Below the pieces are notes generated by a model, which saw only the letters and a program-made list of their open reading frames with translations, ran no database searches and had not been told where the DNA came from. Below are positions 1-39,418 of a stretch of 39,418 nucleotides of DNA, piece by piece. A program made the position numbers and the translations under genes. This DNA is from a bacterium. GTDB taxonomy: Bacteria > Patescibacteriota > Saccharimonadia > Saccharimonadales > JAGQNK01. How positions within the stretch are numbered: the stretch's first letter is position 1; every line of letters starts with the position of its first letter. The stretch spans positions 1-39,418 of the forward strand of contig JAKQHX010000048.1 of the NCBI GenBank assembly GCA_029557815.1. Direction: 5' to 3'.

Positions 1-1
1 G

Positions 2-2146
2 GGCCGGCATATACCGCTGGCCAAGTCATTGCAGGATGACCAGGATCTCAAGCGAGAATACGAGACTAACGAAACCTCCAGGGAAGTGCTTGATCAGGCT
101 GTCAAGCTAGAAGGAACTGTACGTAGCCATGGTGTGCACGCAGCTGGCGTAGTGATTGCACCGGACGACATTGTCAAGTTCGTGCCACTTGAAATGGCAC
201 AAAAGGGTGTAGTTTCGACACAATACCCCATGGGGCCCGTAGAAGAACTTGGCTTGCTCAAGATGGATTTTCTTGGTCTTTCCAACTTGACGATTATCAA
301 AAACGCGCTCCGAATTATCAAGAAGGTGTATGGCAAAGATATAAATATCAACACGATCCCGTTGGATGACAAAAAAACCTATGAACTATTTCAGCGTGGC
401 GATACAACCGGTGTCTTCCAGCTTGAATCAGCTGGCATGAAGCGGTACCTCAAGGATCTCAAGCCAACTGTGTTTGAGGATATCGTCGCGATGGTGGCAC
501 TGTATCGTCCGGGTCCGATGCAATTCATCGATAGTTTTATCAAGCGAAAGCATGGTCATGAACAAATCACATACCTACACCCCGGCTTGGAGAGCTCACT
601 GAAAAGCACCTACGGTATCCTGGTCTACCAAGAGCAGTTTATGCAAATTTCCAAAGAGTGGTGTGGCTTTACCGGAGGACAGGCCGATACGCTGCGTAAA
701 GCGGTAGGTAAGAAAAAGATAGACCTCATGCGAAAGATGAAAATCGAGTTTGTTGAAGGTGCGGTTAAGCATGGTGGCGCAACCGAGGCGCTGGCAGAGA
801 AGTTCTGGGATCAGCTCGAAGAATTTGCCAACTACTGTTTCAACAAGTCCCACGCTGCCTGTTACGGTTTAATCGCCTACCAAACGGCCTACCTGAAAGC
901 TCACTATCCATCTGCCTTTATGGCAGCACTGATGTCGAGTGACTATGACGACATTAATCGTTTGGCGATTGAAATTACGGAATGTAAGCATATGGGCATA
1001 GAAGTATTGCCCCCGGATGTCAATGAGTCATACCTTGAGTTCGCAGTTGTTCCGGAGACTGGCCAGATCCGTTTTGGTATGGCTGCCATAAAGAACGTCG
1101 GTACCGGTGCAGTCGAAGAAATTTTGCGAATACGTGACGCTGAGGGTCGGTTCGAAACGCTGGAAGACTTCTTTAGGAAGACAAATACAAGAGTAGTTAA
1201 TCGTAAGGCGATTGAGAGCCTCATCAAGTCAGGTGCTTTTGACCGTTTCGGCGAAAGAAGCTACCTGCTTCATAATCTGGACGTCTTGTTAGCCTTTGCT
1301 TCGCGCTTGCAGAAAGAACTAGCCAGTGGCCAGACAGACCTGTTCGGTAATATCGTCGAAGATGAATCGGTTTCTATTAGGGTTGAGCTGACGCTTGATA
1401 AGCCGGTTACCGTGTATACGTCACATGAACAACTTGTGTGGGAGCGAGAGTTGCTGGGCTTGTATTTGAGCCGACACCCTCTCGAAGCGTTCGAAACATT
1501 TCTTATTGAGCATACGATTCCGCTCAATACGCTAAAGGCTGAACACGACGGCAAAGCCGTGACCGTTGGCGGAGCCATCCAGGAGTTTCGTGAAATCACG
1601 ACCAAAAACGGCCAGAAGATGGCATTTGTAAAGATAGAAGATCAGTTTAATGAGGCCGAGCTCATTCTTTTTCCGAGCATGTACCAACAGACGTTGGGAA
1701 TATGGGAGCGTGACAAGGTGGTTCTCGTAAAAGGTAAGGTTAATGTCCGTGATCGTGAGGGCAATATCACGAACGAGATGAAGATTCTTGTTGATGACGC
1801 CCGTGAAATAACCCCCGAGCAAGCCACAGCCTACCAGGCAACTGGCAAGAAGCCAAAGACGCCCAAAAAAGCCAAAAGAACCGTTGCGGCGGCCGTAGCG
1901 GTGAAGCCGGTAAGTACGACGCCGCCTCGGGTTTATATCCGTATAGAAAAAAGCGACGACCACCAAACGCTTACAAGCCTACGGGCGGTCATCGATGCTA
2001 GCAAAGGCGAAACGGAAGTCGTGCTTGTAGTCGGTCCTGCGGCAACAAAACAGATTATCCGACTACCTATGAGGATTAGCTCAGACCCCGAAAGCTTGAC
2101 TCGCTTTGAAGAGCTGGTAGGGGCTGGAAATGTCAAATTCCACTAA
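2..2146 (+). CDS. dnaE: DNA polymerase III alpha subunit, C-terminal part (5' end outside window)
   Basis: This is the replicative DNA polymerase III alpha subunit. The frame is open to the left edge, so the PHP domain and the first two catalytic aspartates lie outside the window. Visible parts include the palm and fingers, with LLKMDFLGL (positions about 257-283) holding the third catalytic Asp (Asp555 in E. coli). These are followed by YRPGPM, a tandem helix-hairpin-helix region, and an OB-fold (about 1560-1800) beginning VTVGGAIQEFREI. The tail has a Lys/Pro/Ala-rich linker and a C-terminal domain ending near VKFH. The family usually has about 1100-1200 residues, so roughly 40% is missing. 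It is convergent with the CAP-domain gene, with a 54-bp gap. Family assignment is secure. Confidence 0.97.
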   Translation, partial: GRHIPLAKSLQDDQDLKREYETNETSREVLDQAVKLEGTVRSHGVHAAGVVIAPDDIVKFVPLEMAQKGVVSTQYPMGPVEELGLLKMDFLGLSNLTIIKNALRIIKKVYGKDININTIPLDDKKTYELFQRGDTTGVFQLESAGMKRYLKDLKPTVFEDIVAMVALYRPGPMQFIDSFIKRKHGHEQITYLHPGLESSLKSTYGILVYQEQFMQISKEWCGFTGGQADTLRKAVGKKKIDLMRKMKIEFVEGAVKHGGATEALAEKFWDQLEEFANYCFNKSHAACYGLIAYQTAYLKAHYPSAFMAALMSSDYDDINRLAIEITECKHMGIEVLPPDVNESYLEFAVVPETGQIRFGMAAIKNVGTGAVEEILRIRDAEGRFETLEDFFRKTNTRVVNRKAIESLIKSGAFDRFGERSYLLHNLDVLLAFASRLQKELASGQTDLFGNIVEDESVSIRVELTLDKPVTVYTSHEQLVWERELLGLYLSRHPLEAFETFLIEHTIPLNTLKAEHDGKAVTVGGAIQEFREITTKNGQKMAFVKIEDQFNEAELILFPSMYQQTLGIWERDKVVLVKGKVNVRDREGNITNEMKILVDDAREITPEQATAYQATGKKPKTPKKAKRTVAAAVAVKPVSTTPPRVYIRIEKSDDHQTLTSLRAVIDASKGETEVVLVVGPAATKQIIRLPMRISSDPESLTRFEELVGAGNVKFH

Positions 2147-2200
2147 CATAGCCACCCTATAATAGTCGGCTTTGGTTTTTGTGGCTTGGTGACGTGACTA

Positions 2201-3250
2201 CTAAAGGATCGTACCAACAGTTCTGGAAAGAACGGTGCCAAGAATGGCTAATCCAAGCAGCGTGCTTTCAAGCAGAGGGTGATGGAGCACGAAGCGTTCT
2301 GTATTATGGATAAGGTCATGTAGAAGATGCCGTGCCTTGAGGCTATGATGGAGCAGCAGTGCAATCAGGGCGAACCCTGTCACTATGACGGCGGCGCCGA
2401 GAGCCCATGGTGCTCGACCTTTCGTAAGCGTTTGTGCCTTGGCTATGTCTTGAGAGACCGGCGCAGCTGCCGCAACCGGCTGCTCAGTAGTGACGGGCGT
2501 TGGTTTCCGTACGGGTTCCTTCTTGGCGGCTTCTTGTTTAGTTTTTTTGCTTGTTTCTATGGTCGCGGCCGGGGCTACCGGTTCGGGTGTGGCTGCAGGT
2601 TGCGTGGTCGGAGCAGTGCTTGCTGGTGAGGGCGTCGGTGTAGCGGCGAGCACTTGCGGTTGGCCATACATGGCTACAACGACAGTCTGCTGACCATCAC
2701 CGTTGAAGTTTGGGCTATTCGCAAAACCAAATCCAACCTCATTAAATGCACTATCAAGTAAGTTGGCTTTATGCGTGGGGCTGTTCATCCAGCCAGCGAC
2801 AGCATCAGAGCTGGTAGCAAACCCATACGCTAAATTTTCGCCTGCTTTGTTATAGCTATAGCCTGCGTTTTGTATAAACACCCAGGGCTCCTGACCGTCA
2901 GGCGTGGTATGGGACCAGTAATTGTTCGCAACCATATGATTGGCTTTTGCTTGGGCTGCGCTTGAAAGCTGGGCATTGAGCGAGAGTGCGGCCTTGCCGT
3001 TGTTGGTGCGCTGTGAGTTGGTGGCCGACAGCAGGCTGCCGGAACTCATGCTCGTGGCATATGCGAGGGTGTTGCCAGCCGGTCGCCAGAAGCTCAGAAA
3101 GATACTGGCGATTATAGAGATAAGCAGCGGCAAGTAAGGGGCGTAGACTTTGACATACTGGCCGCTTTTCTTGTGGTGCCTTCCATGTCTTTTGGTGTGG
3201 TTCTTGGTGTGTGTTCTCGGCGTCCGAGTGGTTTTTGTGGTTTTTGGCAT
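2201..3250 (-). CDS. CAP/SCP-domain membrane protein
   Basis: A surface-exposed CAP (SCP/PR1, YkwD-like) protein of unknown role. The chosen start is the ATG at 3250, giving about 349 residues; a TTG 12 codons upstream is also in frame but less likely. From the N-terminus it has a very basic His/Lys/Thr-rich stretch of about 32 residues, a transmembrane segment (PLLISIIASIFLSFW), a CAP domain of about 120 residues with NYWSHTTPDG, AGENLAYGF and W-N-SPTHKANLL, a Pro/Ala/Thr-rich linker of about 80 residues, and two more hydrophobic helices at the C-terminus. The C-terminal helices are unusual for this family, which normally ends after the CAP domain. It lies 75 bp downstream of the SpoU methyltransferase on the same strand but has its own possible promoter. 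Confidence 0.85.
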   Translation of the reverse strand: MPKTTKTTRTPRTHTKNHTKRHGRHHKKSGQYVKVYAPYLPLLISIIASIFLSFWRPAGNTLAYATSMSSGSLLSATNSQRTNNGKAALSLNAQLSSAAQAKANHMVANNYWSHTTPDGQEPWVFIQNAGYSYNKAGENLAYGFATSSDAVAGWMNSPTHKANLLDSAFNEVGFGFANSPNFNGDGQQTVVVAMYGQPQVLAATPTPSPASTAPTTQPAATPEPVAPAATIETSKKTKQEAAKKEPVRKPTPVTTEQPVAAAAPVSQDIAKAQTLTKGRAPWALGAAVIVTGFALIALLLHHSLKARHLLHDLIHNTERFVLHHPLLESTLLGLAILGTVLSRTVGTIL

Positions 3251-3274
3251 GTTTGTGGTACTTACTTTGTGCTT

Positions 3275-3303
3275 ATGATAAAACAAAACAAGTGTTCACA
3301 CAA
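3275..3303 (-). promoter_or_regulatory. Candidate promoter of the CAP-domain gene
   Basis: On the minus strand, TTGTGT and TATCAT are separated by exactly 17 bp. The -10 matches 5 of 6 consensus bases and the -35 only 3 of 6. The predicted start would leave a leader of about 17 nt before the ATG at 3250, without a Shine-Dalgarno sequence. Confidence 0.35.
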
Positions 3304-3325
3304 CCCCTATGTGGTAACCTTATTT

Positions 3326-3820
3326 TTAGGGAAACACGCAGTGGTACAATGCCATAGCCGCGGCTTGGGTGACATTGAATGATTCTTTTTGTCCAAACAT
3401 GGGTATTTCGATACTTCCGTCACAGGCTGCAATAACTTCCGGCTCTACGCCTTCGACTTCGCGGCCAACGACGAGGGCAAGTCTTTCTGGTGGGCTAAAG
3501 CCAGGCAACTTGATTGCGTCCGGGGCTTGCTCGACGGCAAATATATGAAAACCGTCGAGTCGTAGGCTTTTGATAGCCTGAGTGACGTCCTCTTCATATG
3601 ACCATGCGACCATATTTTCGGCTCCGAGGGCTGTTTTGGAAATCTGTCGATGGATCTTGCGGGCTTCATGGGGTAGACGGGTGTCGTTGCCTGTGTGCGG
3701 ATAAGGTGTGTACCCTGATAAGATGACTTTTGTTATACCAAGCCCCTCAGCAGTGCGTAGTAACGAACCCACATTGTGGCAGCTGCGCAGGTTATGCGCG
3801 ATTAGCATGATTTGTCTCAT
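3326..3820 (-). CDS. SpoU/TrmH-family RNA 2'-O-methyltransferase
   Basis: A 164-residue SPOUT (SpoU/TrmH) methyltransferase, predicted to add a methyl group from S-adenosylmethionine to a ribose in tRNA or rRNA. All three family motifs are present: motif 1 NLRSCHNVGSLLRTAEGLG near residues 10-28, motif 2 LALVVGREVEGVEPE, and motif 3 IPMFGQKESFNVTQAAAMAL near the C-terminus, which forms the trefoil knot. The length fits a minimal catalytic domain without the N-terminal RNA-binding extension found in RlmB, so the target cannot be named. It is divergent from the PilB-type ATPase gene. A -10 element lies six bases before the ATG, so the mRNA is probably leaderless. Confidence 0.93.
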   Translation of the reverse strand: MRQIMLIAHNLRSCHNVGSLLRTAEGLGITKVILSGYTPYPHTGNDTRLPHEARKIHRQISKTALGAENMVAWSYEEDVTQAIKSLRLDGFHIFAVEQAPDAIKLPGFSPPERLALVVGREVEGVEPEVIAACDGSIEIPMFGQKESFNVTQAAAMALYHCVFP

Positions 3821-3826
3821 CTTTTT

Positions 3827-3835
3827 ATCTTATCA
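3827..3835 (-). promoter_or_regulatory. Extended -10 promoter, leaderless start of SpoU gene
   Basis: On the minus strand TGATAAGAT (TGn plus TAAGAT) ends six bases before the ATG at 3820. Transcription would therefore begin at or next to the A of the start codon. Confidence 0.55.
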
Positions 3836-3843
3836 AAACACGG

Positions 3844-3863
3844 TCCTTATGCTTAAATAAGGA
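3844..3863 (+). promoter_or_regulatory. Hairpin covering the ribosome-binding site of the PilB-type gene
   Basis: TCCTTAT and ATAAGGA form a perfect 7-bp inverted repeat with a 6-nt loop. The right arm contains the likely ribosome-binding sequence AAGGA, five bases before the ATG at 3868. If transcribed, the stem would hide that site. Confidence 0.4.
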
Positions 3864-3867
3864 AGAT

Positions 3868-5469
3868 ATGAGTCAAGATGCACGCCGCGACGAGGAGCTG
3901 AATACTCAACGACGCGCCCAGATACTGGGACTAAACTACATCGATACCTCTCAGATTGGTGAGAAAGTCCTCTACAAGGAACTTTTGGATACGCAAGAGT
4001 TATATAGTATGCGGGTAATCCCGCTACGGGCTGATGAGCACAATATTACATTCGGGGTGACTAATACGACCTCGCAGACCACTATGGAAGCGTTGCGGCA
4101 CCGTTTCCTGGACCAGCGCATTGCCTTCGGGCTTATTTCGGATATCGGTTTTCGGGAGTATATGAAGCTGTATGATCCGCCGAAGACCGTAGAGTATAAG
4201 GATATTTCTATCAACGAAGCGGGTCGCGAAGATCTTATAACGGCCGTATCTAACACCCTGGAACAAGTCCGTGCGGATGATATGTTGGCGTATTTGGTGC
4301 AACAAGCGCACAAGCTGAATGCCTCGGACATCCATATGGAGACGCAAAAGGATCATGTACGGGTACGATTTCGTATCGATGGCGTATTGCATCCGATTGC
4401 ACGAATCAGCATCGAAAAGTATCGTATTCTCATTTCGGCAATCGCCAGCGCGGGTAATGTCTCGACCGCTTCAGAGGAGGCACAGCAGGGTCATATAGCT
4501 CAGCGTCTGCGTATGGCGGACGGTGCGGAAGTAGACATCAACTTACGTTTGGAAACGGTCCCGACCATTACCGGTATGGATGTTGTGATGCGTCTGTTCA
4601 ACCTGAACCAGGAAATGTATCAGTTGGACAAGCTCGGTCTGTCGGAGCAAGAGCGGACAGTCGTAGACGGTATCGTTTCAAAACCGAACGGACTTGTGTT
4701 GGTGGTGGGACCGACCGGTTCCGGCAAGACGACTACGCTGTACTCAATGCTTAATACGCTTAACACCGAAGAACACAAGGTCATTACCATCGAAGACCCT
4801 GTAGAGTATCAGTTCGAAGGTATCACGCAAATATCAGTCGCAACTAAAACCTCCCAGGATATCAGTTTCGCGGAAAAGCTTCGTGCGGTCCTGCGTCTGG
4901 ACCCAGATATCGTCATGGTAGGAGAAATCAGAGATATGGATACGGCCAAGACGGCGTTACAGGCGGCGTTGACTGGCCACCTGGTGCTGTCAACGTTTCA
5001 TGCCGGTTCGTCCGCAGCGGCATTGACCCGCATGGCGGATATCATTGGGCAGAATCCTCTATTTGTGTCAGCGATACGGCTTGTTATGGCGCAGCGTTTG
5101 GTGCGGCGCCTGGATGATGACAGCAAACAGCCATACACCCCTGATGAAGTAACACTTCAGAAAATTCAGGAAATTATTGATGGGCTGCCCGAAGGGGTAG
5201 AAAAGCCGGACCTTTCGAACCTTCAGCTGTATGAACCGGGTTCATCCGAAGAGAATCCATATGGCTACAAAGGCCAGCTAGCACTACGTGAACAATTCAT
5301 GATGGAAGGTGAGGTCATCAAAGTCTTGAGCAATAACCAAAACCCCACCGCACAGGAAATTGAAGAAGCAGCTATACGAAGCGGCATGCGCACGATGCTT
5401 CAGGACGGCATCCTGAAGGTCATCGCCGGTGAAACGACACTGCAAGAAATCTATCGCGTCTTGGGTTAG
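3868..5469 (+). CDS. pilB: Type IV pilus assembly / type II secretion ATPase (PilB/GspE family)
   Basis: A 533-residue secretion ATPase that would power pilus extension or pseudopilus assembly from the cytoplasmic face of the membrane. The N-terminal part (residues 1-110) resembles the GspE N-terminal domain. The ATPase core has Walker A GPTGSGKTT (281-289), the Asp box ITIEDPVEY (about 307-315), Walker B DPDIVMVGEIRD (345-356) and the His box TGHLVLSTFHAG (369-380). The region between about 415 and 470, where many PilB/GspE proteins carry a four-cysteine zinc motif, has no cysteine. No pilin, PilC or PilT gene is adjacent. Its stop codon interlocks with that of malic enzyme (TTAG, 5466-5469). 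PilB is preferred over GspE because CPR bacteria commonly encode type IV pili, but the two cannot be separated from sequence alone. Confidence 0.9.
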   Translation: MSQDARRDEELNTQRRAQILGLNYIDTSQIGEKVLYKELLDTQELYSMRVIPLRADEHNITFGVTNTTSQTTMEALRHRFLDQRIAFGLISDIGFREYMKLYDPPKTVEYKDISINEAGREDLITAVSNTLEQVRADDMLAYLVQQAHKLNASDIHMETQKDHVRVRFRIDGVLHPIARISIEKYRILISAIASAGNVSTASEEAQQGHIAQRLRMADGAEVDINLRLETVPTITGMDVVMRLFNLNQEMYQLDKLGLSEQERTVVDGIVSKPNGLVLVVGPTGSGKTTTLYSMLNTLNTEEHKVITIEDPVEYQFEGITQISVATKTSQDISFAEKLRAVLRLDPDIVMVGEIRDMDTAKTALQAALTGHLVLSTFHAGSSAAALTRMADIIGQNPLFVSAIRLVMAQRLVRRLDDDSKQPYTPDEVTLQKIQEIIDGLPEGVEKPDLSNLQLYEPGSSEENPYGYKGQLALREQFMMEGEVIKVLSNNQNPTAQEIEEAAIRSGMRTMLQDGILKVIAGETTLQEIYRVLG

Positions 5470-6599
5470 ACGATGACTTTTGCGATTTCAGGAACGAGAC
5501 GTTCGTCGAGGTTGCTTGGGATGATTTCATCTGCTGTTGGGTTCTCTACTAGGCTTGCGATGACTTCCGCGGCCTTGATTTTATGCTCATCGGTAATCTT
5601 GCTCACGCGGTTATCGAGGGCGCCGCGGAAAATGCCAGGGAAAGCCAAGGAGTTATTGACTTGATTCGGGAAGTCGCTGCGGCCAGTGGCCACAATGACA
5701 GCCCCAGCGGCTTTTGCGACGTCTGGCATGATTTCCGGTATCGGGTTGGCCATAGCGAAGATGATGGCATGTTTATCCATGGACTTGACCATCTCGCTTG
5801 TCAACAGTCCTGCTTTTGACACGCCGATAAATACATCCGCGCCCTGCATTATGTCTTCCAGGGTGCCGTCAATGCCTGACAAATTTGTGTATTCCAGCAG
5901 CTTCTTTTTTTCATCGTTTAAATCTTTGCGGTTGGCGCTGATAACCCCTTGGCTGTCTACGGCAAAAATCCGTGGCTTGGCGTACAGGTGTAGCAGTTTT
6001 ATGATGGCTGTACCGGCTGCCCCGGCTCCGGTAACGACAATTTTTGCATCTGAAAGGTTCCGGCCAGTGACCTTCATGGCGTTAATGAGTCCGGCAAGGA
6101 CGACTATAGCGGTACCGTGCTGATCATCATGAAACACTGGTATATCGAGTGAGGCTTTGAGACGCTCTTCGACCTCGAAGCAGAGCGGCGCGGCAATGTC
6201 TTCCAGGTTAATGCCACCGTATGTTGGGGCGATAGCCTTGACGCTGGCCACGATTTCGTCGGCAGTATGAACGTCCAGTACGACTGGTACGGCGTCAATG
6301 TTGGCAAAATGCTTGAACAGCATGGCTTTGCCTTCCATGACGGGCAAAGCACCTTGAGGGCCGATATTACCGAGGCCTAAAACAGCCGACCCGTCCGAGA
6401 CGACGGCTACAGAATTATTGGTCCACGTATAGTCGCGTGTTTCGTCGGGATGACTCGCTACATAGCTCGAAACGGCGCCCACACCAGGTGTGTAGTACGT
6501 GCTGAGTTTGTCCTTTGAATCCAAGACGTCTTTTAATGAGACGCTGATCTTGCCTTTTAGTTCTTTGTGCTTGCGCAGTGCTTCTTCTGAATAGTCCAT
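5466..6599 (-). CDS. Malic enzyme (NAD(P)-dependent, decarboxylating)
   Basis: A 377-residue bacterial malic enzyme converting malate to pyruvate and CO2 with reduction of NAD or NADP. Visible motifs are STYYTPGVGAVS (33-44, catalytic Tyr region), GNIGPQGALPVMEGKA, NLEDIAAPLCFEVE with metal-ligand acids, PVFHDDQHGTAIVVLAGL, the nucleotide-binding VVTGAGAAGTAI, and ATGRSDFPNQVNNSLAFPG. The length suits the small bacterial form without a phosphotransacetylase domain. I cannot decide cofactor preference. In a fermentative, reduced genome this would be a source of pyruvate and reducing power. It is convergent with the pilus ATPase gene. The start at 6599 is supported by a -10 element seven bases upstream. 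Confidence 0.94.
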   Translation of the reverse strand: MDYSEEALRKHKELKGKISVSLKDVLDSKDKLSTYYTPGVGAVSSYVASHPDETRDYTWTNNSVAVVSDGSAVLGLGNIGPQGALPVMEGKAMLFKHFANIDAVPVVLDVHTADEIVASVKAIAPTYGGINLEDIAAPLCFEVEERLKASLDIPVFHDDQHGTAIVVLAGLINAMKVTGRNLSDAKIVVTGAGAAGTAIIKLLHLYAKPRIFAVDSQGVISANRKDLNDEKKKLLEYTNLSGIDGTLEDIMQGADVFIGVSKAGLLTSEMVKSMDKHAIIFAMANPIPEIMPDVAKAAGAVIVATGRSDFPNQVNNSLAFPGIFRGALDNRVSKITDEHKIKAAEVIASLVENPTADEIIPSNLDERLVPEIAKVIV

Positions 6600-6606
6600 A
6601 CATGAT

Positions 6607-6612
6607 ATTGTA
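6607..6612 (-). promoter_or_regulatory. -10 element of malic enzyme, probable leaderless start
   Basis: TACAAT on the minus strand lies seven bases before the ATG at 6599. There is no Shine-Dalgarno sequence in between. Confidence 0.45.
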
Positions 6613-6656
6613 ATGCTTTCCCACCATATTAGGCTATTTCATTCTCACAACAGATG

Positions 6657-6665
6657 TGGTATAGT
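6657..6665 (+). promoter_or_regulatory. Extended -10 promoter of rplS
   Basis: TGGTATAGT (TGn plus a 5/6 -10 match) gives a predicted start near 6672 and a leader of about 30 nt. That leader contains AAGG about ten bases before the rplS ATG at 6703. Confidence 0.5.
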
Positions 6666-6702
6666 TGACCGAAAGGAAATAGTAGTGTAAGGTTATTTGG
6701 TT

Positions 6703-7143
6703 ATGCAATCAGTAATTCAGAAAATCGAAGAGAAATTCAAGAAGCACGATGTCGTTGACGTGCGTTCTGGTGACACGGTCAAAGTGCATCAGAAAATCAA
6801 AGAAGGTAACAAAGAGCGTATCCAGGTTTTCCAGGGGCTTGTTATTCGTGTCGATCGCAAAGGTAGCCACACGTCCCGTATTGTCGTCCGCAAAATTGCG
6901 AGTGGCGTCGGTGTTGAAAAGAGCTTCCTGCTTCACAGCCCACTTGTCGAAAAGGTTGAAGTTACCAAACGCAGCAAGGTTCGACGCAACTATCTGACGT
7001 ATATGCGTGAACGTACCGGCAAGTCAGCTCGTCTCTCAAGCGTTGATTTTGACCGTAACGAGGTAAACACTGTCAAAGAAGCACCGGTTGCAGCCAAAGC
7101 AGAAGAGCCGGAGGCCGAGCAAACTGAAGCAACCAAGGAATAA
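6703..7143 (+). CDS. rplS: 50S ribosomal protein L19
   Basis: Ribosomal protein L19, located at the interface of the two ribosomal subunits. The ATG at 6703 is preferred over an in-frame TTG two codons earlier. The product, starting MQSVIQKIEEKF, has 146 residues. The conserved core includes GDTVKVHQKIKEGNKERIQ, FQGLVI and the C-terminal motif VRRNYLTYMRERTGKSARL. L19 is normally about 115 residues. The extra 30 or so at the C-terminus are rich in Ala and Glu and resemble the acidic tails on other proteins of this genome such as RpoB. It has its own promoter and a strong terminator directly downstream, so it is monocistronic. Confidence 0.97.
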   Translation: MQSVIQKIEEKFKKHDVVDVRSGDTVKVHQKIKEGNKERIQVFQGLVIRVDRKGSHTSRIVVRKIASGVGVEKSFLLHSPLVEKVEVTKRSKVRRNYLTYMRERTGKSARLSSVDFDRNEVNTVKEAPVAAKAEEPEAEQTEATKE

Positions 7144-7163
7144 TCATTCTAGGCAACTAGCAT

Positions 7164-7192
7164 AAACCGTCCGAAATTCGGACGGTTTTGTT
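7164..7192 (+). terminator. Rho-independent terminator after rplS
   Basis: A perfect stem pairs AACCGTCCGAA with TTCGGACGGTT around a one-base centre and is followed by TTTTGTT. The -10 of rnhB begins at its end. Confidence 0.85.
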
Positions 7193-7197
7193 ATTAT
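7192..7197 (+). promoter_or_regulatory. -10 element of rnhB, probable leaderless start
   Basis: TATTAT lies six bases before the rnhB ATG at 7204 and is embedded in the T-rich end of the rplS terminator. No Shine-Dalgarno sequence is present. Confidence 0.4.
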
Positions 7198-7203
7198 GTA
7201 CGT

Positions 7204-7758
7204 ATGATCGGGATAGACGAGGTTGGTAGAGGCTGCTGGGCAGGCCCGTTATTGGTGGTTGCTGCCCGGCAGGTCTCTGCGTTGCCGGACGGACTGAGAG
7301 ATTCCAAAGCGCTTAGCAAGACGAGGCGAGAATCACTCTACGATGACATACAGACATCATGCGAGCTTGGTGAGGGTTGGGTGCAGCCGGAAGAGATAGA
7401 TGAGCATGGATTGGCAACGGCAATGAAAATCGGTGTGAGCCGGGCACTTATGCAGCTTGGAGCTCTCTTTGAGGAAGAGATAGTCATGGATGGCAACGTC
7501 AACTATTGTCCGGAAGATTTTACAAACATCAGTACTGTCATTAAGGCGGATAGCCTGCATCCCATCGTCAGCGCAGCAAGTATTTATGCCAAAGTGACAC
7601 GCGACAAATATATGGCACGTATCGCACAGTTCCATCCGTTTTATGGCTTTGAGCAGCATGTTGGTTATGGCACTGAACTACACCGGAGTGCGCTCAAGAT
7701 ACATGGCCCAAGTGCCGTGCATCGCAAAAGCTATAAGCCCGTCCAGGCATTTTTATGA
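7204..7758 (+). CDS. rnhB: Ribonuclease HII
   Basis: RNase HII removes RNA from RNA-DNA hybrids, including single ribonucleotides left in DNA and Okazaki primers. The 184-residue product begins MIGIDEVGRGCWAGPL, with the paired acidic residues Asp5 and Glu6 of the catalytic site. It continues with VMDGNVNY and ADSLHPIVSAASIYAKVTRD, which carry the remaining catalytic acids and the SIxAKVxRD signature. The length is at the short end of the family, because the start sits directly on the catalytic motif. Its TGA stop overlaps the ATG of the next gene (ATGA, 7755-7758), so the two are translationally coupled. Confidence 0.96.
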   Translation: MIGIDEVGRGCWAGPLLVVAARQVSALPDGLRDSKALSKTRRESLYDDIQTSCELGEGWVQPEEIDEHGLATAMKIGVSRALMQLGALFEEEIVMDGNVNYCPEDFTNISTVIKADSLHPIVSAASIYAKVTRDKYMARIAQFHPFYGFEQHVGYGTELHRSALKIHGPSAVHRKSYKPVQAFL

Positions 7759-8090
7759 GGACGAACTACCAGGCAGGACATGATGCCGAGAAGCGGGCAG
7801 CGGTATATCTGGAGAAGCATGGGTTCAAAATCCGAGAACTCAATTGGAAAACGCGGTACTGTGAGATAGACATCGTAGCAGAAAGGGACGGCCGCATCTA
7901 TTTTGTAGAGGTGAAATACCGGCGCAACGCCGCTCACGGTATCGGCCTGGACTATATTACTGCTCGTAAGCTAAGACAAATGCAATTTGCAGCCCAGATG
8001 TGGGTGCAAGCGTATGACTGGCCTGGGGAGTATCAGTTAGTGGCGATTGGAATTGACGGCGAAGAAGTTACCTTTGTTGATGATTTGTAA
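7755..8090 (+). CDS. YraN/UPF0102-family nuclease-like protein
   Basis: A 111-residue member of the YraN (UPF0102) family, which has a Holliday-junction-resolvase-like endonuclease fold. Family features are the N-terminal G-x-x-AEKRAAVYLEKHGF, then N-W and EIDIVAERDGRIYFVEVKYRR, where the Glu/Asp and ExK residues correspond to the PD-(D/E)xK nuclease site. Its role in cells is not well defined; a link to recombination or DNA processing is an inference from the fold. It overlaps rnhB by four bases. An rnhB-yraN pair is a common arrangement in bacteria. Confidence 0.9.
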   Translation: MRTNYQAGHDAEKRAAVYLEKHGFKIRELNWKTRYCEIDIVAERDGRIYFVEVKYRRNAAHGIGLDYITARKLRQMQFAAQMWVQAYDWPGEYQLVAIGIDGEEVTFVDDL

Positions 8091-8151
8091 CCCTGAGGAT
8101 GATTTGCGGTTTTAGAATTGCTGATACACGTGAAGACCGGAGCACAATCCG

Positions 8152-8180
8152 CAGCTCGTACGAGCTGTGTTTATTTATTT
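8152..8180 (+). terminator. Palindromic terminator between yraN and the aminopeptidase gene
   Basis: A perfect 16-bp palindrome, CAGCTCGTACGAGCTG (8152-8167), is followed on the plus strand by TGTTTATTTATTT. It would terminate rnhB-yraN. The T-rich part runs into the 3' end of the convergent aminopeptidase gene. Confidence 0.5.
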
Positions 8181-10732
8181 TCTTTGAAGAATTTCTGCAC
8201 CGCCTTGAAGTCGCGTTCTTTCCAGGCGGATTGCCAGGTCAGTACCTCTATGCCCTGGTTGACCGATCGCTCAAAGGCTGGTTCCAGCTTGGGTAGGAAG
8301 AACTCTTTAAATTCCTCTAGGAACTCTCGATTGGAGAACGCGTTTGCGGCGAACATCGGGAAGCGGTAAAAGCTCAGGTCGGAGCCAAGGTTTTTGGCCA
8401 GCCATTGCCAGTGGTCTTTCATCCAATTCCAGGTATCGTATTTTGCAAAGCGGTTGCCGAAGCTATAAGCGATCCAATACGCCACATCCTGATGACGTAC
8501 GGAAGCGGTGTCGATGACGCTTAGGGCACGCTTGTACAATTCGGGCCGCTTGAAGCCGGTGAGTGCTGCTGCAACGGTGGTACGTTCTTCGCTGCTGGTG
8601 CTCGCTTCGTGCATGGCAAGGAGCTTGTCGAACGTCTCCTGGTCGTTGTGTATCCGTACGGCAGTCGTATATATGACGCTACGTAAATCGGGGTCGATAT
8701 CTTCTGGTTTTTTCATGCGGTTGAAGCGTCTCAGACATTCGGCTACGACGGCTTCTTCATCTGCACCGGCGGCAAGACCAAGGATAGTGGGCCGGAGTAG
8801 CTGGTCGAAATGTGATTCGCTGGCCTTTTTTTCCCAGCCAAGTCGCTCAAGCTGCTTTCCGGCGAGGCGTTTGATAAATGGCTTCATTTGTTCGCGGAGA
8901 GCCTCGCTGTCCATAACGGCCCGCGTCGATAGTATGCCGCCGGCCATGACATCCCATACGGCGTTATCACTCTCGTCCTCAAAATATGATAGGAATCGCA
9001 GAGCGTCGATGGTAGAAGCCCGACCTGCCTTGGCGGCTTCGAATAGGTCGCTCAAAATACCAAGCCGATCAAGTGGTGAGAGTTGGTGCTTGGCTATGAG
9101 TGTGCCCAATGTATCCAAATGCTCAGGATTGTAGACGGTTCGGTAGAAACCACTTTGTCCACGGTTGAATTTAAGCGACGGACTATCCGCTACTTTTAGA
9201 TTGGTGCTCGCTTTGCTGAGTAGTTCGGGAATACCTTCTTCACCGGTTAACAACGCGATTGGCCAGATAGTATTTGGTCGCTTTTCTTGTTCGGGATTCA
9301 GATAAAAACGGTCTTGCGTAAGCTGGACCGAATCACCCTGAATATTTGCTTGTAAGAGTGGAAAGCCTGATTGCGACGTCCAGGCATGCATGAAATCTTT
9401 GACTTGCTTACCGGAGATATCTTCCAGAGCTGTCCAGAGGTCAACGGTATCAGTATTGCTATATGTATGGAGGCTCAGGTAGTGTCGGAGACCATCCCGG
9501 AACAAATCAGGTGTGAGGTACTCGTGGAGCATATGTATGACGCTTGCGCCCTTACTATAGCTAATAGTGTCAAAGATGGTGCGTATTTCGTCTGGATGGT
9601 GGACGGGTACTTCAATCGGGTGCGTGTGCTCCAGGGCATCAAGCTTGTACGCACGTTGTTGTTCGTCTACCGCAAACTGGGTCCACATTTGCCACTCCGG
9701 GAACAGGTGGTCGACGGCCAGGTACTCTATCCAGCTGGCAAAACCTTCGTTTAGCCAGAGGTCGGTCCACCAGCGCATGGTGACGAGGTTGCCGAACCAT
9801 TGGTGGGCTAGTTCATGTGCGACAACCATGGCAACGTATTGCTTGGTGCCGAGTGAGGTGTTCTTCGGATCGACAAGCATCACTTGCTCACGATAGGTAA
9901 TGAGCCCCCAGTTTTCCATGGCGCCGGACGCAAAGTCAGGCAGGGCGATCATGTCACACTTTTCCAGCGGGTAAGGAATCGCAAAATAATCGTTATAAAA
10001 CTCAAGTGTTTTGACGGCGGTATCAAGTGCAAATCGGGTAAACTCGACATTTCCTGGAGTTGCATATGTGCGGACCTTGACGCCGTCCCTGGTTCTGGCC
10101 TCGAGGTAGCCTAAGTTTCCATATGCAAACGCCAGTAAGTACGTCGGCATTTTTGGTGTGGTTTCGAAGGTTGAAACAACCGAGCCGCCCTTGGCTTTCT
10201 GCTCCTTTATCGGGGTGTTCGCTAGTACCGTTTCACCTTTTGGTGTGGCCAGCGTCAAGTCGAAGGTAGCTTTTGCTTCCGGTTCATCCACACAAGGAAA
10301 GACTTCCCTGGCGTGATGGCTCTCAAACTGGGTGGCGATGAGCTCCTGTTGCTTGCCGTCATGCTCAAAAAAGCAAGGATACATGCCATTCATGTTCCGG
10401 GTGATAATTCCAGAAAACTCAAGTGACACGGTGTAATGGCCGGGGTAGATTAGGTTTTCGGTATGTAGCCGGACTTCATCAAATTTTTTCTGGGTGTTTA
10501 TTCTTGCGATTGGAATATCTTGATTGCCTTTTTTGTCGTGTTTGGTTATCTTTGCGGCCGTTACCTTCAGGTCTTTCTGGTGAAGGGTGATGCGCTGATT
10601 GGGCCGCCCGGTCTTTTTGCCCGAAATAGAAACCTTGCCCGTGAAGGTCTTGTCACCGCGGTTAGGCACGAGCTCTAGTGTGTAATGTTCCGGCTGGAAC
10701 TCTGCAAACAGCCGTTTAACGTCTTTTCCCAT
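8171..10732 (-). CDS. pepN: M1-family zinc aminopeptidase
   Basis: An 853-residue M1 aminopeptidase that removes N-terminal residues from peptides, probably in the cytoplasm because no signal peptide is seen. The N-terminal beta domain is followed by the substrate-binding GAMEN motif (270-274) and the zinc site HELAHQW (His306, Glu307, His310) with the third ligand Glu329 in WLNEGFASW. The C-terminal half, from about 530, is the helical ERAP1-like domain that closes the active site. Length and domain order match PepN/tricorn-interacting-factor-type enzymes. For a peptide-scavenging, auxotrophic organism such an enzyme would supply amino acids. It is divergent from nusA. Confidence 0.95.
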   Translation of the reverse strand: MGKDVKRLFAEFQPEHYTLELVPNRGDKTFTGKVSISGKKTGRPNQRITLHQKDLKVTAAKITKHDKKGNQDIPIARINTQKKFDEVRLHTENLIYPGHYTVSLEFSGIITRNMNGMYPCFFEHDGKQQELIATQFESHHAREVFPCVDEPEAKATFDLTLATPKGETVLANTPIKEQKAKGGSVVSTFETTPKMPTYLLAFAYGNLGYLEARTRDGVKVRTYATPGNVEFTRFALDTAVKTLEFYNDYFAIPYPLEKCDMIALPDFASGAMENWGLITYREQVMLVDPKNTSLGTKQYVAMVVAHELAHQWFGNLVTMRWWTDLWLNEGFASWIEYLAVDHLFPEWQMWTQFAVDEQQRAYKLDALEHTHPIEVPVHHPDEIRTIFDTISYSKGASVIHMLHEYLTPDLFRDGLRHYLSLHTYSNTDTVDLWTALEDISGKQVKDFMHAWTSQSGFPLLQANIQGDSVQLTQDRFYLNPEQEKRPNTIWPIALLTGEEGIPELLSKASTNLKVADSPSLKFNRGQSGFYRTVYNPEHLDTLGTLIAKHQLSPLDRLGILSDLFEAAKAGRASTIDALRFLSYFEDESDNAVWDVMAGGILSTRAVMDSEALREQMKPFIKRLAGKQLERLGWEKKASESHFDQLLRPTILGLAAGADEEAVVAECLRRFNRMKKPEDIDPDLRSVIYTTAVRIHNDQETFDKLLAMHEASTSSEERTTVAAALTGFKRPELYKRALSVIDTASVRHQDVAYWIAYSFGNRFAKYDTWNWMKDHWQWLAKNLGSDLSFYRFPMFAANAFSNREFLEEFKEFFLPKLEPAFERSVNQGIEVLTWQSAWKERDFKAVQKFFKENK

Positions 10733-10740
10733 ACCTTATT

Positions 10741-10746
10741 AGTCTA
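10741..10746 (-). promoter_or_regulatory. -10 element of aminopeptidase gene, probable leaderless start
   Basis: TAGACT on the minus strand lies eight bases before the ATG at 10732. The promoter faces away from the nusA promoter, which begins 17 bp further on. Confidence 0.45.
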
Positions 10747-10762
10747 CATTACTCCGGGACAA

Positions 10763-10791
10763 TTGACACCGGATAATTCACAGTGTAGAAT
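10763..10791 (+). promoter_or_regulatory. Strong sigma70-type promoter of nusA
   Basis: TTGACA (6/6), 17 bp, TAGAAT (5/6). The predicted start is near 10798. It leaves a leader of about 82 nt containing a hairpin with a T-run and a good Shine-Dalgarno site. Confidence 0.8.
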
Positions 10792-10803
10792 TGCAAGTGT
10801 TGT

Positions 10804-10829
10804 AGGTCGGCCGGCAGGTCGGCTTTTTT
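10804..10829 (+). terminator. Candidate attenuator in the nusA leader
   Basis: GCCG (10810-10813) pairs with CGGC (10820-10823) around a six-base loop, with one G-T pair outside, and is followed by six T. The octamer AGGTCGGC occurs twice (10804-10811 and 10816-10823). The element begins about ten bases after the predicted transcription start, so a terminated RNA would be only about 30 nt. Confidence 0.45.
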
Positions 10830-10879
10830 CATGGAATCCACTTAACGCAACTACTGAAAATAAACGAAGGAGACACACA

Positions 10880-12049
10880 ATGGATCTAGATATTAAGCAG
10901 CTGGCAATGGCGCTCAAGACAATCGCCGAAGAGAAGAACTTGCCCGAAGAGACCGTACAAGAGGTGGTTGAACAAGCGTTGGCCGCTGCATATCGCCGTG
11001 ATTTTGGTGATCGTGAACAAGAAGTCCGTGTCAGTATGAACCTGAACACTGGTGACGTTGACGCATTTGTTACGAAAGAAGTCGTGGAAAAAGTCGGTGA
11101 TGAGCACTTTGAGGTTAGCCTTACGGAAGCGCAAGCTATGAAAAAGAACGCGCAAGTCGGCGACATGATAGAAGTACACGAAAACATCAGTAACTTTGGG
11201 CGGGTGGCTGCCCAGACAGCAAAGCAGGTCATTCTGCAGCGTCTACGCGAAGCTGAGCGTGAAATCATCATGGATGAGTATGAAGATAAAATCGGCACGG
11301 TCATCAATGGTATCGTGGCTCGAGTTGAGGGCCGCATTGTGCGCGTAGATCTAGGCAAGGCTCAGGGTATCATGCCGATGAGCGAACAAATCCAAGGTGA
11401 GCGTTACTACCCCGGGCAGCGTCTTAAGGTTTTTTTGAAGGATGTTGAGCGGGGACCTCGTGGTCCGCAACTCGTCGTGTCGCGTGGCAGTACGCAGTTC
11501 GTTGAGTGGTTGTTCCGCGCAGAAGTGCCAGAAATGGAAAACGGTTCAGTCGAAATCAAAGGTATCTCACGCGAAGCCGGGGTACGTAGCAAGATTGCTG
11601 TCGCAAGCACCGTCCAGGGTGTTGACCCTGTGGGAACTTTCGTTGGCGGGCACGGGACCCGTGTGAACGCAGTGATGAGCGAAATCGGCGAACAAGAAAA
11701 GATCGACATCGTTGTGTGGTCAGAAAATACGAAGGAATATATTATCAATGCCTTATCCCCGACCAAGGTGTTGCGCGTTGAGCTTGATGAGACTTCCAAA
11801 AAGGCGAAAGTAATCGTACCCGAAGACCAGCTTAGTATTGCTATCGGAAAGGCAGGCCAGAACGTCCGCTTGGCCAGCAAGCTCTGCGGCTATGAGATTG
11901 ACATCAGTGCAGAACGGGAAAAGACGGTGTCGGAGCCAGCTACCAAAGAAGAAATCAAGCCTCGTCAGGCACCGAAACTCAAGAAGAAAGAGCAGCTCGA
12001 AAGTAGTTTGCTTGAAGCGATTGAGCAACACGGTACCGAAGACAAATAG
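10880..12049 (+). CDS. nusA: Transcription termination/antitermination factor NusA
   Basis: NusA binds RNA polymerase and modulates pausing, intrinsic termination and antitermination. The start is the ATG at 10880, preceded at the right distance by GAAGGAG, giving 389 residues beginning MDLDIKQLAMAL. In order it has the polymerase-binding N-terminal domain (1 to about 130), an S1 domain (about 135-200, with GTVINGIVARVEGRIVRVDL), and KH1 and KH2 (about 200-340, with VGGHGTRVNAVMSEI and AIGKAGQNVRLASKL). A short charged tail follows. The C-terminal acidic repeats of E. coli NusA are absent, as in most bacteria. It does not lie in the usual rimP-nusA-infB operon. A terminator-like hairpin in its leader suggests autoregulation. 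Confidence 0.96.
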   Translation: MDLDIKQLAMALKTIAEEKNLPEETVQEVVEQALAAAYRRDFGDREQEVRVSMNLNTGDVDAFVTKEVVEKVGDEHFEVSLTEAQAMKKNAQVGDMIEVHENISNFGRVAAQTAKQVILQRLREAEREIIMDEYEDKIGTVINGIVARVEGRIVRVDLGKAQGIMPMSEQIQGERYYPGQRLKVFLKDVERGPRGPQLVVSRGSTQFVEWLFRAEVPEMENGSVEIKGISREAGVRSKIAVASTVQGVDPVGTFVGGHGTRVNAVMSEIGEQEKIDIVVWSENTKEYIINALSPTKVLRVELDETSKKAKVIVPEDQLSIAIGKAGQNVRLASKLCGYEIDISAEREKTVSEPATKEEIKPRQAPKLKKKEQLESSLLEAIEQHGTEDK

Positions 12050-12067
12050 AATGAAGAAAATCCTTAA

Positions 12068-12106
12068 TTAGCACTCTTGCATTGGGAGTGCTAATTTTGA
12101 TATCAT
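12068..12106 (+). promoter_or_regulatory. CIRCE operator overlapping the clpC promoter
   Basis: TTAGCACTC-N9-GAGTGCTAA (12068-12094) is a perfect match to the CIRCE operator bound by the heat-shock repressor HrcA. The -35 TTGCAT (12077-12082) lies inside its spacer, and an extended -10 TGATATCAT ends at 12106 after an 18-bp gap. Bound repressor would block polymerase directly. Confidence 0.92.
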
Positions 12107-12161
12107 GGATATAGCGGAACAGCCACCGCCCCAACTTAGTAGAAAAGGGAAAAGAGTAGCC

Positions 12162-12228
12162 GGAATTTGGATGTATTCCAAATCCCCGCGCGATGAACCG
12201 GGTCCCCACAAAATACGTTTTTGTGTGG
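12162..12228 (+). other. Structured 5' leader of clpC
   Basis: The clpC leader is about 160 nt long, exceptional in a region where most genes have no leader. It contains two clear hairpins. The first pairs GGAATTTGGA (one bulged A) with TCCAAATCC (12162-12185). The second pairs CACAAAA with TTTTGTG (12207-12225), extendable by two G-C pairs past a bulge. Neither covers the GGAGG ribosome-binding site at 12260-12264. I do not recognise a known riboswitch or thermometer. Confidence 0.45.
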
Positions 12229-12271
12229 CAAGGAAAACCGTAGGTTTGTCTTATTAAACCGGAGGCGAATT

Positions 12272-14776
12272 ATGATGCCACAAAACTCAGATTTCCAAGA
12301 ATTTTTGAACCATCTGACTGATAATGCTTTGCAAAGCCTGAAGCACGCAGACGCAATCGCGCGGAGCTTTGGCAGTGCGTATGTTGGTACCGAACACTTA
12401 CTGCTTGGCGTACTGGCTCAGGACACAAGTATGGGTTCGAAAATCCTGGAAGGCGCCGGTGTGACTTTGGATCGTGCCAGGTTGGCACTTAACCTCACGC
12501 CAAAGACGCTTGTTATAAATATGGGTGCGAAGGGCCTCAGTGAAACGGCCAAGTTGACCCTCAAGATGGCTTACGATGTCGCCCAAGACTTCAATCAAGA
12601 ATATTGCGGAACGGAACATATTCTTTATAGCGTGCTAACCCAAAAAAATGCTCGGGCGACTATCTTGCTCCGGGACATGAACGTAAATGTAGACAACCTC
12701 GTTTCCGAGTTAGAACAGTTCCTCAACCGGCAGCAATACGAAGATGAAGGTGGGAATACTACCGAGCGACGCAAGAATAAAAAGGCCAAGAAAACAGCAT
12801 TAGATTTTTTCGGTACAGACCTGACTGCTCAAGCGCGGTCCGGTAAACTTGATCCGGTAGTCGGTCGCGAAGCCCAGATTCGTCGGGTGATTACGATCTT
12901 GAACAGACGCACCAAAAACAACCCTGTGCTCATTGGCGAGCCTGGCGTTGGAAAGACTGCTATTGTTGAAGGCTTGGCTCAACGTATCGTGAGTGAGGAC
13001 GTACCGGATAGCCTCCTAGACAAGCGAATAGTCATGCTTGATCTCGCGGGTATGATTGCTGGTACAAAATATCGTGGCGAGTTCGAAGAGCGCCTCAAAA
13101 AGGTTATGAGCGAGCTTGAAAGTGACCGCAAAACAATAGTGTTTATCGATGAAATGCACCTCATCGTCGGCGCTGGTGCTGCCGAAGGCGCCATGGATGC
13201 CGGCAATATCCTTAAGCCGGCTCTTGCACGGGGCAAGATCCAAGTTATTGGCGCCACGACTACGGCTGAGTACACGAAGCACGTCGAAAAAGATGCTGCT
13301 TTGGAGCGTCGTTTTCAGCCAATCCAGGTGCCTGAAACCACCCCTGCTGAAACACTGGCGATCCTGAAAGGGCTTCGCAAACACTACGAAGAATTCCATG
13401 GGGTTAAGGTTAGCGATGAGGTTCTCGAAGATACCGTTGCGCTGGCCAAACGCTATATAAACGACCGTTTCATGCCGGATAAAGCAATCGACTTGCTTGA
13501 TGAAACAGCCGCGCATTTGCGAGTTGATAAAGGTAAAACCCCGCCCGAAGTCCGCAAGCTTCAAAAAGAGTTGAAGCTTGTCAACGTTCGCATCGAAGAC
13601 GCGGTTGATAACGAAGATTACGAAAAAGCCGCCAAGCATAAACAACGTGCTTCCCAGATCAAAGAGGCGTTGAAGAAGCTCGAGGCTGAAGGTAAGTCTG
13701 CAAACCGTTTGACTATCACGAGCGAAGATATCGCTGAGGTCGTAGCTCGCATGACCGGTGTACCGGTAACAAAAGTCATTCGATCTGAGGCAAAATACCT
13801 GCTGAACCTGGAAAAGACGTTGCGAAAGTTTGTAATCGGCCAAGACGAAGCAGTTGAAGCCGTCGCTAAAGCGGTTCGTCGTAACCGGGTTGGTATCGGC
13901 AGTGGCAAGCGTCCGATCGGATCCTTCGTATTTCTTGGGCCCACTGGTGTCGGTAAGACGGAGCTGGCCCGAGTGCTGGCCCGTGAGTTCTTTGGGAGTG
14001 AGGACGCACTCGTCAAGATCGACATGAGTGAATTTGGAGAACATCACAATGTATCGCGGCTCGTGGGCGCTCCGGCAGGCTACGTCGGGTATGACGAAGG
14101 CGGGCAGCTGACGGACAAGATCCGTCGTCAACCATATAGCCTGGTACTGTTCGACGAAATTGAAAAAGCTCATCCAGACGTCTTTAATATGCTTCTCCAG
14201 GTACTTGAAGACGGCTATCTAACTGATGCGAAGGGCCGAAAGATTGATTTCACCAACACCATCGTTATCATGACCAGCAATATCGGGGCGGACAAACTGC
14301 AAAAAGAGGCCAACCTCGGCTTCCATGCTGATAATAAGAGCGACTTTGATGACCTGGACGCCTTGCATGACCGTAATAAAGGAAAGGTATTTGACGAGCT
14401 CAAGAAAATGATGCGTCCTGAATTCCTCAACCGCATAGACAAGACAATTGTTTTCCGGGCGCTCACCCGAAAAAACGTTCTCAAGATCTTGGACCTGCAG
14501 ATTAACGAGCTTCGTCAGAGGCTGGTCAAGCACGGCATTGACCTGCAGCTCACGCCTGCTGCCAAAAATCATCTACTGAAACAAGGATACGATGCTACGA
14601 ATGGCGTACGGCCGATGCGCCGGCTCATCGCCGACACCATTGAAGACCACATTGCGCATGAGCTGCTGGATGACAAGTACCACAAAGGTCACATAATCCG
14701 TGTCAGCGCCAAGAACCACCAGCTCGTGTATACGGCCGAAACAGAGGGTTCGGAAGCTACCCACGTAATCATGTAG
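12272..14776 (+). CDS. clpC: ATP-dependent Clp protease ATPase subunit ClpC
   Basis: A 834-residue Hsp100/ClpC unfoldase that feeds proteins into ClpP. The start is the ATG at 12272, eight bases after GGAGG; the frame extends upstream but without a start signal. It has two Clp-N repeats (about 10-150), a first AAA+ domain with Walker A GEPGVGKT (222-229), a middle region with a UVR-like [16 protein letters not shown] segment near 440, and a second AAA+ domain with Walker A GPTGVGKT near 556. An LGF tripeptide after the second sensor region could be the ClpP-docking loop. The middle domain and UVR motif place it in ClpC rather than ClpA or ClpB. A perfect CIRCE operator precedes it, as for clpP at 31.9 kb, so the two partners are probably co-induced by heat. 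Confidence 0.96.
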
Positions 14777-14788
14777 AATAAAGGGGTT

Positions 14789-15739
14789 ATGTTTAGGACA
14801 CTCCATCGACGATCGTCTGGACAGGCTGCTGTTCTCGTATTTTTGCTGCTCGTACTACTTCTATCGGCTCTTGCATGGGTAAGACGACAGGATATTTACG
14901 ACTGGACGCGACTTAGAAACTACAATCCGCCCGATCAGATAGCACAGCTGGCATTTGATACGACCATGAACAATTCCGCCAGGCGTCTGTTCTATGTGCA
15001 CCATCCAGAGCTTAACGACCGTGAGGCCTTCAACAAGAATTGTAAGGGGTTTGGTGAGCATACTATAGTGCTTGGCTGTTATGTGTCGAATGATGGCATA
15101 TTCCTATTTGATATCAATGATGAACGGCTCGAGGGCGTGGAACAAGTAACGGCAGCACACGAGATGCTCCACGCTGCATACGACCGACTTAGCCAGGATG
15201 AGCGGGCAAAAGTAGACAAAATGACAGCTGCCGCATTTGCGACCGTTACCGACGAGCGCATCAAACGGTCTATCGAGAACTACCGACAGCGTGATGCAAG
15301 CGTCGTTCCGAACGAACTGCACTCAATCTTGGCAACCGAAGTCCGAAACTTATCTCCAGAACTCGAGGAATATTACAAAAGGTACTTTACTAATCGTCAT
15401 GCCGTGGTGGCTTTCTCTGAGAGATACGAGGCGGCGCTCACAAAACAACGCAATCAGGCTGCAGCTTTGGAGCTACAGATTTCCGGTTTGCGACATGAGA
15501 TCGAGCAACTGGAAAGTACCTTGACGAGCGAGCGCAATAGCCTGCAGACAGTCAGGGCTGGAGTCGATACACAAGAAGAGGCTGCTGCATACAATGCTCG
15601 GGTTGCTGCGTATAACGACAATATCCGTTTATTGAATGACCAGATAGGACGCCACAACGCACTGATAGAGGAGTATAGGAAGGTTGCCGTCGAAGCCCAA
15701 GAGTTATATCAGGCCCTCGACAGTCGTCCTACGCTGTAA
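14789..15739 (+). CDS. Membrane-anchored protein with HExxH motif and coiled coil
   Basis: I do not recognise a named family. The 316-residue product starts with a short basic segment and one transmembrane helix (about 13-30, AAVLVFLLLVLLLSALAW), so most of it should lie outside the membrane. The sequence TAAHEMLHAAYDRL contains HEMLH at 124-128, a zinc-metallopeptidase signature. PNELHSILATEV and LEEYYKRYF follow and could supply a third ligand such as Glu. Two cysteines at about 85 and 97 could form a disulfide. Residues about 215-305 are predicted coiled coil, rich in Glu, Gln, Leu and Arg. It starts 12 bp after clpC with AAAGGGG as a possible ribosome-binding site. A role in envelope proteolysis is possible but unproven. 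Confidence 0.75.
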   Translation: MFRTLHRRSSGQAAVLVFLLLVLLLSALAWVRRQDIYDWTRLRNYNPPDQIAQLAFDTTMNNSARRLFYVHHPELNDREAFNKNCKGFGEHTIVLGCYVSNDGIFLFDINDERLEGVEQVTAAHEMLHAAYDRLSQDERAKVDKMTAAAFATVTDERIKRSIENYRQRDASVVPNELHSILATEVRNLSPELEEYYKRYFTNRHAVVAFSERYEAALTKQRNQAAALELQISGLRHEIEQLESTLTSERNSLQTVRAGVDTQEEAAAYNARVAAYNDNIRLLNDQIGRHNALIEEYRKVAVEAQELYQALDSRPTL

Positions 15740-15741
15740 TC

Positions 15742-15750
15742 TGCTACACT
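15742..15750 (+). promoter_or_regulatory. Extended -10 promoter of radA, leaderless start
   Basis: TGCTACACT (TGn plus TACACT) ends eight bases before the radA ATG at 15759. There is no Shine-Dalgarno sequence. Confidence 0.55.
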
Positions 15751-15758
15751 AAAAGCAA

Positions 15759-17105
15759 ATGGCGAAGAAAGATACCAAGAAGTACGTGTGCTCTAACTGT
15801 GGAGCTGAGAGTTCGACGTGGAGCGGCAAATGCTATAACTGTGGCGAGTGGAATACGTTGGAAGAACAGTTGGTCATCACTTTCAGCAACGTAAAGAGTG
15901 GCGGAAGAACGCTCCAGACCCAATCCGTTAACAAGTCCCTCGCCAAAGACCACAAGCGACTCAGTACGGGCATTGCAGAAGTGGACTCGGTATTTGGCGG
16001 AGGTATTGTGGCGGGGAGCGTAAACCTCATCGCAGGACAACCCGGAATCGGTAAAAGCACCCTGCTTCTACAGGTAGCGTATGCGCTGAGCAGTAACCGG
16101 TCAGTATTGTATATAAGCGCCGAAGAATCGGCTCACCAAATAGGGATTCGTGCTGAAAGGCTTGGTACCAATAGTAAAAACCTCCAACTAGCGACCAGTA
16201 CGAGCGCTGACGATATTGCGGCGACAATCGCCCAAGGCTCCTATGAGCTTGTTATCATAGACTCAATTCAGACGATTGCCTGTGCTGCTATCTCTTCGGC
16301 CGCCGGCAATGTCAGTCAAATAACCAACAGCACGGCTTTGCTTACGGCCGCCGCGAAGCAAACAGGTACAGCAATCATACTTGTCGGCCATGTGACAAAA
16401 GAGGGTTCTATCGCTGGCCCTAAAGTTCTTGAACATGTAGTCGATGTCGTTCTGCAGCTCGAGGGCGATCGGTATGGTGGCTTCAAAGTACTCCGGACGG
16501 TCAAGAACCGCTATGGTTCAACCAACGAAACGGGTATCTTCGAAATGATTGATAACGGTTTACAGCCAGTGGCGAATCCATCCGCTGCTTTGCTTGCCGA
16601 GAGACAGGTGAGTGATGGTTCGGTTATCTTGGCGACGCTTGAAGGTACGAGACCGCTGCTCGTGGAGGTACAGGCGCTTGTTAATAGGACGAGCTACGGC
16701 TATCCAAAGCGCGCGGCAAGCGGTATCGACCTGAACCGTGTGAATTTACTCGTAGCAATGTTGGAAAAGCGCACCAAATTGAACTTGGCGGACCAAGATA
16801 TCTATATAAATATCGTCGGCGGCATTAAACTCACTGAGCCAGCTGCTGATTTGGCGGTCGTTATGGCTATCGCGTCAGCTGCTAAAGGTTTGCAGCTCAA
16901 GGCGAATGCCGTAGTCTTCGGGGAACTGGGGCTTTCTGGCGAAATCCGTCACGTACCCTTCGTAGAGAAACGACTTTCGGAGGCAAAGAAGCTCGGATTT
17001 GACGCTGCTATTGGGCCAGTTATTAAAACAGGCAAAAAACCACCGGGATACACGGGAGTTAGAGATGTTCGTACGGCACTCAATACCTTTTTGGAAAAAG
17101 AATGA
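15759..17105 (+). CDS. radA: DNA repair protein RadA (Sms)
   Basis: RadA/Sms is a RecA-like ATPase and branch-migration helicase that processes recombination intermediates. The 448-residue product has an N-terminal C4 zinc finger (Cys11, Cys14, Cys25, Cys28), Walker A GQPGIGKST (93-101), Walker B LVIIDSIQT, and the RadA-specific motif KNRYG (249-253) in place of the usual KNRFG. A Lon-protease-like C-terminal domain starts near 270 and includes GIDLNRVNLLVAMLEKR. All family parts are present and the length is normal. Its stop overlaps the start of the PIN-TRAM gene (ATGA, 17102-17105). radA next to a yacL-like PIN gene is a known bacterial arrangement. Confidence 0.96.
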   Translation: MAKKDTKKYVCSNCGAESSTWSGKCYNCGEWNTLEEQLVITFSNVKSGGRTLQTQSVNKSLAKDHKRLSTGIAEVDSVFGGGIVAGSVNLIAGQPGIGKSTLLLQVAYALSSNRSVLYISAEESAHQIGIRAERLGTNSKNLQLATSTSADDIAATIAQGSYELVIIDSIQTIACAAISSAAGNVSQITNSTALLTAAAKQTGTAIILVGHVTKEGSIAGPKVLEHVVDVVLQLEGDRYGGFKVLRTVKNRYGSTNETGIFEMIDNGLQPVANPSAALLAERQVSDGSVILATLEGTRPLLVEVQALVNRTSYGYPKRAASGIDLNRVNLLVAMLEKRTKLNLADQDIYINIVGGIKLTEPAADLAVVMAIASAAKGLQLKANAVVFGELGLSGEIRHVPFVEKRLSEAKKLGFDAAIGPVIKTGKKPPGYTGVRDVRTALNTFLEKE

Positions 17106-17872
17106 TTGACGCATTACAGTTCCTTGCTTCACTGACCATACTCGCACTCCTCTGGTCGCAGAACAGTGGAAGCGTATCGTTCAGAACGTCCAAAAAGAAG
17201 GACCGCAAAGTGATTTTGGATACATGCGCGCTCATCGATGGACGTATCGTAGAACTCGCCAAGACAGGTTTCGTACCAGGCGAATTGGTGATTCCGGAGT
17301 TCATAGTGCATGAGCTGCAGCTACTAGCCGATGGGTCGGATGCACATAAACGCACACGAGCGCGTTTTGGGCTCGATATCGTTCAGGAGCTGCAGCAGGA
17401 CAACAACTCAATGGTGGTAATTGATCGGACTAAGCTTCCAGGCAAACATGCAGTTGATGATAAGCTTGTCGCCCTGGCGAAAAAACTGCATGTACCACTC
17501 TATACGACCGATTACAACCTGAATAAGGTGGCAGAAATCGAAGGCGTGAAGGTTTTGAACGTCAACGAATTAGCCCAACAGCTACGGCCGACGGTGTTGC
17601 CTGGGGAGGTAAGGACGGTCAAGATTGTGCAGAAAGGGAATAATCCCGGACAAGGCGCAGGGTACCTGGAAGACGGTACCCTGCTGGTCGTAGAGAATGG
17701 CGCGCAATACGTCGGCAAAACAGTCAAAGTTGAAATAACCAAGACTCACCAAACAGCTTCCGGAAAAATGCTATTCGGTGAATTGGTGGCCACAAAGAGG
17801 CGGGCACAGACTACTGTGTCACACTCCGCAGCGCGGCAAGTCCGCAGCCTTGCTTCACGTTTGAAGCGCTAG
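17102..17872 (+). CDS. PIN-TRAM domain protein (YacL-like)
   Basis: A 256-residue protein with a PIN nuclease-like domain and a TRAM RNA-binding domain, related to YacL. A hydrophobic stretch at about 4-18 may be a membrane anchor. The usual YacL has several N-terminal transmembrane helices, so this is a shortened form. The PIN domain (about 36-155) has VILDTCALIDGRI with the first acidic residue, then PEFIVHELQ, AVDDKLVALAKKL and YTTDYNLNKVAE with the others. The TRAM domain covers about 160-230 (PGEVRTVKI to FGELVATK). The target is unknown. It is translationally coupled to radA, and its stop interlocks with that of the convergent PBP gene (CTAG, 17869-17872). Confidence 0.88.
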   Translation: MIDALQFLASLTILALLWSQNSGSVSFRTSKKKDRKVILDTCALIDGRIVELAKTGFVPGELVIPEFIVHELQLLADGSDAHKRTRARFGLDIVQELQQDNNSMVVIDRTKLPGKHAVDDKLVALAKKLHVPLYTTDYNLNKVAEIEGVKVLNVNELAQQLRPTVLPGEVRTVKIVQKGNNPGQGAGYLEDGTLLVVENGAQYVGKTVKVEITKTHQTASGKMLFGELVATKRRAQTTVSHSAARQVRSLASRLKR

Positions 17873-20868
17873 TCTACAGTCGTATTACTTGACTGTGTAT
17901 TGTTTTCGTCCTTGGCGTAGACTGAAATTCCGCTCAAGTTCTGGTTTGAGGTGCAGCTATTTCCGTTTGAGCCACAAAGGAATTGGTTGGTGTCGGCACG
18001 ATGAATTGAGACGTAGCCTTGGCCCCCATTCCATTCAAACTCCGTATCTCCACCGCTAGCGGTGGCACTTGTGAGTGACAAGGAGCTTCCATTATTGCTG
18101 CCGCTACGGGCATTAAAGATTCCGGTATCGGTTGAGTCGTACAGGACACTGTCGATTACTGTTACGGTAACGGTGTGGGACCCGCCTGACTTAGCCGTAT
18201 AGACGTAGGTGACCGTACCGGAGCCGCCAATCTGCCGGGAGTGGACCTGCTGGCCGTTCACATTGAACACGACAGTACCAGGATGTTCGGCGCTGGAAAG
18301 AGGGTGCGTTCCCTGTGTTACGTCTGCTACGAATTGGTACTTGTTGCCGCCGGCAGGGTTGATGCTGAGCCGTACCGTCGGTTTGATATCATCGCACTTA
18401 TGGACGTCGTCTTTCTGGCTGGTATTGGCCGTCCCTGAACCGCCATTGACGAATTGGTCTGACGAGAAGCTGCTGGCGTCACCGCCGAACGTGTCTTTGC
18501 GGGCACGAGGAGGCGTACAGTCAGTCGCCAGTTTATTGGAAATGACGTCAATAGTTTGCTTCTTGTTGCTTACCGGCTTTTTCTTGAACCATGATGGGAA
18601 GAGATCGTTAGCCGGACTTGGTTCAACCGATCCGATACCGACATGGCTTCGAATAACGAAAGCAGGTAATGTCTGGAGACTTGACGGCCTCTTCCAATCT
18701 TTGGGCTCCAGATCACGATGCGCTTCCTGCATCCAGCCTTGCCAAATAGGCTGGGTCATGTTTTCCATCGTACCAGACATTTCTACCTGACGGTTGTGGT
18801 AACCGACCCATACACCTGCTGAGTATTTTGAAGAAAAGCCCATGAGCCATCCGTCTTTCGCATCGTTAGTGGTCCCTGTCTTCATAGCAAATTTCCAGGT
18901 ACCTTTGTTGCCAGTGAAACGATGCGGCTTTCGCCCGGCCGGGAAGTAGCTGGCGTTTGGATCACTCATCATGTCCTGGACTATATAGGCGGAGTCTTCG
19001 CGTACGACTTGCTCGCCTTTTTGTGGTTCCCACTTCTTTAGGATGTCGCCTTTCGCATCCTCGATCTTCAGGATATATGTTTGGGGTATCTTGTTGCCGT
19101 TGCGTGAAATAGTGCTATAGCCGTGGACGTGTTCATCCATTTTGAGATACGCACCATCACCGATTGCCGAGGATGCGTAACAAGGACCTTCTTTGGTTAG
19201 TTCGTCGTCCTGGTAACACTTGTAGCCACTTGCAAGACCGAGGCTGTCAGCAACCTTGATCGTTTCGTCGACGCCGACAGTCAGCATGGCCTTGACGGCT
19301 GGTACGTTTCGGGATCCGCCGAGTGCATAACGCAACGTTACCGGGCCAGGGAAACGGAAGTCGTAGTCCCAGAGACAATCGCCTTGACCGCGGGGTGGCG
19401 GCAGGCCTTTGTTTGTACAGGCATAGCCAGGCAGGGGAGCTTGTGTGTCATAGAGCACCGAACCTGCTCCGAAGTTGTCGGTCTTTTCAATCAAGGCCAG
19501 ATAATCGTAAGGCTTGAAACTCGAACCAGGAGGCAAGCGGTAGCGGGCATAGTTGTTCTGTCCGTACGCTGCATTGTTGAAATCGGATCCGCCGACAAGC
19601 GCGACGACTTGGCCTGTTTCTACGTCCTCAGCTACAAAGGCTGCCACGTCCCCACCTTGGGCAATGACTTGGCCCATGCCTTCGTTTACTTTTTGCTCTG
19701 CGATTTCCTGTAGCTTGAGGTCAACGGTCGTTGTAACCTTCCAGCCACCACGCTGAACAGTATCGGCAGTAAATTCATTCTCCAGGTATTCTTTGGCGGT
19801 CAAGACGAACCATGGGGCTTTGATGCCTGCAAATTTAGGCTTTGGCTTCTTGACTTTCTTGAGGGTATTTACTTTTTTGGCCTTGTCACGGTCTTGGGAG
19901 CTAATCATGCCTTGCTGCTCCATCAAGTCAAGGACGTAATGCTGCCGCCCGACAAGCGCTTCCGGATTATAGCTTGGTCCGTACGGTGAATAGTACGATG
20001 GTGATTGTGGAATGGCTGCCAGGAAAGCGGCTTCGTCCAGCGTCAGCTTCTTGGCGGATTTTTGGAAGTAGTCACGAGTGGCAGATTCGACCCCATACTG
20101 CACGTTGCCGTAAGGAGCAGTGTTCAGGTACCCCGTGAGGATTTCTTCTTTAGAGTAGTTACGTTCCAGTTCGACTGAGAGGATAAGCTCTTTTATCTTG
20201 CGCTTGTATGTCTGTTCGTTGCCGACTTCTTTCTGGGTGAGGCGTACGAGCTGCTGGGTAATCGTTGAGGCACCCTGTGTTGTGCCGCCGGTGAAGTTAT
20301 TGACAGCGGCACGCATGATTCCCCGCGTGTCAAAACCGCCGTGATGGAAGAAGTCCTTATCCTCAATCGCGATAGTCGCCTTCTTTATATAATCAGAAAT
20401 CTGATCATCTTTGACCGGAATACGCTTAACCGCATCAAAGTCCTCCCATAGAAGGGTTTTGCCCGTTCGATCATAGTAACGAATACTGCCGCCGATATTT
20501 TTGCCTGATATGTCGCGGAGGTTTGGCAAATCTTTCCGGAAATAGGCAAATAGGCCGACCAGAAGCAGAAAGCCCACGATGAGCCCGATCCCGGTAAGCT
20601 TGAGAGCCATGATGCCGCCTTCTCGACTGAACCAGTATCGGTACATCCTCTTAGGGTGCAGACGGTAGAAAAATCGTTTCACGCGTGATTTTGGCATGCC
20701 TGCCAGCCGTTCGGCCCGCGCCCGCGCGTATGCGTCTTTTTTGGCACGAATCTTATCTGTCAGGCTGCGATTTACCTTGATAGTCTGTCCGGAGCGGGTC
20801 GTGAAGGAATTCTTGCTTTTGCGGCGTCGGCCACCTGTTCGCCGACCAGGTGCATTTGTATTACTCAT
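17869..20868 (-). CDS. Class A penicillin-binding protein (PBP1a/PonA-like)
   Basis: A bifunctional peptidoglycan synthase of 999 residues. A basic cytoplasmic tail (1-85) is followed by a transmembrane helix (about 88-110). The GT51 glycosyltransferase domain has catalytic Glu169 in IAIEDKDFF and the motifs GASTITQQLVRL and KIKELILSVELER. The transpeptidase domain has the SxxK site Ser449-Ser-Phe-Lys452, SRN (519-521) and KTGT (663-666). After about residue 760 comes a low-complexity linker with several Cys, then an Ig-like domain (about 855-935) and a second small Cys-containing beta domain. This C-terminal extension of over 200 residues is much longer than in typical PBP1a. It has its own promoter, divergent from tyrS. 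Confidence 0.95.
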   Translation of the reverse strand: MSNTNAPGRRTGGRRRKSKNSFTTRSGQTIKVNRSLTDKIRAKKDAYARARAERLAGMPKSRVKRFFYRLHPKRMYRYWFSREGGIMALKLTGIGLIVGFLLLVGLFAYFRKDLPNLRDISGKNIGGSIRYYDRTGKTLLWEDFDAVKRIPVKDDQISDYIKKATIAIEDKDFFHHGGFDTRGIMRAAVNNFTGGTTQGASTITQQLVRLTQKEVGNEQTYKRKIKELILSVELERNYSKEEILTGYLNTAPYGNVQYGVESATRDYFQKSAKKLTLDEAAFLAAIPQSPSYYSPYGPSYNPEALVGRQHYVLDLMEQQGMISSQDRDKAKKVNTLKKVKKPKPKFAGIKAPWFVLTAKEYLENEFTADTVQRGGWKVTTTVDLKLQEIAEQKVNEGMGQVIAQGGDVAAFVAEDVETGQVVALVGGSDFNNAAYGQNNYARYRLPPGSSFKPYDYLALIEKTDNFGAGSVLYDTQAPLPGYACTNKGLPPPRGQGDCLWDYDFRFPGPVTLRYALGGSRNVPAVKAMLTVGVDETIKVADSLGLASGYKCYQDDELTKEGPCYASSAIGDGAYLKMDEHVHGYSTISRNGNKIPQTYILKIEDAKGDILKKWEPQKGEQVVREDSAYIVQDMMSDPNASYFPAGRKPHRFTGNKGTWKFAMKTGTTNDAKDGWLMGFSSKYSAGVWVGYHNRQVEMSGTMENMTQPIWQGWMQEAHRDLEPKDWKRPSSLQTLPAFVIRSHVGIGSVEPSPANDLFPSWFKKKPVSNKKQTIDVISNKLATDCTPPRARKDTFGGDASSFSSDQFVNGGSGTANTSQKDDVHKCDDIKPTVRLSINPAGGNKYQFVADVTQGTHPLSSAEHPGTVVFNVNGQQVHSRQIGGSGTVTYVYTAKSGGSHTVTVTVIDSVLYDSTDTGIFNARSGSNNGSSLSLTSATASGGDTEFEWNGGQGYVSIHRADTNQFLCGSNGNSCTSNQNLSGISVYAKDENNTQSSNTTVD

Positions 20869-20913
20869 GAATTGATATGTAACTCCATTGAATCAGTTAT
20901 TTCGCTCTCATGT

Positions 20914-20922
20914 AGTATAGCA
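20914..20922 (-). promoter_or_regulatory. Extended -10 promoter of the PBP gene
   Basis: TGCTATACT on the minus strand predicts a start near 20907 and a leader of about 40 nt to the ATG at 20868. A GGAG is present in the leader but rather far (about 15 nt) from the ATG. Confidence 0.55.
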
Positions 20923-20971
20923 AAAAATAACCATTAACAACCATTATTTTCATCACCAGAAACAGATACGG

Positions 20972-20977
20972 TATACT
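20972..20977 (+). promoter_or_regulatory. -10 element of tyrS, leaderless start
   Basis: TATACT lies seven bases before the tyrS ATG at 20985. No Shine-Dalgarno sequence is present. Confidence 0.5.
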
Positions 20978-20984
20978 GGTTTCT

Positions 20985-22238
20985 ATGAGTATGACACTAT
21001 CTGAAGAGCTTGCTTGGCGTGGGTTCGTAAACCAGACGACCTATAAAGACATTTCCATTATAAACGACCGACCCATTACTTTCTATTTCGGGGTTGACCC
21101 AAGTGCTGATTCTATGCAGATCGGCAATTTGGCTTCGGCCATGATGGTGCGGCACTTTATCAATCATGGACATGAGGCGATCCTGCTTGTCGGTGGCGCG
21201 ACCGGCATGATTGGCGATCCGGATGGAAAAAAGCAAGAACGTGATTTGAAGACATTGGATGAAATCGCCAAGAACAAAGCAGCGATTGCGGCGCAGTACA
21301 ATACCATCTTCGCAGGACAAAAATTTGAAATTGTCGACAACTATGATTGGTTCAAAGACATGCGCTATCTGGATTTTCTGCGTGAGGTAGGCAAGCATGT
21401 GCCGATGCGCCAAATGTTGGGTCGTGATTTCGTCCAGTCTCGTCTCGGCGAGGACGGGTCGGGAATCTCCTATGCGGAATTCAGCTATTCATTGATCCAA
21501 GGCTATGATTTTTTGCATCTATACCGTGAAAAAGGCGTTACCCTACAACTTTGTGGCGCGGATCAGTGGGGGAACAGTGTTGCAGGGGTAGATTTGATTC
21601 GACGTATCGAAGGCGGCGAGGCACACGTATGGTCGGCACCGCTTATTGTCAACAAATCTACCGGTGTAAAGTTTGGAAAATCTGAAGACGGAGCAGTATG
21701 GCTGGACCCGAACAAGACGAGCACCTACAAGTTCTACCAGTTCTGGCTCAACCTGGATGACGAGGGCGCCATAGATTATCTCAAGGTTTATACACTGCTT
21801 TCCAAGGAAGAGATTGAGGATATTGAACGACGGTTTGTCGACGACCGCGCCAGTCGCTCGGCCCAAAAGACCCTTGCATACGAGGTAACCAAGCTGGTAC
21901 ACGGCCAAGAAGCTGCCAACACACAAGTCAGGATAGCCGAGGCTTTGTTCGGAAACGACGTTTTGGATCTCAGCGATGACGAATTCAGGGAGCTCAGCGC
22001 TGAGTTTCCGGTCGCTTCGGTTCCTGCCGAATTGTCATCAGTCGAGCTTGTCGCCGCACTACTTGAAACAGGACTGGCATCGTCCAAGTCCGAAGCGCGA
22101 CGCTTCATGGAATCCGGCGCCATATATATGAATAACGTCCAGGTGCGTCTCCAGGGCGACGAAACTTTTCATATAACAGCTGGTCATGCTATTATCCGGC
22201 GCGGAAAAAACACAACTGCTTTATTAAATGTTAAATAA
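20985..22238 (+). CDS. tyrS: Tyrosyl-tRNA synthetase
   Basis: Attaches tyrosine to tRNA-Tyr. The 417-residue class I enzyme has FYFGVDPSADS leading into the HIGH-motif position, the tyrosine-binding SYSLIQGYDF and CGADQWGNSVAG segments, KFGKS at 229-233 as the KMSKS equivalent, and a C-terminal S4 RNA-binding domain (about 350-417). The HIGH motif reads QIGN (45-48), so both histidines used in ATP activation are replaced. The rest of the active site is well conserved, so it is probably active. An in-frame ATG two codons on is an alternative start; the -10 spacing favours 20985. Confidence 0.95.
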   Translation: MSMTLSEELAWRGFVNQTTYKDISIINDRPITFYFGVDPSADSMQIGNLASAMMVRHFINHGHEAILLVGGATGMIGDPDGKKQERDLKTLDEIAKNKAAIAAQYNTIFAGQKFEIVDNYDWFKDMRYLDFLREVGKHVPMRQMLGRDFVQSRLGEDGSGISYAEFSYSLIQGYDFLHLYREKGVTLQLCGADQWGNSVAGVDLIRRIEGGEAHVWSAPLIVNKSTGVKFGKSEDGAVWLDPNKTSTYKFYQFWLNLDDEGAIDYLKVYTLLSKEEIEDIERRFVDDRASRSAQKTLAYEVTKLVHGQEAANTQVRIAEALFGNDVLDLSDDEFRELSAEFPVASVPAELSSVELVAALLETGLASSKSEARRFMESGAIYMNNVQVRLQGDETFHITAGHAIIRRGKNTTALLNVK

Positions 22239-22242
22239 GAGA

Positions 22243-22248
22243 TACACT
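22243..22248 (+). promoter_or_regulatory. -10 element of methyltransferase gene, leaderless start
   Basis: TACACT lies seven bases before the ATG at 22256, in the 17-bp gap after tyrS. There is no Shine-Dalgarno sequence. Confidence 0.45.
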
Positions 22249-22255
22249 TTTCGCT

Positions 22256-23077
22256 ATGTCTAAATCTTCAAGCAAACCAAGAGCCAAATCAACCACTTCT
22301 AACTCCAAGCCTACCTCTCATGCCAAGAAAAAGGCGGATCAGTATAACGACCCTTCCCATAACTACCTCCAGTACTGGGATGGCCGGGACTATGAACATG
22401 CTGCTGAGGAGATAGCTATCAAGCGGCTGCTTGGTGCAAAAACGTTCAAAAACGCAGCTGACATTGGCGGTGGCTACGGCCGTCTTTGTGTGATGCTTCG
22501 CAAGTATGCCGATAAGGTGACGCTTGCAGAACCTTCCAAACAACAGCTTGATATTGCGAAGGATTTCCTAAAGAACTACCCGGACGTAAAGCGTCTGCTC
22601 ACCCAGGCTGATGATCTGAAGTTCAAGGATAAATCGCTCGATCTTATCACTGTCATCCGGGTTATGCACCACCTGCCGGACCCGCAAAAGGAGTTCAAGG
22701 AATTCGCACGGGTATTGTCAGATGATGGCATAATAATTCTTGAAGTTGCAAACTATGCCCATGGCCGCAATCGACTAAAACACTTGTTGAAAGGCAAAAA
22801 ACTACCCGCAGAACCAGTCGATATCCGTTCAGAGGTGAATCGTAGCAAAGACGAAATCGCTTTCGTGAACCACAACCCAAAGACGGTCCAGAGGCAGTTG
22901 GCACATGCTGGCCTGAAAGTAGAAAAAGTCCTGTCAGTGTCCAACCTTCGCAGCCCAGCCCTCAAAAAGATAGCGCCAAAAGGCGTCATGCTTGTCGCTG
23001 AGCGTATATTGCAGCCTACGCTTGCCCGGACATACTTTGGCCCAAGTATCTTTTTTCTTGTCAAAAAAGCAAAATAG
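22256..23077 (+). CDS. Class I SAM-dependent methyltransferase
   Basis: A 273-residue methyltransferase of the Methyltransf_11 type with unknown substrate. A Lys/Ser-rich N-terminal tail of about 30 residues precedes the Rossmann core. Motif I is ADIGGGYGRLCVMLRKYA (about 69-86), the acidic motif II residue lies in TLAEPSKQQL, and motif IV is LDLITVIRVMHHLPDP. The C-terminal quarter has VNHNPKTVQRQLAHAGLKV and a hydrophobic end. The DxxxVMHHLPDP type of motif is common in enzymes acting on small molecules, quinones or lipids. Its neighbours tyrS and recG give no clue to the substrate. Confidence 0.85.
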   Translation: MSKSSSKPRAKSTTSNSKPTSHAKKKADQYNDPSHNYLQYWDGRDYEHAAEEIAIKRLLGAKTFKNAADIGGGYGRLCVMLRKYADKVTLAEPSKQQLDIAKDFLKNYPDVKRLLTQADDLKFKDKSLDLITVIRVMHHLPDPQKEFKEFARVLSDDGIIILEVANYAHGRNRLKHLLKGKKLPAEPVDIRSEVNRSKDEIAFVNHNPKTVQRQLAHAGLKVEKVLSVSNLRSPALKKIAPKGVMLVAERILQPTLARTYFGPSIFFLVKKAK

Positions 23078-23112
23078 CCGCACCTGGTTCTGCTAAGGAA
23101 TATAAAATACCC

Positions 23113-23118
23113 TATACT
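23113..23118 (+). promoter_or_regulatory. -10 element of recG, probable leaderless start
   Basis: TATACT lies nine bases before the recG ATG at 23128. No Shine-Dalgarno sequence is present. Confidence 0.45.
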
Positions 23119-23127
23119 TGTTCATAG

Positions 23128-25164
23128 ATGAGCTTGTTGAGTCCGTTGACGGAAATTAAAAGTGTTGGCCCTGAGCTGGCGAAGAAGTTTGCGACGCTTG
23201 GTATTCGTACTGTTTCGGATGCCATACATTATTATCCCCGTGGCTATGATGATTTTTCGCATGTCCAGGAAATTCGACACGTAAAACCAGGGATGGTCAC
23301 AATAAAGGCCACCGTCAAACAGGCAAAAGGCAGATACGTACGGCGTGGAATGCATGTGACGGAAGCCGTCGCAAGCGATGAGACAGGTAGCGTCAGACTG
23401 GTTTGGTTTAACCAACCATACAGGGCGGCGTCTTTCAAGCCCCATGCGGAGTACTATATATCTGGAGAATTTGCGCTTCGCCGGCAACGGCTTAGCATAC
23501 AGAACCCATCCATAGAGTTGGTAAGTGAGTTTCCGGTAAATACGGCGCGGATTGTGCCAGTATATCGCGAAACAAAAGGTTTGAAGTCCCAGCAAATCCG
23601 CAAAGTCTTGCGCTCATGTATCCCTGACATACGCGGGCTTGAGGAAACGCTGCCGGCGTGGGTCGTCAAACAGCAGTCGCTTATGGCTCGGGCCGAGGCA
23701 GTGGAAATGATGCATTTTCCGGTCAGCCCCCAGGCGCTTGAAAAGGCCAAGCGCCGACTCGGGTTCGAAGAAGTGTTCCAGCTTACCCTCGCAGCGCTTC
23801 TTAACAAATATGAGCTGCTTAAAGAATATGCGGTCCAAATCCCGTTTGATGAGCAACTTGCAAAGGACTTTGTGGGCCATCTGCCGTTCACTTTGACCGA
23901 CGCACAGAAAAAAGCCGTTTGGCAGATATACCTTGATATGCAGAAACCTCAACCTATGAACCGGCTGCTTGAAGGTGATGTGGGCTCCGGCAAGACGGTC
24001 GTGGCTACTATGGCAGCGGCGATGGCATTGCAACGAGATTTTCAGGTTGCCTTCATGGCACCCACAGAAATCCTGGCACGGCAGCACGCTGAGACGATAC
24101 ATGAGTTGCTCGAACCGCTTGGTATGGCAGAGCGGTTGAGCTTGCTCGTCGGTGGACTGAAACCAGCACAGAAAAAAGCCGCCCACGCCAAGATATCTTC
24201 TGGCCACATTGGTCTGATTATCGGTACGCACGCGCTTATCCAAGAGAAAGTAGATATGCACCGTTTGGGGCTGGTTATCGTGGACGAACAGCACCGGTTC
24301 GGCGTGGAGCAGAGAAAAGTATTGCAAAAAAAGGCTGGCCATATGCCCCATGTGCTCAATATGACCGCGACACCAATACCCAGAAGCCTGGCCTTAACAC
24401 TTTACGGGGAGATGGATATTTCGGTCATTGACACGAAGCCGGCAGGACGCAAATCGATTGTGACAAGTATCAAGTCGCCAAACTCTCGTAAGCAACTGTA
24501 TGAAGCACTAGACAAGGAGCTTGAGGCAGGCCGCCAGATGTTTGTCGTAACACCGCTTATCAGCGAATCGGATTTGTTCCCGGCTGCGTCTGCCGAAGAA
24601 GTCTATGCCGCCCTTAGCCGGGGGGCATTCAAGCATCGGCGTATCGGTCTGTTGCATGGCAAGATGAAGGCCGGCGAAAAGGATATGGTTATGCAGAAGT
24701 TCGTACGCCATGAGCTGGATATCCTGGTTTCAACAACCGTTATAGAGGTCGGCGTAAACGTACCAAATGCAACGGTGATGCTCATTGAGAATGCCGAACG
24801 TTTTGGCTTGGCGCAGATTCACCAACTGCGCGGCCGGGTCGGCCGTAGTAACCACCAAGGCTACTGTTACCTGATGATGGGGGATAGTTCCGAACCGAGT
24901 CGGCGCCTTCGGGCACTCGAACAGACGAATGACGGATTCAAGTTAGCTGAACTTGATCTGGAAATACGGGGCCCTGGCGCTATTTATGGCACGATGCAGC
25001 ACGGCCAGCTCGACCTGCGCGTAGCTAAGCTGACAGATACAAAGTTGATTGCAGATGCCCGCAAAGCGGCACAGGAGTTTATTGATAAGGGCCATAACCT
25101 GCTAGAATATAACCAATTGTATGCACGTGTCCAAGAGATACGTGCAGTCACGAACTTAAACTAA
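23128..25164 (+). CDS. recG: ATP-dependent DNA helicase RecG
   Basis: RecG remodels stalled replication forks and branched recombination intermediates. The 678-residue product has an N-terminal wedge/OB domain (about 50-135), Walker A GDVGSGKT (283-290), motif II DEQH (386-389) within VDEQHRFGVEQR, motif III MTATPIPRSLALTLYG and motif VI QLRGRVGRS. The C-terminal TRG region contains RLRALEQTNDGFKLAELDLE, typical of RecG and Mfd. Length and domain order are normal for RecG. Two further genes follow closely (10-bp gap, then a 50-bp overlap), so recG may lead a small operon. Confidence 0.97.
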   Translation: MSLLSPLTEIKSVGPELAKKFATLGIRTVSDAIHYYPRGYDDFSHVQEIRHVKPGMVTIKATVKQAKGRYVRRGMHVTEAVASDETGSVRLVWFNQPYRAASFKPHAEYYISGEFALRRQRLSIQNPSIELVSEFPVNTARIVPVYRETKGLKSQQIRKVLRSCIPDIRGLEETLPAWVVKQQSLMARAEAVEMMHFPVSPQALEKAKRRLGFEEVFQLTLAALLNKYELLKEYAVQIPFDEQLAKDFVGHLPFTLTDAQKKAVWQIYLDMQKPQPMNRLLEGDVGSGKTVVATMAAAMALQRDFQVAFMAPTEILARQHAETIHELLEPLGMAERLSLLVGGLKPAQKKAAHAKISSGHIGLIIGTHALIQEKVDMHRLGLVIVDEQHRFGVEQRKVLQKKAGHMPHVLNMTATPIPRSLALTLYGEMDISVIDTKPAGRKSIVTSIKSPNSRKQLYEALDKELEAGRQMFVVTPLISESDLFPAASAEEVYAALSRGAFKHRRIGLLHGKMKAGEKDMVMQKFVRHELDILVSTTVIEVGVNVPNATVMLIENAERFGLAQIHQLRGRVGRSNHQGYCYLMMGDSSEPSRRLRALEQTNDGFKLAELDLEIRGPGAIYGTMQHGQLDLRVAKLTDTKLIADARKAAQEFIDKGHNLLEYNQLYARVQEIRAVTNLN

Positions 25165-25174
25165 CTAGAGAGAT

Positions 25175-26044
25175 ATGTATTCAGGTTCAACCTTAACGAA
25201 GTATTCAGGTCGGGTCATCGGAGCCCATCAGAAGATTGATCGTATTGCCCGCAAACACTTAACGAAACTTGTCGGCAATGACGAAGTATTTCCTGCTATC
25301 CGCGATATTTTACATTTCGAAGGCAAGAACGGTCCGGATGCCATCAAACGTAAGAGCCCGGCCAAGGACGAGTTGTGGCACTACTTCAACCCTTTTGATG
25401 ATGACGATACGCAGATTGTCGAAATCATTAGCGACCACTACCAGCAGTTGATGAACGAGTTAAAGGGCCGGAATAATGAAAGAATCGCCTTTGAGGCGGC
25501 CTGGCTTTCCCATGCTATTGTTGATGGGCTTACACCGGCACACCATTTTCCGTATGAAGAGAAGTTGACAGAACTGCGCGGCGGTGAAGGCATAGAGACC
25601 CGTACGACCATCAAGGGTAAAATATTGATGCCCGGTGTAACGAAGCGCGAAAAAGTCAAAAACAACTGGAAAATGTGGGGGCCTAAGGGTTTGATGACGA
25701 CACACGGTTTGTTCGAGATCGGTGTCGCGTCAATTATCGCACCCCTTTCGTTTGCTGAAACAGTCCCAAAAAAGAAAGATATGGAGCTCGTTCTTGAGAT
25801 TGGCGTGACAGAATGGTTCAAGCGTACCGCCCGGGAAATTGCCGTACTCGATATGTATACGCGTTACCAACAAAAAGGCTGGACACCGAAACTGGCTTAT
25901 GAGGTGCGACATAAGCTCGGTCCGCTTATTATCAATAACGTAACACTCGCATGGTACGCGGCGCTTGCCGAAACCGGATTGGTCGATACGAACTATGAGA
26001 ATCATCGCAGGAAAATACGGCGGAAGAACGTTCCAAAGTCCTAA
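25175..26044 (+). CDS. Zinc-dependent phospholipase C-like protein (putative)
   Basis: A 289-residue protein that I place only tentatively. The segment AFEAAWLSHAIVDGLTPAHH (about 105-124) has the HxxxD...H pattern (His113, Asp117, His123/124) of the zinc-dependent phospholipase C / S1-P1 nuclease superfamily. Other histidines at about 18, 47, 69 and 88 could supply further metal ligands. There is no signal peptide, unlike secreted phospholipases C, so a cytoplasmic substrate is likely. It follows recG by 10 bp and overlaps rsmD by 50 bp. The link to these nucleic-acid genes may be only positional. Confidence 0.7.
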   Translation: MYSGSTLTKYSGRVIGAHQKIDRIARKHLTKLVGNDEVFPAIRDILHFEGKNGPDAIKRKSPAKDELWHYFNPFDDDDTQIVEIISDHYQQLMNELKGRNNERIAFEAAWLSHAIVDGLTPAHHFPYEEKLTELRGGEGIETRTTIKGKILMPGVTKREKVKNNWKMWGPKGLMTTHGLFEIGVASIIAPLSFAETVPKKKDMELVLEIGVTEWFKRTAREIAVLDMYTRYQQKGWTPKLAYEVRHKLGPLIINNVTLAWYAALAETGLVDTNYENHRRKIRRKNVPKS

Positions 26045-26525
26045 GACGTTCAATACGCACCCTATGAGCGACAAGATTCGTGGTGCTGTGTTCAATATGC
26101 TCGGCGATATTGAAGGCCTGACGGTATTGGACGCCTTTGCGGGGAGTGGTGCGCTTGGCTTTGAGGCGGTCAGTCGCGGCGCCGAACAGGCGCTTCTGAT
26201 AGAGCTTGATAAAGACGCTTTCCTGACCATCAAAAGAAACATCGAGCTGCTTGGACTTGAGGGGTGTGTGACGGCTATTCGGGCAAATATCAAAGGCTGG
26301 TCGAACAATCATCCAGCACAAACATTTGACATAGTCGTGTGTGATCCGCCGTATGATGCTGTGCTGGAGCTCCTCATCCACAAGATTGCTCGTCATGTAC
26401 GCGAAAACGGTGTGCTTGTCGTATCGTGGCCCACGCATGAACCGATTCCTGTCATTCCCGGGATGGAACCATTACGCCACAAAACCTATGGGAACGCGAC
26501 GTTGGTTGTCTACAGAAGGAAATAG
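25995..26525 (+). CDS. rsmD: 16S rRNA (guanine(966)-N(2))-methyltransferase
   Basis: RsmD methylates N2 of G966 in 16S rRNA of the assembled small subunit. The preferred start is the ATG at 25995, because MRIIAGKYGGRTF is the usual N-terminus; the frame is open further upstream. This gives 176 residues, the normal size. Features are PMSDKIRGAVFNML, the SAM site VLDAFAGSGALGFEAVSRGA, and the catalytic VCDPPY of amino-methyltransferases. Starting at 25995 it overlaps the previous gene by 50 bp in another frame, so the two are probably co-transcribed. No Shine-Dalgarno sequence is obvious. Confidence 0.93.
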   Translation: MRIIAGKYGGRTFQSPKTFNTHPMSDKIRGAVFNMLGDIEGLTVLDAFAGSGALGFEAVSRGAEQALLIELDKDAFLTIKRNIELLGLEGCVTAIRANIKGWSNNHPAQTFDIVVCDPPYDAVLELLIHKIARHVRENGVLVVSWPTHEPIPVIPGMEPLRHKTYGNATLVVYRRK

Positions 26526-26545
26526 TGCCGAACGCAAATTTGTAA

Positions 26546-26551
26546 TATAAT
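26546..26551 (+). promoter_or_regulatory. -10 element of the pyrF-like gene
   Basis: A perfect TATAAT lies ten bases before the GTG start at 26562. No ribosome-binding site is seen, so this is another probable leaderless or near-leaderless start. Confidence 0.45.
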
Positions 26552-26561
26552 ACTCGCTAAC

Positions 26562-27260
26562 GTGAGTGAAATAAGCAGTCAGCCAAAAACACCTGAAGAA
26601 CGGATAATAGTTACGGTTGATGCCGAAGATGATTTCCTCCAGATGCGCCATTTGGCGATGGATTTAGGTTCTCGGGCCAGGGCGTTCAAGCTTGGCCAGG
26701 GACTTTTGCTGCAGGACAAGCCATGGGCCTTGGTACAGTTACTGCGGTCGCAAGGTGCGGCGGTTGACCTGGATGCAAAATACGAGGAAGACCCGGACCA
26801 AATGGGCTCGATTGTTTTGAAGGCTTTCAAAAGAGGCTTTGAGCACGTTAGCGTTGCTTCTGCAGCGCAAGTTGACGCCCTTGTCCGTGCCGCCGAGGTA
26901 GTACCCGAAGGGCATGGACTGTTCGTGTCACTGCCAAGTGCCAACTCTGAATTATTGACCCGAAGTATGGACAATGTCATGGCTGCAAATACCGAGCTAC
27001 CTGACGACAGGAAAATAATGGAAGTAATGTGCAATGTTCATGATATCGAACGAATAAAGGGCATGGGTGATTTCGCAGTCATCGCTACAGGCATACGCTT
27101 GCCTGGTGATGTCCCCGACGACCATCCGTTCGTGGCTACCCCGGCAGAGGCGCTTGCTGCCGGAGCTGACTATCTGGCGGTCGGCCGGTCGATTACGCAG
27201 AAAAACGATAGGGCGGCCGCTTTTGAGCAAATACTGGAAAATATGGCAACTTATCTGTAG
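26562..27260 (+). CDS. pyrF: Orotidine 5'-phosphate decarboxylase family protein
   Basis: A 232-residue member of the OMP decarboxylase superfamily, expected to convert OMP to UMP. The start is GTG. Visible motifs are IVTVDAEDD (Asp20), AFKLGQGLL (Lys43), the catalytic region VDLDAKYEEDPDQ (Asp71, Lys73) and the phosphate-binding end ATGIRLPGD with ADYLAVGRSITQ. The canonical catalytic array is D-x-K-x-x-D. Here Glu is at the last position with Asp one residue later (D-A-K-Y-E-E-D), so the second aspartate is substituted or displaced. An alternative is a superfamily relative with another substrate. No other pyrimidine gene is in the window. Confidence 0.8.
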   Translation: MSEISSQPKTPEERIIVTVDAEDDFLQMRHLAMDLGSRARAFKLGQGLLLQDKPWALVQLLRSQGAAVDLDAKYEEDPDQMGSIVLKAFKRGFEHVSVASAAQVDALVRAAEVVPEGHGLFVSLPSANSELLTRSMDNVMAANTELPDDRKIMEVMCNVHDIERIKGMGDFAVIATGIRLPGDVPDDHPFVATPAEALAAGADYLAVGRSITQKNDRAAAFEQILENMATYL

Positions 27261-27271
27261 AATGGTTGGGA

Positions 27272-27287
27272 TGCGCGGGTGTGGTGG
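27272..27287 (+). other. Possible tRNA-Leu 5' remnant
   Basis: TGCGCGGGTGTGGTGG matches the first bases of the tRNA-Leu gene 111 bp downstream (TGCGCGGATGTGGTGG) with one difference. No matching 3' half is visible. The rest of 27261-27384 holds only a weak CACGC/GCGTG hairpin with TATTTT (27317-27332), a possible pyrF terminator. Confidence 0.3.
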
Positions 27288-27384
27288 TCTGCGTGGAACG
27301 TAAGTTAGTATGTAGGCACGCTGCGTGTATTTTGCCAACAAGGACACGGAGCGATGTCAATTAACAAGACTGTCAAATAGCTGC

Positions 27385-27469
27385 GCGGATGTGGTGGAAT
27401 TGGTAGACACGCATGCCTTAGGAGCATGTGCCGCAAGGCGTGAAGGTTCAAGTCCTTTCATCCGCACCA
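27385..27469 (+). tRNA. tRNA-Leu (anticodon UAG)
   Basis: An 85-nt tRNA with a long variable arm, as in leucine tRNAs. The acceptor stem GCGGATG pairs with CATCCGC. The anticodon stem CATGC/GCATG encloses CTTAGGA, giving anticodon TAG. The T-arm contains GGTTCAAGTCC. The CCA end is encoded. It would read CUA and, by wobble, other CUN codons. The -35 box of the histidine leader promoter begins three bases after its end. Confidence 0.95.
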
Positions 27470-27471
27470 TA

Positions 27472-27500
27472 TTGACAGATTGTGTATAATAGAGTATAAT
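27472..27500 (+). promoter_or_regulatory. Consensus promoter of the histidine leader/hisG unit
   Basis: TTGACA, 17 bp, TATAAT: both hexamers match consensus fully. A second TATAAT at 27485-27490 is too close to the -35 to use it. The predicted start near 27507 is two bases before the leader-peptide ATG. Confidence 0.9.
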
Positions 27501-27508
27501 ATCTATAT

Positions 27509-27571
27509 ATGTTCACGCAACCAAAGATTAACCAGCATCATCTACATATGCAGCCGGAGCGACGCGGTTAG
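27509..27571 (+). CDS. Histidine leader peptide (20 codons)
   Basis: A short reading frame of 20 codons, starting two bases after the predicted transcription start and ending with TAG at 27569-27571. Codons 10-13 are CAT CAT CTA CAT, giving His-His-Leu-His. It lies between a consensus promoter and a strong terminator, upstream of a histidine-biosynthesis gene. This is the layout of the classical his operon leader, which in enteric bacteria has seven consecutive His codons. Translation would begin leaderlessly. The frame is too short to prove coding by itself; the call rests on position and histidine content. Confidence 0.75.
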   Translation: MFTQPKINQHHLHMQPERRG

Positions 27572-27597
27572 TTTGCTATTGCTTTGCACAGTAGATA

Positions 27598-27621
27598 ACG
27601 CCGGGTTCGCCCGGCGTTTTT
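27598..27621 (+). terminator. Attenuator terminator of the histidine leader
   Basis: ACGCCGGG-TTCG-CCCGGCGT is a perfect 8-bp stem with a TTCG loop, followed by TTTTAT (the T-run begins with the last base of the stem). A competing pairing is possible: GCG(G)TTA at 27564-27570, at the end of the leader frame, can pair with TAACGC at 27596-27601 and break the base of the terminator. Confidence 0.88.
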
Positions 27622-27654
27622 ATATGTGATTTAAATTTAGAAGGAGAAGTAACA

Positions 27655-28594
27655 ATGGATTACATATCAGAAAGATACAGTCCAGAAACAATACTGAAGT
27701 CTGCGCAAAGGATAGCCCTTCCGGGTGGTGATGAAGGCGAATCTGTGCAAGGGTGGATTGAAGAAGCGGGGTGGGAATATCCGGTTTTTGAGCCAAAGGA
27801 GTGTCTTCACCGCGGCCGCTAATGGTAGAAGCTTCATCTTGTCCCGAGGAAAGGATATCCCTGGAGAGGTACTACGGGGCGAGGTCGATGCTGGCTTTTG
27901 CGGGGAAGATGTTTACTGCGAACAAGTCGGGAGAGGGCTCTGCAAATCACTCGGATTTATCGCGGTGCGCAGCATGAACTGTCGTCTCGTACTTGGCGCG
28001 TACGAAGACCAGGCGCTAGACCGGCCGCTGCGGGTCGCAACCTCCTTCCCGGCGTTGTCGCTGAAACTGCTCGCAGGGCAGGGTTACGAGGTAGCAAGCG
28101 TGCAAGAGTTTGGAGGTAAAGTAGAAGGCAAGCTCAAAAATGGATCGTATGATGCCATCGTTGACATTGTAAAAAGCGGTGAAACAGCAAGAGACAATGA
28201 CATTGTTGAAAAAGCAGTACTGCTAAGCGATCTCAGGGCTGGAATCGTGTTTCGCAAAGGACCGGTACGGACGGAAGAGGATTTGTTCGAGCCATGGCAG
28301 ATGCTCATGGCACTTCAGAAGATGCAGGAGCGCAAACGACAGCTTGAAGCAGGTGCACAGCCCGACGCCTCACGCAAGAATACGATGTTATTGCTGTCTG
28401 ATGAAAATAAGCTGGCAAAGGCAATCGGAGAAGAATCAGCAGAGCTGGTGCGGGCGTTGGTCCGCGGCGAAGGAGTCGTTGATGAGGCTGCCGACATGGT
28501 CTTTACGGCTTTGCTTGCTCCGATTCGCGATAAATCTTCCGGGCTCGCGGTACTAAATGAACTAATAAGGAGAAACCAAAAGCGTAATAAGTAG
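27655..28594 (+). CDS. hisG: ATP phosphoribosyltransferase (short-form HisG) fused to HisE, made by +1 frameshift
   Basis: HisG joins ATP and PRPP in the first step of histidine synthesis; HisE removes pyrophosphate from the product. The gene starts at ATG 27655 after AAGGAG. The first frame gives RIALPGGDEGESVQGWIEEA and stops at TAA 27820-27822 after 55 codons. The homology continues in the +1 frame (TAAANGRSFILSRGKDIPG) up to TAG 28592-28594. With the shift at CTT 27805-27807 the product has 312 residues and aligns without a gap to HisG. The PRPP-binding segment DAIVDIVKSGET is at about 166-177. HisE covers about 250-306, with GEESAEL and DEAAD. HisG lacks the C-terminal regulatory domain, and HisE is shorter than usual. 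The alternatives are a pseudogene or a one-base sequence error. Confidence 0.85.
27795..27811 (+). promoter_or_regulatory. Candidate programmed +1 frameshift site in hisG
   Basis: AAAGGAG TGT CTT CAC reads, in the initial frame, as part of Pro-Lys-Glu-Cys-Leu-His. A Shine-Dalgarno-like sequence ends three bases before CTT, exactly as in the prfB frameshift site. tRNA-Leu on CTT can slip one base to TTC. The A-site codon is histidine CAC instead of the UGA of prfB, so shortage of His-tRNA should favour slipping. Confidence 0.7.
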
Positions 28595-28633
28595 ATGCGG
28601 ACCCGACTGGCCTTGGAGTCACTACGTACAATG

Positions 28634-28664
28634 TATACCACAATAACAGATAATATGGTATAAT
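28634..28664 (+). promoter_or_regulatory. hisS promoter within an inverted repeat
   Basis: A perfect extended -10, TGGTATAAT (28656-28664), predicts a start near 28671. Its first seven bases are one arm of a perfect inverted repeat, TATACCA-N15-TGGTATA (28634-28662), which may be an operator. Confidence 0.55.
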
Positions 28665-28679
28665 AGTATTTGTAAGTGG

Positions 28680-28698
28680 CTCCGGGTACGGAGTTTTT
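28680..28698 (+). terminator. Hairpin with T-run in the hisS leader
   Basis: CTCCG-GGTA-CGGAG followed by TTTTT. It starts about nine bases after the predicted hisS transcription start. It could terminate hisG read-through or act as an early attenuator for hisS. Confidence 0.55.
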
Positions 28699-28747
28699 AT
28701 ATTTGTCCTCGGATACAGTACAATTACGGTTAAGGTAAATTACAACT

Positions 28748-30076
28748 ATGGCACTATCGACCCAACCATATAAAGGTTCACGGGATTTTTATCCCGAGGA
28801 CAAACGAATACAAAAATACATGTTTTCTACTATGCGTAAGGTAGTCGAGAAGTTCGGCTATGAAGAATACGATGCGCCGATACTCGAGCCTACAGAGCTT
28901 TTCGCGAGTAAAACAAGCGACGAAATCGTTAATGAGCAGACATACACGTTCAACGACCGTGGAGACCGCAGCGTCACGATAAGGACAGAGATGACCCCAA
29001 GTGTCAGTCGTATGGTGGCCGGCAAACGACAAGAATTGGCGTATCCTATCCGCTGGTACTCCATACCGAACATCTGGCGTTACGAGCGGCCGCAGCGAGG
29101 CCGGTTGCGTGAATTCTGGCAGCTGAATGTCGATATTTTTGGTGTCAGCGGCATAGAAGCCGATCACGAGGCTATTTTGGTTGCAGATAGTATCATGCGC
29201 GAGTTCAAGGCTAAACGCGACATGTACACCATCAAAATAAACAGCCGCCAGTTAATGAACACCCTGTTTGCGGACTATCTGCGCTTAAGTAATACGCAGT
29301 CGCACGCGATGGCGCAACTCATCGATCGTATGCACAAGATGGAGTACGCCGAATTCGTGGCGACACTCGATGCGCTTTTTCAGCCTAACCAGCGTGAGAA
29401 TGGCGAATCAGAACTGCTGCTCAATTTCCTGAGCCTCAAGACGGTAAATGACCTGCCAGGTGAGCTACGGGTACACCCATCGGTACTGGAGCTTCAGGTA
29501 CTGATGGATCTGTTGACCAAATCCGGCATCACTAATTTTGAATTTGATCCGACACTCATGCGCGGCTTTGAGTACTATTCGGACATCGTCTTCGAGGTGT
29601 TTGACACGCATCCAGAAAATAACCGGTCCATGTTCGGGGGAGGGCGTTACGACGGGCTGGTCGGGCTGTTCGGTGTAGAACCTGTGCCAACAGTAGGGTT
29701 TGGGATGGGCGATGTAACGCTGCAGAACTTTCTGGAGTCACACAAGTTGTTACCGGAACTACACCCGGAAACGGATGCATACGTTATTCTGATAGGCGAC
29801 GTGTACGAGCGCGCCCAACCGGTCTTTAGGAAATTCCGAGAACTAGGCGCCCGGTTGGCTGTAGATACCACGGGTCGCAAGCCGGACAAGCAGATAAAAA
29901 CCGCGGTTAAAAAAGGCATACATTACGCGATATTCATAGGTGAAAAAGAACTTGCTGACGAACAATACGTACTGAAGAACCTTGTTACAGGTTCTGACGA
30001 ACGTCATGGGGTAGAGCGCACAGTCAGTATCATCAAGGATTATCGCCAAAGCGGTTCGGTGGATGAGAGCGATTAA
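28748..30076 (+). CDS. hisS: Histidyl-tRNA synthetase
   Basis: Charges tRNA-His. The 442-residue class II enzyme has GSRDFYPED near the N-terminus, TIRTEMTPSVSRMV, motif 2 with RYERPQRGRLREFWQ, the histidine-binding segment MRGFEYYSDIVFE and GGGRYDGLVGLFG. A C-terminal HGTP anticodon-binding domain covers about 340-435. The motif-3 position reads GFGMGDVTL, whereas the E. coli enzyme has GLERL, so the usual motif-3 arginine is not where expected. Short-form HisG enzymes usually need HisZ, a HisS paralogue, and this gene follows a short-form hisG. The intact motif 2 and anticodon domain make HisS the better call. It overlaps the next gene by 14 bp. Confidence 0.9.
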   Translation: MALSTQPYKGSRDFYPEDKRIQKYMFSTMRKVVEKFGYEEYDAPILEPTELFASKTSDEIVNEQTYTFNDRGDRSVTIRTEMTPSVSRMVAGKRQELAYPIRWYSIPNIWRYERPQRGRLREFWQLNVDIFGVSGIEADHEAILVADSIMREFKAKRDMYTIKINSRQLMNTLFADYLRLSNTQSHAMAQLIDRMHKMEYAEFVATLDALFQPNQRENGESELLLNFLSLKTVNDLPGELRVHPSVLELQVLMDLLTKSGITNFEFDPTLMRGFEYYSDIVFEVFDTHPENNRSMFGGGRYDGLVGLFGVEPVPTVGFGMGDVTLQNFLESHKLLPELHPETDAYVILIGDVYERAQPVFRKFRELGARLAVDTTGRKPDKQIKTAVKKGIHYAIFIGEKELADEQYVLKNLVTGSDERHGVERTVSIIKDYRQSGSVDESD

Positions 30077-30509
30077 CCACACGGTTACAGGGGCAGCGGT
30101 TGGGGCTGCTATCGGCAACCCGTTTCTGGCTCTGCCGGCAGCCTTACTGTCACATCTGGTATTAGATATTATTCCCCATGCAGGGGACGAACGGGTCCAT
30201 AAAGGCAGTGCGCGGTTTAAGATCGAGCTTCTCGTAGACGCAGCGCTTTCGGCAGGGTTCTTGCTTGCATTAGCGCTCTTGCAACCACCTGGCTGGCAAC
30301 TGCTCATCGCATGTGGCATCCTTGGGGCTGCCCCGGATTTGCTCTGGTTTCCATACTGGGTTTGGGAGCTGCAAGGTACGCCACGCAAGCTTGATCCGGT
30401 AGGACGGTTCCTGGCATGGATCCAATGGTCTGAAAAACCCTGGGGGTACTATGTCGAAGGCATATGGCTCATCAGTTCAGTGGTGGTTTTCTTTTCGCTG
30501 ACGGCTTAG
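30063..30509 (+). CDS. Small membrane protein, YdjM-type metal-dependent hydrolase-like
   Basis: A 148-residue integral membrane protein with about three or four hydrophobic helices. The N-terminus has NHTVTGAAVGAAIGNP and HLVLDIIPHAGDE. The His residue near position 6 and HxxxDxxPH (about 31-39) resemble the YdjM/DUF457 family of membrane-bound putative metal-dependent hydrolases. A second conserved-looking segment is GILGAAPDLLWFPYW. The substrate is unknown. It overlaps hisS by 14 bp and must be co-transcribed with it. I see no functional link to histidine. Confidence 0.65.
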   Translation: MRAINHTVTGAAVGAAIGNPFLALPAALLSHLVLDIIPHAGDERVHKGSARFKIELLVDAALSAGFLLALALLQPPGWQLLIACGILGAAPDLLWFPYWVWELQGTPRKLDPVGRFLAWIQWSEKPWGYYVEGIWLISSVVVFFSLTA

Positions 30510-30539
30510 GAAGTAGCTGTGGAAAAACAGTCTCTTATC

Positions 30540-30558
30540 TGATAGACTAGGTGTCTAT
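30540..30558 (+). promoter_or_regulatory. Extended -10 promoter of tig, leaderless start, with inverted repeat
   Basis: TGATAGACT (30540-30548) ends eight bases before the tig ATG at 30557. ATAGAC-TAGGT-GTCTAT (30542-30558) is a perfect 6-bp inverted repeat spanning the -10 and the start codon. Confidence 0.5.
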
Positions 30559-31846
30559 GCAAGTAAAAAAGACCAATCCATCACCCACAAAGACTATTTT
30601 GACCGTCGTTGCTGACGAGAAAGAGCTCGCACCTATCAAGGCGCATGTTTTGACGCATTTTCAGGGAAGAGTAAAGGTGCCTGGCTTTCGGGCCGGAAAA
30701 GTCCCAGCCGAACTACTGGAAAAGCATGTCGAGCCGGGTGCACTTCAGAGTGAATTCCTCGAAGAGGCAATCGAGCAGTTATATGTCGCAGCAGCTAACG
30801 ACCACAGATTACGGCCAGTAGATCGGCCTCAGATTAGCGTCAAGAAGTTCGTGCCATTTACGACACTCGAGTTTGAAGCAAGTGTCGAAGTGCTGGGTGA
30901 AGTTAAGTTACCGGATTATACAAAAATCAAAAAGGCCAAGCCCGAGACCAAAGTAACCGAAGCGGACGTAAAGGACGTCATTACGTCCCTGCAGCAGCGT
31001 CTGGGCGAGAAAAAGGACGTTGGCCGTGCCGCCAAAGAGGGCGACCAAGTATTCCTCGACTTTCGCGGCGTAGACGCAAAGACCAAGGAGCCAATCAGTG
31101 GGGCGGATGGCAAAGACTATCCTCTGACCATTGGTTCCAATACTTTTATTCCCGGGTTTGAGCCGGAGCTTATCGGTTTGAAAGCCGGAGAAGAGAAGAC
31201 CTTCACCGTTACGTTTCCCAAAGATTACGGCGTGAAGGTGCTCCAAAACCGAAAGGTAACGTTCACTGTAACTATAATCAAAGTCCAAGAAGTGGTCCTG
31301 CCGAAAATCGATGACGACTTTGCCGCTAAAGCCGGTCCGTTCAAAACCGTTGCTGAGCTGAAGGCTGATATCAAGAAACAACTCGTAGAGGAAAAGCAGT
31401 ACCAAGCCGAGCGTGATCTTGAATCAGAACTGGTCAAAGAAATTTCCGATAAAAGCAAGATGACTATTCCGGAAGTGCTCATTAACGACCAGATTACCCG
31501 CCTCTGGACAGATTTACAGCAAAACATTATGTACCGCGGCCAGACGATGCAAGAATTTCTGGAAAGTGAAGGCAAGACCGAAGAAACATACCGGGAAGAT
31601 ATCCTCAAGCTACAGGCGACCGATCGCGTGAAGGCAAGTCTGGTGCTTGCTGAAATTGCCGAGAAGGAGAAGCTTGAGGTCACTCCCGAAGAGCTCGAGA
31701 TACGTATGCAGATACTAAAAGGTCAGTACCAGGATGCACAGATGCAGGCCGAATTGGAGAAGCCGGAGGCCCGACGCGACGTCGCAGCCCGACTCCTAAC
31801 GGAAAAGACTGTCAAAAAGCTTGTGGACTACGCCACAAAAAAGTAA
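30557..31846 (+). CDS. tig: Trigger factor (ribosome-associated chaperone/prolyl isomerase)
   Basis: Trigger factor binds at the ribosome exit tunnel and shields nascent chains. The ATG at 30557 is chosen because a -10 element lies eight bases upstream; a GTG two codons earlier is too close to it. The product has 429 residues. The ribosome-binding signature GFRAGKVP is at 43-50. An FKBP-type isomerase domain covers about 150-240 (EGDQVFLDFRGVD to VTFTVTIIKV). The helical C-terminal chaperone domain follows, with TIPEVLINDQITRL and a final long helical arm. Length and domain order are typical. It is followed by clpP, as in many bacteria, but clpP has its own heat-shock promoter. Confidence 0.95.
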   Translation: MQVKKTNPSPTKTILTVVADEKELAPIKAHVLTHFQGRVKVPGFRAGKVPAELLEKHVEPGALQSEFLEEAIEQLYVAAANDHRLRPVDRPQISVKKFVPFTTLEFEASVEVLGEVKLPDYTKIKKAKPETKVTEADVKDVITSLQQRLGEKKDVGRAAKEGDQVFLDFRGVDAKTKEPISGADGKDYPLTIGSNTFIPGFEPELIGLKAGEEKTFTVTFPKDYGVKVLQNRKVTFTVTIIKVQEVVLPKIDDDFAAKAGPFKTVAELKADIKKQLVEEKQYQAERDLESELVKEISDKSKMTIPEVLINDQITRLWTDLQQNIMYRGQTMQEFLESEGKTEETYREDILKLQATDRVKASLVLAEIAEKEKLEVTPEELEIRMQILKGQYQDAQMQAELEKPEARRDVAARLLTEKTVKKLVDYATKK

Positions 31847-31882
31847 GATCCCGCGGTTCACAAGATCTACGACGTATTTGAA

Positions 31883-31918
31883 TTAGCACTCTTGACCGAC
31901 GAGTGCTAATTCTATACT
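31883..31918 (+). promoter_or_regulatory. CIRCE operator and promoter of clpP
   Basis: TTAGCACTC-N9-GAGTGCTAA (31883-31909) is a second perfect CIRCE. TTGACC in its spacer could be the -35, with TATACT (31913-31918) as -10; the 15-bp gap is short. The predicted start near 31925 leaves a leader containing AAGGAG before the ATG at 31943. Confidence 0.9.
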
Positions 31919-31942
31919 ATGGACATATAAGGAGAAACCCCT

Positions 31943-32530
31943 ATGCCACTGATTCCAACAGTTATAGAACAAGAAGGCCGCATGGAGCGAGCTTATGATA
32001 TTTATTCCCGGTTGCTTCGTGACCGCATTATCTTCCTTGGCGAAGACGTAAACCCGCATACGGCAAACTTAGTTACCGCCCAATTGCTATTCCTGGATAA
32101 TGAGGACAGCAAGAAGGATATATTCCTGTACATAAATAGCCCCGGCGGAAGTGTCTATGATGCCCTGGCAATCTATGACACCATGCAGTACGTTAAATCC
32201 GATGTTCAGACCGTAGGCATTGGTGTACAGGCCAGTGCGGCAGCATTTTTGCTTAGTTCAGGCGCGAAGGGCAAACGATTCATTTTGCCACATGCCACCG
32301 TTATGGTACACCAACCAAGCTCAGGAACGCGCGGAAAAGTCACAGACCAGGAGATTGATCTTCGGGAGTCACTACGCGTCAAGAAGCTGCTCGAGCAGAT
32401 TATGGCCAAAAACACCGGTCAGAAACTAGAGAAGATTCATGAGGACATGGAACGTGACAAGTGGATGACAGCTGATGAAGCCCAGAGATACGGCATTGTC
32501 GACAAGGTTATCAAAACACAGCCGAAATAG
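31943..32530 (+). CDS. clpP: ATP-dependent Clp protease proteolytic subunit ClpP
   Basis: The serine peptidase of the Clp machine. The 195-residue product has the catalytic triad Ser98 (VQASAAAF), His123 (MVHQP) and Asp172 (DMERDKWM), with [15 protein letters not shown] forming the strand next to the active site. The residue after the catalytic Ser is Ala, where most ClpP proteins have Met (ASMGA). Length is normal. The start follows AAGGAG. It sits behind a CIRCE operator identical in both arms to that of clpC, so HrcA should control both halves of the protease. No clpX is adjacent in this window. Confidence 0.97.
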
Positions 32531-32555
32531 AAGAATCCTTACAAATTATTGATAC

Positions 32556-32572
32556 GAAGTTTGGTAAACTTC
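32556..32572 (+). promoter_or_regulatory. Palindrome over a candidate promoter
   Basis: GAAGTTT-GGT-AAACTTC is a perfect 7-bp inverted repeat. It contains an extended -10, TGGTAAACT (32562-32570). It could be an operator for the gene at 32601 or a weak clpP terminator, but no T-run follows. Confidence 0.35.
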
Positions 32573-32600
32573 CGTACAGTTAAACACATGAGGTGAACGT

Positions 32601-33323
32601 ATGGCAGGATCAGTACCAGCAAGCGTGACGGAGCTAAAGTTTGAAATTGCCAGGCCGAGTGACCTGTCTGCAAGAAGGTGGGATGAGATACAGGAGCTCA
32701 GGCGAGCTTACTATGCCCGTGTCTTTGACCAGCGTACTGATGGAGAACTGGATTATTTCCTGGGGCAGACAACGATTGAAAGTTGGGATGACCCAAACAA
32801 CAGCGCCCTGAGGGGTAGATATGCCAGGGCTCGGGTGGTCGCCGCATATGATAGACGGGATGGCCTGGTGGCATATGGGTATAGTGCCGATAATGCATCG
32901 AGTACCAGGCCTTCCGTATTCGGTGAAGCAGAAAAATTCGCCAAGCTACACGTACCGATTTCTCGTTTTCAGGAGAAAAGATACCAGTGGATCCGGGAAA
33001 TGGTACATGACGACAAGGAGCGGCCATATCTACATGCCGCTATCGGCGCCGCTTTGATTTCTGCATCTTTGCCAACACAACCGGTTACGCAATATCTGTA
33101 TGAAGAAGAGACGGATCAGAGGCAAGTCCTTCAGGAATGGGGATTTATCCCTCAGGCCGATCTCGCAGAAGTCATACATCCCTTCGGTGAAGATGCCCAG
33201 CCTACCAACCAACGTAGATATCAAGCCGTAAGCGTCACAAGCGCTTTGGCGCATATGATGGACACGCAACCTGCAGCGCTGGCGGCACGTCATATCCTCG
33301 GTACGGCCATTGGTAGCAGATAG
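32601..33323 (+). CDS. Hypothetical protein, possibly GNAT acetyltransferase-like
   Basis: A 240-residue soluble protein that I do not firmly recognise. The start follows GAGGTG at a good distance. The N-terminal half has FEIARPSDLSARRWDEIQELR and VVAAYDRRDGLVAYGY, which resemble the first strands of a GNAT acetyltransferase. YQWIREMVHDDKERPYLHAAI and QYLYEEETDQRQVLQEWGFI resemble its later part, where an alpha helix precedes the WGF-type C-terminal strand. The usual acetyl-CoA loop (Q/RxxGxG/A) is not clear, so a degenerate or different fold is possible. No context clue from clpP or rpoB. Confidence 0.55.
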   Translation: MAGSVPASVTELKFEIARPSDLSARRWDEIQELRRAYYARVFDQRTDGELDYFLGQTTIESWDDPNNSALRGRYARARVVAAYDRRDGLVAYGYSADNASSTRPSVFGEAEKFAKLHVPISRFQEKRYQWIREMVHDDKERPYLHAAIGAALISASLPTQPVTQYLYEEETDQRQVLQEWGFIPQADLAEVIHPFGEDAQPTNQRRYQAVSVTSALAHMMDTQPAALAARHILGTAIGSR

Positions 33324-33355
33324 GCTTGACATTACTCACAACTTGCTTCAAACTC

Positions 33356-33556
33356 TCATACTAAGAAGTAGTATACGTATGTGAACGTTATAAGGTAATT
33401 ATCCTCACAAAAATTCTCTACGTAGGTAACTTTGCGCGCAAAAACTAAAGAGTCATTCGGATCACAGTAACAGCCGATAGTAAGACTCATCAAAACAAAC
33501 GGAAAGACAATCAGAAGTATATATCTGGGCGTCTTTTTATCTTTATAACCATTCAA
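33356..33556 (-). CDS. Possible small membrane/lipoprotein (66 residues)
   Basis: A minus-strand frame of 66 codons in the AT-rich 253-bp gap between the GNAT-like gene and rpoB. The N-terminus is basic (MNGYKDKKTPRY), followed by a hydrophobic segment (ILLIVFPFVLMSLTIG) and then Cys, which resembles a lipoprotein signal with an imperfect lipobox. The rest contains three more Cys and many aromatic residues. There is no ribosome-binding site, and AT-rich DNA gives such frames by chance. The gap must also hold the rpoB promoter, which I could not place with confidence: TTGACA occurs at 33326-33331 without a good partner at 17 bp. Confidence 0.3.
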   Translation of the reverse strand: MNGYKDKKTPRYILLIVFPFVLMSLTIGCYCDPNDSLVFARKVTYVENFCEDNYLITFTYVYYFLV

Positions 33557-33576
33557 TTTATAAGTGGGAGTACTAC

Positions 33577-36500
33577 ATGGCGAAAAGCTCTACGAGTGCG
33601 AAAAAGGCACTCACAAAGCGAACGTTTTTTACCAAAGCTGATGATGTGCTCGACATGCCAAATCTTGTCGACCATCAAAACCGCTCATTCCAGTGGTTTG
33701 TTGACGAAGGGCTCGGCGAACTGCTTGCCGAGATCAGTCCGATAGACGACTATACGGGTACGAAGTTGTCATTGCGCTTCAAAGACTACCGGTTCGAAGA
33801 TCCCAAGATTACAGAACAGGAAGCACGCGAGAATAACGTTTCTTATGATGCTCCGCTCAAAGCAACCGTTGAGCTGACCAATAAAGTAACCGGTGAAGTC
33901 AAAGAGCAGGAAATCTATCTCGGTGACTACCCGTGGATGACCAAGCGCGGTACGTTTGTCATCAACGGTGCGGAACGGGTAGTTGTCTCACAATTGATCC
34001 GGTCTGCTGGTGTGTTCTTTACCGCTGAAGCTCATGGCACACACAACCTCTATGGCGCAAAGGTCATTCCTGGTCGTGGTGCATGGTTGGAGTTCGAAAC
34101 GGCTGCATCAGGCGCTATCTTCGTAAAGATCGACCGCAAGCGCAAGATTCCTGTCACCACACTGCTCCGTGCCCTCCGTATGACGGAAGCGCAAATGAAA
34201 GAGCAATTCGCCCATGTTGACCAAGGTAAGCTGAATTACCTGGAAACAACCCTGGAAAAAGACCCATCCCGTGGCGCGAACGACGCACTCATCGAAGTGT
34301 ACCGTCGCCTCCGTCCAGGTGATCTCGCCACAGTAGACAATGCGCGCAGTCTGCTGGAAAACATGTTCTATAACTATAAGCGCTTCGACTTTAGCCGGGT
34401 CGGCCGCTACAAGATCAATAAGCGCCTGAACCTCGATGTACCGAATACGATCGAGAACCGTGTCATGCGACTTGAGGACCTGGTCGCTATCATCGCCGAA
34501 ATTATTCGCCTGAACAATACGCAGGAACCGGCTGACGATATCGATAGCCTGGCTAACCGTCGCGTGAAGCTGGTTGGTGAGCTTGTCCAGCGTCAGTTCC
34601 GTATCGGCTTGCTCCGCATGGAACGCAACACGAAAGACCGCATGAGCATGAACGAGATTGAAACGGTGACCCCGGCACAGCTTATCAATGCTCGCCCGAT
34701 TGTGGCAGCCGTCCGTGAGTTCTTTGCTAGCTCACAGCTCAGCCAGTTCATGGATCAGATTAACCCACTCTCAGAGCTTGCCCACAAACGGCGCCTTAGC
34801 TCGATGGGCCCTGGGGGCTTGAGCCGCGAACGTGCCGGTTTTGAGGTCCGTGATGCCCATGCTACCCACTACGGTCGTATTTGTGCCGTTGAAACGCCGG
34901 AAGGTGCAAACATTGGTCTGGTGCTAAACCTGGCCAGTTATGCACGGATTAATGATTATGGCTTTATCGAAACGCCGTACCGAAAGGTCATTAACGCTGT
35001 CACCGCTAAAGAAGCAGCCGGCCATATCGCCGCGGTAAACCTTGAAGCTGGTGGCAAGGTTATTGTCAAGGCCGGCAGCAAAATTACCGCTGACGATGCG
35101 AAGAAGCTAGCAGCTGTCGAAAACCAGGCTACCTGGCCGGTAAAGGCAAAAGTGACGGACGAAGTCGTATACCTTGACGCTTCCGAAGAAGAGCAAGCAA
35201 CGATTGCCAGTACGGGAGAAGAGATTGATGACGACGGATATTTTGTCAACGAGCGTGTTTCTGCACGTGCAAACCTGAAATCTGGTGAGGTTGACGCCAA
35301 TGAAGTCACTCACATGGACGCCGCCAGGAAGCAAATTATCGGTTCGTCGGCCGGACTCATACCATTCATAGAAAAGAACTATGTGTATCGTTCACTTATG
35401 GGCAGTAACCAGCAGCGGCAAGCTGTACCGTTGGTCAAACCGGAATCACCGATCGTTGGTACCGGCATGGAGACTACCGCTGCACATAATAGCGGGCAGT
35501 TGGTGGTGGCCGAAGCAGCCGGTGAAGTAGTGAAGGCACAAGGTGACGAAGTCGTCGTCAAATACAAAGACGGCACTGTGACCTATAATCCACTGCACTT
35601 CATTCGGTCAAACGAAGGCAGCTCGATCAATCAGAAAGTGGTTGTAAAAACAGGTGACAAATTAAAGGCCGGCGATCCAATTATCGAAGGTATGTCGATT
35701 GCAGACGGTGAACTTGCGCTTGGGAAAGACCTGGTCGTAGCTTTCATGCCATGGCGTGGCTATAACTTCGAAGACGCCATTATCCTGAGTCGTAAGCTTG
35801 TCGAGGACGATACGCTGACATCTGTTCATATTGTTGACTTCATGGTTGAAGTCCGTGAAACCAAGCTTGGCCCTGAAATTGTCACACGTGATATTCCAAA
35901 TGTGTCAGAAGATGCCTTGCGTCACCTGGACGAAGACGGAATCGTGCGCATTGGCGCAGAAGTCCATCCTGGCGATATTTTGGTCGGAAAAATTACTCCA
36001 AAGGGCGAACAGGAGCTTAGCTCCGAAGAACGCCTGTTACGTGCGATATTTGGTGAAAAGGCCAAAGAAGTCCGAGATACCTCGCAACGCATGCCAAATG
36101 GCAAGCATGGCAAGGTTGTCGGTGTAAAAGTGTTCTCGCGCGCCAACGGCCATGAGCTAAAAGCCGGCGTCATTATGCAGATCCAGGTTTTTGTGGCTCA
36201 GATGCGTAAGATTGCCGTCGGTGACAAGCTCGGCGGACGCCACGGCAACAAGGGTGTTATCGCCCGTATATTGCCAGTTGAGGATATGCCGTTCACCGAA
36301 GATGGAACTCCGGTTGACATCATCCTAAACCCGCTTGGCGTCCCAAGCCGTATGAATATTGGTCAGCTGTTTGAAACACACCTTGGTATGGCTGCTCGTG
36401 CCCTGGGCATGAAAGTCGCCAGCCCATCGTTCAACGGCGTACCGATCCGTAAAATCCAGGAACTGCTCAAAGAAGCCGGGCTGCCAGAAGATGGCAAACA

Positions 36501-37155
36501 ACAGTTGTTTGACGGCCGGACTGGCGAAGCCTTCAGGGAGAGGACCACGGTTGGCTCGATGTACATGATCAAGCTGAATCACATGATTGCCGACAAAATC
36601 CATGCCCGTTCGACCGGACCATACACGATGGTTACGCAGCAGCCACTCGGTGGTAAGGCACAAAATGGTGGCCAACGATTCGGTGAGATGGAAGTATGGG
36701 CGCTCGAAGCGTATGGTGCTTCAAATACGCTCCAGGAAATGCTGACTATCAAGTCCGACGATGTGTACGGCCGTTCAAAAGCCTATGAATCCATCATTAA
36801 AGGTACGGAGATTGTCGGACCGAAGGTTCCCGAAAGCTTCAATGTGCTCGTGAAGGAACTGCAGGGACTTGGCCTGAAAGTCGATCTTATCGGCGATAGT
36901 AACAAAGTCGTTGACGCAGAGAACATCTTGGCCGAAAACATCAAGGACGAAGCAGCGCATCAATCCGAAGTTGCCGTTCCAGCACCAAGTATTTCTGACA
37001 TTGACATGTCACAGGACATGCCGCCTGCAGACGAATACATTGTCATGGAGTTGGATGATAATATTCCGGCTACGACGACGATCCAAGCAGATGATGACGA
37101 TGACGAAGACACGGCAACAGTTGCCGCAGATGACGAAGAAAAGGAGGCAAAATAA
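33577..37155 (+). CDS. rpoB: DNA-directed RNA polymerase subunit beta
   Basis: The 1192-residue beta subunit forms one half of the polymerase active cleft. The start follows GGAG. The rifampicin-binding region SSQLSQFMDQINPLSELAHK and RRLSSMGPGG (about 34730-34820) keeps the residues typical of drug-sensitive enzymes. Further conserved blocks are AVETPEGANIGL, MPWRGYNFEDAI, KLGGRHGNKGVIARILP and GGQRFGEMEVWALEAYGA. The C-terminus has LVKELQGLGLKVDL, then an extra acidic tail of about 90 residues rich in Asp and Glu. It overlaps rpoC by one base (TAATG). The rplJ-rplL genes that often precede rpoB are not here. Confidence 0.98.
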   Translation: MAKSSTSAKKALTKRTFFTKADDVLDMPNLVDHQNRSFQWFVDEGLGELLAEISPIDDYTGTKLSLRFKDYRFEDPKITEQEARENNVSYDAPLKATVELTNKVTGEVKEQEIYLGDYPWMTKRGTFVINGAERVVVSQLIRSAGVFFTAEAHGTHNLYGAKVIPGRGAWLEFETAASGAIFVKIDRKRKIPVTTLLRALRMTEAQMKEQFAHVDQGKLNYLETTLEKDPSRGANDALIEVYRRLRPGDLATVDNARSLLENMFYNYKRFDFSRVGRYKINKRLNLDVPNTIENRVMRLEDLVAIIAEIIRLNNTQEPADDIDSLANRRVKLVGELVQRQFRIGLLRMERNTKDRMSMNEIETVTPAQLINARPIVAAVREFFASSQLSQFMDQINPLSELAHKRRLSSMGPGGLSRERAGFEVRDAHATHYGRICAVETPEGANIGLVLNLASYARINDYGFIETPYRKVINAVTAKEAAGHIAAVNLEAGGKVIVKAGSKITADDAKKLAAVENQATWPVKAKVTDEVVYLDASEEEQATIASTGEEIDDDGYFVNERVSARANLKSGEVDANEVTHMDAARKQIIGSSAGLIPFIEKNYVYRSLMGSNQQRQAVPLVKPESPIVGTGMETTAAHNSGQLVVAEAAGEVVKAQGDEVVVKYKDGTVTYNPLHFIRSNEGSSINQKVVVKTGDKLKAGDPIIEGMSIADGELALGKDLVVAFMPWRGYNFEDAIILSRKLVEDDTLTSVHIVDFMVEVRETKLGPEIVTRDIPNVSEDALRHLDEDGIVRIGAEVHPGDILVGKITPKGEQELSSEERLLRAIFGEKAKEVRDTSQRMPNGKHGKVVGVKVFSRANGHELKAGVIMQIQVFVAQMRKIAVGDKLGGRHGNKGVIARILPVEDMPFTEDGTPVDIILNPLGVPSRMNIGQLFETHLGMAARALGMKVASPSFNGVPIRKIQELLKEAGLPEDGKQQLFDGRTGEAFRERTTVGSMYMIKLNHMIADKIHARSTGPYTMVTQQPLGGKAQNGGQRFGEMEVWALEAYGASNTLQEMLTIKSDDVYGRSKAYESIIKGTEIVGPKVPESFNVLVKELQGLGLKVDLIGDSNKVVDAENILAENIKDEAAHQSEVAVPAPSISDIDMSQDMPPADEYIVMELDDNIPATTTIQADDDDDEDTATVAADDEEKEAK

Positions 37156-39418
37156 TGAGACGCTACAACACAGGCACGAACATTGCCGACTTTGACGCAG
37201 TGCGTCTGGCAGTTGCCAGCCCGGCGGATATCCTTGACTGGAGCCATGGTGAAGTAACCAAGCCAGAAACCATTAACTATCGGACCCAGAAACCAGAACG
37301 TGACGGATTGTTCTGCGAGAGGATCTTCGGACCAGTCAAAGACATAAATCCGCACGACGCAAAATACAAAGGTGTTCGGTCGCGTGAAGCCGCCGTCGAC
37401 AAAAACGGTGAAATCGTTACTAAGAGCATCGTACGTCGTGAGCGTATGGGTCACATCCAACTGGCTTCGCCGGTTGCACATATTTGGTTTTTGCGTGGGA
37501 CGCCGTCAGCAATCGGTTTGTTGCTCGGTATGACGGTGAAGAACCTGGAGCGCATCGCCTACTTTGCAAGCTATGTCATAAAGACGGTAGATACGGAGAA
37601 GCGCGACCAATACCTGGCTGATAAGGAAGCCGAATTTGCAGCTGCACAAGTAGCGATTAAGGCCCGCTTCGAAAAAGAAGCGGCGGCCGAGGGCGCCAAC
37701 GTCAAAGCTTTGGCGGAAATGCAAACCAAAGAACTCGAGGAGATTACCGAAGAGTTCGAGCAGCTTAAAAACCAGCTTACTGGCCTGGAGCACCTGAACC
37801 TTATCAACGAAACCGAGTATCGCGCACTACCTGCGGAGCTCCGTGACATGATTACTGTTGGTATGGGTGGGTCGGCACTCAAGGACCTCTTGGACCAAGT
37901 TGATCTGGACAAGCTTATCGAAAAGTTAACAGAAGAAGCAGAGGAAGCCAAAGGCCAGCGCAAGAAAAAATTGATGAAGCGCCTGCGTTTGCTCGAGAGT
38001 ATGCAACGTGCCGATATTAAGCCAAGCAGCATGTGTGTATCCGTTCTTCCGGTTATCCCACCGGACTTGCGCCCAATGGTCCAATTGACTGGTGGCCGTT
38101 TTGCAACGAGCGACCTTAACGACCTCTATCGTCGTGTCATCAACCGCAACAACCGGCTGAAGAAACTTATCGAGCTCAATGCTCCGGAAGTTATCCGTCG
38201 CAATGAACAGCGCATGCTTCAGGAAGCCGTAGATGCACTCATCGACAACAGCAATGCCCGTAGCGGCCGTGCTGTTGCTGCAACCGGACAACGCCGTCGC
38301 CTGAAATCGTTGAGCGATATGCTCAAAGGCAAGCAAGGACGTTTTCGCCAAAACCTGCTTGGTAAGCGTGTTGACTACTCCGGTCGTTCGGTTATTGTAG
38401 CCGGTCCAGAATTGAAGATCTACGAATGTGGCCTGCCGAAGATGATGGCTCTCGAGCTATTCAAACCATTCGTCATCGGCTATCTCATCCAAAACGATCA
38501 TGCCCATAACATTCGTTCTGCGACACGCATGATTGAGACCGGCGAAACTGAGGTTTGGGATGCGCTAGACGAGGTCATCAAGGGCAAATATGTGCTTTTG
38601 AACCGTGCTCCATCACTTCACCGTCTATCCATCCAGGCTTTTCAGCCGCGTTTGATTGAAGGTAAGGCAATTCAGCTGCACCCACTGGTTTGTAAAGGCT
38701 TCAACGCTGACTTTGACGGTGACCAGATGGCCGTCCATCTCCCGCTCTCAGATGAGGCGCAGAAGGAAGCTCGCAGTATTATGGCGAGCAGCATGAACCT
38801 GTTGAAGCCCGCTGACGGTTCACCAATCCTTCACATTGAACAAGATATCGTGCTTGGTTGTTACTATCTGACCTACGAACGGTTGAGCACGGTTGAGCAA
38901 GAGCCGCGCGCTTTCACGGGTCTGCCGAATGCCATCATGGCACTTGATGCAAAGATCATAACCCTACAAAGCCGTGTACGCCTGCCATTCCGTGGTGAAG
39001 TCCGCGAAACGACACTTGGCCGAATTCTCTTCAATGAAATTTTCCCTGATGATTTCCCATTTCAAGATGAAGCTATGACCAAGAAACGGCTCAACAGTGT
39101 GCTTGCTTTGGCTTACCAAATGTACGGCCAAGCAAAAACCGCACAGATTGCTGACGACCTAAAGGACCTCGGATTCACTTACGCCACGACTTCTGGCTTA
39201 AGTCTCGGAATGGGTGACTTCAGCGATCTCGGTAGCCTGGATACGATCATGAAGGCCGCCGAAGACCGGGCCGCTGAAATCAGCGAACAATACGAACAGG
39301 GCTTCATTACCGAAGATGAACGATATCGTCTGACAGTTGAGACCTGGATGGATACCGACGCAAACGTTCAAAAAGCACTGACCGAACAATTTGCAGGTGA
39401 AGACAGCTCGATGTCCAT
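37155..39418 (+). CDS. rpoC: DNA-directed RNA polymerase subunit beta' (3' end outside window)
   Basis: The first 754 codons of beta'. The ATG at 37155 shares its A with the rpoB stop codon, and AAGGAGG lies just upstream. The start [20 protein letters not shown] is followed by [12 protein letters not shown] and [20 protein letters not shown]. Between these, the zinc-binding domain normally has four cysteines. Here the same-length segment (residues about 64-90) has none. A coiled-coil region at about 155-225 is next to the clamp helices. Further conserved parts are [35 protein letters not shown] and the catalytic [12 protein letters not shown] with Asp519, Asp521 and Asp523. The frame is open at the right edge. 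Confidence 0.98.

Follow-up and report, generated by a model that had tools for sequence, protein, structure and literature searches.

Comparison of the histidine locus in one Saccharibacteria genome with its relatives indicates that hisG, fused here to hisE, is very probably expressed via a programmed +1 frameshift with a histidine codon as its sensor, combined with a histidine leader-peptide attenuator upstream. The window, the whole 39,418-nucleotide stretch that was analysed, belongs to a genome of 933 kb in 62 contigs (G000 in the comparisons); among named relatives with the gene, the closest is a Candidatus Saccharibacteria MAG (JAGQNK010000012.1). Of two histidine-responsive layers, the attenuator appears to come first and the frameshift second. 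The frameshift mechanism, put forward in an original prediction made from the window alone, is well supported by the sequence comparisons described below.

The layout of the locus is given in Table 1. The original prediction had placed the passage of HisG homology from the zero to the +1 frame at AAAGGAG-TGT-CTT-CAC, and all coordinates of this junction check, as does the 55-residue zero-frame peptide ending at TAA. The two halves join without loss, and the joined protein aligns fully with intact HisG of the same order. The assignment as hisG-hisE likewise stands, with Pfam HisG and PRA-PH (HisE) domains recognized both in the +1 frame and in the joined product. In the gap between hisGE and hisS (28595–28747), a TATAAT resembling a promoter element is accompanied by a short hairpin, CTCCGGGTACGGAG, with T5 after it. 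The sister species shares this arrangement, which may represent a second regulatory leader in front of hisS.

Table 1. Positions of features around hisG in the window
Feature	Position	Strand	Remark
tRNA-Leu(UAG)	27385..27469	+	context; just 5′ of leader
Promoter-like site: TTGACA 27472-27477, 17-nt spacer, TATAAT 27495-27500	27472..27500	+	read from sequence
Leader peptide ORF, MFTQPKINQHHLHMQPERRG and stop; three His codons, the last 24 nt before the stop	27509..27571	+	
Antiterminator strand, the end of the leader ORF including its stop codon; can pair with the terminator 5′ arm	27558..27571	+	
Intrinsic terminator of the His attenuator, AACGCCGGGTTCGCCCGGCGTTTTT	27597..27621	+	
Shine-Dalgarno AAGGAG of hisG	27641..27646	+	read from sequence
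Zero-frame ORF, 55 aa: HisG N-terminal part to Leu51, His, three codons, TAA 27820-27822	27655..27822	+	
Internal Shine-Dalgarno-like stimulator AAAGGAG, 3 nt (TGT 27802-27804) 5′ of the slippery codon	27795..27801	+	
Slippery site CTT_C (CTT 27805-27807); proposed tRNA-Leu(GAG) re-pairing CUU to UUC	27805..27808	+	
Proposed sensor (hungry) codon CAC, histidine, zero-frame A site	27808..27810	+	
+1-frame ORF: remaining HisG fused to HisE (PRA-PH)	27809..28594	+	Pfam HisG 1.8e-20, PRA-PH 1.1e-5
hisS, histidyl-tRNA synthetase	28748..30076	+	Pfam; neighbour order

Conservation of the frameshift cassette

The search covered 393 genomes of the order, supplemented by class and family searches, with the DNA read around each hisG. 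Frameshifted hisG occurs in 11 species, which the group codes of the genome handles assign to 10 genera and 7 families, and at all 11 loci an early zero-frame stop, 2–14 codons after the His codon, is paired with a functional protein that continues in the +1 frame. The slippery codon is CTT in nine species and GTT in two (G113 and G075), the next base is invariably C, and the zero-frame A-site codon is His throughout (CAC in seven, CAT in four). Specifically, the cassette reads AAAGGAGTGT-CTT-CAC in the window and identically in G001, GCGAGGTGT-CTT-CAC in G005, G014 and G446, GCGAGGTGT-CTT-CAT in G068, GGGGAGGTGT-CTT-CAC in G296, GAGAGGAGGTGT-CTT-CAC in G182, GGGAGGTCA-GTT-CAT in G113, AAGAGGTCG-GTT-CAT in G075 and GGAAGATCA-CTT-CAT in G119. 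The original prediction had asked whether related Saccharibacteria conserve the site or carry an uninterrupted hisG without the Shine–Dalgarno-like, CTT and His arrangement; it is the former that was found, with NTTC and the zero-frame His codon common to 11 species and Shine–Dalgarno-like pairing present in 10.

That pairing was calculated between the 14 nt 5′ of the slippery codon and the 3′ tail of 16S rRNA. Energies of –7.0 to –15.8 kcal/mol were obtained in 10 of the 11 species, compared to a background mean of –2.6, and the pairing is weak in G119 (–3.3 kcal/mol). AAAGGAG in the window pairs with the 16S 3′ end at –8.9 kcal/mol, within the top 2.7% of in-frame positions in these genes. 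The spacing of the cassette equals the Shine–Dalgarno spacing of prfB to within about one base.

The pattern GAGGTGTCTTCAY has 19 matches in the 393 genomes, five of which possess a nearby start and a long homologous +1 ORF; all five are hisG, and the remaining matches look like chance. NTT-CAY is absent at the homologous position in seven intact hisG read as DNA, which carry CTT CGT, CTA ACC, CTG AAA, TTA ATG and similar codons instead, and a plasmid search gave no match. On the hisG tree, 17 further rows were first counted as uninterrupted, one of which is G182; its reading as an intact hisG within the frameshift clade was rejected, as its DNA reveals the cassette (GAGAGGAGGTGT-CTT-CAC-CTC-GGC-TGA) further upstream, 5′ of the HisG domain in a stretch without HisG homology, while the usual site reads through. 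With the G182 cassette in this position, its presence cannot be put down to HisG coding. The G296 genome holds both an intact hisG and a second, frameshifted hisG, the latter located between TrpR-like and LOG-family-like genes (L116).

Both reading-frame halves are, as judged by sequence divergence, conserved under selection. Between G000 and G001 the zero-frame N-terminal part has a dN of 0.23 and a dS of 1.19, and the C-terminal part a dN of 0.27 with dS saturated. The zero-frame half carries the conserved N-terminal strand of HisG (IALPKG-type), and the +1 frames stay open over about 156–322 codons in the 11 assemblies, retaining the PRPP loop D-I-x-x-[ST]-G-x-T and, where HisE is present, its characteristic residues. 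Used as a profile, the joined product aligns with solved HisG structures through the join (best PDB match 1o63, E 3.9e-26). The product is either a HisG-HisE fusion or HisG alone, HisE being missing in G113, G075 and G446. At the HisE end of the G005 fusion (L005, 1336–2301, minus strand) there is an extra tail of about 45 residues.

The leader-peptide attenuator

A conserved histidine attenuator lies directly upstream of the frameshifted hisG in nine species. In G005, hisG sits at a contig end, and a matching leader is found at the end of another contig of that genome (L083); the frameshifted hisG of G296 has neither a His leader nor a hisS neighbour. The attenuator comprises a short ORF with His codons, beginning about 7 nt after a TATAAT-like box, followed by an intrinsic terminator, and TTGACA/TATAAT-like pairs occur at the same place in G001, G014 and G119. 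If transcription starts about 7 nt past TATAAT, the mRNA of the leader peptide would apparently be leaderless. The leader peptides (MFTQPKINQHHLHMQPERRG in the window, and MIYLTNQHHIHILPELIG, MFIRSNQHHVHTSPEPVG, MCVITNLHHLHILPERLG, MCEIINQLHLHIPPERLG, MVYNQNYHEHILPERIG, MINIKFTKTLTHILPGQLG and MLTKFTQHQSHISPEVV) contain 1–4 His codons, the last of which precedes the leader stop by exactly 24 nt in all seven complete leaders that were folded. Duplex prediction pairs the leader-stop region with the 5′ arm of the terminator in 8/8 leaders (–13.2 kcal/mol in the window, range –7.6 to –16.0). By the usual logic of attenuation, a ribosome stalled at the leader His codons would leave the antiterminator strand free, resulting in antitermination; a ribosome that reaches the leader stop would cover this strand, resulting in termination.

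A covariance model of the attenuator (R1) matches the window at 27515–27621 with 98.4 bits and detects the element in 63 of the 393 Saccharibacteria genomes. Its occurrence is independent of the frameshift: the genes downstream include hisS (alone in some genomes), hisG-hisD operons, hisI-hisS, and putative peptidase and deacylase genes. Among these we observed VanX-type dipeptidase-like (L091, L093 and L102), M20 peptidase (L081), aspartoacylase-like (L086, L095, L097 and L099) and hisI genes, and the set as a whole (L080–L104) looks like a histidine-scavenging regulon. In L087 (G011) and L104 (G040), HisI stands beside hisS under the attenuator, with no hisG there in G040; HisI is in these cases another single pathway enzyme retained with hisS. 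Rfam contains no match to the attenuator and returned only the tRNA, and a known riboswitch or T-box in the leader was accordingly rejected. The his leader of E. coli and Salmonella (Rfam His_leader) shares the leader peptide with His codons, the terminator, the antiterminator and the position before his genes. It differs in that the Saccharibacteria element has an apparently leaderless peptide and a two-strand antiterminator containing the stop codon of the leader, lacks an Rfam match, and also precedes hisS, hisI and peptidase genes.

Histidine as the proposed signal and alternative explanations

The zero-frame His residue is absent from the frameshifted product, yet its codon is kept in 11/11 species, although these species are related and hence do not constitute eleven independent draws. 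His accounts for 2.5% of codons in the neighbouring genes. The codon that follows His in the zero frame varies freely (R, L, G, L, R, C, R, Q, I, L, L). Exchange of CAC and CAT is synonymous in the zero frame and changes Thr to Ile or the reverse in the product, and at least three such swaps, counted by hand, are needed on the tree. Because of these swaps, and because the relocated G182 cassette lies outside HisG homology, selection seems to act on His itself. The genome encodes a single tRNA-His(GUG) for the two codons CAC and CAU, together with one tRNA-Leu(GAG), which is the slippage tRNA of prfB and is able to pair with UUC after a slip.

We infer from this conservation that the shift takes place, and that it would depend on the charging of tRNA-His. 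Translation would start at 27655 and proceed until Leu-tRNA occupies CUU in the P site while the A site awaits His-tRNA at CAC, with the internal Shine–Dalgarno-like sequence paired to the 16S rRNA tail and straining the complex as in prfB. With ample charged His-tRNA, CAC would be decoded and the ribosome would stop four codons on, releasing a dead 55-residue peptide. When charged His-tRNA is scarce, the peptidyl-tRNA would slip from CUU to UUC, such that ACC and the remaining HisG-HisE are read. As leader attenuation upstream would respond to the same signal, shortage of charged histidyl-tRNA would be registered in two layers. Several points weigh against this scheme: the Shine–Dalgarno-like pairing in G119 is weak, a slip on GTT (G113 and G075) is less favourable, the G296 gene has neither His leader nor hisS beside it, and CAY could be merely a slow codon without regulatory meaning.

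The position of hisS raises the matter of what the shift serves. It lies downstream of hisG in 10 of the 11 frameshifted loci, in G182 after a further 690 nt, and overlaps hisG in G075 and G113; hisS may therefore be a further output, by translational coupling or relief of polarity. A stronger version, in which the frameshift mainly serves hisS, would have up to about 800 nt left untranslated when no shift occurs, lowering hisS through polarity or lost coupling and so tying HisRS output to tRNA-His charging. This reading could hold alongside the main explanation, as one more output, and it draws strength from the neighbouring and overlapping genes and from the same attenuator preceding hisS alone in other genomes. 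However, hisG and hisS are 150 nt apart in the window, with a promoter-like sequence of its own in the gap, HisG itself is maintained by selection, and G296 has no adjacent hisS; as the principal purpose of the shift, hisS expression is thus unlikely.

Somewhat less probable still is a programmed +1 frameshift that is obligatory but constitutive, CAY acting as a slow codon with no sensing of histidine. High-efficiency Shine–Dalgarno-stimulated sites without a starvation signal exist, and the presence of only one tRNA-His gene would suit a slow codon. This account nevertheless leaves unexplained why His, with its C/T swaps, is found in 11/11 rather than any rare codon or a prfB-type stop, and in nine species the same gene is preceded by a His attenuator, a tenth having its leader on a separate contig. 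The site is not a generic habit of these genomes, because prfB, which carries a +1 frameshift in most bacteria, is apparently uninterrupted in the nine genomes checked (L066–L074). A leftover of a prfB-style habit was rejected on the same ground.

The strong Shine–Dalgarno sequence at the junction could alternatively start the second ORF as a separate protein, but this is very improbable: no ATG, GTG or TTG is conserved in the +1 frame at Shine–Dalgarno spacing, the zero-frame half has a conserved HisG N-terminal strand under selection, the alignment to PDB HisG profiles continues through the join, and NTTCAY is still kept in G182, where the cassette precedes the domain. An indel from sequencing or assembly, or a pseudogene in decay, might be expected of an orphan gene in the MAG of a reduced genome, and can be practically dismissed. 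The sister species (64% protein identity) reads GAG CCA AAG GAG TGT CTT CAC CTC GGT TAG with the same shift, and because nine further species share it, the shift is not a base-calling error; we rejected assembly error and pseudogene alike given 11 independent assemblies with open +1 frames, preserved PRPP-loop and HisE motifs, and a dN much lower than dS wherever dS can be used. Equally negligible is restoration of the frame by transcriptional slippage as in some insect endosymbionts; in an ant endosymbiont, poly(A) runs are reported to allow this in a histidine gene (PMC5009743), whereas a homopolymer run is present at the site in 0/11 species.

An orphan product and relation to known systems

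The original prediction described a histidine-sensing frameshift in a biosynthesis gene. The site and its His codon are indeed conserved, but "biosynthesis gene" is misleading. Among the frameshifted genomes other than G182 and G296, HisI was absent in 9/9 searched, and HisD and HisA/HisF were not found in 6/6; the same searches succeeded in controls and in G139, whose hisG is intact. HisG(E) is therefore an orphan outside a working histidine pathway, and its product cannot alone serve ordinary histidine synthesis, unless genes were missed in incomplete assemblies. It is homologous to short-form HisG/HisE and keeps the PRPP-loop and HisE motifs, but differs from that system in standing beside hisS without HisI, HisA/HisF and HisD.

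We would guess that the product is an orphan ATP phosphoribosyltransferase, joined in some species by a pyrophosphohydrolase, that drains ATP and PRPP into PR-AMP. Its purpose is the least certain part of the scheme. Our preferred guess is that the drain of ATP and PRPP acts as a brake or signal during histidine starvation. In Salmonella, derepressed early his enzymes combined with a late block drain ATP, and by analogy we would guess that an orphan HisG induced by histidine starvation acts as a brake. The full proposal is a natural His-codon frameshift sensor of tRNA charging, set atop a His attenuator, whose output is an orphan HisG(E) working as a starvation effector, either as a drain on ATP/PRPP or as an alarmone; we give it about as much credence as doubt.

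The closest known parallel is prfB, which likewise possesses a short zero-frame ORF, an internal Shine–Dalgarno sequence a few nt before CUU and a +1 slip of tRNA-Leu, with functional protein made only in the +1 frame. In prfB the level of the A-site decoding factor sets the efficiency, and its counterpart here would be charged tRNA-His. The A-site codon is, however, a His sense codon in 11/11 rather than UGA, and the product is HisG/HisE rather than a decoding factor. Because it lacks the UGA read by RF2 that defines the prfB family, the cassette is not a member, though it would work alike.

For decades, the second parallel, hungry-codon frameshifting, has been investigated as an error. With the system described by Gallant in E. 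coli the cassette shares the idea that amino-acid starvation at the A site promotes a +1 slip of the P-site tRNA; there, however, the effect is artificial or incidental, whereas the hisG site looks fixed and conserved. In a 2016 review, Atkins and co-workers noted that hungry-codon frameshifting could yield starvation-specific trans-frame proteins and that no natural examples were known (PMC5009743), and we found no later natural case in the open-access literature. If true, the hisG cassette would be the first natural hungry-codon switch. A conserved, relocatable cassette responsive to tRNA charging would add amino acids to the stop codons and polyamines that programmed frameshifting is known to sense. 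It also prompts one to ask why a reduced episymbiont would retain the ATP-consuming first step of a pathway, its later steps missing, under double histidine control.
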